Shown here one piece after another: positions 1-47,222 of a stretch of 47,222 nt of DNA. The stretch is from NCBI GenBank assembly GCA_025351825.1, contig JANXVE010000074.1, positions 1 through 47,222 of the forward strand, written 5' to 3'. Source of the DNA: Chamaesiphon sp. 341R_metabat_111 (GTDB lineage: Bacteria; Cyanobacteriota; Cyanobacteriia; Cyanobacteriales; Chamaesiphonaceae). A program made the position numbers and the translations under genes. Position 1 is the first letter of the stretch. Every line of letters begins with the position of its first letter. The notes below the pieces were generated by a model. That model saw nothing but the letters and a program-made list of their open reading frames with translations. It was not told the DNA's origin and searched no databases.

Positions 1-147
1 GCCCCCTTTTTACCAATCTGGGATCTCCAAATGCTTGCGAGTCAATTTGTTCTGCATGGATTAAAATTGGGTTTTCCATATGCGCTTACACTTTCTAGGT
101 CTTTTTGATTCTAAACTGACTTGTGTATACACCGTAGCCTCCGAGGA

Positions 148-304
148 GGGGATTTACCCACCCCGCCCTACGGGCACCCCTCCTCGGAGGGGATTTACCC
201 ACCCAGTCATCCTAGTGATGCGAGTTAAAGACATTTTCGAGAGGCGTTTGAGGTAAAATCCCTTCCCTGGAGGGGTGCCCGTAGGGCGGGGTGGGTAAAT
301 CCCC
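148..304. repeat. Inverted repeat pair downstream of ald
   Basis: Two 36-bp arms, 148-183 and 269-304, are exact reverse complements separated by 85 bp. Each arm carries the core CCCACCCCGCCCTACGGGCA flanked by GGGGATTTA and CCCCTCC. A partial direct copy follows the first arm at about 185-204. The second arm ends 1 bp before the ald stop codon, so it could fold in the ald transcript. A related copy lies at 14829-14878, so this is a dispersed family. Bases 1-147 hold no gene that I can support. Confidence 0.85.
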
Positions 305-305
305 G

Positions 306-1397
306 CTACACACTAGCTAAATCAGGAAAAACCTCTCGTACTGCTGGATGAATGATCTTACCTGCTTGAACATTTACACCTTTAGCCAGATTTGGATCTA
401 GATCTAGGGCTTCCAAACCTCGATCGGCTAGTTTAATCACATAGGGCGCGGTACTATTATTCAATGCTTGAGTTGCTGTCCATGGTACAGCTCCAGGCAT
501 ATTTGGGACACCGTAATGGACGACTCCCGATTCGAGATAAACGGGGCTAGTGTGCGAAGTCGGGCGGACTGTCTCAATGCAGCCCCCTTGATCCACTGCG
601 ACATCAATAATTACCGATCCTGGCTTCATCTGGGCGACAAGGGCACTAGAGACTAAGATCGGCGCACGTTTACCCAAGATGAGGACGGCACCGATAACCA
701 AATCCGCACTCTTGACAGCAGCTTCGATATTAGATGTATTGCTGTAGAGATAACTAACACGAGAACCAAAAATAGTTTCTAGGTAGCTCAACCTGTCGAT
801 ATTAACATCCAGTATCGTCACCTGTGCGCCCATGCCTACCGCCATCCGTGCGGCTTCTGTCCCGACAATTCCGCCACCGAGAATAGTTACTTGTCCAGCT
901 TGGACACCTGGCACACCGCCGAGGAGGACACCACTACCGCCCTGTTGTTTCTCCAGAAATCTGGCCCCAAATTGAACGGACAATCGCCCTGCAATAATGC
1001 TCATGGGAGAAAGCAGGGGTAGTTTCCCATCTGGCAATTCTACCGTCTCATAAGCGATCGCATTGACTCTGGTATCGATTAATTGTTCTGTCAACGTCCG
1101 ATTGGCGGCGAGATGGAGATAGGTAAATAGCAATAAGTCTTTTTGGAGATACCCATACTCACTCGCTAGCGGTTCTTTGACTTTAACCACCATTTGTCGA
1201 TCCCAAGCAGCAGCCGCTGTCGAGACTATCTTCGCTCCTGCTTGCACATACCGATCGTCAGGAAAACTAGAGCCTAAACCAGCCCCAGTTTCGATGTATA
1301 CTTGGTGTCCGCGATCGATTAATGTCCGCGCGATACTCGGCGTTAATCCGACCCGAAATTCTTGGTCTTTGGTTTCTTTGGGGATGCCAATTTCCAT
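306..1397 (-). CDS. ald: Alanine dehydrogenase
   Basis: Catalyses reversible NAD-dependent oxidative deamination of L-alanine to pyruvate and ammonium in the cytosol. The 363-residue length is normal for the family. The N-terminus [16 protein letters not shown] is the family signature. K74 (in VKVKEP) and H95 (in FTYLHLA) sit at the canonical substrate-binding and catalytic positions. A Rossmann loop [10 protein letters not shown] lies near residue 175. The ATG at 1397 is the only sensible start. The next gene is divergent, so the about 50-bp gap probably holds both promoters. The 3' end abuts a large inverted repeat. Confidence 0.95.
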
Positions 1398-1445
1398 GCT
1401 TTTTATTTATGCTGGATTAAAGTTAATCTTTATCTGATTTTAAAT

Positions 1446-2000
1446 GTGAATTATCTGCCTGTCTGTACTCCAGGGATCGGAAACTGGTGCGATGTGTCTG
1501 TTGTCAGGCTGTATCAAGAATCTACGCCTGTCCTTGCGTCAACACCGCAGACTTGTCCGGTAAAAGTGGAGAGTCTCACCAATTTATTAGTCCGAGATTT
1601 ACCTGGCTACACCAATCGACTAATTCAACAACGACGTAGCCGGACTGATAAATTATACAGCTCGATCGTTACAGCTAGTATGCCCGAATTAACACCGATC
1701 GAAACCAGCAGTCGCGAATATCCAGCTCGGTTTCCCCAAGCAGCTTCAACCCAAGTCTTCATCGGCACCCTGGAACGCCAGTACACAGGGCTTCAGTCTA
1801 CCCAGTTGCAACAGTTTTACTGGCTATTTCTTGCCCAAACTCGCATGGGCTGGCGATTGGCAAATATTTATTCCCGCACCAGTAATTTTCCCACTGCCAA
1901 CACTGCTATTTCACCCCCCATGGAAAGTAGCAAAACTGTCGTCGGCGAAGCAATCCGAATTTGGCTCAATGATTGTTATTTGGGGAAGGTGAAGGAGTAG
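1446..2000 (+). CDS. Conserved cyanobacterial hypothetical protein
   Basis: The open frame runs from 1362, but those first codons lie antisense to the ald start region, so I chose the GTG at 1446 (184 aa). The start is uncertain. The body resembles a family I know only as cyanobacterial hypothetical proteins: a CPVKVESLTNLLVRDLPGY segment, a middle TLERQY segment, then LQQFYWLFLAQTRMGWRLA and a C-terminal AIRIWLNDC. No membrane segment or catalytic motif is obvious. The sequence CTP..C near the start hints at an exported protein whose signal peptide is not clearly visible. It is co-directional with the PAP2 gene 54 bp downstream. Confidence 0.7.
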   Translation: MNYLPVCTPGIGNWCDVSVVRLYQESTPVLASTPQTCPVKVESLTNLLVRDLPGYTNRLIQQRRSRTDKLYSSIVTASMPELTPIETSSREYPARFPQAASTQVFIGTLERQYTGLQSTQLQQFYWLFLAQTRMGWRLANIYSRTSNFPTANTAISPPMESSKTVVGEAIRIWLNDCYLGKVKE

Positions 2001-2054
2001 GCTTTGAGCTTTTGACAATTGGTGATAACCTGCTGATAAATCAGGGAAATAATT

Positions 2055-2636
2055 ATGTCTTGGAAAAATGGATCGATTGCGGCGATTATCGCCATGTCGG
2101 GATTGACTTTTGCGCCCAAAGTCCAAGCTCAAACTGTGACAAATAAAGGGTTTTCTGATTTTGTCTCTGGGCCAGGAACTATCCTGTATCTGGGTGGAGC
2201 GTCCTTGTTACCATTACTTACTGATGGCTCTCAAGGCGGACAACATTCCTTGCGAGTAGTTGATGCTCTCGCTACCAGTGCAGCACTATGTACTGGACTC
2301 AAAGCAGTTATCAAATCTCCTCGCCCTGATGTACCTAGCGAAGTCGATAGTTTTCCTAGTTGTCATGCGACAACAGCCTTTGCAGTCGCCAGGATTCAAA
2401 GCCACTATCATCCCGACTATGCCGCGCTCTGGTATGGAGGCGCAGCTTTGATTAGTTATTCACGAGTAGATCTCAATCGTCACCGTTTTACCGATGTGTT
2501 AATTGGTGCAGGTTTGGGTTATTTAGTCGGAGACATTGAACTAAGGCAAAAGAATGGATTGATCTTATTTCCACTCATCGGTCAAGATAATCAAGGAAAC
2601 ACAGTCGTCGGCTTGCAAGTCAAAGGCGAATTCTAA
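2055..2636 (+). CDS. PAP2-superfamily phosphatase, exported/membrane
   Basis: A 193-aa protein of the type-2 phosphatidic acid phosphatase fold, probably dephosphorylating a lipid or polyprenyl phosphate at the periplasmic face. All three PAP2 motifs are present: K83..R90-P91 (KAVIKSPRP), P101-S-C-H104 (FPSCHA) and S136-R..H143...D147 (SRVDLNRHRFTD). An N-terminal signal peptide ends near AQA (about residue 26), followed by hydrophobic helices. The protein is shorter than six-helix PAP2 enzymes, with few clear membrane spans. Substrate cannot be read from sequence. Catalytic residues H104, H143 and D147 look intact. Confidence 0.88.
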   Translation: MSWKNGSIAAIIAMSGLTFAPKVQAQTVTNKGFSDFVSGPGTILYLGGASLLPLLTDGSQGGQHSLRVVDALATSAALCTGLKAVIKSPRPDVPSEVDSFPSCHATTAFAVARIQSHYHPDYAALWYGGAALISYSRVDLNRHRFTDVLIGAGLGYLVGDIELRQKNGLILFPLIGQDNQGNTVVGLQVKGEF

Positions 2637-2726
2637 TTCTTAATATTTGCTTGCAAATGTGGCGGATACTTCCAAAGCAGTCTAGAGTAAGAAGTAGTAG
2701 TGGAGACCATCGGTCAGAGGTTGTGA

Positions 2727-3344
2727 ATGAGTCAGCAAAGTCCTTACGATCGGCTAGGTGTAGCAGAAGATGCTACCTTTGAAGAGGTTCAAGCTGCCAA
2801 ACAGCGAGTGCTTGCTCGATCGGGTGGAGATACACAGCTACAAGATAGTGTAGAAGCCGCTTATGATGCGATCGTCATGGAACGGCTCAAACTCCGCCAG
2901 CAGGGTAAAATTAAAGTGCCCGATGGCATTAGGTTCCCTGAAAAGCCGTTGGCAGCCGTACCCAAATTTCCTTCTATCTCTGTGGCAAATTCGCCCAGTT
3001 GGTTGGGCGATACTTTCGAGCGTCCTACCCAATCAGAAATATTAACAACTGCTGGTGTCTACACCGTACTAGGTGGTGCAGCAGCACTACTCGCAGGTTC
3101 ACTATTGCCAACCCTAATTGCCTTCGGTACTGGCTTCAGTCTGTACTTTATCAATCAAAAGCAACGTCGATTTAAACGCGCTTTGTTGGGCACTTTATTT
3201 GCGCTGGTGCTGGGTACTGTTGTTGCTGGGCTGCTGGTAAATACATTGCAATTACCTGTCGGTCAAATTGGACTCAGTGGAGAAGTTTTTGCTGGCTTAT
3301 TAATTTTTGTATTGTTGTGGGTTACGAGTACTTTTACGAAGTAA
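2727..3344 (+). CDS. CPP1-like J-domain-like membrane protein
   Basis: A 205-aa protein with an N-terminal J-like domain (SPYDRLGVAEDATFEEVQAA, residues 5-24) lacking the HPD motif. About three hydrophobic helices follow (residues 110-200). This is the layout of CPP1 (chaperone-like protein of POR1; DUF3353), conserved in cyanobacteria and plastids. In plants the homologue stabilises light-dependent protochlorophyllide oxidoreductase. A thylakoid chaperone role here is inferred from the family. The ATG follows GTTGTGA with no strong Shine-Dalgarno. It converges with deoC, with a hairpin between them. Confidence 0.85.
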   Translation: MSQQSPYDRLGVAEDATFEEVQAAKQRVLARSGGDTQLQDSVEAAYDAIVMERLKLRQQGKIKVPDGIRFPEKPLAAVPKFPSISVANSPSWLGDTFERPTQSEILTTAGVYTVLGGAAALLAGSLLPTLIAFGTGFSLYFINQKQRRFKRALLGTLFALVLGTVVAGLLVNTLQLPVGQIGLSGEVFAGLLIFVLLWVTSTFTK

Positions 3345-3365
3345 CCAAAGTCGATCTCTATTCTT

Positions 3366-3401
3366 TACCTGCGACTAGAGTCACCGCTGATATCGCAGGT
3401 A
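3366..3401. terminator. Likely bidirectional hairpin between convergent genes
   Basis: A 9-bp perfect stem (TACCTGCGA 3366-3374, TCGCAGGTA 3393-3401) with an 18-nt loop sits between the convergent CPP1-like gene and deoC. There is no clear T-run, so termination is inferred from position and stem. Confidence 0.5.
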
Positions 3402-3408
3402 GCTCTTA

Positions 3409-4077
3409 TTAATCCTGTTCGCGTTGCTTCAATAAATCGACACCCATTGAGGTGCCCAGTCTGCTAGCTCCAGCGAGAATCAATTCTACAGCTCGATCGT
3501 GTGTGACAATACCACCAGCGGCTTTGATGCCAACTTGGTCTTTAGTTAGTTCTTTGAGTAGTCGCACATCTGCAATAGTCGCAGCACCACTCCAACCCGT
3601 TCCTGTTGCTAGCATTCTCGCACCTGCATCCATGCAGAGCTGCGCTGCCATGATTTGCTCTGGCTCGGTTAGCAGAGACATTTCCAGAATCGCTTTCACT
3701 AGCAAGCCTGTAGACTCAGCGATCTCGGCAATCTCGCGGTGGACATCATCAATTTTCCCCGCCTTCAACCAGCCGATATTAATTATCACATCTAGTTCCT
3801 GAGCACCATTTTCCATCGCCTCCTGAGCTTCAAATAATTTACTCGCTGTTGTTGTCGCCCCAGTTGGAAACCCAATCGCCGTGCAGATTTGAATCCGTTT
3901 TTGGTGCAATAGAGCCGTAACTTGCCGCACATAGCAGGGGTTGACACAAACAGCGGCAAATCCATATCTATCCGCTTCTTCACAGGATCGATCTACCATT
4001 TCCGGCGTGGCAATACCCAGCAAGGAATGGTCGATAAATGGAGCAATGTCGAGATTTTCAGAGTGTTCGGTTCGCAT
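3409..4077 (-). CDS. deoC: Deoxyribose-phosphate aldolase family (DeoC), Schiff-base Lys missing
   Basis: A 222-aa TIM-barrel protein of the DeoC/DERA family, which cleaves 2-deoxyribose-5-phosphate to glyceraldehyde-3-phosphate and acetaldehyde. Family landmarks are IDHSLL (15-20), VNPCYV (45-50), AIGFPTGA (67-74), ELDVIINIG (94-102, with the general-acid Asp) and IKAAGGI (184-190, with the second conserved Lys). The segment that normally reads FxKTSTG reads LATGTGWSG (about 156-164), so alanine replaces the Schiff-base lysine. Activity is therefore doubtful, or the protein has drifted. Family membership is firm. Whether this is common in cyanobacterial DeoC I cannot check. Confidence 0.88.
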
Positions 4078-4179
4078 TTAGTGGAGATGAGGACTGGGGG
4101 ACGGGGGGACTGGGGAACTCGAATCAAACCTAATCACTATCCACACTTCGGCTACGCTCAGTGCAAGCTATTCACTAAT

Positions 4180-4815
4180 TCACCTAATCTGTGACAAAAC
4201 AAAGCGCAGCCTATCGTAATCATCCTTGAGAATCAAACTAATAGTGCGTCCGGCGGTGACTAACCACGATCTGTCTCGCGCTCTGAGCTGATGAATCTCC
4301 CTAATCGTAGCTGCTGTTAGAGCTTCCACTGGCGCACCTTGCACCTGTAAAAGTGTCCGCAAAAATTCTAACTGCTCGCTAAACCTGATAATCTCCTCGG
4401 AACTGCACTGATACACCCCCTGATGGATTTGAGGCGGACGCGGTGGGAGATATTGATACATTTGCCCTTTCTCGTCTTCAAAGCCGATAATAGCGGCTTT
4501 GAACTCAGTTTTGAGCATGGCGAAGATTTGGGGTTGCTCCTCGCGCAATTCGTCCAGAGACATGCCCAAAGCACGAGCGCGATGGACGGAATCGATCGGG
4601 GCAGTAGTCGCATGATAAACTACTGCCAGAATTTGATTACCAGTTTCCTCGTCAGCAGCTTTGACAATACTGCCAAAAGTCGGCATCACCGCCAACTTGA
4701 GATCTTCGGGTTCTAAACACTGAGCCAAAAATTCACAGGTAGATGTCTCGATTACTTCAGCGATATGCTGAGGATTTTTGGCTCCAGTGCTAAATTGAGG
4801 TAATGGTAAACGCAT
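4180..4815 (-). CDS. HAS-barrel domain protein
   Basis: A 211-aa soluble protein beginning MRLPLPQFSTGAKNPQHIAE. That N-terminus and the following VIETSTCEFLAQCLEPEDL segment match the cyanobacterial HAS-barrel proteins (the beta-barrel named from HerA helicase and ATP synthase). The barrel spans about residues 15-110 and a helical domain follows. No catalytic motif is visible. Family members are conserved in cyanobacteria but their role is unknown to me. It lies 102 bp upstream of deoC on the same strand and diverges from the lipoate ligase gene. Confidence 0.8.
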   Translation of the reverse strand: MRLPLPQFSTGAKNPQHIAEVIETSTCEFLAQCLEPEDLKLAVMPTFGSIVKAADEETGNQILAVVYHATTAPIDSVHRARALGMSLDELREEQPQIFAMLKTEFKAAIIGFEDEKGQMYQYLPPRPPQIHQGVYQCSSEEIIRFSEQLEFLRTLLQVQGAPVEALTAATIREIHQLRARDRSWLVTAGRTISLILKDDYDRLRFVLSQIR

Positions 4816-4845
4816 TTCTAAAGAAATCGGGAATATTATGGATCT

Positions 4846-4906
4846 GTAGGGGCTGGTTTATGATGTCGATTTTACTAAAAATTTCGTTCAAACCCGCCCT
4901 ACCCCT
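4846..4906. repeat. MITE-like short inverted repeat between divergent genes
   Basis: GTAGGGGCTGGTTT near 4846 pairs imperfectly with AAACCCGCCCTACCCC ending near 4905, around an AT-rich 30-bp centre. The ends resemble the widespread cyanobacterial GTAGGGGCGGGTTT repeat. It fills most of the spacer between two divergent genes, so it may affect both promoters. Confidence 0.6.
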
Positions 4907-4942
4907 CTAGCCGAAAACAATTACATCTCAGCTTTGTATTCA

Positions 4943-5692
4943 ATGGGAGATCGATCGATTAATCCAGCTAAAATTTGGCGATTAATTCCACCAATAGAGG
5001 CTAGTGGAGAGATTCAAATGTCAATCGATCTGTGGTTATTAGACCAGCACATACTAGGTCACATTCCACCAACCCTACGCTTCTACACTTGGTCGGAACC
5101 GACTATCTCTCTAGGATATCACCAACGCCACTATCCCGAACACTGGCGATCGCTAGTTTGGCAGGATTCACCTGTAGATCTAGTCAAACGTCCGACGGGT
5201 GGGCGGGGTGTACTGCATCAAGGCGATCTAACTTACGCGCTGATTGGTTCGGGATTTGTGGGCAAAAGGGTAGAAGTATATCAACAAATTTGTCAGTTTT
5301 TAATCGATGGTTGGCGATCGATCGAAATCGAATTAGGTTATGGTACAGCAGGGACAGGCTACATTCACAATCCCAATTGTTTCGGGACGGCGACAAGTGC
5401 AGATCTAGTTTGCGCGAATGGCTATAAACTAATTGGGAGTGCTCAACTAATTAAATCGGGCGCGATCCTTCAGCATGGTTCGATGCGACTCAATCCTAAT
5501 TTAGAGTTATTTAAGCAAGTGTTTAATGAAACTACTACCCTGCCACCGAGTGAGATTTCACAGTTAACTGATAGAACCATAATTGATGCTCTGATTAATT
5601 CTGCTCGGAAACATTTTCAGATAAAGTTTGAAGTTGAGCCTCTGAGCGATCGAGAATGGTTGAAAATCAAAACACAAATCAATCCCAGTTAG
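4943..5692 (+). CDS. Lipoate-protein ligase family protein (biotin/lipoate A/B ligase fold)
   Basis: A 249-aa protein that probably attaches or transfers lipoate or octanoate onto lipoyl domains (pyruvate dehydrogenase E2, GcvH). The BPL/LplA signature RPTGGRGVLHQGDLTYAL is at about residues 89-106. The conserved lysine sits in NGYKLIGSAQ (about 166-175). The N-terminus WRLIPPIEASGEIQMSIDLWL is typical of the cyanobacterial subfamily. I chose the ATG at 4943; a TTG three codons upstream at 4934 is possible. LplA-like and LipM-like activities cannot be separated by sequence reading. nth starts 23 bp downstream on the same strand. Confidence 0.82.
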   Translation: MGDRSINPAKIWRLIPPIEASGEIQMSIDLWLLDQHILGHIPPTLRFYTWSEPTISLGYHQRHYPEHWRSLVWQDSPVDLVKRPTGGRGVLHQGDLTYALIGSGFVGKRVEVYQQICQFLIDGWRSIEIELGYGTAGTGYIHNPNCFGTATSADLVCANGYKLIGSAQLIKSGAILQHGSMRLNPNLELFKQVFNETTTLPPSEISQLTDRTIIDALINSARKHFQIKFEVEPLSDREWLKIKTQINPS

Positions 5693-5715
5693 TTTTAGCA
5701 TAATTAAGATACGCA

Positions 5716-6405
5716 ATGGCAATCGATCGCAAGTGGACATCCAAGAAAAAACGAGCATTAGAAGTATTACTTAGATTAAAACGCCTATATCCAGATGCCA
5801 CTTGCAGCTTAGATTTTACAACTCCCGTTCAACTATTAGTCGCTACGATCCTTTCGGCTCAGTGTACCGATGAGCGGGTGAATAAAGTCACGCCAGCATT
5901 ATTTGCCAGATTTCCCGATGCTCGCTCGATGGCTTATGCTGATATTTTAGAGATTGAAGGATTAGTTCGATCGACTGGATTCTATCACAATAAAGCTAAA
6001 AATATTCAGGGTGCCTGCCGCAAAATCGTCGAAGAATTTGATGGTGAAGTACCACAATTGATGGAGCAACTATTAACATTGCCAGGGGTGGCTAGAAAGA
6101 CAGCAAATGTAGTTTCTGCCCATGCTTTTGGCAATATCCAAGGTGTCACTGTCGATACCCACGTTAAACGGTTGACCAATTTGATCGGTTTAACCAAACA
6201 TCAAGACCCAATTAAGATCGAACAGGATTTAATGAAATTCTTGCCCCAACCAGATTGGGAAAATTTCTCGATTATGACCATCTATCATGGTCGGGCAATC
6301 TGCAATGCCCGCAAACCCAATTGCCCCGATTGTGAGCTAGCCGAACTATGTGCCTCGGCCCATCAACCACCGAAAACCAAGGCTAAAGCTGGCATTCGGA
6401 AGTAA
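5716..6405 (+). CDS. nth: Endonuclease III
   Basis: A DNA glycosylase/AP lyase for oxidised pyrimidines in base-excision repair. The 229-aa protein has the helix-hairpin-helix LPGVARKTANV with catalytic Lys128 and the following Asp147 (VDTHVKRL). The [4Fe-4S] cysteines C196, C203, C206 and C212 follow the family spacing C-x6-C-x2-C-x5-C. Length is slightly above the 211 aa of the E. coli enzyme because of a basic C-terminal tail. All catalytic and cluster residues are present, so it should be active. Confidence 0.96.
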   Translation: MAIDRKWTSKKKRALEVLLRLKRLYPDATCSLDFTTPVQLLVATILSAQCTDERVNKVTPALFARFPDARSMAYADILEIEGLVRSTGFYHNKAKNIQGACRKIVEEFDGEVPQLMEQLLTLPGVARKTANVVSAHAFGNIQGVTVDTHVKRLTNLIGLTKHQDPIKIEQDLMKFLPQPDWENFSIMTIYHGRAICNARKPNCPDCELAELCASAHQPPKTKAKAGIRK

Positions 6406-6419
6406 CTGGCCAAATTAAT

Positions 6420-6452
6420 CTCGTTGGCGCAGCCTCTCAGAATGAGAATCGA
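6420..6452 (+). repeat. Copy of dispersed GTTGGCGGAGCCTCTC-type repeat
   Basis: GTTGGCGCAGCCTCTC followed by AGAATGAGAATCGAT resembles copies at 40961-40990 (inside a gene), 44809-44825 and, more loosely, 16949-16974. This copy lies between nth and the NtcA-type promoter. Confidence 0.65.
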
Positions 6453-6510
6453 TATCCTATGCCAAAAGTGAATTTGCTAGGTGCAATTACTGCAAAATAT
6501 TTAAAAAACG

Positions 6511-6552
6511 GTAGCAAAAACTACTAATTTAGATCCATTGCTCACGTAACTT
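6511..6552 (+). promoter_or_regulatory. NtcA-type activated promoter of the nitrate/nitrite carrier
   Basis: GTA (6511-6513), 8 nt, then TAC (6522-6524) is an exact GTAN8TAC NtcA box. It is followed after 22 nt by TAACTT (6547-6552), fitting the TAN3T -10 element. This is the classical layout of nitrogen-controlled class II promoters in cyanobacteria. It predicts activation under nitrogen limitation (2-oxoglutarate/NtcA) and repression by ammonium. The transport gene starts 37 bp downstream of the -10 box. Confidence 0.82.
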
Positions 6553-6588
6553 AAACGTAATGCCAAAAATAATACTTCATTGTTGCCC

Positions 6589-7764
6589 ATGAACAGCCCG
6601 ACTAAATCTGCTGCTAGTCAAAATCTATTCCTCGCCACAATTGCCTTTGCAGTTGCCTTTGCCAACTGGGGCATCATCTCTGGCTTGGCACCATTACTCA
6701 AAAAAGAATTAGGTTTATCCGTCACCCAAGCAAGTGTGATGATTGCGATTCCGGTGTTGCTGGGATCCGTTGGCCGAATTCCGCTGGGATTACTGACAGA
6801 TCGATATGGTGGGCGAATCGTATTTAGTATTCTACTGATGTTTACGATCGTACCAGCGATCGCACTGGCGTTAGATCATTCCTATCCCAGTCTGTTATTT
6901 TGGGGCTTTGTCATGGGCTTGGCTGGCACATCTTTTGCGGTGGGAGTAGCTTTTGTTTCTGGCTGGTTTCCCCCCAGTCAACAGGGGACGACACTAGGCA
7001 TCTACGGTGCTGGCAATATTGGTCAATCGGTAGCAGTATTTGGTGGGCCAGTTTTGGCACAGGCCATCGGTATCCCCGCAACATTTATAGTGTTTAGTCT
7101 AGCGGCTGTATTCTGGGGCATTATTTTTGCTTTTGGTGCCAACAATGCTAAACCACCGAGTCAATCAAAGACATTTGCTCAAAATATCGAAGTTCTGAAA
7201 ACCGAAAAATTAGCTTGGGTACTGAGCGGTTTCTATGCGTTGACATTTGGTGGCTTTGTCGCACTAAGTATTTATCTGCCAACTTTGTATAAGGAAGTTT
7301 TCGCGCTAGCCCCAGCAGATGCAGGTGCCAGAACAGCAATTTTTGTATTAATTGCCACCTTATCTCGGCCAATTGGTGGAGTATTAAGCGACCGATTGGG
7401 TGGTCAGAAACTATTGCTCTACGTGTTTTTGGGAATCGCGATGACGAGCTGGTTGATGGCAACTAATTCAATTTGGCTGTTCAATCTCGGCGTGGTTTGC
7501 TGCGCGGTATTATTTGGTCTGGGTAATGGCGGTGTCTTCAAGCTCGTACCCCAATATTTCCCCAATCAGACAGGGAGTGTCACCGGATTAGTCGGTGCGG
7601 CAGGTGGCTTGGGTGGATTCTTCCCACCGATCATTTTAGGAATTTGCCGAGATCTGACGGGTAGTTACGTCATCGGCTTTGTACTGCTGATCGTGTTTGC
7701 ACTCAGTTGTACTGGCGTTTTGAGCCAAACCTTTTTAAAGTCACCAGCAAAAGTATCCTCATGA
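6589..7764 (+). CDS. narK: Nitrate/nitrite MFS transporter, NarK/NasA type
   Basis: A 391-aa polytopic major facilitator with about 12 hydrophobic helices. The first-half MFS loop GRIPLGLLTDRYGGR and the nitrate-family signature GTSFAVGVAFVSGWFPPSQQ followed by GTTLGIYGAGNIGQS mark it as a NarK/NasA-family nitrate/nitrite carrier in the plasma membrane. I chose the ATG at 6589, not the upstream TTG codons. It is shorter than cyanobacterial NrtP. The NtcA box upstream supports a nitrogen-assimilation role. Direction of transport (nitrate uptake versus nitrite) cannot be told from sequence. No nitrate or nitrite reductase gene lies in the window. Confidence 0.88.
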   Translation: MNSPTKSAASQNLFLATIAFAVAFANWGIISGLAPLLKKELGLSVTQASVMIAIPVLLGSVGRIPLGLLTDRYGGRIVFSILLMFTIVPAIALALDHSYPSLLFWGFVMGLAGTSFAVGVAFVSGWFPPSQQGTTLGIYGAGNIGQSVAVFGGPVLAQAIGIPATFIVFSLAAVFWGIIFAFGANNAKPPSQSKTFAQNIEVLKTEKLAWVLSGFYALTFGGFVALSIYLPTLYKEVFALAPADAGARTAIFVLIATLSRPIGGVLSDRLGGQKLLLYVFLGIAMTSWLMATNSIWLFNLGVVCCAVLFGLGNGGVFKLVPQYFPNQTGSVTGLVGAAGGLGGFFPPIILGICRDLTGSYVIGFVLLIVFALSCTGVLSQTFLKSPAKVSS

Positions 7765-7781
7765 TTCTAATGGTGATTTTT

Positions 7782-7799
7782 GCCGTCTTTGAGGACGGC
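7782..7799 (+). terminator. Short GC hairpin after the nitrate carrier
   Basis: GCCGTC (7782-7787) and GACGGC (7794-7799) form a 6-bp stem with a 6-nt loop, closely followed by GATTTT. This is a weak but well-placed intrinsic terminator. The rest of 7765-8006 holds the gap2 leader and no clear gene. Confidence 0.5.
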
Positions 7800-8006
7800 T
7801 GATTTTAGTGAAACCTTTCATATGCAAGAGTTACGGGCACCTTTAGACCGAGTTGTAGTGGTCAACTCGTGCATCTGTCGGTTACTTGTCAGAATTGAAA
7901 AAGTTATCATTCTAATCCAGATAAAGTCAAAGATGTGTATGGTTTGCGATATGATCTGGTCTTATAACTGGATACTGAGATTTTAGGAAAAGAGGGTTTA
8001 TAGGCT

Positions 8007-9020
8007 GTGATTAGAGTAGCGATCAACGGGTTTGGACGGATCGGACGGAATTTTATGCGGTGTTGGTTGGGGAGAACCAATAGTCACTTGGAAGTTGTAG
8101 GCATCAACGATACTTCAGATCCTCGCACCAATGCTCACTTGCTCAGATACGACACCATGTTGGGCAAGTTCGATGCAGAGATTAGTGCTGACGACAACAC
8201 CATCACTGTCAATGGTAAAACGATCAAGTGTGTATCCGATCGCAACCCTGACAATTTGCCTTGGAAAGAGTGGAACATCGATCTCGTAATCGAATCCACA
8301 GGTGTGTTTATCAGCCATGCTGGTGCTTCCCGTCACATCAAGGCTGGTGCCAAAAAAGTCCTGATTACCGCACCAGGCAAAGATGAAGATGGTACCTTCG
8401 TCGTCGGAGTCAACGAGAAAGACTACGACCACAACAAACATTTCATCATTAGTAACGCTAGTTGTACCACCAATTGTCTCGCACCTTTTGCCAAAGTCCT
8501 CAATGACAACTTTGGGATCGTCAAAGGGACGATGACCACTACTCACAGCTACACAGGCGATCAACGCTTGCTCGATGCCTCTCACCGCGATCTCCGTCGC
8601 GCACGGGCAGCCGCAATGAACATCGTCCCCACATCTACTGGTGCGGCTAAAGCCGTATCCTTGGTACTCCCAGAACTCAAAGGTAAGCTGAACGGGATCG
8701 CACTGCGAGTACCAACTCCCAACGTATCAGTTGTCGATCTAGTCGTCAACGTTGAGAAGAAAACCTTCACCGAAGAAGTCAACTCCGTACTCAAAGCAGC
8801 CGCTGAAGGCCCAATGAAAGGGATTTTGGACTTCTGTGAGCTGCCACTAGTTTCCAGCGATTTCAAAGGTACTGATGCCTCTTCCACGATCGATGCCGCA
8901 CTGACGATGGTGATGGGCGACGATATGGTCAAAGTGATCGCCTGGTACGATAACGAGTGGGGCTACAGCCAACGTGTTGTCGATCTCGCCGAAATCGTCG
9001 GTGCGAAGTGGGTCAGATAA
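8007..9020 (+). CDS. gap2: Glyceraldehyde-3-phosphate dehydrogenase, photosynthetic type
   Basis: A 337-aa GAPDH for the Calvin cycle (NADPH-preferring, also NADH) in the cytosol. The start [19 protein letters not shown] after the Rossmann motif [10 protein letters not shown] is characteristic of cyanobacterial Gap2/plastid GapA, not glycolytic Gap1. The catalytic Cys153 is in SNASCTTN and His180 in TTTHSYTG. The start is the GTG at 8007, preceded by AGAGGG about 13 bp upstream. Family members are regulated by CP12 and PRK complex formation. Codon choice (CTC, GTC, ATC, ACC) is stronger than in the neighbours, consistent with high expression. Confidence 0.96.
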
Positions 9021-9023
9021 TTA

Positions 9024-9173
9024 GTTGGGAGTTGGGAGTTGGGACTAGCCCTTTCAGGGCAACGAAGCAGCTAAGTCATTGTTCAATTCCTTTCTAAATA
9101 ATAAGCCTCATCATAAAATGATGAGGCTTATTATTTCTCCGAACTCCGAACTCCCAACTCCGAACTCCCAACT
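9024..9173. repeat. Heptamer tandem repeats flanking a hairpin
   Basis: Three GTTGGGA heptamers (9024-9044) face five in-phase CCGAACT/CCCAACT heptamers (9139-9173), which are largely their reverse complement. The last heptamer overlaps the stop codon of the glycosyltransferase. These are STRR-type cyanobacterial repeats. Confidence 0.8.
9096..9136. terminator. Strong bidirectional terminator between gap2 and GT4
   Basis: A perfect 19-bp stem (9096-9114 with 9118-9136), a 3-nt AAA loop, A-rich on the left and T-rich on the right. It reads as an intrinsic terminator for both convergent genes. Confidence 0.88.
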
Positions 9174-10308
9174 ACTTCACCGCTTCCTCATACAATTGCT
9201 CGTGAAGCTGAATTACAACTTCTAGATCGTAGGTAGAAATTCTTTCATAGCCTAATTTAGCCATCTTAGCTGCTTCTTGAGGTCGATCGAGTATCCAAGT
9301 CATCGCAGCGGCTAGTGCATCCACATCGCCAACATCAACCAACAAGCCACAACCGCCTTCGAGCAGATCTTGAGTACCCCTGATTTTGGTACCAATGGTG
9401 GGGACTTCTAAGGCGAGAGATTCTAGGACACAGCGGGGCAGTCCCTCTTGAGCCGAGACTAAAATATTCGCACAGGCAGCCTTCATCAATACTGGCACAT
9501 CAGATCGATTACCGAGAAAGTGAATGCGATCGATTACACCCAATTCTGTGGCTAATTCTTTCATCTTGTCCATCAGTGGGCCAGAACCAGCTAGGGCAAA
9601 GTGTACATCTTTGCGGGCTAGTTTTGCAAACGCTTCGATCGCATCGACATGATGCTTGCGCTTGGTGAACTCTGCGACTGATAGCAACAGTGGCGTATCC
9701 TGACTGATACCCAATTTCTGCCGCACGTCTGCTACAGCGGCATCTGGCACATTATCGCGATTATAATACTTGAGATCTACCCCAATTCCAGGCATATAGT
9801 GGGTATGACTTGGAGCTACTAATCCATACTCTAGTGCTGCCGATTTATCCTCATGGTTGATTGTGACCAGATAATCTGTCCATTTACCAGCCGACTTTTC
9901 TAGATTGATAAATGCGGTGTTTTTGAGCGGATTGCCACCTTTAAAGAAGTGAAATCCATGTGCGGTGTAGATAATTTTGCAGTTTAGCTGGTGGCGTAAA
10001 TCTTTTAACGCATATCGCGTTACAAAAGCCGCAACCGGAGTGTGAACGTGGATGATATTGTATTTTTCACGTAAGACGATCTCGCGAATCTTGCCTGGAG
10101 TCTTCAATAAATTACGCGGATCGAGCGGGTTACGCGACCATTCTACATCCCAGACTCGATCGAATCCTTGCTGACATTTGGGATCGGTGGAAATTCCACA
10201 GGACATAGCATCCACTTGCCATCCTATCGATCGAAAATGAGCTGCAAATGGCAACAAGAAGCTGTTCAGAGTACAGGGCAGAGTCGTAACCATCAAAACT
10301 CTATTCAT
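9172..10308 (-). CDS. Glycosyltransferase family 4 (GT-B fold)
   Basis: A 378-aa retaining GT4 transferase, probably adding a sugar in exopolysaccharide, O-antigen or glycolipid synthesis at the inner face of the membrane. The N-terminal half contains the GT4 HVHTP loop and YTAHGFHFFKGG (about 118-129). The donor-binding half contains LLSVAEFTKRKHH, HFLGNRSDVPVLM and the E-x7-E-type motif EGLPRCVLESLALE, followed by PTIGTKIRGT. It resembles EpsD/Cps-type enzymes. It is a lone gene in the window, so donor and acceptor cannot be assigned. The upstream region is a 397-bp spacer shared with clpP. Confidence 0.88.
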   Translation of the reverse strand: MNRVLMVTTLPCTLNSFLLPFAAHFRSIGWQVDAMSCGISTDPKCQQGFDRVWDVEWSRNPLDPRNLLKTPGKIREIVLREKYNIIHVHTPVAAFVTRYALKDLRHQLNCKIIYTAHGFHFFKGGNPLKNTAFINLEKSAGKWTDYLVTINHEDKSAALEYGLVAPSHTHYMPGIGVDLKYYNRDNVPDAAVADVRQKLGISQDTPLLLSVAEFTKRKHHVDAIEAFAKLARKDVHFALAGSGPLMDKMKELATELGVIDRIHFLGNRSDVPVLMKAACANILVSAQEGLPRCVLESLALEVPTIGTKIRGTQDLLEGGCGLLVDVGDVDALAAAMTWILDRPQEAAKMAKLGYERISTYDLEVVIQLHEQLYEEAVK

Positions 10309-10705
10309 AGACTATTAAACCTAGCAACAACAATGAGAAACCTTAAAATATCGGTACCGATAACGATTGAAAATTAATAATCTAGACTCAATCTATGTAG
10401 AATCCGTGCCCAATATGTTCAAATCAAGAACTCAGATCACAACCGAGTTGTGACGTAATCGTCCAGTATAACAAGGAAGCGAAAAGACTCCATCGGGGAA
10501 TTCACGTAAGAATTAAGGATTAGGCTTTAGGCTTTAGGAATTAGGGATTAGGCTTTAGGGATTATGATTGGACATTTGCTCCCCACACCTCCCACACCTC
10601 CCACACCCCCCATCCCCCCATCCCTCAACTCAGTACGGATACCCCTAGACCTTTGAGCACAAGATTGGGTAATAATAGGAAGAATCGACATAAAGTGGCA
10701 CAGCT
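10309..10705. other. Intergenic spacer with simple repeats (GT4/clpP)
   Basis: No gene seen. The spacer holds tandem TAGGCTTTAGG-type repeats (about 10515-10565) and a C-rich tract of CCTCCCACA units (10579-10626). Both GT4 and clpP promoters must lie here, since the genes diverge. TAATAAT at about 10670-10676 is a possible clpP -10 region. Confidence 0.6.
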
Positions 10706-11317
10706 ATGATACCTACCGTAATTGAACAGTCTGGGAGAGGCGAACGCGCCTTTGACATTTATTCTCGGCTATTGCGCGATCGAATTATCTTCTTGGGCGA
10801 CCAGGTAACTTCAGATTTAGCCAACCTCATCGTGGCGCAATTGCTATTTTTGGAAGCAGAAGATCCAGAAAAAGATATCTATTTGTATATCAATTCCCCT
10901 GGCGGTTCGGTTTCTGCTGGCATGGGCATCTTTGACACGATGAACCAAATTCGTCCTGATGTCTGCACTGTGTGCATGGGATTTGCAGCAAGCATGGGAG
11001 CGTTCTTGCTCAGTGCTGGAGCACATGGCAAGCGGATGAGCCTACCAAGTTCTAGAATCATGATTCACCAGCCTCTAGGCGGCGCACAGGGGCAAGCGAC
11101 AGACATCGCGATCCAAGCCAAGGAAATTCTCTATATCAAGGGTACGTTGAACGATTTACTCGCCAAACATACTGGTCAACCATTGGAAAAAATCCAAGAA
11201 GATACCGATCGAGATTTCTACATGTCTGCGGTGGAAGCCAAGGACTATGGTTTAATCGATACGGTGATCGATCGACGTGTCAGTGCTGTTAATCCGCCGC
11301 TAGCTCTAGTTCAATAA
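10706..11317 (+). CDS. clpP: ATP-dependent Clp protease proteolytic subunit
   Basis: The 203-aa serine peptidase core of the Clp protease, a cytosolic tetradecamer fed by ClpC or ClpX. The catalytic triad is Ser96 (GFAASMGAF), His121 (MIHQPLGG) and Asp170 (DTDRDFYMS). INSPGGSV (62-69) forms the oxyanion strand. The triad shows this is ClpP, not the inactive ClpR. No clpX or clpR lies next to it, so it is one of the several stand-alone cyanobacterial clpP paralogues. The number cannot be assigned safely. Confidence 0.95.
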
Positions 11318-11342
11318 TTTTTGCAAGCTAGACAAAATCTCA

Positions 11343-11384
11343 AAAATAGAGTAGGAGAATCGATCGATTCCCCTACTCTATTTT
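11343..11384. terminator. Intrinsic terminator after clpP
   Basis: AAAATAGAGTAGG...CCTACTCTATTTT forms a near-perfect stem of about 20 bp (one mismatch) centred on CGATCG at 11361-11366. It is A-rich on the left and T-rich on the right, so it can serve clpP and the convergent porin-like gene. Confidence 0.85.
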
Positions 11385-11404
11385 CGTTGGTAGCTATAAA
11401 CTAT

Positions 11405-11425
11405 CAATTCTCAATTCTCAATTCT
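11405..11425. repeat. Three CAATTCT heptamers
   Basis: Exact tandem heptamers 11405-11411, 11412-11418 and 11419-11425, just 3' of the beta-barrel gene. Confidence 0.85.
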
Positions 11426-11432
11426 CAACTAC

Positions 11433-12101
11433 CTAAAAACCATAGCCAACAGCGATACCAAGTCCATTAACGCTCTTGTAATTGGCATTGAGAATAATGC
11501 TGTCAGATACCTGATAATCTACTCCAGCTTCAAGATACAAGCCAAATTGACTGTTTGTACCGACACCGATAATATTCGGAGTAACTGAAGTATTTACAGA
11601 ATTACCATAGAATCCAGCTCCACCATAAGGTGTGAAATCAGAATTGGGGATCTTGTAATCATAGGTCCCAGAGACACCGTAGGTAGTACTGGAATAGTTA
11701 ACATTCCCAGTAAGACCTGCTACTGATACTGCGGCAGAAGATCCACTCCCAAATGTAAAAAATGGTCTAACAGAGATATTATCTGCAACCTCAATTTTGC
11801 CTGTGACACCGTAGGCAGTAATTGTGGCACCAGTTCCTGGGATAGTTTGTCCACCAAAAGACGCTTCTATCTGCTGACCAAAAGAGATGCTTGGTGCAAT
11901 GTAGTATTTTTTCTTAGGCTTCTCCAGTGAGTTGGTTGGTGTTTGTGCGACCAAAGCTGGCTTGACTGTCGATTGAGACGAAGTAGTATTGCTATTAACT
12001 TTGATGTTCCTAGCTTGTAACTCACCAGCAACAGCAGGAGTAGCCGTTACGATTGCCGCTACAGTAGTCAAGAGTGCGATCGCGGGTAAAAATAGTTTCA
12101 T
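11433..12101 (-). CDS. Outer-membrane beta-barrel protein
   Basis: A 222-aa exported protein. A signal peptide (MKLFLPAIALLTTVAAIVT, cleavage near AVAGE) precedes a Ser/Thr/Pro/Lys linker to about residue 68. Alternating hydrophobic strands then run to the C-terminus, for example YGVTGKIEVADNISVRPFF. The chain ends ...GIAVGYGF with a terminal Phe, the usual outer-membrane assembly signal. This fits small opacity/OmpA-like eight-strand barrels. No periplasmic peptidoglycan-binding domain is present. Function could be structural or a narrow pore. Specific substrate is unknown. Confidence 0.78.
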   Translation of the reverse strand: MKLFLPAIALLTTVAAIVTATPAVAGELQARNIKVNSNTTSSQSTVKPALVAQTPTNSLEKPKKKYYIAPSISFGQQIEASFGGQTIPGTGATITAYGVTGKIEVADNISVRPFFTFGSGSSAAVSVAGLTGNVNYSSTTYGVSGTYDYKIPNSDFTPYGGAGFYGNSVNTSVTPNIIGVGTNSQFGLYLEAGVDYQVSDSIILNANYKSVNGLGIAVGYGF

Positions 12102-12392
12102 GATATTGCTGCGAATTTATTGTGGATTTTTGCGACATCTTTACAACCAAGAGCAGTAAAACTTTCGCCCTGTTTGTATTCTAATTGTATTCTAAAGTTG
12201 TACCTTATGACTTCGTAGCAAGGCCGATCGGATCGAGGGGTGATTTCTTCAGTGACAAGGCTAGGTGGCAAGGCTATGAAGATTAGTAAACAAATATTAG
12301 CGAGTTATTGTCAGCTTTCAATTCTTTGTGTTAGCTTTAGCTCAGGTAGTAACTTACCCGTTGTTACGGAACAGCTAACCAATTCACAATAT

Positions 12393-12578
12393 AGGAGGTG
12401 GTGCCCATGATCGAGAGTAGTACACGTTTGGGTCTCGAAACTGGAGTTAGCCGGCTGAGTGCTGGGACTGTCCTCTAGTCATTTGTAGGTTTTGTCTACA
12501 GAACTAGTCTATATTCACGCCTGCTTGCGAGTAGAGTTTCTCCCAGCAGCCAGGTTCCAGTGAACAGACCCCCTAGAC
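12393..12578 (+). ncRNA. Candidate structured ncRNA, 6S-like rod
   Basis: Bases about 12393-12578 fold into one long rod. Ends TAGGAGGT (12392-12399) and ACCCCCTA (12568-12575) pair with one mismatch. Inside, CTGGA, GGCT and TGCTGGGA pair with TCCCAGCA, AGCC and TCCAG, and TGTAG/CTACA makes an apical hairpin. An intrinsic terminator follows at once. Length (~185 nt) and shape match cyanobacterial 6S RNA, the RNA polymerase decoy, but I cannot confirm by alignment. The alternative is an attenuating leader of apt. Upstream, 12102-12392 holds no convincing gene, although short ORFs of 44 aa (12276) and 23 aa (12407) overlap. Confidence 0.55.
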
Positions 12579-12640
12579 CGCTCCTATTATTAGTACCGAG
12601 ATTTTAGAATCTTAGCTAATAGTAGGAGCGGATAGTTTTT
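12578..12640 (+). terminator. Strong intrinsic terminator after the ncRNA
   Basis: CCGCTCCTATTATTAG (12578-12593) pairs with CTAATAGTAGGAGCGG (12616-12631) except for one G-T pair. ATAGTTTTT follows. It separates the structured RNA from apt. Confidence 0.85.
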
Positions 12641-12734
12641 GGAGATTAATCGAGCTGCATGGAGCATCCAGCGATTGACAATTGGTAACTAACAGTAGAC
12701 GATCTGTAGTTAGCCCAATTCATCGCTATAAGTA

Positions 12735-13247
12735 ATGGATCTCAAAGCTCTGATTCGTGACATTTCTGACTTTCCCAAGCCTGGGATCGTATTTCGCGAT
12801 ATTACCACCTTGCTGCGCGACCCAGAGGGGTTACGATACTCGATCGATACCTTAGCAAGTAAGATGCAAGATTGGCAGCCTGAATATATTGTTGGGATGG
12901 AGTCGCGGGGATTTATCTTTGGAGCAGCGTTGGCATATCAGATGGGAATTGGGTTTATTCCGGTGCGAAAACCAGGCAAGCTGCCAGCAGCGGTATACAC
13001 AGTAGAATACGCGCTGGAATACGGGACAGACAAGCTGGAGATTCATCGAGATGCAGTAGTTGCGGGCAGTCGCATCTCGATCGTTGATGACTTGATTGCG
13101 ACAGGTGGCACGGCAGCAGCAACGGCAAAGTTACTACAGGATATTGGTTGTGAGCTGGTCGGCTGCGCGTTTGTGATCGAGCTAGACGCTCTCAATGGTC
13201 GATCTCGGTTGCCAGATGTACCGATTATTTCACTCGTTCATTATTAG
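12735..13247 (+). CDS. apt: Adenine phosphoribosyltransferase
   Basis: Purine salvage: adenine + PRPP to AMP + PPi in the cytosol. The 170-aa length is typical. [20 protein letters not shown] is the family N-terminus, MESRGFIFG (55-63) is the conserved loop, and the PRPP-binding motif [13 protein letters not shown] is at about 116-128. The ATG at 12735 is clear. It is monocistronic by spacing (121 bp to the next gene). Confidence 0.95.
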
Positions 13248-13367
13248 CAGCCTACTATTCACAATCCACCAAAACACTAGCAACCATGCTTGGACGAAAG
13301 ACATATGTAGATCGCTTTGTAAAGATCGATTAAGATGGGGGTGGATACTGCGTAACATTCTTTAATA

Positions 13368-14813
13368 ATGCTGACCGAGCGTTCCGAGTCGTCAGAAAAT
13401 AATACTCACCCTTTGCTCGACAAAATCTTGTTCGGACATCAGCCAACGCCTGAATTGTTCGCAATTTTGTTGGTATATGCCGTCCAGGGAATTTTGGGGA
13501 TATCTCGGCTGGCAGTAAGTTTCTTCCTCAAGGATGAACTAGCACTGTCTCCAGCAGAAGTTGCCGCTATGATGGGCATAGCAGCCTTACCGTGGACAAT
13601 TAAACCTTTATTTGGGTTTATGTCTGATGGCTTACCAATTTTCGGGTACAGAAGGCGACCATACCTGATCTTGTCTGGATTAGTTGGTGTCGCAGCTTGG
13701 GTAAGCCTAGCGACGATCGTACATACCGCTGCTGCGGCAACATTTGCGATCGTGATTACCTCGCTTTCCGTAGCTGTAGGCGATGTGATCGTCGATTCCT
13801 TGATTGTCGAGCGTGCTAGAGATGAGTCACTGGCTGACTCCGGTTCGATTCAATCACTCTGTTGGGGCGCGGCTGCCGTTGGTGGTTTGCTGACTGCTTA
13901 CTCTAGTGGATTATTGCTCGAACAATTTAGTACCCGCACCGTCTTTGCCATTACCGCAGTTTTCCCGCTCCTAGTCTCAGCAGCGGCTTTCTTGATTTCT
14001 GAGGAACCAGTTACTGCCAGCGATACTGATGGGAAAGCAGTTGTCAAAGATCAAATTCAGCAGTTGTGGCAGGCTCTGAAGCAAAAAGCGATTTGGATGC
14101 CCACGTTATTTCTGTTTTTGTGGCAATGTACACCGACAGCCGAATCAGCATTTTTCTACTTCAGCACCAATGAATTGGGATTTACGCCGGAGTTTTTAGG
14201 GCGAGTGCGATTGGTGACGAGTTTGGGATCTTTATTCGGCGTGTGGCTATTTCAACGTTTCTTAAAAACTATTCCGTTTCGCCAAATTTTCTTGGGGATG
14301 ACGTTATTTTCCGCCTTTGTTGGGATGACAACTATACTATTAGTTACTCACACTAACCGCACATTAGGCATTGATGACCATTGGTTTGCATTAGGTGATA
14401 GCTTGATCCTCACAATTGCCGGACAGCTCACCTTCATCCCCGTCCTAATCTTGGCGGCGAGATTGTGTCCACCTGGGATTGAAGCTACGCTGTTTGCGAT
14501 GTTGATGTCGGTATTGAATTTATCGAGTTTGGTATCCAAGGAAGGCGGTGCGATTCTCACCCATCTATTGGGAGTGACAGACACCAATTTCGATCGAATG
14601 TGGCTGTTAGTTGTAATTACTAATGTTGGCAGTGTGCTGCCGCTAGTCTTTATCAATCTATTGCCAAATGAAGATCCACAACTAGCAGCGGCGACTGCGA
14701 TGTCGATTCCACCTGCAAGTGTAATCGAGCATCCGCAAACTGGAATAGTTGGAGGTCAATCTTTTCTGCCCAATATGTCACCGGAATTATTGGAAGTTAA
14801 ATCAGAAAAATAA
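13368..14813 (+). CDS. Folate-biopterin transporter family (BT1/FBT) carrier
   Basis: A 481-aa MFS-related integral membrane protein with about 12 helices. The block LGISRLAVSFFLKDELALSP followed by PWTIKPLFGFMSDGLPIFGY is the BT1/FBT signature seen in cyanobacterial and plastid folate carriers. The family moves folates or pterins across the plasma or plastid envelope membrane. The ATG at 13368 gives a cytosolic N-terminus of about 20 residues. The C-terminal 40 residues are hydrophilic and poorly conserved in type. It precedes the carotenoid oxygenase with a 73-bp spacer occupied by a dispersed repeat. Confidence 0.87.
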   Translation: MLTERSESSENNTHPLLDKILFGHQPTPELFAILLVYAVQGILGISRLAVSFFLKDELALSPAEVAAMMGIAALPWTIKPLFGFMSDGLPIFGYRRRPYLILSGLVGVAAWVSLATIVHTAAAATFAIVITSLSVAVGDVIVDSLIVERARDESLADSGSIQSLCWGAAAVGGLLTAYSSGLLLEQFSTRTVFAITAVFPLLVSAAAFLISEEPVTASDTDGKAVVKDQIQQLWQALKQKAIWMPTLFLFLWQCTPTAESAFFYFSTNELGFTPEFLGRVRLVTSLGSLFGVWLFQRFLKTIPFRQIFLGMTLFSAFVGMTTILLVTHTNRTLGIDDHWFALGDSLILTIAGQLTFIPVLILAARLCPPGIEATLFAMLMSVLNLSSLVSKEGGAILTHLLGVTDTNFDRMWLLVVITNVGSVLPLVFINLLPNEDPQLAAATAMSIPPASVIEHPQTGIVGGQSFLPNMSPELLEVKSEK

Positions 14814-14828
14814 GTATTACTGCGTAGA

Positions 14829-14878
14829 TCTACCCACCCCGCCCTATGGGCACCCCTCCCAGGAGGGGATTTATCCCC
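14829..14878 (+). repeat. Dispersed CCCACCCCGCCCTA-G-GGGCA repeat
   Basis: A single-arm copy of the element forming the inverted pair at 148-304, with T for C in CCCTATGGGCA and an extra CCC. It fills the short spacer in front of the carotenoid oxygenase and can fold (CCCCTCC/GGAGGGG). Confidence 0.75.
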
Positions 14879-14886
14879 AGAATAAT

Positions 14887-16365
14887 ATGCAAACTCAAGC
14901 TAGAGAACTTACCTACAATTTACAGCAGTGGAAACAGGGATATCGATCGCAAAAGCAAGAATATGATTATCAGATCTCTGAAATTGACGGACAGATTCCG
15001 GCTGAACTGACGGGGACATTGTTCAGAAATGGCCCAGGAATGCTGGATATCAATGATGTTTCTGTTCGCCATCCTTTTGATGGGGATGGAATGATTTGCC
15101 GGATTACTTTTCAGAATGGCAAAGCTCACTTTCGCAATCGCTTTGTCCAGACGGAAGCCTATCAAGCCGAACAAATAGCGGGTGAATTTCTCTATCGCGG
15201 TGTATTTGGTACTCAAAAAGCTGGGGGCTGGAAAACCAACGCTTTCGATGTCAATTTAAAGAATATTGCTAATACTCAAGTTGTCTATTGGGGCGGTAAA
15301 TTACTCGCTTTGTGGGAAGCTGCCGAACCACATCGGTTAGATCCAAAAACTTTGGAAACATTGGGAATTGAATATCTCAACAACACTCTAAAACCAGGCG
15401 ATCCGTTTGCAGCACATCCACTATTCGATCCCAAAGGGCGGATGGTTAATTTTGGCTTAAAAGCTGGTAAATTCGATCGAACTGGATTGCTAACTGAAAT
15501 TACGATCTACGAGCTAGATCTAGATGGTGAAGTAGTCGAACAGCATTCACACGTCATTCCTGGATTCGCATTTATCCATGATTTCGCGATTACGCCCAAC
15601 TATTGTATCTTCTTCCAAAATCCAGTCGGGTTCAATCCCTTCCCCTTCCTATTCGGCTTGAAAGGTGCGGCGGAATGTGTCAAATTTCAGCCTGAAAAGC
15701 TAACAAAAATTCTACTAATTCCCCGCAATCCCCGCAGTGGCGAACAGATGCAAACCCTCGAAACTAAATCAGGGTTTGTGTTTCACCACGCCAACGCCTT
15801 CGAGCATGACGGTAAAATCTCGATCGATTCCATTGCCTATCCCACCTTCCCCGAAGTTGAACCCGATAAAGATTTCCGCGAGATGGACTTCAGCACGCTC
15901 ACCCCAGGACAACTGTGGCGATTTGAAATGGATCTAGCTACTCAACAGGTAACTAGCCAGCTAGTCGAACCCCGCTGTTGTGAGTTCCCAACTATTAACC
16001 CCGCAAATGTTGGACAACCCTATCGCTACGTCTACATGGGTGCGGCGCAAATGTCCGATGGCAATGCACCGTTGCAAAGTATCATCAAACTCGATCGAGA
16101 AAATGGTACCCAACAATTGTGGACGGCAGCACCAACCGGATATGTGAATGAACCTGTGTTTGTACCGCGTCCTGGTGGCACCCAGGAGGACGATGGCTGG
16201 CTGCTAGCGATGATTTATGATGGGTCACGAGATCGATCGGCTGTGGTCATTCTCGATGCCGCAGATCTGACGAAAGGGGCAGTAGCAACTCTCTGGTTGA
16301 CGCACCACATTCCCTATGGTTTGCATGGGAGTTGGACAGACAGTGTATTTACCGACAGCCTCTGA
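14887..16365 (+). CDS. Carotenoid oxygenase (apocarotenoid cleavage dioxygenase)
   Basis: A 492-aa non-haem iron dioxygenase of the RPE65/CCD family that cleaves a double bond of carotenoids or apocarotenoids to give apocarotenals or retinal. The family N-terminus GTLFRNGPGMLDI is present. Candidate iron-binding histidines lie in HDFAITPNY, FHHANAFE and the C-terminal PYGLHGSW, plus one in an AHPLFDP segment. Length matches the Synechocystis apocarotenoid oxygenase (about 490 aa). I chose the ATG at 14887. The open frame extends upstream to 14749 but overlaps the preceding gene. Substrate is inferred from the family. Confidence 0.9.
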   Translation: MQTQARELTYNLQQWKQGYRSQKQEYDYQISEIDGQIPAELTGTLFRNGPGMLDINDVSVRHPFDGDGMICRITFQNGKAHFRNRFVQTEAYQAEQIAGEFLYRGVFGTQKAGGWKTNAFDVNLKNIANTQVVYWGGKLLALWEAAEPHRLDPKTLETLGIEYLNNTLKPGDPFAAHPLFDPKGRMVNFGLKAGKFDRTGLLTEITIYELDLDGEVVEQHSHVIPGFAFIHDFAITPNYCIFFQNPVGFNPFPFLFGLKGAAECVKFQPEKLTKILLIPRNPRSGEQMQTLETKSGFVFHHANAFEHDGKISIDSIAYPTFPEVEPDKDFREMDFSTLTPGQLWRFEMDLATQQVTSQLVEPRCCEFPTINPANVGQPYRYVYMGAAQMSDGNAPLQSIIKLDRENGTQQLWTAAPTGYVNEPVFVPRPGGTQEDDGWLLAMIYDGSRDRSAVVILDAADLTKGAVATLWLTHHIPYGLHGSWTDSVFTDSL

Positions 16366-16404
16366 AACGATCGGTTAACAGATGCCAATAGTTAATCTAA
16401 AATA

Positions 16405-16445
16405 AGATATCCCCTGCTAGCGACCAAACTAATCAGGGGATATCT
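16405..16445. terminator. Hairpin after the carotenoid oxygenase
   Basis: AGATATCCCCTG (16405-16416) pairs exactly with CAGGGGATATCT (16434-16445) around a 17-nt loop. The perfect palindrome GCGGCTAGCCGC follows at 16447-16458. No T-run. Confidence 0.6.
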
Positions 16446-16483
16446 AGCGGCTAGCCGCAATATTGAAATATCTGTTATCAATT

Positions 16484-16747
16484 ATGACACAAGCGAGAGA
16501 ACCGGAAGATTTCAGGGCAGAAACAGAAAGACGATTTGGGCATCTAAATAGAAGATTGGAGCGATTGGAAGATACCCAGATCTCACCACAGGAGTTTGCC
16601 AGAGCTTTTGAAAGAGTTAATGTTGAGACTACTGAGATTAAAAGAGAGATTGCTAATTTGCATACTAAAATCGATGCTCTTAGTACTGAGTTAAATGGAA
16701 AAATCGATACTATATTGAAACATCTAACTGGATCTGGCGATAGCTAA
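16484..16747 (+). CDS. Small coiled-coil hypothetical protein
   Basis: An 87-aa acidic/basic protein starting MTQAREPEDF at the ATG 16484; an in-frame TTG at 16463 is less likely. Heptad-like spacing of Leu, Ile and Val in RRLERLEDTQ and EIKREIANLHTKIDALSTEL predicts a coiled coil over most of the chain. There is no membrane segment and no catalytic motif. Such short coiled-coil proteins are common in cyanobacteria, with unknown role. A terminator follows immediately. Confidence 0.65.
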   Translation: MTQAREPEDFRAETERRFGHLNRRLERLEDTQISPQEFARAFERVNVETTEIKREIANLHTKIDALSTELNGKIDTILKHLTGSGDS

Positions 16748-16748
16748 T

Positions 16749-16794
16749 AAAAGTAGAGTAGGAGCAATTCATAAAGTACTCCTACTCTACTTTT
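16749..16794. terminator. Bidirectional terminator
   Basis: AAAAGTAGAGTAGGAG (16749-16764) pairs perfectly with CTCCTACTCTACTTTT (16779-16794), with a 14-nt loop. It shares the GTAGAGTAGGAG arm with the related terminator at 11343-11384. The truncated lnt copy on the minus strand runs into it. Confidence 0.87.
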
Positions 16795-16927
16795 CTAGAA
16801 TTTGTCGTTAGTAATACTAACCCGATCGCAAACATTAATGGTGTAAACCAATTACCAACCTGAACATACAATGTTTGAGTATTGCGGCGATAAACTTGAT
16901 GGGCGTGTACGGCAAATCGATCGAGAT
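16795..16927 (-). pseudogene. Fragment of lnt 3' end (partial duplicate)
   Basis: On the minus strand this stretch encodes FAVHAHQVYRRNTQTLYV and on to FAIGLVL, about 30 of 35 residues identical to the C-terminus of the intact Lnt encoded at 17855-19441. Nothing upstream of it matches the rest of Lnt: homology stops where an inverted-repeat element begins at 16928. It is therefore a truncated copy, not a gene. The ORF covering it (16782-17018) is an accidental fusion with repeat sequence. Confidence 0.85.
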
Positions 16928-17106
16928 TGTAGGTTGGGTTGAGCCGCGTTCGCGGAGCGTCTCCCACAGGAGAAAACCCAACAACCTGAGTGTTAAAGGC
17001 GCGATCGAGTGTCATCATCTCTTGCTAACCCGACAAAAACTTCCTTTAATCAATGAAATAAACTTTGGTTAAGTGTGTTGGGTTTCATTCTTCAACCCAA
17101 CCTACA
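16928..17106. mobile_element. MITE-like element with 15-bp terminal inverted repeats
   Basis: TGTAGGTTGGGTTGA (16928-16942) and TCAACCCAACCTACA (17092-17106) are exact inverted ends of a 179-bp segment. Inside are AACCCAACAA and GTTGGGTTT, and a GTTCGCGGAGCGTCTC..GGAGAA hairpin repeat. It encodes no transposase. The AGGTTGGGTTGA end is a recurrent cyanobacterial repeat. The element sits exactly at the broken edge of the lnt fragment. Confidence 0.7.
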
Positions 17107-17109
17107 GAT

Positions 17110-17451
17110 CTATCGAATTTTAAGAACGATTGTTAGTGCTTTTTCAAGCAATACTAGATTATCTTCATTAATCAAACCAACTTTCTTGGTTAACCGACTC
17201 TCGGCAACAGATCTAATTTGAAAAGTATCAGCCGCCGATATTTTAACCAATCTATTTTCATTATTCGGATCGAGCCTAACCATCCAAGGTCTAATATTGA
17301 ACGATTCTTTCCAGTCAGTAATCGGGATGATTACTTTTAGTGGTAAAACACCAATCGCGTTATTATTGACAATCACACAAGGTCGAGTCTTTCTGATTTC
17401 ACTGTCAACTGTTGGTTCTAAATTTACTAACTATATCTCACCTCGCAACAT
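17110..17451 (-). pseudogene. MazF/PemK-family toxin with nonsense codon 7
   Basis: Reading from the ATG at 17451 gives MLRGEI, then TAG (17433-17431), then LVNLEPTVDSEIRKTRPCVI and onward. Normal MazF-like proteins read RGDIYLVNLDPTVGSEIRKTRP here, so the stop replaces the conserved Tyr codon. The rest of the frame stays open to 17110 (about 106 further residues, ending LVLLEKALTIVLKIR). A GTG at 17376 could restart an 88-aa protein lacking the first strands and the RGD/RGE loop. It lies 28 bp after a MazE-like antitoxin gene. Toxin is probably inactive unless the stop is read through. Confidence 0.8.
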
Positions 17452-17479
17452 TTATTTTCCTCAATCTTAACTATTATGG

Positions 17480-17707
17480 TTATTCCAAAAAATCTTCACC
17501 ATCAAGATTGGTGAAAATAGTTAGATCTGGATCATGTGTGTAATCGTCTATTGCTAAATTAGCTGCGACTCGTAGTTGCTGTTCTACTTGTCGATCGGTC
17601 ATTACTTGTTTTTGAGCTTCGATCGAGTTCAATGCAATAGTCGCGATCGACAATCTCTCATCGATCGATAGTGTTGGCAACGCTTTAATAATTTCTGTAG
17701 TTTCCAT
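17480..17707 (-). CDS. MazE-like antitoxin (cyanobacterial type)
   Basis: A 75-aa acidic protein METTEIIKALPTLSIDERL..., ending ...TNLDGEDFLE. The layout is an N-terminal helix-rich part with ALPTLSIDERLSIA and an acidic C-terminal tail ending DGEDF. It matches small proteins that precede PemK/MazF genes in cyanobacteria. The 28-bp spacing and same strand as the downstream toxin frame support a toxin-antitoxin operon. I chose the ATG at 17707; a TTG two codons upstream is possible. The antitoxin seems intact while its toxin is broken. Confidence 0.72.
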   Translation of the reverse strand: METTEIIKALPTLSIDERLSIATIALNSIEAQKQVMTDRQVEQQLRVAANLAIDDYTHDPDLTIFTNLDGEDFLE

Positions 17708-17854
17708 CTTCAACCAATTTTAAGACGAATGAATACCATGAACTCACCATAGCATATTTATTATGTTCAAGACCTTAGTTAATCCTAGTAAGCCGATTCA
17801 TCACCCATAGTACGCTAGATTTAATGTTAATTGTATTCTCAACCACATCATCAC

Positions 17855-19441
17855 CTATATCTTGGATGTCAGCGACGATCTAAAAGATAATATTAACCCG
17901 ATTGCAAATAGCAACGGTGTCAACCAATTACCAAACTGGACATATAATGTCTGCGTATTTCGGCGATAAACTTGATGGGCATGGGCAGCAAATTCATTGA
18001 GTTTAGAAATCCATTGTGTCCGTCCATGTGGATCGATGACTGCCGAATAGCCAGTGTTACTAGCTCGAACTGACCAACGATCTGTTTCAATCGATCGCAT
18101 CAGATCGATCGCGTGATGTTGAGCAGGCATTCCATCACCATAGTGAGCATCATTAGAAGCAGTAATAATCAAGCCACCCGTCTGCGCTTGACGACGAAAA
18201 TGCTCATGATATGCGGAATCATAACAGATTCCAAAAATAATATTCCCGAATGGGGTATTCACAACGGGCGCAAATTTACCTGCTAGTAAATGTGAATTCA
18301 AGGGTGAGATAGTATCAATAAATTTACCGATATATTGCTCGAAAGGGATATATTCACCGAGTGGAACTAATTTCCATTTATCATAGCGGCTGATGACTTT
18401 GCCATCACCATCGATCGCCAAGATACTATTATTTGTTGCACCAGATACTTCACCAAAGCCACCGATAAATGCGACGACTTTCTGGTCTAAGATTGCTTGG
18501 TAAAAGGATGTATATCTAATTTGACTTTCAGTATATGGAAATGCTGTTTCTGGTGTAACAACTGCTTGCACACCTTGCTTGACCAAATCTCGATAACCTT
18601 TGGTATAATTCTCGATCGCCAGTTGATATCCTAGATTATTGTGTCTGACTTCGTTGCCGATATCTCCTTGAATAATGCCGATATTCAGGCTTGATTCTGG
18701 GGTGTTAACGAGAGGTCGATCAGCTAGATTAGCACCAATTAAGTGTAAAATAACAATCACTGCGATCGCACTACCAAGAAAAGGTGATGCTTTCCAAAGT
18801 TTGGGAATTAGTCTAGCTTGCTGATGATATCTCGCAACTGCCAAACAGCCTTCGGCAATTAAACCATTGACTAATACTATCGCTGCACTTACCGCTGTTG
18901 GGCCTGATAATTGACCCAAGTGCAGGATCGGTAGATTGTGGGGACTTTGAGTTAGGGCAATTGATGTCCACCACAGATCTGTGAGGCTGTATAGTTCTTC
19001 TAGTCCACACCAGCAAGCCGTTCCCAAGATTACTCGTGCGATTGGATTTTGGTAAGTTTTGGAGTTGATAAACTTCAGACTAATCGACCAAAATGTCGCT
19101 AAACTTGCACCCCATAACGTAACAAAGGTCAAACAAAACAGCGCAATCCCCAAGCTGGCAAAGAAGGGTACACCCATCCAAGTCATCGGATGAATCCCAA
19201 AGATCCAGTTCAACCCCAATCCGTAGAACCCAATCCCCCAAGCCAGTCCATAACCAATCGCCAGAGAATTGGGCTTGTGACAAATCAAATACCACAGTGG
19301 CGCGAGGGCAATCCACGCCAAATACCAGGCATCAATCGGTGCGAATGCTGTCCCCATCAGGATACCACTGCCGATCGCGATGCCTAGCTCTACAAGACGA
19401 TCGTTAAATTTAGCTATAGATTTGCGGACAGATAGCAGCAT
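17855..19441 (-). CDS. lnt: Apolipoprotein N-acyltransferase
   Basis: A 528-aa integral membrane enzyme that N-acylates the N-terminal cysteine of lipoproteins, the last step of lipoprotein maturation. The N-terminal half has six or more helices (about residues 18-240). A periplasmic nitrilase domain follows with Glu in VTPETAFPY, Lys in KWKLVPLGEYIPF and Cys in GICYDSAYHE, then one C-terminal helix (FAIGLILSF). Cys is followed by Tyr-Asp where many Lnt proteins have Tyr-Glu. I chose the ATG at 19441; the frame is open 31 codons further upstream. Its last ~45 codons exist as a truncated copy at 16795-16927. Confidence 0.92.
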   Translation of the reverse strand: MLLSVRKSIAKFNDRLVELGIAIGSGILMGTAFAPIDAWYLAWIALAPLWYLICHKPNSLAIGYGLAWGIGFYGLGLNWIFGIHPMTWMGVPFFASLGIALFCLTFVTLWGASLATFWSISLKFINSKTYQNPIARVILGTACWCGLEELYSLTDLWWTSIALTQSPHNLPILHLGQLSGPTAVSAAIVLVNGLIAEGCLAVARYHQQARLIPKLWKASPFLGSAIAVIVILHLIGANLADRPLVNTPESSLNIGIIQGDIGNEVRHNNLGYQLAIENYTKGYRDLVKQGVQAVVTPETAFPYTESQIRYTSFYQAILDQKVVAFIGGFGEVSGATNNSILAIDGDGKVISRYDKWKLVPLGEYIPFEQYIGKFIDTISPLNSHLLAGKFAPVVNTPFGNIIFGICYDSAYHEHFRRQAQTGGLIITASNDAHYGDGMPAQHHAIDLMRSIETDRWSVRASNTGYSAVIDPHGRTQWISKLNEFAAHAHQVYRRNTQTLYVQFGNWLTPLLFAIGLILSFRSSLTSKI

Positions 19442-19688
19442 GAAGATGTAAATGGTAAGGATGAAATCAGTCCCGTAAACAGCGATATTTTCTGACTGTT
19501 TACCGCTCCCCGTAACAAATGTTAATTTCCACAAGGGCTAATTCTCATAATTATAGCTGGCGGTAAACCGACCGAATTAAGTGCTAGACCGTCCATTCTA
19601 CAAGGTTTAGTGGCTTGCTCGATCGAACACAAGCTCATATAATGACTTTATATAAGTAAACATTAAGTCAAGAATATCTATAATTACT

Positions 19689-20378
19689 GTGGCTAACCCC
19701 AGCTATAAACCCACCGAGATTGACGGTACATGGCGATGGCAACTTCAAGATACTTGGGGCGCATTTGCGGCATCAGCATTTTTGGTGTCCGTCCCTGTCT
19801 TTGTTGAAGCTCCACTCGTGCGGCACTATCCAGTTCTCAGCGTGGTGATTACCATCTTGTGGGTTAGTTTGGGTGGCATCTTGCTCCAACGTCCTCAGAC
19901 CAAAATTTGGGGAGACTTAATTCTCGGATTTAGTTGCAGTTGGTTGGCTGGAGCGATTTATTGGGGTTGGTTTAGGTGGGAACCAGCGATTCATTTGCCG
20001 ATCGAGTCAATCGGTGTACCATTGGCTATGTGGGCTTTGTGGAAGGGGTTTGGTAAGATTGGCAGTCTGTTTTACCTTGGTTCCCTATTGGGCACAGCTA
20101 TTACCGATTTATATTTTTATCAAGTTGGTTTGATCGAGCACTGGAAACAGATTATGCAAGTCGAGCCAACCCTGGCTATGCCGATCTTACAGCAAGCGAT
20201 CGTCCAAGTGTGGACACCTTGGGGTACGGCTTGGGCAGTTGTATTAGTAAACTTTCTCTTGGCTGTGGGTATAATACCTTTAGGCACCAAACAATTGCAC
20301 TGGTACGCTTTCAGTGGCGCGGTTTTGACAACTATCGTCGTTGACGGCTTGTTCTTCTGGTTTGCTGGTCATGCCTAA
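19689..20378 (+). CDS. DUF3120 membrane protein
   Basis: A 229-aa polytopic protein with about six or seven hydrophobic helices, beginning at a GTG (19689). The pattern WGAFAASAFLVSVPVFVEAP, then ILLQRPQTKIWGDLILGF and YFYQVGLIEHWK matches DUF3120, a family restricted to cyanobacteria and algae, function unknown. It lies 37 bp upstream of the adenylate cyclase on the same strand, so the two may be co-transcribed. Confidence 0.8.
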   Translation: MANPSYKPTEIDGTWRWQLQDTWGAFAASAFLVSVPVFVEAPLVRHYPVLSVVITILWVSLGGILLQRPQTKIWGDLILGFSCSWLAGAIYWGWFRWEPAIHLPIESIGVPLAMWALWKGFGKIGSLFYLGSLLGTAITDLYFYQVGLIEHWKQIMQVEPTLAMPILQQAIVQVWTPWGTAWAVVLVNFLLAVGIIPLGTKQLHWYAFSGAVLTTIVVDGLFFWFAGHA

Positions 20379-20417
20379 ATCACCTAGCTATTATTTAGTC
20401 TAGATCGATCGACAGTG

Positions 20418-21500
20418 ATGACAAGCGATCGATACACTAGTTCACCGTCATACTTCTACCAAACCGTGAACCAGGGAATCTCTCCTTATCTAATTCAGCA
20501 AACTGACAACGGCGAACGCAGGCTATCATTAGCTGATGGCAACTGCTGGACTCTAGGTCGGGGTGATGACAATCAATTTGTCGTCAAAGATCGCTGTATC
20601 TCTCGCAACCATGCGATGATCCAATATACTGATGCTGGCGATCGCTACCTGATCGATTTGGGCAGCAGCAATGGCACATTTGTCAATGGTCGTAGAGTCA
20701 GTATTCCAGTTACCATTCATGATGGTGACACGATTACTTTTGGTCAGACTGAATTTGAATTTCACTGTCCCTCAGCCAATGATGATGCCCTGGGTTCGGA
20801 TCCAGAAGGTACTCTTGATGGTACGGTGACATCGATGCTGCATCTGCGAAAATTGATGTCGGTGATGGTGGTAGATATGCGAAATTTCACCATTCTCACC
20901 CGTCAAACTAATGAGAACCTGCTCTCGGAAGTGATGAGTACCTGGTTCCGCAATGCTGGCGCAATCATCCGCAATCGCGGTAGTTGGGTGGACAAATATA
21001 TCGGCGATGCACTGATGGCGTTGTGGTTTCACAATGGGGAAAATGTCACCAAGCAAGAGATGATGAATATCCTCTTGGCACTAGACGATCTCAATCAGAT
21101 GACGAGAGAATTGAATAAGCAGTATCCATTACCCTTCGAGCTAAAAATTGGAGCGGGGATTAATACTGGTCATGCGATGATTGGGAATGCAGGTAGTGGC
21201 GATAGACCCGATTATACTGCTCTAGGTGATACGGTAAATGCTGCCTTCCGCTTGGAGGCAATCACCAAAGAACTGAATGCCGAAATTGCCATTGGTTCCT
21301 CTACCTATCGTTATCTAGCACCTTTACTTGGTAAACATCGAGTATTTAAAGAATGTTCCGTCGAACTCAAGGGTTATGATGTACCTGCGATCGTTCATGC
21401 CACCAATTTTGGCCCGCTCAATACCTTTCTCCAAACTGCTAATCCTAGTGTCACAGCTCAGGAAGCTCAATCTCAGACTAGTTTGATTCAGAAAAGTTAG
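20418..21500 (+). CDS. FHA-domain adenylate cyclase (class III)
   Basis: A 360-aa soluble signalling enzyme: an FHA domain (about 33-115, with LGRGDDNQFVV and SRNHAMIQY, the phosphothreonine-binding Arg, Ser and His) followed by a class III cyclase domain (about 140-335). The metal-binding Asp residues are in VVDMRNFT and KYIGDALM. The Lys before YIGD favours ATP over GTP. GDTVNAAFRLE carries the transition-state Asn and Arg. It therefore should make cAMP, tuned by binding to a phosphorylated partner. The ATG at 20418 follows an adjacent GTG. Confidence 0.9.
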   Translation: MTSDRYTSSPSYFYQTVNQGISPYLIQQTDNGERRLSLADGNCWTLGRGDDNQFVVKDRCISRNHAMIQYTDAGDRYLIDLGSSNGTFVNGRRVSIPVTIHDGDTITFGQTEFEFHCPSANDDALGSDPEGTLDGTVTSMLHLRKLMSVMVVDMRNFTILTRQTNENLLSEVMSTWFRNAGAIIRNRGSWVDKYIGDALMALWFHNGENVTKQEMMNILLALDDLNQMTRELNKQYPLPFELKIGAGINTGHAMIGNAGSGDRPDYTALGDTVNAAFRLEAITKELNAEIAIGSSTYRYLAPLLGKHRVFKECSVELKGYDVPAIVHATNFGPLNTFLQTANPSVTAQEAQSQTSLIQKS

Positions 21501-21502
21501 TG

Positions 21503-21625
21503 AGGGTGTGGGTGCGCGGGCGCGTGGGTGCGCGGGTGCGTGGGCGCATGAGGGTAAAATTTAGGATGCCCCGTTGCCCCGTTGCCCCCGCGCCCCATCT
21601 CCCCGTCTCCCTCACCTCCCACCCG
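21503..21625. repeat. G-rich then C-rich simple-sequence spacer
   Basis: GGGTGCGCGG/GCGCGTGGGTG units (about 21508-21550) face CCCCGTTGCC units and CCTCCC (about 21568-21625). The two halves are partly complementary, so the spacer between cyclase and ABC genes can fold. No gene in it. Confidence 0.7.
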
Positions 21626-21765
21626 TGGACATAAATTGTTAGGATAGAGAACAGTGGTGAAGCCGAGATTGTTCGGGCGGTAATGAGTGAATATTGTAAC
21701 TTCAATCATTACGTCTAGATCGATCGACAGTTCAACGCTAATTTGTCCATAATCAGATTGAGATA

Positions 21766-22785
21766 ATGGCAGCCGCAGTAATTATTCAAAACCTGTGCAA
21801 GAGCTATGGCACCGTTCCGGCGGTTAAAGACGTATCTTTCCAGGTCGATCACGGTGAAATTTTTGGGCTGCTGGGGCCGAATGGAGCGGGTAAAACTACC
21901 ACCATTCGCTGCCTCTGTACCCTCGCAAAGCCCGATAGTGGCTCGATCGAAGTTGGGGGTGTTTCTGTACTCGAACAGCCGCGTGAAGCCAGAAAGCGAC
22001 TGGGCTATGTCGCGCAGGAAGTCGCCCTCGATCCAGTGCTGACGGGACGAGAATTGCTCGAACTCCAAGCTGCTCTCTATCATATTCCCAAGCAAGAGGC
22101 TAAACAACGGATCGAAGTGCTACTTGAAGTACTAGATTTACATAGCTACGCTGACAAAAAGACAGGCACTTATTCCGGCGGACTCAAGCGGCGGATTGAC
22201 TTGGCAGCAGGACTACTGCATCAGCCAGAAGTGTTGGTACTAGACGAACCGACAGTAGGACTAGATATTGAGAGTCGGGTAGTAGTATGGGATTTTTTGC
22301 GCCAACTGCGAGCGAGTGGGACTACTATTATCCTTACTAGTCATTATCTCGAAGAAGTGGACGCTTTAGCCGATCGAGTCGGAATTATCGAGTCGGGATT
22401 AGTCATCGCCGAAGGTACGCCGTCTGCGCTGAAAAATCGCCTCGGAGGAGATCGCATTACGCTCCGAATTCGAGAATTTACATCTCCTGCTGAAGCCGAA
22501 AAAGCTAGACATCTACTCAGTGAATTGTCCTGCGTTCAGGCAGCAATCGTCAATCCCAATCAAGCTAACGCACTCAATTTAGTAGTCACACCAGCTTCCG
22601 ATGTCCTGATGACAATTCAGCAGTCATTACAAGCAGCCGAGTTACCCATTTTCGGCATCTCCCAATCGCGCCCTAGTTTGGATGATGTCTATCTAGCCGC
22701 CACAGGTAAAACATTGCTAGATGCCGAACTCAGTGCTGCCAGCAGCCGCGATCTCAAAGCCGAGAAGAAACAAAGTATGCGTTAA
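21766..22785 (+). CDS. ABC transporter ATP-binding protein, DrrA-like
   Basis: A 339-aa ABC ATPase of the ABC-2 exporter type. Walker A GPNGAGKTT is at 37-45, the signature YSGGLKRR at 136-143, Walker B VLVLDEPT at 156-163, and the switch His in ILTSHYLEE. The C-terminal 100 residues form the DrrA-type regulatory extension with the FGISQSRPSLDDVYL motif near the end. It drives export of an unknown lipid, drug or polysaccharide with the permease at 23097. The next gene starts directly at its stop codon (TAA then ATG), which implies translational coupling. Confidence 0.93.
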   Translation: MAAAVIIQNLCKSYGTVPAVKDVSFQVDHGEIFGLLGPNGAGKTTTIRCLCTLAKPDSGSIEVGGVSVLEQPREARKRLGYVAQEVALDPVLTGRELLELQAALYHIPKQEAKQRIEVLLEVLDLHSYADKKTGTYSGGLKRRIDLAAGLLHQPEVLVLDEPTVGLDIESRVVVWDFLRQLRASGTTIILTSHYLEEVDALADRVGIIESGLVIAEGTPSALKNRLGGDRITLRIREFTSPAEAEKARHLLSELSCVQAAIVNPNQANALNLVVTPASDVLMTIQQSLQAAELPIFGISQSRPSLDDVYLAATGKTLLDAELSAASSRDLKAEKKQSMR

Positions 22786-23055
22786 ATGGAGCTGAGAGTG
22801 CAGACGAGAATTCAGGCAAAATTAGGGTTAGTGCTAATTATTGTTTCTTGTCTATTGTGGGCGGCGGTATTAGTCGTCCCCCTCTTAACCTTTACCCTCA
22901 CAAATAAAGCCCTAATTATTACCAGCTTGGTGATAACTAGCGAAGTGATTTTCTGGTTGGGTATACTATTAGCAGGAAAAGAACTTGCCCATCGCTATCG
23001 TCGCCAGTTAAACCCCATCGAGTGGTGGCGCAGGATAACTCGCAAAAATAGATAA
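22786..23055 (+). CDS. Small two-helix membrane protein in the ABC operon
   Basis: An 89-aa protein with two hydrophobic helices (about 13-35 and 42-64) and a strongly basic C-terminus (HRYRRQLNPIEWWRRITRKN). It resembles the so-called transporter suffix domain occasionally found at the end of transporters. It starts immediately after the ABC ATPase stop codon and precedes the permease by 41 bp. It is probably an accessory or assembly factor of the exporter. Function is inferred from position. Confidence 0.72.
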   Translation: MELRVQTRIQAKLGLVLIIVSCLLWAAVLVVPLLTFTLTNKALIITSLVITSEVIFWLGILLAGKELAHRYRRQLNPIEWWRRITRKNR

Positions 23056-23096
23056 TTCCCCACACTCCCATACTCCACACTCCCACCAACTAGATC

Positions 23097-23990
23097 ATGA
23101 GCGGCACCATCAACACTTCTGAACCTGTAAATGTCCAAGCAAAAGACATCTATAGATCTCGCGAACCAATAGCATCAAATGGGTTTGCTGACTTTATCCA
23201 GGAAACCTTAGCCCTGACTAAACGGCTATTTATTCAACTGCAACGTCGCCCATCGACGTTGGTTGCAGGTATCATTCAGCCGTTGATGTGGCTGTTATTA
23301 TTCGGCGCGCTATTCCAAAATGCGCCCCAAGGGATGATGAGTGATGACTTAAGTTATGGGCAATTTTTGGGTGCCGGATTGATTGTCTTTACCGCTTTTG
23401 TGGGAGCATTAAATGCAGGTTTACCTGTGATGTTCGATCGAGAGTTTGGCTTCCTCAATCGGTTACTAGTTGCGCCGCTAGCTTCCCGTTACTCAATTGT
23501 GGCAGCTTCGGCAATTTATATTGTGGCACTTAGTTTCGTGCAGACAGCCGCAATTATTGGCGTAAATGGGCTGATGGGTGCAGGCTTACCGAGTATTGCG
23601 GGTTTAGGGATTATTGCACTGATTATCTTATTACTCGTACTCGGAGTGACAGCCTTGAGCTTGGGTTTGACTTTTGCCCTACCTGGACATATCGAATTGA
23701 TTGCGGTAATTTTTGTCGTTAACTTGCCACTATTATTTGCAAGCACAGCCCTAGCACCATTGGCATTCATGCCCCAATGGTTGCAAGTAGTCGCCTGTCT
23801 CAATCCACTGACATATGCGATCGAACCAATCCGCTACCTGTATACTCATCCTCAGTGGAATCTGAGCAGCATCGTACTTCAGGCAACCTGGGGCGATGTC
23901 TCCTTTGGCACCTCTCTAGGGATTTTAGTTGGGTTTGCTCTACTTACCCTCACAGCGATTCAACCACTGCTGAAGCGACGTTTGGCATAG
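23097..23990 (+). CDS. ABC-2 type transporter permease, DrrB-like
   Basis: A 297-aa permease with six hydrophobic helices and the ABC-2 signature region (FDREFGFLNRLLVAPLASRY, about 100-119) followed by LNPLTYAIEPIRYL near residue 245. The N-terminal 40 residues are cytosolic. It completes the DrrAB-like exporter with the ATPase at 21766. The spacer at 23056-23096 carries CCACACTCCC simple repeats. Substrate unknown. Confidence 0.9.
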   Translation: MSGTINTSEPVNVQAKDIYRSREPIASNGFADFIQETLALTKRLFIQLQRRPSTLVAGIIQPLMWLLLFGALFQNAPQGMMSDDLSYGQFLGAGLIVFTAFVGALNAGLPVMFDREFGFLNRLLVAPLASRYSIVAASAIYIVALSFVQTAAIIGVNGLMGAGLPSIAGLGIIALIILLLVLGVTALSLGLTFALPGHIELIAVIFVVNLPLLFASTALAPLAFMPQWLQVVACLNPLTYAIEPIRYLYTHPQWNLSSIVLQATWGDVSFGTSLGILVGFALLTLTAIQPLLKRRLA

Positions 23991-24140
23991 GCTGAGGAAC
24001 TATTCGATCGATTCAGACATCCTAACTTATAGGAACTATAAAAATTTTCACAAGGATCGGACTTAAATGATCGAGCTTTAATTCTGAACTAATTTACAGA
24101 TCTGGCATCATTTACCATTAGCTCTTTATTAACAAAAAAA

Positions 24141-24455
24141 ATGAAAACATTAATTAAATCATCCTGTCTTTTCTTGAGCTTATCCCTGGCTCTAATCCCC
24201 ACAATCGCCTCAGCTCAATTTTCAAATAATGAAGGTGGTGATGTATTCAAACGAGCGGCGACAGGCGACACAGGTGGATTGCTAAACCTGCTCAATCAAG
24301 TCCAGCTTAATGGCAAAAACAATCCTAATTCCAGTACCGAACAGCGGGAACAAATCAGATCGGCAACCGAAGATTTTCGATTGCTTCAAATGCAAGCATT
24401 GCAACAACGTAGCAAGAAAGCTATTGTAGCTCCAATTGTTGTTCCAGGTAAATAG
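24141..24455 (+). CDS. Small exported hypothetical protein
   Basis: A 104-aa protein with a clear signal peptide (LFLSLSLALIPTIASA, cleavage before QFSNNEGG). The mature part, about 78 residues, is Asn/Gln/Ser-rich and ends in KKAIVAPIVVPGK. GGLLNLLNQVQL could form one amphipathic helix. I do not recognise a family. The spacer upstream (23991-24140) is AT-rich with no other gene. Confidence 0.7.
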   Translation: MKTLIKSSCLFLSLSLALIPTIASAQFSNNEGGDVFKRAATGDTGGLLNLLNQVQLNGKNNPNSSTEQREQIRSATEDFRLLQMQALQQRSKKAIVAPIVVPGK

Positions 24456-24486
24456 TCGATGATGAGTTGTTGGCACAGCGTAGGTC

Positions 24487-24513
24487 TAGGGCGGGCATGA
24501 AGCACCGCCCCTA
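24487..24513. repeat. Small hairpin repeat
   Basis: TAGGGCGG (24487-24494) pairs with CCGCCC(C)TA (24505-24513). This GGGCGG..CCGCCCCTACAGG form is a recurrent cyanobacterial intergenic hairpin. It may end transcription of the exported-protein gene. Confidence 0.55.
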
Positions 24514-24553
24514 CAGGTTAATTTTGCTAAAGCCCGAAACCTAACCTTAACCT

Positions 24554-24733
24554 CTAGCGTTTGGTAATCAGAATACTGTAAATAAAGAAGGTTGAAATTG
24601 CTAGGAAAATTAATCCTAGTAATATCCCGCCTGGTAAAAAAGTAACGATTCCAAAACCCCTGAGTAAATAAACTAAAATACTCACACCGAGACTGATGCA
24701 AAAAAGATAGGAAAACTTCTGAGTTAAAGGCAT
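24554..24733 (-). CDS. 59-aa membrane protein
   Basis: On the minus strand an ATG at 24733 opens MPLTQKFSYLFCISLGVSIL, continues VYLLRGFGIVTFLPGGILLG and LIFLAISTFFIYSI, and ends at TAG 24554. Two hydrophobic helices flank a short RGFGIVTFLPGG loop. This loop is familiar to me from small cyanobacterial membrane proteins of unknown role. It diverges from the CPBP protease gene 39 bp away. Its length makes it easy to miss in automated calling. The longer ORF on the same strand at 24486-24701 is in another frame and is a shadow. Confidence 0.7.
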   Translation of the reverse strand: MPLTQKFSYLFCISLGVSILVYLLRGFGIVTFLPGGILLGLIFLAISTFFIYSILITKR

Positions 24734-24772
24734 ATAATAGTGACTAATCTGTAAATTTTAGTTGGCATATTC

Positions 24773-26374
24773 ATGAGTCTCGATCGTCAGAACCTCGAAT
24801 CTTTCCAATTAGTCCGCCGAATTATACTAGGAATACTAACTATCTTTGTCTCGTACAAGCTGATTTTCTCATTAATTGGCACGATCGACAGACCCCAGAT
24901 TCAGGGCAAATTTGAGCTATACCAAACCAATCTCGTGCTGGTAGCTGCTGAGTGGAAACCCACGACAGAATTGGAAGGGTTGGGTGCATTACAGACAGCA
25001 ATCATCGGCACGGACTTTCTCAAAGCAGCGACTCAACAATATGAAGCTGCACGATCGAGTGATGTTCAAGCAATTGAAAAGCTTAACTTTAGTTTAGCAG
25101 GTCTAGCAGCAGAATCGACCGACAAAGATAGCAAACAATCGATCGCACTGCAAACCAACTTAATTAACAAGACAATTTCTGCCGCCCAGCTTGAAATAGA
25201 CAAAATAGATCTGCGAATCGGGATTTTGCAAGCAGCAAGCAAACAACCAGAGCAAGCAATTAAAACTTGGCAAAAGGTTGGAACTACTTCTGGACAACCG
25301 ACATCAAAGAATATTTCGGCATCATTAATCGATATCTGGAAACAACCATCAGGAATCGATCGTAATAATGCACCCCAAATTGAAGCTGAAATTAACACCA
25401 ACTTTGATGGTTGGTTTCGAGACAGGATTCAAGCTCAACTGTACACTGACTTAGGCGAAAAAACTGAATTAGCCAGCCTCTTACAAGCAGAACAACTAAA
25501 AGCGCAAAATGCTTTGATTAAGCTAGGCTTAAATACCATTCCACGAGTGTTATTCGGACTTAGTGGTGTTGGCTTGATTGTCTTTTTTACAGTGAGATTT
25601 ATTATCCTGTTGTTCCAACGCCAGAAAAGTCAATCGATCTCAGATGTCCTGCTCACAAATATCGATACGCCGTGGGTATCTCCTTGGGATTGGGAAATTG
25701 TCTGGCAAGTATTCATGCTGGGTTTCTTTTTCGTCGGTCAGTTTTTGCTCCCGTTTATTTTTGGAGCCTTGATTAGTCCTGGTTCACTAACAATGCGCGG
25801 ACAGGGAATTTATGTATTTGCTAGTTATGCATCAATGTCTATTTTGACAATCGGTGTACTGTATCTATCAATTAAATCTCACCTACCCTTACCACCAGAT
25901 TGGTTTAAATTTAATTGGAAATCTAATTGGCTGCTGTGGGGCATTGGCGGCTATTTAGTTGCTACGCCAATTGTGATTGTTGTTTCGATCCTGAATGAGA
26001 AAATCTGGCAAGGACAAGGCGGTAGCAATCCACTGCTGCAAATCGTCCTAGAAGGCAAAGATTCGACAGCATTGCTGCTATTTTTCCTGACTGCGGCAGT
26101 CGCAGCACCACTGTTTGAGGAATTCCTATTTAGAGGATTTCTCCTGCCTTCACTGACCCGCTATGTACCTGTGTGGGCAGCAATTTGTTTGAGTGGTTTA
26201 CTATTTGGAGTAGCTCATCTGAGTCTATCCGAAATCATCCCCCTCACAACCCTCGGAATTATCTTAGGCATCGTTTATGCCCGCACCAAAAATCTCCTTG
26301 CACCGATGCTCTTACACAGTCTGTGGAATAGCACCACCTTAATTAGTTTATACATCTTAGGTAGCGGCAATTAG
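24773..26374 (+). CDS. CPBP-family intramembrane metalloprotease
   Basis: A 533-aa protein: one N-terminal helix, a 220-residue periplasmic or lumenal segment with helical, Lys/Gln-rich sequence, then about seven helices including the CAAX-protease/bacteriocin-processing (CPBP, ABI) domain at about 430-530. The catalytic Glu pair is E449-E450 in FEEFLFRGF with Arg455. Later motifs are GVAHLSL and PMLLHSLWNST, giving the metal-binding His residues. Substrates may be prenylated or signal peptides. The large soluble insert is a feature of the cyanobacterial subfamily. Confidence 0.88.
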   Translation: MSLDRQNLESFQLVRRIILGILTIFVSYKLIFSLIGTIDRPQIQGKFELYQTNLVLVAAEWKPTTELEGLGALQTAIIGTDFLKAATQQYEAARSSDVQAIEKLNFSLAGLAAESTDKDSKQSIALQTNLINKTISAAQLEIDKIDLRIGILQAASKQPEQAIKTWQKVGTTSGQPTSKNISASLIDIWKQPSGIDRNNAPQIEAEINTNFDGWFRDRIQAQLYTDLGEKTELASLLQAEQLKAQNALIKLGLNTIPRVLFGLSGVGLIVFFTVRFIILLFQRQKSQSISDVLLTNIDTPWVSPWDWEIVWQVFMLGFFFVGQFLLPFIFGALISPGSLTMRGQGIYVFASYASMSILTIGVLYLSIKSHLPLPPDWFKFNWKSNWLLWGIGGYLVATPIVIVVSILNEKIWQGQGGSNPLLQIVLEGKDSTALLLFFLTAAVAAPLFEEFLFRGFLLPSLTRYVPVWAAICLSGLLFGVAHLSLSEIIPLTTLGIILGIVYARTKNLLAPMLLHSLWNSTTLISLYILGSGN

Positions 26375-26429
26375 GATCGATCGAGCACAGCTAATTATAT
26401 TCACAAATTAAAGTGTCGCAATAGATTAT

Positions 26430-27029
26430 TTACTTAACCGGAGGAGCGATTAGAGCTGGAGTTTTGTCAATCAACTGCCCCTGAGGCTTATTGTCACTAT
26501 TCTCAGGCACAATCCGCAGCTTATAGGTAGTTTTAACCTGAGCATTAGCAGGCGTTTTGCCGATGAATCGCCAGCGGAGATAATTGTAGTCAGTCTCAGG
26601 GACTACTTGTTTGCCGACAGTCGGCTTGGAAGAAAAGGTTTTGCCACCATCAATACTAAATAATAACTCGGCTCCATCGATCGCCATTGCCGAACCTTTG
26701 ACATACTCAGTTCCCTTGGGAATGGGTTGTTTTAGCACCAGATTTTTGAGTGGGCACTGACTATTGTTTTTGGCAACAACCGTATACATAATGATATCAC
26801 CACGCTTTACCGATGCCTTGCCTGCGATCGCCTGAAAGCTGGCGATATTATGCTCACTCATCACTTGCTTGTCCGCCTTGAGCGTGAGCGTGACTAGCTT
26901 GGATGCAGGCAGGGGATCGACACAAGCTGTTGGCTTCCGGATCCTAGCCTGAACCGGAAGTTGTGGCGTGAACAACATAGTTGAGAGCATTCCAATACCA
27001 GCAAGAATGACGATCGAGAACTTGGACAT
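26430..27029 (-). CDS. Exported DUF11-like repeat protein
   Basis: A 199-aa protein from the ATG at 27029. MSKFSIVILAGIGMLSTMLF is a signal peptide with cleavage near QA|RI. The body (about 75-175) is a single beta-sandwich of the DUF11 (conserved repeat) type: RGDIIMYTVVAKNNSQCPLK, then QPIPKGTEYVKGSAM and YLRWRFIGKTPAN. Such domains occur in surface or adhesion proteins. One Cys pair is possible (C36 region and C110 region). The upstream in-frame extension to 27170 has no signal-like start. No partner gene is evident. Confidence 0.8.
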   Translation of the reverse strand: MSKFSIVILAGIGMLSTMLFTPQLPVQARIRKPTACVDPLPASKLVTLTLKADKQVMSEHNIASFQAIAGKASVKRGDIIMYTVVAKNNSQCPLKNLVLKQPIPKGTEYVKGSAMAIDGAELLFSIDGGKTFSSKPTVGKQVVPETDYNYLRWRFIGKTPANAQVKTTYKLRIVPENSDNKPQGQLIDKTPALIAPPVK

Positions 27030-27309
27030 GGTAATCTGTAGTAGAGCGATGATTGGAGCTATGTAGATTGAGACGATCGAACAGTGAGAAAGTTGCCCAA
27101 TAAATTGTAACTGTAAAATGACAGCGTATCGGTTACACCTTTCGTCGGTTGTAAGTTTCTGAACTCGCAAGGACGCTTTTTGACAATTTGGATCGGGCGC
27201 GATCGTGGTCGAACCTGATATCCTAGAAACACACAGCGAAGCTGCAATGCTCTTTTTTCAAGAAGCTCCGCTCACAAATGCATCGAACTGCGTCACCAAA
27301 TTATAGACA

Positions 27310-28494
27310 ATGACTTTAGACTGGATCAGCCCTGCCGAACGCCTCCAATCCTTGCCCCAATATGTATTTGCTCGGCTGGATGAACTCAAAGCCAGTGCCC
27401 GCAGTCAGGGGGTAGATCTGATTGACTTGGGCATGGGCAATCCAGATGGTGCCGCACCTGCTCCAGTCATTGCGGCTGCCAAGGATGCCCTGGACGAAGC
27501 CACTAATCACGGCTATCCCCCATTTGAAGGAACTGCCAATTTTCGGGGTTCGATCGCCAACTGGTATTATCGTCGCTATGGTGTCACCCTCGATCCCAAT
27601 AGTGAGGCTCTGCCACTGCTTGGCTCCAAGGAAGGCTTGGCACATCTGGCTCTGGCTTACATCAATCCTGGCGATACAGTACTAGTCCCCAGTCCAGCAT
27701 ACCCCGTTCACTTTCGAGGCCCTGTGATCGCAGGTGCAAATATTCATAACATCATCCTCAAACCGGAAAATGATTGGGAAATCGATCTCAATGATATCCC
27801 TGAAGATGTAGCGCGCAAAGCCAAAATCCTCTTCTTCAACTACCCCAGCAATCCCACAGGTGCAACCGCACCCCGCTCCTTCTTTGAAGATGTCGTCGCC
27901 TTCGCTCACGAGTACAAGATCATGCTCGTCCACGATCTCTGCTATGCAGAACTCGCCTTCGACGGCTACAAGCCCACCAGCCTGCTCGAAATACCTGGAG
28001 CCAAGGAAATCGGTGTCGAGTTCCATACCCTCTCCAAAACCTACAATATGGCAGGCTGGCGCGTCGGTTTTGTCGTCGGCAATAGTCAGATCATCCAAGG
28101 ACTCCGCAAGCTCAAAACCAACCTCGACTATGGTATTTTTTCCGCACTCCAAACTGCCGCTCAGACAGCCCTAGAGCTTCCCGATGAATATGTCACCCAA
28201 GTGCAAACCCGCTACCGCGAACGCCGCGATTTCATGATTGAGGGGTTGGCTAAATTAGGCTGGAAGATTAAACCCACCAAAGCCACAATGTATCTGTGGA
28301 TTCCCTGCGCGGTAGGTTGGAATTCCACCGATTTCGCCCTGATGGTATTGCAAAAAACAGGTGTTGTCTTCACCCCTGGAAATGCGTTTGGGATTGGCGG
28401 TGAAGGATATGTCCGCATCAGTCTCATCGCCGATCTCGACAGATTGGGCGAAGCGATTCAACGACTTGTAGATGCTGGAATTCGCTATGAGTAA
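27310..28494 (+). CDS. Class I/II PLP aminotransferase (LL-DAP/aspartate type)
   Basis: A 394-aa fold-type I PLP enzyme. The PLP lysine is in LSKTYNMAGWRVGF (about 237-250), NYPSNPTGA is the phosphate/carboxylate loop, and the Arg for the substrate carboxylate is in VRISLI near the end. MTLDWISPAERLQSLPQYVF resembles cyanobacterial aminotransferases annotated as LL-diaminopimelate or aspartate aminotransferase. The reaction would be transamination in lysine or aspartate metabolism; specificity cannot be fixed by reading. Monocistronic, with a strong hairpin just after the stop codon. Confidence 0.88.
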   Translation: MTLDWISPAERLQSLPQYVFARLDELKASARSQGVDLIDLGMGNPDGAAPAPVIAAAKDALDEATNHGYPPFEGTANFRGSIANWYYRRYGVTLDPNSEALPLLGSKEGLAHLALAYINPGDTVLVPSPAYPVHFRGPVIAGANIHNIILKPENDWEIDLNDIPEDVARKAKILFFNYPSNPTGATAPRSFFEDVVAFAHEYKIMLVHDLCYAELAFDGYKPTSLLEIPGAKEIGVEFHTLSKTYNMAGWRVGFVVGNSQIIQGLRKLKTNLDYGIFSALQTAAQTALELPDEYVTQVQTRYRERRDFMIEGLAKLGWKIKPTKATMYLWIPCAVGWNSTDFALMVLQKTGVVFTPGNAFGIGGEGYVRISLIADLDRLGEAIQRLVDAGIRYE

Positions 28495-28497
28495 AAC

Positions 28498-28555
28498 AGC
28501 TCAAAATCAATGGTAGGGGCAATTCATGAATTGCCCCTACCATTGATTTTGAGCT
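28498..28555. terminator. 58-bp perfect palindrome (terminator/repeat)
   Basis: AGCTCAAAATCAATGGTAGG...CCTACCATTGATTTTGAGCT: 28498-28526 is the exact reverse complement of 28527-28555, with no spacer. It starts 4 bp after the aminotransferase stop. The core GGGGCAATTCATGAATTGCCCC is a recurrent cyanobacterial hairpin. Probably a terminator. Confidence 0.85.
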
Positions 28556-28602
28556 ACGGGAGCTATTTTTGTTTCCAAAAGCAGGCTGCTAGTAAATTAA
28601 GT

Positions 28603-29682
28603 ATGGCAATCTTTTTTATTGTTATCTGTATCGTCGGAATTATCCTTTTACCCTACTGGATAATTCGGGCTAATCCATTTTCCAAACCATCAGGAAAATG
28701 GAACGTTGGCACATCAAATCTAATTTGGGATTCCTCTAATCACTCAGGAATAATTGCTAAGGTATGGTATCCAACGGATATTGAAAATGTTACGCCCAGT
28801 CCTTATTTAAGTAAGCTTGGACAAAATTTCTCTTCAAACATAGTTGTAAACCTACTGCTAAAACTGATATTTAGTAATCTCTTTCTAGGTCACATTAAAA
28901 CCCCAGTATCGATCGATGTAACACCTAGTCAATCTCCAGCAGGATTTCCTGCGATCCTGTTTTCACCTGGTTGGTTCGGTATTAATTCGCTGAACACATT
29001 TTACGGCTTAGAATTTGCCAGTCATGGTTTTATTGTAATTGGTATTAATCATCCTGGCTCAAGCATTGGTACGATGCTTGCAGATGGATCGCAAATAAGC
29101 TTCGATTCAGATGGTTTTGATAACCCCGAATTATTAGCTAGTAAAATTACCGTAGAGCGAGCAAACGACCTATCAATGGTTTTAGATCGAGTCATCAGTT
29201 TAAATGATAATCGTGCTTCCTTCTTATATCAAAGAATTAATACCAGTCAAATATTTGCAGCAGGACATTCAATTGGCGGTTCAGCTAGCTTTGCTGCTTG
29301 TGGTCAAGATCTGCGAATCTCTAAAAGTGTTAATTTTGATGGTTTCTTTTTTATGGAAGAAATCGACCTCAGTTGTCCAGATAAAGAATTTTTGCTAATT
29401 CAACCAGATCGTCTTAACTCTAGAGCGAAAGATAAAAATTCTCAAGACAAATTTAGTATAATGATGGCAAAAGATAGCGTGCGAATCACTGACCTTGCAA
29501 GTAGTTCAAATTTCCATCATCTTTTATTTCTATCTATAACTCATGTGAGCTTTACGGATTTACCACTGGTGATTAATCCGACCTTTAGTAAAACAATAAG
29601 TTTGTTTGGCAAGGCAGATGGACTCGATCTATTATTAAAAACAGCGAGAGTGACAATGGATTTTTTCAACAAGCAAACTTAA
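28603..29682 (+). CDS. Alpha/beta hydrolase, PAF-acetylhydrolase type
   Basis: A 359-aa protein with an N-terminal membrane anchor (MAIFFIVICIVGIILLPYWI) then an alpha/beta hydrolase. The nucleophile elbow GHSIGGS holds the catalytic Ser. SPGWFGINSLNTF near residue 125 carries the oxyanion loop. The His is in LSITHVSFTDLPL, as in plasma PAF-acetylhydrolase/lipase families. It likely hydrolyses short-chain esters or oxidised phospholipids at the membrane. I chose the ATG at 28603; an upstream in-frame ATG (28510) would translate the palindrome and is less likely. Confidence 0.82.
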   Translation: MAIFFIVICIVGIILLPYWIIRANPFSKPSGKWNVGTSNLIWDSSNHSGIIAKVWYPTDIENVTPSPYLSKLGQNFSSNIVVNLLLKLIFSNLFLGHIKTPVSIDVTPSQSPAGFPAILFSPGWFGINSLNTFYGLEFASHGFIVIGINHPGSSIGTMLADGSQISFDSDGFDNPELLASKITVERANDLSMVLDRVISLNDNRASFLYQRINTSQIFAAGHSIGGSASFAACGQDLRISKSVNFDGFFFMEEIDLSCPDKEFLLIQPDRLNSRAKDKNSQDKFSIMMAKDSVRITDLASSSNFHHLLFLSITHVSFTDLPLVINPTFSKTISLFGKADGLDLLLKTARVTMDFFNKQT

Positions 29683-29690
29683 ATTGAGAT

Positions 29691-29975
29691 ATGTCTAATC
29701 AACCTGTTTGGGAAAAAGAAATTAGTAATGTATTTACACTGATTGAATATCCAGCCACAACAAAAGAACCCCGCTGTCTGATTATTGGTGGTGATAAATC
29801 TGGAGCGGACAAGACTAAGACGCTCTCACTATTCTTTCAGGCTTGGGGACTCGATCGAGAAACGATTACAAATCTACAATGCTCGATCGTTTTTGAAGCT
29901 GTGGTGGAAATTGGCATCGTCGATGAGATTGCTGGCTTTACCTTTAAAGATGCCTTAGCCTGGGCTAGTGATTAA
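29691..29975 (+). CDS. Hypothetical protein, 94 aa
   Basis: A short soluble protein starting MSNQPVWEKEISNVFTLIEY, 8 bp after the lipase-like gene, so probably co-transcribed. Segments RCLIIGGDKSGADKTKTLSL and SIVFEAVVEIGIVDEIAGFT suggest alternating strands and helices. No motif or membrane segment is obvious, and I do not recognise the family. Confidence 0.6.
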   Translation: MSNQPVWEKEISNVFTLIEYPATTKEPRCLIIGGDKSGADKTKTLSLFFQAWGLDRETITNLQCSIVFEAVVEIGIVDEIAGFTFKDALAWASD

Positions 29976-30096
29976 TTTTTCTGGATGAGCGGAAATGCTG
30001 CTACTTCAAATCGCTCAAGTGAGCTTAGATCGATCGCTGTAAAATTCTGACCCTAAACTGGCACAATAAGAGAGATACCCTGCCGCAATCTGTGTA

Positions 30097-31635
30097 ATGA
30101 TTTTCCCCAGTTTCGATCGATTCAGTCAGCTCGCTAGCCAAGGTAACTTTATCCCCGTTTATCAAGAATGGGTTGCAGATCTAGATACCCCCGTTTCGGC
30201 ATGGTATAAGGTGTGCGCGGGTCAACCCTACAACTTTTTGCTGGAATCTGTCGAAGGTGGCGAAACTGTCGGACGGTATAGTTCCCTGGGTTGCAATCCG
30301 CTGTGGATATTGGAAACTAGGGGCGACAACACCACCCAAACTCATCGCGACGGGACGATTACCAAATTTACAGGCGATCCGTTTCAGATATTAGCTGATT
30401 GTCTAGAGCCTTACAAACCAGTCAAACTGCCACAACTTCCAAGCGGAATTGGGGGAGTATTTGGCTTCTGGGGCTACGAATTGATGAAATGGATTGAATC
30501 TAGGGTACCCGTCCATCCAGCTAGTGCGGAAGACTTGCCAGATGGCTTGTGGATGCAGGTTGACCATTTGATCGTGTTCGATCAGGTGAAGCGGAAGATT
30601 TGGGCGATCGCCTATGCAGATGTGGGAGCTTGTGATGGTAATCTCGAATTGGCATACACTCAGGCGATCGATCGAGTCAAAACCCTAGTTGAAAAGCTCA
30701 AACAACCGCTCACATCTAATTTTCTCGAATGGACTCCACCCCAGCCCAGTCCGCCCCTAACCGAATTACCACCCGAATATACCAGCAATACTTCCAAAGC
30801 TGAATTCTGCGCCAACGTCATCAAAGCCAAGGCGCATATTACCGCTGGCGATATCTTCCAAGTCGTTGTTTCCCAGCGGTTATCGACTACCTATCCTGGC
30901 GATCCGTTCGATTTGTATCGATCGCTCAGATTGGTCAATCCCTCTCCCTATATGGCGTATCTCAACTTTAGCGACTGGCAGATTATTGGTTCTAGTCCTG
31001 AGGTGATGGTGCGTGCCGATCTCGATCGAGATGGCACACTCAAAGCCACCCTGCGCCCCCTAGCTGGTACTCGGCGGCGGGGACAAACACCAGAAGAAGA
31101 TGATGCCCTAGCCCTAGAACTCCTGGCTGATACCAAGGAAGTTGCCGAACATGTGATGTTGGTAGATTTGGGACGGAACGATTTAGGACGAGTTTGTAAA
31201 AGTGGGACGGTAGTAGTTGATAAACTAATGACGATCGAGCGTTATTCTCATGTGATGCACATTGTCAGCAATGCTACCGGACAGCTTGCCCCAAACAAAA
31301 CAGCTTGGGATTTGCTCAAGGCTTGCTTTCCAGCGGGGACAGTCAGCGGCGCACCCAAGATTCGCGCCCTGGAAATCATCCATGCTTTAGAAGGCTGTCG
31401 GCGGGGAGCTTATTCGGGAGTATATGGTTATTATGATTTTGAGGGTCAACTAAATACGGCGATTACACTGCGGACAATGGTAGTTCGTCCTGACGGTCAG
31501 GGCAATCATACAGTATCTGTCCAAGCGGGAGCGGGATTGGTAGCAGACTCGGATCCAGTGACAGAGTATGAGGAAACTCTCAATAAAGCGCGGGGCTTAC
31601 TGGAAGCAATTCGATGTTTGGCTGTCGATCGATAA
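30097..31635 (+). CDS. trpE: Anthranilate synthase component I
   Basis: The 512-aa chorismate-using subunit of anthranilate synthase, first step of tryptophan synthesis; it needs the TrpG glutaminase, not in this window. The feedback-inhibition motif NFLLES (about 46-51) is present. Catalytic segments include LRPLAGTRRRG, DLGRNDLGRV, FPAGTVSGAPKIRA and the C-terminal AGAGLVADSDPVTEYEET. Length and motifs indicate a complete, Trp-sensitive enzyme rather than PabB. The next gene, a P450, starts 7 bp after the stop codon. Confidence 0.94.
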   Translation: MIFPSFDRFSQLASQGNFIPVYQEWVADLDTPVSAWYKVCAGQPYNFLLESVEGGETVGRYSSLGCNPLWILETRGDNTTQTHRDGTITKFTGDPFQILADCLEPYKPVKLPQLPSGIGGVFGFWGYELMKWIESRVPVHPASAEDLPDGLWMQVDHLIVFDQVKRKIWAIAYADVGACDGNLELAYTQAIDRVKTLVEKLKQPLTSNFLEWTPPQPSPPLTELPPEYTSNTSKAEFCANVIKAKAHITAGDIFQVVVSQRLSTTYPGDPFDLYRSLRLVNPSPYMAYLNFSDWQIIGSSPEVMVRADLDRDGTLKATLRPLAGTRRRGQTPEEDDALALELLADTKEVAEHVMLVDLGRNDLGRVCKSGTVVVDKLMTIERYSHVMHIVSNATGQLAPNKTAWDLLKACFPAGTVSGAPKIRALEIIHALEGCRRGAYSGVYGYYDFEGQLNTAITLRTMVVRPDGQGNHTVSVQAGAGLVADSDPVTEYEETLNKARGLLEAIRCLAVDR

Positions 31636-31642
31636 TTAATTT

Positions 31643-33004
31643 ATGGCAAGTTATATGAAATCACTTCCGACGATTACTACACCCGCATCACTTCAGCTCT
31701 GGCAGTGGATTAACGCGCCACTTGAGTACCTGCACAAGTACGATCGACAGTGTGGTGATATCTGCGCAGTCACCATGTCTGGTAGCCTCAATCAAGCGAT
31801 TATGGTCAGTCATCCCCAGACGATTCAGCAGCTACTGACCAACGACACCAAGCAATTTACGGCACCTGGATCGATCAATCAAATCTTAGAGCCATTCTTG
31901 GGTCAGCGGGGAGTGACCTTACTGGATGGAGCCGAGCATCGTCAACGCCGACAGCTTTTGATGCCCCAGTTTCATGGCGACAAAATTCGGGCTTATACTC
32001 AGCTAATTTGTGCCGTAACCAAGGATCTGATTGCCGAATGGTCGATCGGCGAGACAATTAATCTGCGGGAGCAAATGCAGTCGATTTCGCTGTCGGTAAT
32101 CTTGCAAGCTGTGTTTGGACTGTACAAAGGCGAACGCTACGATTTAATTCGAGATGGGTTGCTCAAAGTTCTCGCCCTAATTGAATCGCCCCTGAACGCT
32201 AGCTTTCTACTGATTCCGGCATTGCAGCAAGATTTAGGAGCATGGAGTCCCTGGGGCAAATTTGTCCGAGATCGTGCAGCACTCGATCGATTAATCTATC
32301 GGGAAATTAGCGACCGTCGCCACAATTATGACCCCAATCGATCGGACATTCTCACCCTCTTAATCGGTGCTCAGGATGCCGATGGTCAGGAGATGACGGA
32401 TACCGAGCTGCATGATGAACTAATGACATTGCTGTTTGCCGGACATGAAACCACGGCAACGGCAATCTCCTGGGCAATTTATTGGGTGAATTATTTGCCA
32501 GAAGTTAAGCAAAAATTACTGACCGAACTTGCCACAATTGGCACTGACAGAGATCCGATCGCAATTAGCAAATTACCATATCTGAATGCAGTTTGTTCAG
32601 AGACTCTTCGCATTTATCCAGTCGCAATGTTGACTTTTCCGCGCATTACCCAAGAAACAGTCACTCTCCAGGGCTACGAAATTGAGCCAGGGCGGATCGT
32701 CTCCGGCTGTATTTACCTCACCCATCACCGCGAAGATCTCTATCCCGAACCCCATCTGTTTAAGCCCGAACGTTTCCTAGAACGACAGTTCTCTCCCTAT
32801 GAATATCTCCCCTTTGGGGGCGGTAGTCGTCGCTGTATTGGCATGGCTCTAGCCCAGCTCGAATTGAAATTGGTGCTGGTGGAAATGCTCACTCACTGCC
32901 AACTGGAGCTGATAGGTAAGTTACCAGTAGTTCCGGTGCGCCGAGGCCTTACTCTGGGGCCAAAAGGTGGAATTGAGGCGAGAGTAGTATCATCGATTAG
33001 TTAG
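31643..33004 (+). CDS. Cytochrome P450, CYP110-like
   Basis: A 453-aa haem monooxygenase. The I-helix is LLFAGHETTATAISW, the K-helix ExxR is ETLRIYP (Glu and Arg present), and the haem-binding loop FGGGSRRCIGMALAQLEL carries the Cys ligand. The overall form matches the cyanobacterial CYP110 family, which hydroxylates fatty acids, alkanes or terpenes in studied members. Only 7 bp separate it from trpE, so co-transcription is likely. A second in-frame ATG four codons in is possible. Redox partners are not in the window. Confidence 0.9.
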   Translation: MASYMKSLPTITTPASLQLWQWINAPLEYLHKYDRQCGDICAVTMSGSLNQAIMVSHPQTIQQLLTNDTKQFTAPGSINQILEPFLGQRGVTLLDGAEHRQRRQLLMPQFHGDKIRAYTQLICAVTKDLIAEWSIGETINLREQMQSISLSVILQAVFGLYKGERYDLIRDGLLKVLALIESPLNASFLLIPALQQDLGAWSPWGKFVRDRAALDRLIYREISDRRHNYDPNRSDILTLLIGAQDADGQEMTDTELHDELMTLLFAGHETTATAISWAIYWVNYLPEVKQKLLTELATIGTDRDPIAISKLPYLNAVCSETLRIYPVAMLTFPRITQETVTLQGYEIEPGRIVSGCIYLTHHREDLYPEPHLFKPERFLERQFSPYEYLPFGGGSRRCIGMALAQLELKLVLVEMLTHCQLELIGKLPVVPVRRGLTLGPKGGIEARVVSSIS

Positions 33005-33012
33005 TTCGATCG

Positions 33013-33135
33013 TTAATTTTGACTCAACCAAGCTTCTAAATCGGTAAAACTGGTAAATTCCAACAGTGCTGCACCGAAAGATTCCAGGGGATCGAATTTC
33101 CAACACCAGGGTTGTTGGGTTTCGAGACTCAACGT
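33013..33135 (-). pseudogene. Remnant of a DUF4351-like C-terminus
   Basis: The minus strand from 33135 to a stop at 33013 encodes 40 residues ending FGAALLEFTSFTDLEAWLSQ-N, like the C-terminal GEALLDFSSLTDLEAWL helix pair of DUF4351 proteins, common at the ends of Rpn/PD-(D/E)XK transposase-like proteins. A stop codon sits directly upstream and there is no start. It is a likely leftover of a gene related to, or once fused with, the gene upstream. Confidence 0.4.
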
Positions 33136-33152
33136 CTAATCGTAGGATTCGA

Positions 33153-33977
33153 TTATTCTTGATTAGACCCTAATTGTTGGAGTTGTTCGATCGACAATTC
33201 AGTAATGCGTGAGATTGTCTCCAGCGGAATATTTTCTCGCAGCATTTTGAGTGCAATTTCCCGCTTACCCTCCTGTTTAGCCGCTTGAATCTGTTCCAAA
33301 TACAAAGGTGATAACTGCATAATTAACTCCCGATCTTCCGGTGGAATAATAGTTCTCGCTTCTAGAGTCACCTTCAGATTACCCAGAAGCTCTAGAGTAT
33401 TCTGACGATAAGGATGACCTGGTGGTAGTTGTGCTACTTCCTCAATCGCTCTTTTTTGCACTCCTTCCTTACCTAACAGTCTAAACCATAGCGTCTCTGG
33501 TGTCCTTGGTAAGCGATGAATCACCACAATTCCAGTCTTCTGTGCTGGTGGCAGTAGATATACCCCTTCCCCAAGTTCGACATCCAGCCTAGCACCTAGA
33601 TTTGTCAACAGAGGATCTGATAAAGTCGGTGTCAGAATCCACAGTGTGGGTAAAATCTCATCTTTAGGCTCCGGCTGCTTATCCCGTTTCGCCGCACGAT
33701 AGATATTCGCATGTAGATCGTAGAGTTTAGACATGCAAGCCCTAATTTGGGGCACCATCACCGAATTGCGAAATGGTTCGAGTACAACAGGAGTGTTAGC
33801 ACATTTACCCAGTAAACCTAAATCAGTTCGATTGAGATTGTTACCTGATGGTGTGAAATAGACATCAACTTCTCGGACTTCAGCCGCAATTTTGTAAGAC
33901 GGCTCAACTTTACCAAAAGGTGAAAGTAAGATTTCTAGAAACTCTTTTGCAAATTCATCATAGGGAAATTTTGTCAT
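33153..33977 (-). CDS. PD-(D/E)XK-like hypothetical protein (Rpn/DUF4351-type neighbourhood)
   Basis: A 274-aa protein starting MTKFPYDEFAKEFLEILLSP. The segment AEVREVDVYF followed by VVLEPFR resembles a PD-(D/E)XK nuclease core (Glu/Asp then beta-strand). The C-terminal EIALKMLRENIPLETISRIT, then LSIEQLQQL, is the repeat-like tail seen in Rpn-family (recombination-promoting nuclease/putative transposase) proteins. It starts 10 bp after exonuclease III on the same strand, so the two nucleases may be co-transcribed. Activity is inferred and no alignment was done. Confidence 0.6.
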   Translation of the reverse strand: MTKFPYDEFAKEFLEILLSPFGKVEPSYKIAAEVREVDVYFTPSGNNLNRTDLGLLGKCANTPVVLEPFRNSVMVPQIRACMSKLYDLHANIYRAAKRDKQPEPKDEILPTLWILTPTLSDPLLTNLGARLDVELGEGVYLLPPAQKTGIVVIHRLPRTPETLWFRLLGKEGVQKRAIEEVAQLPPGHPYRQNTLELLGNLKVTLEARTIIPPEDRELIMQLSPLYLEQIQAAKQEGKREIALKMLRENIPLETISRITELSIEQLQQLGSNQE

Positions 33978-33987
33978 GTCAACAAAG

Positions 33988-34788
33988 CTAATCTACTTTA
34001 AACTCGACGATTACGGGTGTATGGTCACTAGGCTGAACTAGCTTGCGGGGTTCGATATCGATCGAGCAGCTAGTAGCTTTGTCGAATAAATCTGGCGTGA
34101 GATAGAGATGATCGATCCGCCAGCCGCGATTGCGTTCAAAGCCCTGTTGACGATAATCCCACCAGCTAAAATGTCCACCCTCAGCCGTGAATTTGCGAAA
34201 AGCATCTTGGAAGCCTAAATCAATTACTGATTTACGCAATATTTCCCGTTCCGCTGCTGTTGCCATCACCCGATCTTTAGTTGTGGTTTTGGTATGAATA
34301 TCAAGATCTTCGAGGGCAATATTAAAGTCACCGCAAACACAAATTGATGGTTGACCAGATTTAATTGTGGTATCTAGATACTGACCCAATAATTCCAACC
34401 AACTGAGCTTGTAAGGATACTTTTCACTAGTTACCATATTCCCATTTGGGACATAAAGATTGACAATTTGGACACCATCGAGATTGCCTGTAATTACTCG
34501 CTTTTGGTCGTCTATATTGCCAACCGCTTCTGGTGTTAGGACACCTGAAAAACCACTACTAACATTAGTTAATGGCTGCTTGCTAAATATCGCTACGCCA
34601 TTATAGGATTTCTGCCCAGAGATATAGACATGATAACCACAGGCGGAGATCGCCTCGATCGGAAACTGTTCGTCAGTAACTTTAGTTTCTTGGACACAGA
34701 GAACATCAATAGAATTTTGTCGCAACCAGTTTGTGACTATTTCTAGTCTTGTCCGAATTGAGTTGACGTTCCAAGTGGCAATTTTCAT
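33988..34788 (-). CDS. xth: Exodeoxyribonuclease III (AP endonuclease)
   Basis: A 266-aa EEP-superfamily nuclease that nicks DNA at abasic sites and trims 3' ends in base-excision repair. MKIATWNVNSIRTRLE (catalytic Asn), VQETKV (metal Glu), CGDFNIAL (Asp/Asn), and the C-terminal WRIDHLYLT and QPSDHTPVIVEF (catalytic Asp-His) are all present. A second repair enzyme, nth, is in the window but not adjacent. Confidence 0.95.
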   Translation of the reverse strand: MKIATWNVNSIRTRLEIVTNWLRQNSIDVLCVQETKVTDEQFPIEAISACGYHVYISGQKSYNGVAIFSKQPLTNVSSGFSGVLTPEAVGNIDDQKRVITGNLDGVQIVNLYVPNGNMVTSEKYPYKLSWLELLGQYLDTTIKSGQPSICVCGDFNIALEDLDIHTKTTTKDRVMATAAEREILRKSVIDLGFQDAFRKFTAEGGHFSWWDYRQQGFERNRGWRIDHLYLTPDLFDKATSCSIDIEPRKLVQPSDHTPVIVEFKVD

Positions 34789-34854
34789 TAGGCTTTGGGC
34801 TTTAGAGTGTAGGCTTTGGTTGTAAGAAATAAAAAATAACTTTAACTGTCAGCC

Positions 34855-35466
34855 TCAGTTACCTAATTCATCTGGAAGCACAAAAGAACCATCGGGATGG
34901 GATTCTAGATCGATCGAGTCGCTCACTGCATCGATATTTAGTTCACCATAGATGTGGGGAAAGAGATTATTGGCATCTATGCCTTCGTAGCGAATTTCTG
35001 GGGTGACTCGATCGACATCAATTTTGAGGATCACCAAATCTGTTTGATTTTTGAAAAAGCGATTTGCCGATCCGAGCAGTTGGATCGGAGTAGAGCAGTG
35101 GATAAATCCTTCTGAATCTAAGGTATTGCTACGGTAAGTGCCGAGATTTTTGGCTTGTTCCCACTCATGCCGTTGGGTAATGTGCAGAATAGTATTCATG
35201 GAATTTATTACCGCTGCGGCAACTTTAGGTACATCATGAGGCTGAACGAGATAATACCATATTCTGGCTGGCAAAATGAAGACCATCGGGCCATTGCCAC
35301 AGTTGCCGAGGCAGCCGCAGCCTTCGTAGATGACGTTGGGGGTTTTCAGTTGACGGAAAGCAGCTAAGACTTTTGCCGCACCTTGTTTGCGGCAGGTGAG
35401 ATGTTGACAAACTAATACCGAACTTTTAGCTGGAGCTGAATAATTGTTATCTGGATTTTGATTCAC
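34855..35466 (-). CDS. Fusion: 2Fe-2S thioredoxin-like ferredoxin + DUF952
   Basis: A 203-aa protein with two unrelated parts. Residues 15-85 form a thioredoxin-like [2Fe-2S] ferredoxin domain: C20-x4-C25, then C50, C52, C56 in EGCGCLGNCGNGP. Residues 90-200 form a DUF952 domain: MNTILHITQRHEW, EGFIHCSTP and NNLFPHIYGEL. M90 (codon at 35199-35197) is a natural start for DUF952, so the join may have arisen by loss of a stop codon between adjacent genes. Neither domain has a known specific role. Confidence 0.8.
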   Translation of the reverse strand: MNQNPDNNYSAPAKSSVLVCQHLTCRKQGAAKVLAAFRQLKTPNVIYEGCGCLGNCGNGPMVFILPARIWYYLVQPHDVPKVAAAVINSMNTILHITQRHEWEQAKNLGTYRSNTLDSEGFIHCSTPIQLLGSANRFFKNQTDLVILKIDVDRVTPEIRYEGIDANNLFPHIYGELNIDAVSDSIDLESHPDGSFVLPDELGN

Positions 35467-35490
35467 AATTTATCTTTTATTCTAAACTTT

Positions 35491-37010
35491 CTAGCTCCAT
35501 AAATCATTGTTAACATCTACATCTGAACTATCAATTTTTGGGACTAAAAGCTGTTGAATTGTTGAGTGTAGTTGTCTGAGTTTAACTGGTTTGGTGAAAT
35601 AATCATTTGCTCCAGCTCTGAGACATTTTTCTCGATCGCCATCCATTGCCAATGCAGTGAGGGCAATAATTGGAATTGCGACTAACTGAGTATTGCGACG
35701 AATTTTAACGATCGCTTCCAATCCATCCATTCCAGGCATTTGGATATCCATCAGAATCAAGTCAGGATGATGTTTTTGGGTGAGTTCGATGGCGGCTTGA
35801 CCATCATTGGCAACGATCGATCGATAGCCTTTGGCAGTAAGATAACTCTCGATCGTATTCACATTCAATACATTATCTTCAACGATTAGAATTAGTGGTG
35901 ATGATACAGGTGTTTCGGAAATTTCTGCGGCGATGAGATCGGGTTTATCCTCAGTGGCATTTGTATAGTAGTTAGTACTATCCATCGTAACGTCAAAATT
36001 ATCTAAGTTGTGTGGTAGACATACCTGAAAACAATTACCTTTACCGATACTTTGACAACTGAGATTACCACCGTGTAATGCGACAATTGGTTGCACGAGC
36101 ATTAAGCCCAAACCGACATGCCGATCTTGACTTGGTGAAAAGTGTGCAGCACAGTTACTGGCATCGATTGCTGGCGCGGACGGCAAGCCGTTCGAGGAAA
36201 CTTCTTTGCTAGTATCGATAATCGCAAACTGAATTGAAGCGATCTCGCTAGCGATCGAATTAGCGATTGTCAAATCTTCAACTTGTGTCACTACCAGCTC
36301 AACTTTACCGCCGACGGGAGTAGAATCGATCGCGTGACTGAGGAGATCGATCAATACCTGCCGCATCCGCTGGAAATCGATGTAAATACTAGACAGATCG
36401 ATCGGGATACTTAGATCTAGTTGAATTTGTTTTTGCGTTGCATTGTATTCGACAAAACTAATGCTAGATTGACAGAGTTCGATAACGGTAACATTAGTCA
36501 AATCTAGCTCTAGCTTCCCTGCTTGAATTTGGGAAAGATCGGCCATATTGTCAATCAATGCCAGTAGATATTCACCACTGCGATCGATCGTCTGAACTGC
36601 ATTTAACTGAAGTTCATTTAGGGTGCCAAAGACTCCTTCGAGCAATGCCTCAGACATGCCCAAAATGCCATTCAGCGGATTCCGAAACTCATGGCTGACT
36701 GTTGGACGAATTCATCGGTAAAGTAGTTTGTACCGCCAAATTGCTGTGAGGACGGCAGGATTGATGAGCGTAACTGAGGATAGCTGTGTTCGAGATGGGC
36801 GATTTCTGCTTGGGCACCAGCTTTGACATAGCAATCATAAGCATCCTGGCGATAGACTGCGGCGATTTTTTCTTTGTCCCATTCTGCATAAAATTCGGCA
36901 GCACACTCGTGGGCGAGAGCTTCAGCCGTAAGGGATTGACTCGCTTGTGCGGCAATAATCTCACGCTCTAGCCTGTCGATTTCCTTGGCGTATTGTTCTA
37001 AGGTTGCCAC
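35491..37010 (-). pseudogene. Degenerate hybrid histidine kinase-receiver with frameshift
   Basis: Two frames make one protein: 37010-36672 (112 aa, C-terminal part of the helical repeat region, SYPQLRSSILPS) and 36693-35491. The first frame reads DEFVQQSAM, the second T-V-SHEFRNPLNGILGMSEAL; adding one base near 36699-36706 restores DEFVQ-TVSHEF. The phosphoacceptor His is thus only in the frame without a start; the start 36663 lies 10 residues after it. The ATPase part is worn (DLLSHAIDST for NLLNNAVKFT; no DTGIGI) but GLGLMLVQPIVALHGG remains. The receiver (about 245-365, MDIQMPGMDG) looks intact. It resembles the adjacent giant kinase. Confidence 0.8.
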
Positions 37011-37055
37011 TTACTTTTCCCTCACTACCTAATTAGTATACCCAGCTAGTCAGAA

Positions 37056-40000
37056 TTAATTTAGCTGTAGATATTCTCGAATTGGCTGGGGTAAATTGAG
37101 ATGAGTTTGGGGGATAATCGCTGTGAAGCAACTGCCCCGTCCGACTTCGCTGTCGATCGTCACATCGCCGCCATGTAATTCTACAATTTGTTTGACTAAT
37201 ACCAGTCCTAGTCCAGTGCCCTCATATTTGCGGCTGAGGCTGCTATCGATTTGGATGAAGGGTTGAAACAGTTTGGTGAGATCGGCACTAGAGATGCCAA
37301 TTCCGGTGTCACTGACAGCAAAACAGATGGCATAACCTGCGGTTTGGGCAGAGATTTCGATCGGCTCAATTTTTACTGTTAGGGTGACAGTTCCACCCGT
37401 GGGGGTAAATTTAACGGCATTATTGAGCAAATTAATTAATACTTGCCGCATCCGGCGTTCGTCGATCGAGATTGGCTCCAAGTCATCGGGTAAATAAGTA
37501 TCGATCTGGATTTGCTTGTCGAATGCCTGTTGTTTGACTAACATCAGACTCGATTTACACAGTTCGGGCAAGAGCACCTGAGTGATGTTTAATTCCAATT
37601 TTCCGGCGGCAATCTTGGAGACATCGAGAATGTCGTTAATCAGTGATAGTAGATGTTCACCACTTTGCTCGATCGTCAAAATTGCATCGAGTTGACGGGG
37701 ATTAATTGCGCCGAATATTTCTTCTTGTAAGGCTTCAGACATGCCCAGAATGGCATTGAGCGGTGTGCGTAATTCGTGACTCATCGTTGCCAGAAATTCG
37801 TCCTTGAGCCGAGTTGCCTGTTCGAGTTTGGCAACTGTTGATTCCAATCGTTGGTTAGTGAGATTCACTTCACGTTGGGCTTGCTGCCGCTCGCCGATCG
37901 CGATCTGTTGTTCGATTAATAGTGTTTCCAGATCGCGCTGCTTGAGTTTGATATCTTCCGATGCCTGTTGAGATTTTTGATAAAGATTGGCATTTTCTAA
38001 GGCGATCGCCGCTTGAGTACAGAGAAAAGAAATCACCTGTTTGCTATTTTCGGTAAAAATATCTGAAGCGTGACGATGTTCTAGGTAGAGTACGCCCAAA
38101 ACTTTCTTTTTGTTGACGATCGGGAGGCAGAAGACACTCTGGGGCTGATGTTCGCGTAAATACAGATCGGCAACTTCTAGGGGCTGACGAGCATCAAAAA
38201 TAAGCGATTGTTGAGTATTTTCAATCCACGCAATTAAGCTAGCTGGATACTCAACTTTATCAGTGAGATTGGATGGAACCTCAGTCGCGATTAGTTCTTG
38301 TCCAACAATTCGATTCCACCTAATCTGCCAATCGTTTTGAGGCTTTGATAATGCCAAACAGCAGGCTTGGGCACCGGAATTTTGGAGAATAATTTGACTG
38401 AGCTGTTGGATTAATTGTTCGAGATCGATCGTGCTAGATAGAGCTTGAGCGGATTGAATTACTGAAGCCAAGTCAAAAGTTGAATTCTGACGATTTAGCC
38501 AGCTTTTACTGGCAGGATCGGTAACTTTTGCTAAAGTAACTAGAGGATTAAATGCTGCCTGTTGAGCTTGGAGAATCGGAGCTAGCAGTTGTGGATAGCT
38601 GTGTTCTAACTGAGTTGTTTTCGCTGTTGCACCCCAGCGCAGGTAGCAATAGTAAGCCGATCGCATATATGTCGCCGCAAGTTTTTCGTTACCGCTGTGG
38701 AGATAAAATCGCGCTGTACATTCAGAAGCGATCGCTTCTTCTTGGACAAATCCGTGAGTTTTGGCACCCTGAATCGCTCGCTGATAGAGTTCGATCGCGA
38801 CCGGAAATTCCCCCAGCACCCGATACTTTTCCGCTTCGACTAAATCATACTTATGTTGGAAATTAGCTGGCATTAGTCGCGCACATTTTAGCAATTTGCG
38901 CTGAGTTGAGTTGACTCGATCGAGCAGTTTTTTCTGCACTCGTCGTTCGCTCTGAGGATAAACTGCCAATCGAGTCAGCGCGTCAAACATCCATAGTTGG
39001 GTAACTGAATAGCAGTTAGAATCAGCATGTTCATAAGGTAACTGAGCATCTGCGTAGATCAGGGCACCGGAACTATCTGTCAGCAGATAAGCTAGGCAGG
39101 TTTTCAAAGCATAAATTGTTGAAAGAGCGGAAGCTTCGCCACCATTTTTTAATCGATCGATTAAAGCTACTTCTTGGATTCGCTCGCTCGCTAACAGTGT
39201 CGGTTGAGTAGAGACTAAGCGTAAATTTTGAACCGTATAGTTAAACAAAGATGATAGTTCTTGACTATAATCTTGAGACTCTGCAAAAGTACTTCTATTT
39301 CTAGCGATCTCTGCTGCCAATCGATCTAAAGATTCGCCCAAATAAAAGTCGATAATCATCGAAACATAATAGCTCAATCCCAGTGCTGTCAAGTTGCCGC
39401 TTGCCACACATCCGGCGATACATTCTTCAATTAGCGGCTTACTATCCCGCAGATGTTTGCGCCAGGGTTGACAGAACCAGGCAACTGCACCGTTGACTTG
39501 GGCTGTCGTCGATCGATTATCGAATTTGGCATCTAGCTCGATCGCCAGTTCACCCATTTGATAGCTCTGATTGAGATCGTTTAAGCTAGCGAGAATAATT
39601 CCATAAGCAGCATAAAAAACTGCTGCCCAAGGCGTATTTCCATAGCGCAATGTCTGCCTAATTCCCGCCGTAATCATTACCACCATCAGATCTTGTGAAC
39701 ACATAAAAGCTGGGATTAAAAGATGATGTAAAACTCGCACTAGAGCAATTTTTTCTGGCGCAGTGGCTGCTGGTATATTGACTAAATTTGCCGAAGATCT
39801 GCCCCACAAATCAGCTTTAGTATTGAGGATTGCTCTCACCAATGTCAATTTGTTGGGCTGGGGATCTAATTTTAGTCCCAACTGCCGAAGAATGGCTAAT
39901 CCCTGGGAGATTGCCGCTTGATGCTGCTTTTGAATCACATGACATTGAATCATCGTTTCGTAAGCTTTGACTCGATCGAGCGGTGTTTTTGCCCGTTCTA

Positions 40001-42539
40001 GCACTAGGTTTACTAGCTTTGGCACTGCTGCGAAGTCACCCTTGAGCAAGGTATTTTCTGCCAGGATTTCATGTAGTGCGAGACTTAGTTGATACTGCTG
40101 CTGCCAAGCCAATTTTCCGAGTAATTGAATGCCACTCTCTGCGTAGCTAACCGCCGCCGTATAAGCAGTTGCCGTTCTAGCTTTCTCCGCCGCCAAGAGA
40201 TTCAGTGCCGCCACCAGTTCCCGCTCATCGGGCTGCTGAATTAACCCAGCCCCAGTATTAAAATGATTGACGATTTCAAACAGCCGCTCTGACTGCTGTT
40301 CCGGCGGCGTATTGGCAAATAATAATCTCCCAATCTTCAGATGCGTCTGCCGTCTCTCACTCTCTGGAATCAACGTATACGCCGCCTGCTGAACTCGATC
40401 GTGCAAAAAACGATAAGTTGAACTAGCCGCAGGCATCTCAAACACCCGATTCATCCCAGTAACGTAATCCTGTGCATCCCGTAAATCCTCTAAATCCTGA
40501 TAAAGTTTATAGATTTGGCTAGTGGGCAGAACCAGCCCCGCCTGCAATCCATTCCACACTGCCGTCGTCACCAGTTGCGGCTGCTCAGAGACGATCGATA
40601 GCACCTCCAGATCGAATCTATCGCCAATACAGGCAGCTAATTTGAGCACATCCTGAGTCGCCAGCGGCAATTTCTGGATCTGGATGGCGATGAATTCCAC
40701 TACATCATCAGTAATTGCCAAAGATTGGATCTTCACAATGTCACATTCCCAGTAGCCATCAGGATTGAACCTAATCTCGCCATCTGCGTGTAACGCCTTG
40801 AGAAACTGCATGATAAATAGCGGATTACCATGAGTTTTGAGATCGATCGAGGCTGTCAGCGGCTGGGCACGATCGATCGCACAGTGCAAAGTATCCGCCA
40901 CTAGTCGATTTGTATCGGCAAAAGTCAGCGGTGCTAGGGTAATTTTACTGACAACCGATCTCGTTGGCGGAGCCTCTCTGGAAGAGAATCGACACAATTT
41001 CTCCAGCATCAACATCAGCGGGTGAGTTGGGGACACCTCATTATCGCGATATGCCCCCAATAGCAGCAGATAGCCCTTGCTCTCCATCAACAGTTCGATC
41101 GATTGGAGCGAAGCCGAATCAGCCCACTGCAAATCATCCAGAAACAACACCAGCGGATGCGCGGCGGTGGTAAATACCCCAATCAACCGTTGAAACAACA
41201 GGTTGAATCGATTTTGAGCGGCTGTACCTGAGAGTTCGGCAACAGGTGGTTGGGAGCCAATAATTTTTGCAAGTTCCGGAATTGTCTCAATTAAAACCCG
41301 ACCATTTTCCCCCACGGCTGCCAAAATCTGTTGCTGCCAGCTAGCTAACTGGGCACTATCTTCGCTTAATAATTGACCGATTAAATCTCGAAAAGCTTGA
41401 ATGAAAGCACTAAACGGAATGTTGCGATTAAACTGGTCGAATTTACCCTTAATAAAGTAGCCACGTTGTCTAACGATCGGCTGATGAATTTCGTTAATCA
41501 CTGCCGTTTTGCCAATGCCCGAATCGCCAGCTACTAGCAGCAATTCACTACTGCCAGCACTCACTCGATCGAAGGCATCGAGCAAAGTTTGCACCTCTTG
41601 TTCCCGTCCATACAGCCGTTCGGGGATCAGAAATCTACTGCTAATATCTCGTCCAGCTAATTCAAATTCAGCATCTGGATCTGCGTCTTGAAATTGGCGC
41701 AAGCACTTCTCTAAGTCATACTTAATACCCACAGCAGTCTGATAGCGATCCTCAACATTTTTAGCCATTAATTTGGTGACTATTTGGGATAAAACTACCG
41801 GAATACCTGAATTAACTAGATGGATTGGCGTTGCGACTTGAGCCAGATGGCAGTGAATTAAAGCGATCGGATCTTCAGTTATAAACGGCAACTCACCAGT
41901 TAGCAATTCATACAAAGTAACTCCCAATGCATAAAAATCAGTCCGATAATCAATGCCCCGATTCATTCGCCCTGTCTGCTCTGGCGATAGATAAGCAAGA
42001 GTTCCTTCGATGCAATGGGGACTGACAATTTCCTGAGTTTCGCGCGGCAGTAGAGCCGCGATCCTCAGATCGATTAGCTTCACCTGCTTGGTGACAGGAT
42101 GAATCAAAATATTCGCAGGTTTAAGATCCTTATGGATGATTCTGTGCTGTCCTAAACTATGTAAAGTAGCCGCAAGCTGAATGCCAATCTCCAATACATC
42201 CACCACCGACCAGCTAATCCGCTCAGTGAGCGGAGCCGAACTGACCGCTAACGAAATCCCCCCAAAATCTTCCAGTACCAGTGCATAGCCCCGCTCATGC
42301 TCCTCTAAGCTATAGTGACGAACGACTCCAGGTAGATCCAAATTCTTGGCGATCGCATACTGATGCCGAAATTCGAGCAAGTCTCGATCGCTCGGATACG
42401 GAGATGACAGCACTCTGAGCGTAACAATTAATCGATCGGCTGTACGTTCGGCACGATATGCGATCGTTTTGGTATCACGGTAGAGTTCCTCAATAATTCG
42501 GTAGCCAGGAATCTGAAAGTTGAAGCTGCTCATTGTCAT
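37056..42539 (-). CDS. Giant Ser/Thr-kinase-like / AAA ATPase / GAF / histidine kinase
   Basis: 1827 aa, complete. Residues 1-285 form a Ser/Thr kinase-like domain: HKDLKPAN (136-143) is kept, but the VAIK Lys position reads LRVL (R42) and DFG reads DLR (157-159). Residues 300-560 form an AAA+ ATPase with Walker A GDSGIGKT (338-345) and Walker B LFLDDLQWAD (465-474). Residues 600-1340 are a helical TPR-like region. A GAF lies at about 1370-1530, then a coiled coil, HisKA (SHELRTPLN, His1588) and HATPase with NLLNNAVKFT, DTGIGI and GTGLGLV all intact. No receiver. Typical of cyanobacterial multi-sensor kinases. Autophosphorylation on His is plausible; Ser/Thr activity is doubtful. Confidence 0.88.
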   Translation of the reverse strand: MTMSSFNFQIPGYRIIEELYRDTKTIAYRAERTADRLIVTLRVLSSPYPSDRDLLEFRHQYAIAKNLDLPGVVRHYSLEEHERGYALVLEDFGGISLAVSSAPLTERISWSVVDVLEIGIQLAATLHSLGQHRIIHKDLKPANILIHPVTKQVKLIDLRIAALLPRETQEIVSPHCIEGTLAYLSPEQTGRMNRGIDYRTDFYALGVTLYELLTGELPFITEDPIALIHCHLAQVATPIHLVNSGIPVVLSQIVTKLMAKNVEDRYQTAVGIKYDLEKCLRQFQDADPDAEFELAGRDISSRFLIPERLYGREQEVQTLLDAFDRVSAGSSELLLVAGDSGIGKTAVINEIHQPIVRQRGYFIKGKFDQFNRNIPFSAFIQAFRDLIGQLLSEDSAQLASWQQQILAAVGENGRVLIETIPELAKIIGSQPPVAELSGTAAQNRFNLLFQRLIGVFTTAAHPLVLFLDDLQWADSASLQSIELLMESKGYLLLLGAYRDNEVSPTHPLMLMLEKLCRFSSREAPPTRSVVSKITLAPLTFADTNRLVADTLHCAIDRAQPLTASIDLKTHGNPLFIMQFLKALHADGEIRFNPDGYWECDIVKIQSLAITDDVVEFIAIQIQKLPLATQDVLKLAACIGDRFDLEVLSIVSEQPQLVTTAVWNGLQAGLVLPTSQIYKLYQDLEDLRDAQDYVTGMNRVFEMPAASSTYRFLHDRVQQAAYTLIPESERRQTHLKIGRLLFANTPPEQQSERLFEIVNHFNTGAGLIQQPDERELVAALNLLAAEKARTATAYTAAVSYAESGIQLLGKLAWQQQYQLSLALHEILAENTLLKGDFAAVPKLVNLVLERAKTPLDRVKAYETMIQCHVIQKQHQAAISQGLAILRQLGLKLDPQPNKLTLVRAILNTKADLWGRSSANLVNIPAATAPEKIALVRVLHHLLIPAFMCSQDLMVVMITAGIRQTLRYGNTPWAAVFYAAYGIILASLNDLNQSYQMGELAIELDAKFDNRSTTAQVNGAVAWFCQPWRKHLRDSKPLIEECIAGCVASGNLTALGLSYYVSMIIDFYLGESLDRLAAEIARNRSTFAESQDYSQELSSLFNYTVQNLRLVSTQPTLLASERIQEVALIDRLKNGGEASALSTIYALKTCLAYLLTDSSGALIYADAQLPYEHADSNCYSVTQLWMFDALTRLAVYPQSERRVQKKLLDRVNSTQRKLLKCARLMPANFQHKYDLVEAEKYRVLGEFPVAIELYQRAIQGAKTHGFVQEEAIASECTARFYLHSGNEKLAATYMRSAYYCYLRWGATAKTTQLEHSYPQLLAPILQAQQAAFNPLVTLAKVTDPASKSWLNRQNSTFDLASVIQSAQALSSTIDLEQLIQQLSQIILQNSGAQACCLALSKPQNDWQIRWNRIVGQELIATEVPSNLTDKVEYPASLIAWIENTQQSLIFDARQPLEVADLYLREHQPQSVFCLPIVNKKKVLGVLYLEHRHASDIFTENSKQVISFLCTQAAIALENANLYQKSQQASEDIKLKQRDLETLLIEQQIAIGERQQAQREVNLTNQRLESTVAKLEQATRLKDEFLATMSHELRTPLNAILGMSEALQEEIFGAINPRQLDAILTIEQSGEHLLSLINDILDVSKIAAGKLELNITQVLLPELCKSSLMLVKQQAFDKQIQIDTYLPDDLEPISIDERRMRQVLINLLNNAVKFTPTGGTVTLTVKIEPIEISAQTAGYAICFAVSDTGIGISSADLTKLFQPFIQIDSSLSRKYEGTGLGLVLVKQIVELHGGDVTIDSEVGRGSCFTAIIPQTHLNLPQPIREYLQLN
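40961..40990. repeat. Dispersed repeat inside the giant kinase ORF
   Basis: TCGTTGGCGGAGCCTCTCTG then GAAGAGAATC matches the intergenic repeat copies at 6420-6452 and 44809-44825. Read on the minus strand in frame it encodes RFSSREAPPTRS (about residues 517-528) in a loop between ATPase strands. It keeps the reading frame. Confidence 0.7.
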
Positions 42540-42658
42540 ATATCTGCGATCTTCCCTAGTCCATGAGATCGTACCTACATCAGTACAATCCTAGAATTGG
42601 TTCTTCACTTAATATGCCCGACTGGCTAGCTGTTATTGCTTCTGCTGCCTAGATTGAA

Positions 42659-43216
42659 TTACGATCGTCCAGTCAAGAATGCCAATGTATAAAATGAATT
42701 ACCATTAAATTCAAATTCATCGATGATGTCTAGCTTCAGTTTGCGCGTGTGCGCTGCAAACGATCGCTCGTTAATCTTATTAATAAAAGTCACTCCGATG
42801 GGAAACTTCGGTGCAAAAGACACTCGCATTAGATCGAATAATTCTGGAAAAACTTGGCTACCGCGACTGGATCGATCGATACAAATTGGCCCATACTGAA
42901 AGCTATTATCGACAGTTATTTGCTGACCCCGATAGCTCAATTGTGGCAACTTGTCGATCATCACTTTAAATATTGCCCACTGCGAAAAAAACTCCCAATC
43001 ACCTGCCAGTAAGTAGCCAATGACTTGCTGCTCATTTACAGCGACAAATACACCATCCTGAATCATCAACAGCCGTAACAATTCACTCGAAAAAGGAGTA
43101 GTCACAAAGCCACCAGGTAATTCGGTGGCGGCTAAATTTGCATAGAGATTGCGCGCCTGAAGATCGAGGATCCCAGTAAAATCTAACTCAGTAGCAGTTC
43201 TAATTATTGGAGACAT
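42659..43216 (-). CDS. GNAT-family N-acetyltransferase
   Basis: A 185-aa protein with the GNAT layout: IIRTATELDFTGILDLQARN at the N-terminus, the central strand VFVAVNEQQVIGYLLAG, and QYGPICIDRSSRGSQVFPEL in place of the acetyl-CoA loop. The motif-A sequence is weak (SSRGSQV for RGxGIG), so cofactor binding is less certain. Substrate unknown. It follows the serine hydrolase gene by 26 bp on the same strand. Confidence 0.72.
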   Translation of the reverse strand: MSPIIRTATELDFTGILDLQARNLYANLAATELPGGFVTTPFSSELLRLLMIQDGVFVAVNEQQVIGYLLAGDWEFFSQWAIFKVMIDKLPQLSYRGQQITVDNSFQYGPICIDRSSRGSQVFPELFDLMRVSFAPKFPIGVTFINKINERSFAAHTRKLKLDIIDEFEFNGNSFYTLAFLTGRS

Positions 43217-43224
43217 TTACTATT

Positions 43225-43248
43225 CACTAAACCACTAAACCACTAATT
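43225..43248. repeat. Octamer repeat CACTAAAC
   Basis: Exact CACTAAAC at 43225-43232 and 43233-43240, then CACTAATT. It spans the spacer and overlaps the stop codon of the serine hydrolase gene. Confidence 0.7.
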
Positions 43249-44511
43249 CTTACTAATTTGTCGATCGTTAATATAGTTATAAGTCAACCTTGATACTGCT
43301 TGGACAAAATCACGAGCACGCAGATCGTTAAAAGAACGCTGGACAAAAATACCTGCTAAATAAAGTTTCCCGTTTGGCATTTCAATAATTCCAGCATCAC
43401 CAATTAGTCGTCCCAACGTACCCGTCTTGTGAGCAATTGCCGCACCTTTGCCCAAACCTGCGGGGAGTAGTTTGCGATTTTCAGTTTGATTGAGAATATC
43501 TAGAACTTTGCCGCGACTAGCCTCACTAATTAATTGATGCTTGGCGAGTAAAGCTGAGATCCTGACCAAATCTGCGGGACTAGTCGTATTTTTGCCTGTA
43601 AAATCTCCTAATAGGCGATTAATGACTGTCTTCCTCAGCCCCCAACTCTTGAACCGACTATTAAGAGCTTGCCGTCCACCCAATTTATCGATAATCATAT
43701 TCGTGCCAGTATTGTCACTGATCGCGATCATCATCGTGGCTGTTTTCAGCACACTCAATCTCGCACCAGGGCTATTTTGCAGCTCTCCAGACCCCCCCGC
43801 AATCAGATCTCGGCGAACTGTCAAGGTATCATCTAGCCGCACTTTTCCACTGTCCACAGCTTGAAATAAAGCCATCAAAATTGGCAATTTAATCGTACTT
43901 GCCGCCGGAAAACTCTTCTCGCCATTAATATCTAGATAGTTTCCCGTATCCACTTCCATGAAAAACATTCCAGGGGAAAGATAGTCATACTTCGCCGCTA
44001 AGGTCTTGATTTGGCTCTTGAGGGCGGTCATTTCCTGTCCGATGGGTACAACCCCAGCAAAAACAATTGGGGCGATCGGAACTGGTAAGATACTTCCTGT
44101 ACTAGCTGTCGCCACACCACGCTCGATCGATCTCAATTTAATCGACCACCGATTAGGAATATCGCTGCGAATAATAATATTTTGGGGGCTAACTCCATAC
44201 CCAGGCGCGAGTTCTAGTACCAGCCGAGTGTTATTCGCATCTGCTTGAGCAATTCGCACCTCTCGCACCGCTGCTCCAAATTTCTTCCGCACAGTCGCCT
44301 CGGTCATCTTCGTGCCAGGTAAATCAACTACTAGGCGGTAGGGGCCATCGAGTAGTGTGGCTTTGGGCTGGACTCCATTATCGGTGCCGAAGTTCAATTG
44401 ATTGCGGTTGGCATCAAATTCCCAACCAGTGAATTTGCTAGCATGAGCTGGTGCTGCCAGTAATAAGCACGCGCTGCTAATTAGTCCGGTGAGGAGGTGG
44501 TTTAGTTTCAT
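43243..44511 (-). CDS. AMIN-domain serine hydrolase (class A beta-lactamase fold)
   Basis: A 422-aa exported protein. The signal peptide ends at AHAS (residue 25). An AMIN-like beta domain (about 30-130, LLDGPYRLVVDLPGTKMTE) should target the septum or peptidoglycan. A serine hydrolase domain (about 180-410) has STIK (205-208), SDN (265-267) and HKTGT (361-365). Where class A beta-lactamases carry the omega-loop Glu, I read RLLGDFTGKN, without a clear Glu, so it is more likely a peptidoglycan DD-peptidase-like protein than a resistance enzyme. Acceptor substrate unknown. Confidence 0.83.
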   Translation of the reverse strand: MKLNHLLTGLISSACLLLAAPAHASKFTGWEFDANRNQLNFGTDNGVQPKATLLDGPYRLVVDLPGTKMTEATVRKKFGAAVREVRIAQADANNTRLVLELAPGYGVSPQNIIIRSDIPNRWSIKLRSIERGVATASTGSILPVPIAPIVFAGVVPIGQEMTALKSQIKTLAAKYDYLSPGMFFMEVDTGNYLDINGEKSFPAASTIKLPILMALFQAVDSGKVRLDDTLTVRRDLIAGGSGELQNSPGARLSVLKTATMMIAISDNTGTNMIIDKLGGRQALNSRFKSWGLRKTVINRLLGDFTGKNTTSPADLVRISALLAKHQLISEASRGKVLDILNQTENRKLLPAGLGKGAAIAHKTGTLGRLIGDAGIIEMPNGKLYLAGIFVQRSFNDLRARDFVQAVSRLTYNYINDRQISKN

Positions 44512-44705
44512 TGAGCAGTGTGGTAGATGGAGAGTAGTTATTGTTTTGTCTTGACTCTTTACTTTGTCAGCATAAATGTTGCGGTGCTAATTTTCACCCA
44601 GATGATGATTAGCATTATTAGGTTCCGCACGTCAATTGGATCGATCGAGCGACAATCATTCGATCGAATACTGGTCTTAAGTTTAAAGCCGATCGACAAA
44701 AAATT

Positions 44706-44888
44706 ACCACGCAGATAGTTAAGTAGGGGTAATTCATGAAGCGGCGGTTTTATTCTGGGGTTCCCCGTCTTGTCGTTTTTTTATTCGGGGGGAACCCCCG
44801 TTGGCGGAGCCTCTCCCCCAGGAGAATAAAGACGACGCAGAATAAAAAACCGACAAGACATTACCCCTACCTTAACTATCTGCGTGGT
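44706..44888. mobile_element. Foldback/MITE-like element, 183 bp
   Basis: Arms ACCACGCAGATAGTTAAGTA (44706-44725, continuing to 44733) and its reverse complement (44860-44888) differ by one base insertion. Inside, CTTGTCGTTTTTTATTC pairs with GAATAAAAAACCGACAAG, and GTTGGCGGAGCCTCTCCC..GGAGAATAA is the dispersed repeat. No transposase. It fills most of the 445-bp spacer 44512-44956; the remainder (44512-44705) has no gene that I accept. Confidence 0.75.
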
Positions 44889-44956
44889 CTACCTTTTACT
44901 TGTAAAATATCGTTAGGCAATGAAGCCAATCCTTAATTTTTCCAGAACAGACAATC

Positions 44957-45676
44957 ATGACCCAGACGACCACCGCACTGGATTTTACGACCCTTGACAC
45001 CGAACTCAGCCAAAAAAGTCCCCAAGAAATCATTAAGCGAGCGTTAAGCCTGTTTGATAATATCTCCATCTCTTTTAGTGGAGCTGAAGATGTGGTTTTA
45101 ATTGACATGGCACACAAAATCAACCCCAATGTCAAGGTTTTCAGTCTCGATACTGGTCGTCTTCATCCTGAAACCTATCAGTTTATCGATCGAGTCCGCA
45201 AGCACTATGGCATCTCGATCGATGTTGTCTATCCAGAAGCCGCTCCCGTCGAAGCTCTAGTCAAAGCCAAGGGTTTATTTAGCTTCTATGAAGATGGACA
45301 TCAAGAGTGCTGCGGTGTTCGAAAAGTAGCCCCACTCCGCCGCAAATTAGCTACCCTCGATGCCTGGATTACCGGACAACGCAAGGATCAAAGCCCTTCT
45401 ACTCGTGCGACGGTACCCGCGATTCAAGCCGATGCGGGTTTCTCTACCCCCGACCATCCATTAGTCAAATTCAATCCCCTCGCCAACTGGTCATCCGCCG
45501 ATGTCTGGGCATACATTCGCGCCCTCGAAGTCCCCTACAATCCTCTCCACGAGCGCGGTTTTATCAGCATCGGGTGTGAACCCTGCACCAAGCCTACTCT
45601 CCCCCAACAGCACGAGCGAGAAGGTCGCTGGTGGTGGGAGGAAGCCACGCAGAAGGAATGTGGATTGCATAAGTAG
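44957..45676 (+). CDS. cysH: Phosphoadenosine/adenosine phosphosulfate reductase
   Basis: A 239-aa enzyme reducing (P)APS to sulfite with thioredoxin, in assimilatory sulfate reduction. The PP-loop ISFSGAEDV is at 38-46. The cysteines C118-C119 ([11 protein letters not shown]) and C207-x2-C210 (GCEPCT) form a [4Fe-4S] site, as in APS-type reductases. The catalytic Cys is in the C-terminal ECGLH (C235). Presence of the CC...CxxC set suggests APS use or a cluster-bearing dual enzyme. An ATG at 44957 follows GACAATC. Confidence 0.92.
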
Positions 45677-45751
45677 GCTTTGGAAAAAAAAGGGGATAGT
45701 GAATTTAATTCTCTCCCCACACCCCTACACTCCTCACACCTTCCACTCTTC

Positions 45752-46510
45752 ATGACAACCCCCCTACCCGAAAAACTAACAGACATTCAGCTCATCGCAA
45801 CAGATATTGATGGGACTCTGACCCGCAATGGCAAATTCACCCGTGAGCTATTGGAATCGATCGATCTACTTACTGCCAAGGGGATAAAATTATTACTAGT
45901 TACAGGTAGATCTGCGGGCTGGGTAAGTGCGGTGAATAATTATTTGCCTGTGGTGGGTTCGATCGCTGAAAACGGCGGCGGATACTTTAATAGCGACGGT
46001 GAATTTGACTTTTTGACGCGAATTGAAAAAATTGAACTCCACCGCGAACAGTTAGCAAATCGGTTCTGGGAGCTGCAAGATTGCTATCCTCAAATTCAAG
46101 AATCAATTGATAATCAGTTTCGGATTACCGACTGGACATTCGACATTGGTGGTTTGACCGATTTGGAACTAGCCCAAATTGCTAACCAATGCCAAGGGTG
46201 GGGTTATAGTTTTACATTTAGCACGATTCAGTGTCATATTAAACCGCAGCAGCAAGACAAAGGAGTAGCAATTTTACAGGTACTTAAGCAATATTTCCCG
46301 AAGCTCAAACCAACACAGATCGTCACCGTTGGTGATAGCCCCAATGATGCCAGTATGTTCGATCGATCCTTGTTTCCCCACTCAGTTGGTGTTGCTAATA
46401 TTCAACACTATACCAGCCAACTAATTCATCAGCCTCAATATATTACCAAGTCACCAGAAGTCGCTGGATTTTGTGAATTAGTAAATCTACTTACTAGACC
46501 TCTCGCGTGA
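45752..46510 (+). CDS. HAD-superfamily phosphatase (Cof/SPP-like)
   Basis: A 252-aa HAD hydrolase with motif I ATDIDGTLTRNG (nucleophile Asp18, Asp20), motif II LVTGRS and motif IV VGDSPNDASMF. The cap and NGGGYFNSDGEFD loop resemble sucrose-phosphate or mannosyl-3-phosphoglycerate phosphatases (subfamily IIB). It removes phosphate from a sugar or similar substrate. I chose the ATG at 45752. The TTG at 45680, overlapping a C-rich simple repeat, is unlikely. It lies 75 bp after cysH. Confidence 0.85.
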   Translation: MTTPLPEKLTDIQLIATDIDGTLTRNGKFTRELLESIDLLTAKGIKLLLVTGRSAGWVSAVNNYLPVVGSIAENGGGYFNSDGEFDFLTRIEKIELHREQLANRFWELQDCYPQIQESIDNQFRITDWTFDIGGLTDLELAQIANQCQGWGYSFTFSTIQCHIKPQQQDKGVAILQVLKQYFPKLKPTQIVTVGDSPNDASMFDRSLFPHSVGVANIQHYTSQLIHQPQYITKSPEVAGFCELVNLLTRPLA

Positions 46511-46564
46511 ATCCAGGATTGCTCATATTTCCGGTGACTTAGAATCTAAAAGCCCTATTGCTAA

Positions 46565-46592
46565 TAACTAACAACTAGTAACTAACAACTAA
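46565..46592. repeat. Tandem TAACTAACAACTA repeat
   Basis: TAACTAACAACTAG at 46565-46578 is followed directly by TAACTAACAACTAA at 46579-46592, an STRR-like 14-bp pair. The rest of 46511-46715 holds only the promoter region of the next gene. Confidence 0.8.
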
Positions 46593-46715
46593 AACACCAT
46601 GATTTAATATTCGTGCAAGAGATCTAATCACTAGTTGAGTTCTAGTCTCTCATTTAGGAAACTTTCAATTGCTAATGTGCGTCAATGACGACAACTCTCT
46701 CACACAATAATTGCT

Positions 46716-47222
46716 ATGACTCTTTTTTCTGCTAGAAGCACAATTTTATCAACAGTATTAATGTCTGTCGCGATCGTCACAATTGGGCCTGGACATGCAG
46801 AAATTAATGCTAAAATTCAGCCGACAATCCAAACAAACTATAATCAAATCAATGCCGCCTTTGTCCGGCGAGATATTAAAGGAGCGACTGCACTCTTTGC
46901 CCCTGATTATGTGAGTATCAATCCTAAAGGTGAAAAGCAGAACTTAGCAGAGTTTCGCGAACATTATAATAATCTATTTACCCGCTTTAATATTAAGTTA
47001 ACTTCTAATAAAGCAACTATCAAAAATATTGATGTTAATACTAACGGTCTCGATGTAGCGATCGAACAAAAAACCGAGGGAACTGTTGCTGGTTTTAATA
47101 AAATTGTGATCGATCAAACATCTCGTGATTCTTGGTTGAAAACTCCTCAAGGATGGCGATTGAAAGAAAGTAAGATTTTAACTAGTAAAACTACTTTCAA
47201 TGGGCAGAAATTTGAAGGTTAG
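46716..47222 (+). CDS. Exported NTF2-like (DUF4440/SnoaL-like) protein
   Basis: A 168-aa protein with a signal peptide (cleavage near GHA, about residue 28) followed by a cone-shaped NTF2-like fold: NAAFVRRDIKGATALFAPDY, INPKGEKQNLAEFREHYN and DSWLKTPQGWRLKESKI are the typical helices and strands. Such domains bind ligands or act as small enzymes; there is no catalytic motif I can name. The stop codon is exactly the last three bases of the window, so the gene is complete. Confidence 0.75.
   Translation: MTLFSARSTILSTVLMSVAIVTIGPGHAEINAKIQPTIQTNYNQINAAFVRRDIKGATALFAPDYVSINPKGEKQNLAEFREHYNNLFTRFNIKLTSNKATIKNIDVNTNGLDVAIEQKTEGTVAGFNKIVIDQTSRDSWLKTPQGWRLKESKILTSKTTFNGQKFEG

Follow-up and report, generated by a model that had tools for sequence, protein, structure and literature searches.

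An interrupted gene for a putative pseudo-hybrid histidine kinase lies in tandem with a giant kinase gene in Chamaesiphon

Results

A giant kinase gene is followed by a small kinase gene split over two frames

The window (the whole stretch of 47,222 nucleotides analysed here) is part of a 4.06-Mb draft genome of the genus Chamaesiphon, distributed over 202 contigs, and it harbours, directly downstream of a giant kinase gene, two minus-strand open reading frames (ORF1 and ORF2) that encode consecutive parts of one protein. We refer to this pair as the small gene, whose features are:

36672-37010, minus strand: ORF1, 112 aa from a GTG start; TPR-like tail (SYPQL) and the start of HisKA as far as DEFV, after which it reads on in the wrong frame until a TGA
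35491-36711, minus strand: open frame of ORF2; H-box, remainder of HisKA, dead ATPase, linker and receiver
36704-36705, minus strand: site of a single-base deletion relative to four orthologues (in G001, G004, G005 and G006)
36673-36696, minus strand: H-box SHEFRNPL, in the ORF2 frame and upstream of all its usual starts
36322-36348, minus strand: degenerate N-box DLLSHAIDS (the giant counterpart is NLLNNAVKF)
36199-36216, minus strand: degenerate G1 box DTSKEV, in place of DTGIGI
36094-36114, minus strand: G2-like GLGLMLV, kept
35539-35898, minus strand: receiver domain, with the phospho-acceptor Asp within MDIQMP (35734-35751) and Thr and Lys intact

Read from its first usual start codon, ORF2 spans 35491-36663, and its frame is open as far as 36711 (406 open codons). 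The first usual start codons, TTG at 36663 and ATG at 36657, both lie downstream of the H-box, whose histidine codon (36691-36693) is in the ORF2 frame, so that a restarted ORF2 product would be devoid of this histidine. Pfam detects HisKA (1.7e-15), HATPase_c (9.4e-10) and Response_reg (4.4e-30) in ORF2, and the key residues of the receiver (E-D, D, T and K) are all present, which bears out the initial annotation, in which the receiver had seemed intact. The top NCBIfam match of ORF2 is to HrmK-like hybrid kinases (NF038297, 1.2e-65), with a score of 222.4 bits that falls far under the curated cut-off of 725.

The upstream gene encodes a protein of HstK-type architecture:

37056-42539, minus strand: giant kinase, 1827 aa; Ser/Thr kinase, AAA_16, TPR-like, GAF, HisKA and HATPase
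37758-37781, minus strand: H-box SHELRTPL (His1588)
37407-37433, minus strand: N-box NLLNNAVKF, intact
37293-37310, minus strand: G1 box DTGIGI, intact
37059-37094, minus strand: C-terminal tail LPQPIREYLQLN, resembling the tail behind the receiver of the G004 and G006 giants

In this 1827-aa ORF Pfam recognizes Pkinase (1.2e-24), HisKA (5.8e-19) and HATPase_c (1.6e-28), and neither Pfam nor motif comparison finds a receiver, as had been said of the upstream kinase from the start. Pfam detects no DNA-binding domain in the giant or the small protein. Relative to the giant of G001, some 124 residues (PAS-like by eye) are missing from the window giant between GAF and HisKA, as are far longer insertions that the giants of G004, G005 and G006 carry.

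Upstream of the giant lies a conserved gene (42659-43216, 185 aa), for which neither Pfam nor NCBIfam gave a match at the thresholds applied and which also adjoins kinase genes in G001, G002, G007 and G008. Two gene fusions were observed nearby: an AMIN domain joined to a Beta-lactamase2 family domain (43243-44511, Pfam 8.1e-65) and, in one ORF at 34855-35466, a 2Fe-2S ferredoxin-like part joined to DUF952, the two being separate adjacent ORFs in G005 and G006.

Loss of the ATPase motifs is common to the small-gene orthologues

We compared the locus with the relatives G001, G004, G005, G006 and G008, and for the giant also with G003; G004 is listed as belonging to the same genus. In G001, G004, G005 and G006, a single frame encodes the TPR-like tail, HisKA, the dead ATPase and the receiver (the last being cut near a contig end in G001), and the TPR tail is joined to HisKA in frame, without a GAF domain, in four of the four relatives that cover the join. 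The initial annotation had SYPQL run straight into HisKA through a one-base frameshift. A frameshift is indeed present, but 22 in-frame residues (ORF1 residues 81-102, ending in DEFV) follow SYPQL and the lesion falls inside HisKA; with the join in frame in four relatives, we reject the frameshift as its origin.

The loss of the N-box and of DTGIGI from the small gene had been read correctly, and it extends to the whole family: the second N-box Asn is replaced in six of six orthologues (by H, H, Q, R, R and H in the window, G001, G004, G005, G006 and G008, respectively), and the G1 box reads DTSK[ED][IV] in all six, with both of its Gly gone. Each of the five orthologues whose sequence reaches the H-box carries SHEFRNPL there, the window copy in the ORF2 frame only. 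The acidic pair, the phospho-Asp, a Thr or Ser and the Lys are present in all five complete small receivers (window, G004, G005, G006 and G008). Receiver and ATPase share one frame in the window, G004, G005 and G006; a TGA separates them in G008, and in G001 the receiver is cut. The whole orthologues of G004, G005 and G006 hold degenerate ATPase, H-box and receiver in one chain, which is interrupted in the window copy. As the ATPase motif losses are common to the unbroken orthologues, they are not damage that followed the window frameshift. Decay of the ATPase as a consequence of the frameshift is therefore rejected, and so is the earlier idea that the join and the losses of N-box and DTGIGI were one decay, given that the join is in frame in the orthologues and the motif losses are ancestral. 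Judged from its motifs, the ATPase of the small protein should not bind Mg-ATP.

The rarity of this state was gauged in a survey of 128 HisKA-ATPase units, gathered as matches to the small kinase and not as a random sample, in which 123 units have both motifs and the other five, all of the small-gene family, have neither. The set is what remained of 134 units once those shorter than 225 residues and a truncated duplicate row for the window had been set aside; G008 is absent from it, its H-box region being gone. In a tree of 105 rows (the better-scoring rows of the 128, plus the giants), the small proteins form a clade with an SH-aLRT support of 100 and a stem of 1.29, the giants form one with 99, and both fall within a 15-row Chamaesiphonaceae group (93), the sister relation of the two clades not being resolved by this tree. 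A receiver tree of 92 rows and 117 columns, too few to resolve the question, did not reject small and giant receivers as one clade (p-AU 0.667), and the topology so constrained scored 10.97 above the free search. By the alignments and the 105-row tree, the small gene is a tandem paralogue of the giant whose turn into a pseudo-kinase preceded the divergence of the sampled orthologues, several of which are still whole.

The giants keep their ATPase motifs and tend to lose their receiver

The giants present the reciprocal pattern. All six (window, G001, G003, G004, G005 and G006) keep the N-box Asn and DTGIGI. The giant receiver is absent from the window and G001, its phospho-acceptor Asp is changed to Asn in G006 and G003, and its acidic-pair Asp is replaced by Ser in G005; it is intact only in G004 and thus absent or altered in five of the six. 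Among kinase-attached receivers at large, a survey covering 115 of the 134 units found the phospho-Asp in 113. A Fisher test with G003 added gave p 0.0003, a value that is indicative only, as the test was set after the pattern had been seen and treats the relatives as independent. The G003 giant was placed with the others on its similarity (70% across the kinase) and not by tree, and its contig ends within the receiver; a single Asp-to-Asn event is probably common to G003 and G006, which would put the independent receiver losses among giants at about three.

The C-terminal tail of the window giant offers a trace of how its receiver went. It matches the post-receiver tail at 7 of 12 positions in G004 and likewise in G006, and at 3-4 of 12 in G005, and the tail of the G001 giant matches at 6 of 12; a shuffle test, chosen after looking, gave 1 of 20,000. 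Because the tail resembles the one behind the G004 and G006 receivers, an in-frame excision directly upstream of it probably removed the receiver of the window giant.

Rates of change follow the same division. In each of three species pairs, receiver dN is lower in the small protein than in the giant by more than half (small/giant 0.139/0.316 for G006-G004, 0.140/0.348 for G006-G005 and 0.130/0.265 for G004-G005), and the corresponding ATPase values are 0.353/0.242, 0.336/0.243 and 0.307/0.221. The giant receivers are still at an omega of 0.195-0.342 and thus are not simply dead. This reciprocity between giant and small gene, resting on few genomes, is to us the most interesting result. The division is not fixed, as G004 has an intact giant receiver beside an intact small protein.

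The small gene was under constraint as a whole until recently

The single-base lesion exists in the present assembly. It lies inside HisKA, just ahead of the H-box, between DEFV (…NYFTDEFV) and SHEF, at a junction that is crossed in one frame in G001, G004, G005 and G006 and at which the window is one base shorter. Between the window and G001, NG86 omega (quoted throughout pairwise comparisons, YN00 often being undefined) is 0.18 overall, 0.16 for the N-terminal part, 0.055 for HisKA, 0.23 for the ATPase remnant and 0.042 for the receiver, the last over just 25 shared codons; between the window and G008, the receiver is at 0.10 (0.102). Branch tests, run with a custom codon model on one assumed tree, gave an omega of 0.164 for the window branch downstream of the lesion versus 0.172 for the background, with omega=1 rejected (2dlnL 8.76). 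By part, the window-branch receiver is at 0.095, with omega=1 again rejected (2dlnL 4.97); the ATPase shows no extra relaxation (0.272 versus 0.277; omega=1 not rejected, 2dlnL 2.52); the branch is too short to inform on HisKA (1.66) and the N-terminus (0.82), for which omega=1 was not rejected.

The initial annotation had pointed to a comparison of dN/dS between receiver and kinase parts. The receiver is constrained, both against G008 and on the window branch, but HisKA is as constrained in the comparison with G001, and the notion that selection spared the receiver alone is not supported. With low omega across its parts and no relaxation on the window branch, the small gene was therefore under constraint as a whole until recently.

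A separate observation concerns synonymous divergence, which between the window and G001 is 0.48 for the small gene versus 1.17 for the giant and 1.04 for the upstream gene. Against G008 the contrast is weaker (small gene 0.44 and 0.67, downstream neighbours 0.65 and 0.79). Local recombination or unusual constraint are possible reasons for the low values of the small gene.

Gene loss or an assembly error may account for the frameshift

The small gene may be a plain pseudogene: once the clade's ancestor had a giant without a receiver, the small gene would no longer have been needed and would be disappearing lineage by lineage, and ORF2 would not be made; we give this account close to an even chance. 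Three different lesions in the window and the two relatives nearest to it speak for it, namely the frameshift in the window, a TGA together with loss of the 5' half (and of the giant) in G008 and a cut receiver in G001, as does the lack of a usual start codon upstream of the H-box in ORF2. In G008, the end of the upstream neighbour is fused to the middle of the small-gene ATPase, about 140 bases from the end of contig C255; relative to G001 this amounts to a 6,614-base deletion with 6-base identical ends that took the whole giant and half of the small gene. An in-frame TGA then splits off the receiver, whose frame persists beside the deleted giant, and no orthologous giant was found elsewhere in this assembly, which is 77% complete. 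The G001 lesion is perhaps an assembly artefact: receiver homology ends 68 bases before the contig end, a possible assembly edge. Outside its own place, a search with this tail matched only the receiver half of the query (in G000, G001 and G008), and the tail's 22 residues have no Pfam match at E 0.01. In G002, G003 and G007, the contigs stop short of where the small gene would lie or carry other kinase pieces. Against a plain pseudogene stand the open frame of ORF2 and the window-branch omega; with no relaxation on that branch, the loss, if it is one, must be very recent.

Alternatively, the lesion may be an assembly or consensus error and the real gene an uninterrupted, normal member of the pseudo-kinase family, an explanation that we find rather unlikely and yet worth keeping in view. 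The lesion is an indel of a single base, the assembly is a draft in many contigs and selection on the window branch is not relaxed, all of which would fit such an error. On the other hand, there is no homopolymer at 36704/36705, the same gene carries other lesions in relatives, and apparent frameshifts are uncommon in this assembly. This rarity comes from a control in which reference ORFs of the genus (from G001, G004, G005 and G006) were matched to about 441 kb of the window genome, the window included. With untrimmed ORFs, 45 best hits of at least 55% identity were obtained, of which four of the four at the small gene show the shift, and none of the 41 at other genes has a genuine one; there was one false flag (the G001 giant also matches its paralogue), and three of the 41 have a stop within the alignment, possibly from overrun before the start codon. 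Trimming the ORFs to their first Met hid the G001 query at the small gene and gave 46 hits, with three of the four at the small gene flagged, the same false flag and one stop. The frameshift thus seems to be either a recent loss or an error of assembly, added to an older division of labour, and in itself it is ordinary gene loss or error.

Discussion

On balance we favour, with some reserve, a reading in which the small ORF pair is one gene, interrupted within HisKA, whose product in Chamaesiphon is a conserved pseudo-hybrid histidine kinase, the tandem giant serving as the kinase and the small protein as a RetS-like, receiver-bearing pseudo-kinase. The anatomy, the orthology, the early loss of the motifs, the one-base lesion of the assembly, the pattern of selection and the reciprocal receiver loss are established by computation; we infer from them a physical partnership of giant and small protein and a direction of phosphate flow between them. 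Where the small gene is whole, its protein retains a phosphorylatable H-box and a complete receiver beside a dead ATPase, and the giant, with its ATPase motifs kept, tends to be without an intact receiver; duplicates of a hybrid kinase in tandem would have divided the labour in this way. Most likely, the giant would autophosphorylate on its HisKA histidine, and the small protein's receiver would take over the phosphate directly, via the small histidine or in a mixed dimer, much as between RetS and GacS or from LvrA to LvrB. In the window genome, where the tail and the start of HisKA are cut from the H-box, the working partner would be lost, and with it the function of the small protein, unless internal initiation yields a dead-ATPase/receiver fragment.

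The adjacency of the two genes and their reciprocal losses may be taken as correlative evidence for the partnership, against which counts the retention of the small receiver frame in G008, where the giant is gone. The initial annotation had seen a decayed kinase with its receiver perhaps kept as a target of the upstream kinase, and part of this can be retained: the receiver is constrained and giants lose or alter theirs, but HisKA is equally constrained and the loss of the ATPase is older than the frameshift. The first five PDB matches to the G004 orthologue as modelled by AlphaFold (mean pLDDT 77.2, pTM 0.56) include ShkA, DivL and RetS, and the active kinases ZraS, HK853 and GacS also match, ZraS and HK853 nearly as well, so that the fold does not single out a RetS-like function.

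RetS has a sensor of its own, and Spo0B is not known to have a fused receiver. In the available text on RetS of Pseudomonas aeruginosa, its HATPase is degenerate and without conserved G-boxes, its H-box is kept, and the GacS histidine is the source of the phosphate that REC2 of RetS receives (PMC5992135). The small protein resembles it as a hybrid with degenerate ATPase, H-box and receiver, and RetS structures rank high among its fold matches, but RetS has a second receiver, whereas the small protein has one receiver and no recognisable sensor; the small gene is moreover a tandem paralogue of its presumed partner, and its window copy is broken. LvrA and LvrB of Leptospira, encoded in one operon, are another precedent, LvrA phosphorylating the receiver of LvrB, which has no sensor domain according to the part of the source at hand (PMC5863495); LvrB differs in having autokinase activity of its own there, whereas the ATPase motifs of the small Chamaesiphon protein are gone. 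The family has the phosphorylatable His and the receiver of an active hybrid histidine kinase and lacks, in its ATPase, the second N-box Asn and both Gly of the G1 box. The giant, like Anabaena Alr2258 and its kin in the HstK family as the available text describes them (PMC2176072), joins a Ser/Thr kinase and a histidine kinase in one chain; the small protein differs from these as a C-terminal part only, with a dead ATPase. For hybrid-kinase networks in general, kinship of kinase and receiver is informative on signalling interactions, in the accessible portion of PMC8175716. The small gene of Chamaesiphon is not mentioned among the literature matches listed.

The whole orthologues may instead be phosphorelay intermediates of the ChpT/Spo0B kind, with phosphate moving from the giant receiver to the small histidine and on to the small receiver, which we consider unlikely. 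The H-box, conserved alongside a dead ATPase in every orthologue that covers it, is what such an intermediate would have, and pseudo-kinase phosphotransferases are known: the available portions of PMC9981736 and PMC3433190 describe a hairpin of histidine helices and, for ChpT, an atypical and functionally degenerate ATPase fold. In the same portions ChpT is without a fused receiver, whereas the small-gene family carries one; and the relay requires an intact giant receiver, which is clear only in G004 of the six giants.

More doubtful still is a liberated receiver, which would carry the idea of the initial annotation a step further, made by restart at TTG 36663 or ATG 36657 as a dead-ATPase/receiver protein without the histidine and serving as the separate receiver of the giant. 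The two starts lie 8 and 14 bases past the ORF1 stop, the window giant has intact kinase motifs and no receiver, and the receiver is under constraint on the window branch. This constraint may, however, predate the frameshift and is shared equally by HisKA, and by eye no ribosome-binding-like sequence precedes either start. Programmed -1 frameshifting, which the 37-base overlap of the ORF1 and ORF2 frames would permit and which would yield the full-length small protein, is very improbable, as by eye the overlap contains no canonical X XXY YYZ slippery heptamer and the relatives need no shift.

Going beyond the favoured reading of a kinase beside a receiver-bearing pseudo-kinase, we tentatively propose, at rather less than an even chance, that the duplicated hybrid kinases degenerated reciprocally, the giant retaining sensing and kinase and losing the receiver, the small protein retaining receiver and histidine and losing the ATPase, into one obligate two-gene hybrid kinase. 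The split would be nearly complete in the window lineage, with the giant receiver excised, the small HisKA severed and the receiver fragment possibly a separate protein. If true, this would be a clean natural case of a hybrid kinase dismantled by duplication and complementary loss. Sister species would still display the steps on the way, namely an intact receiver, altered active-site residues, an excised receiver and a broken partner, and the idea of a pseudo-kinase receiver serving a neighbouring kinase would become directly testable with two proteins of one organism.
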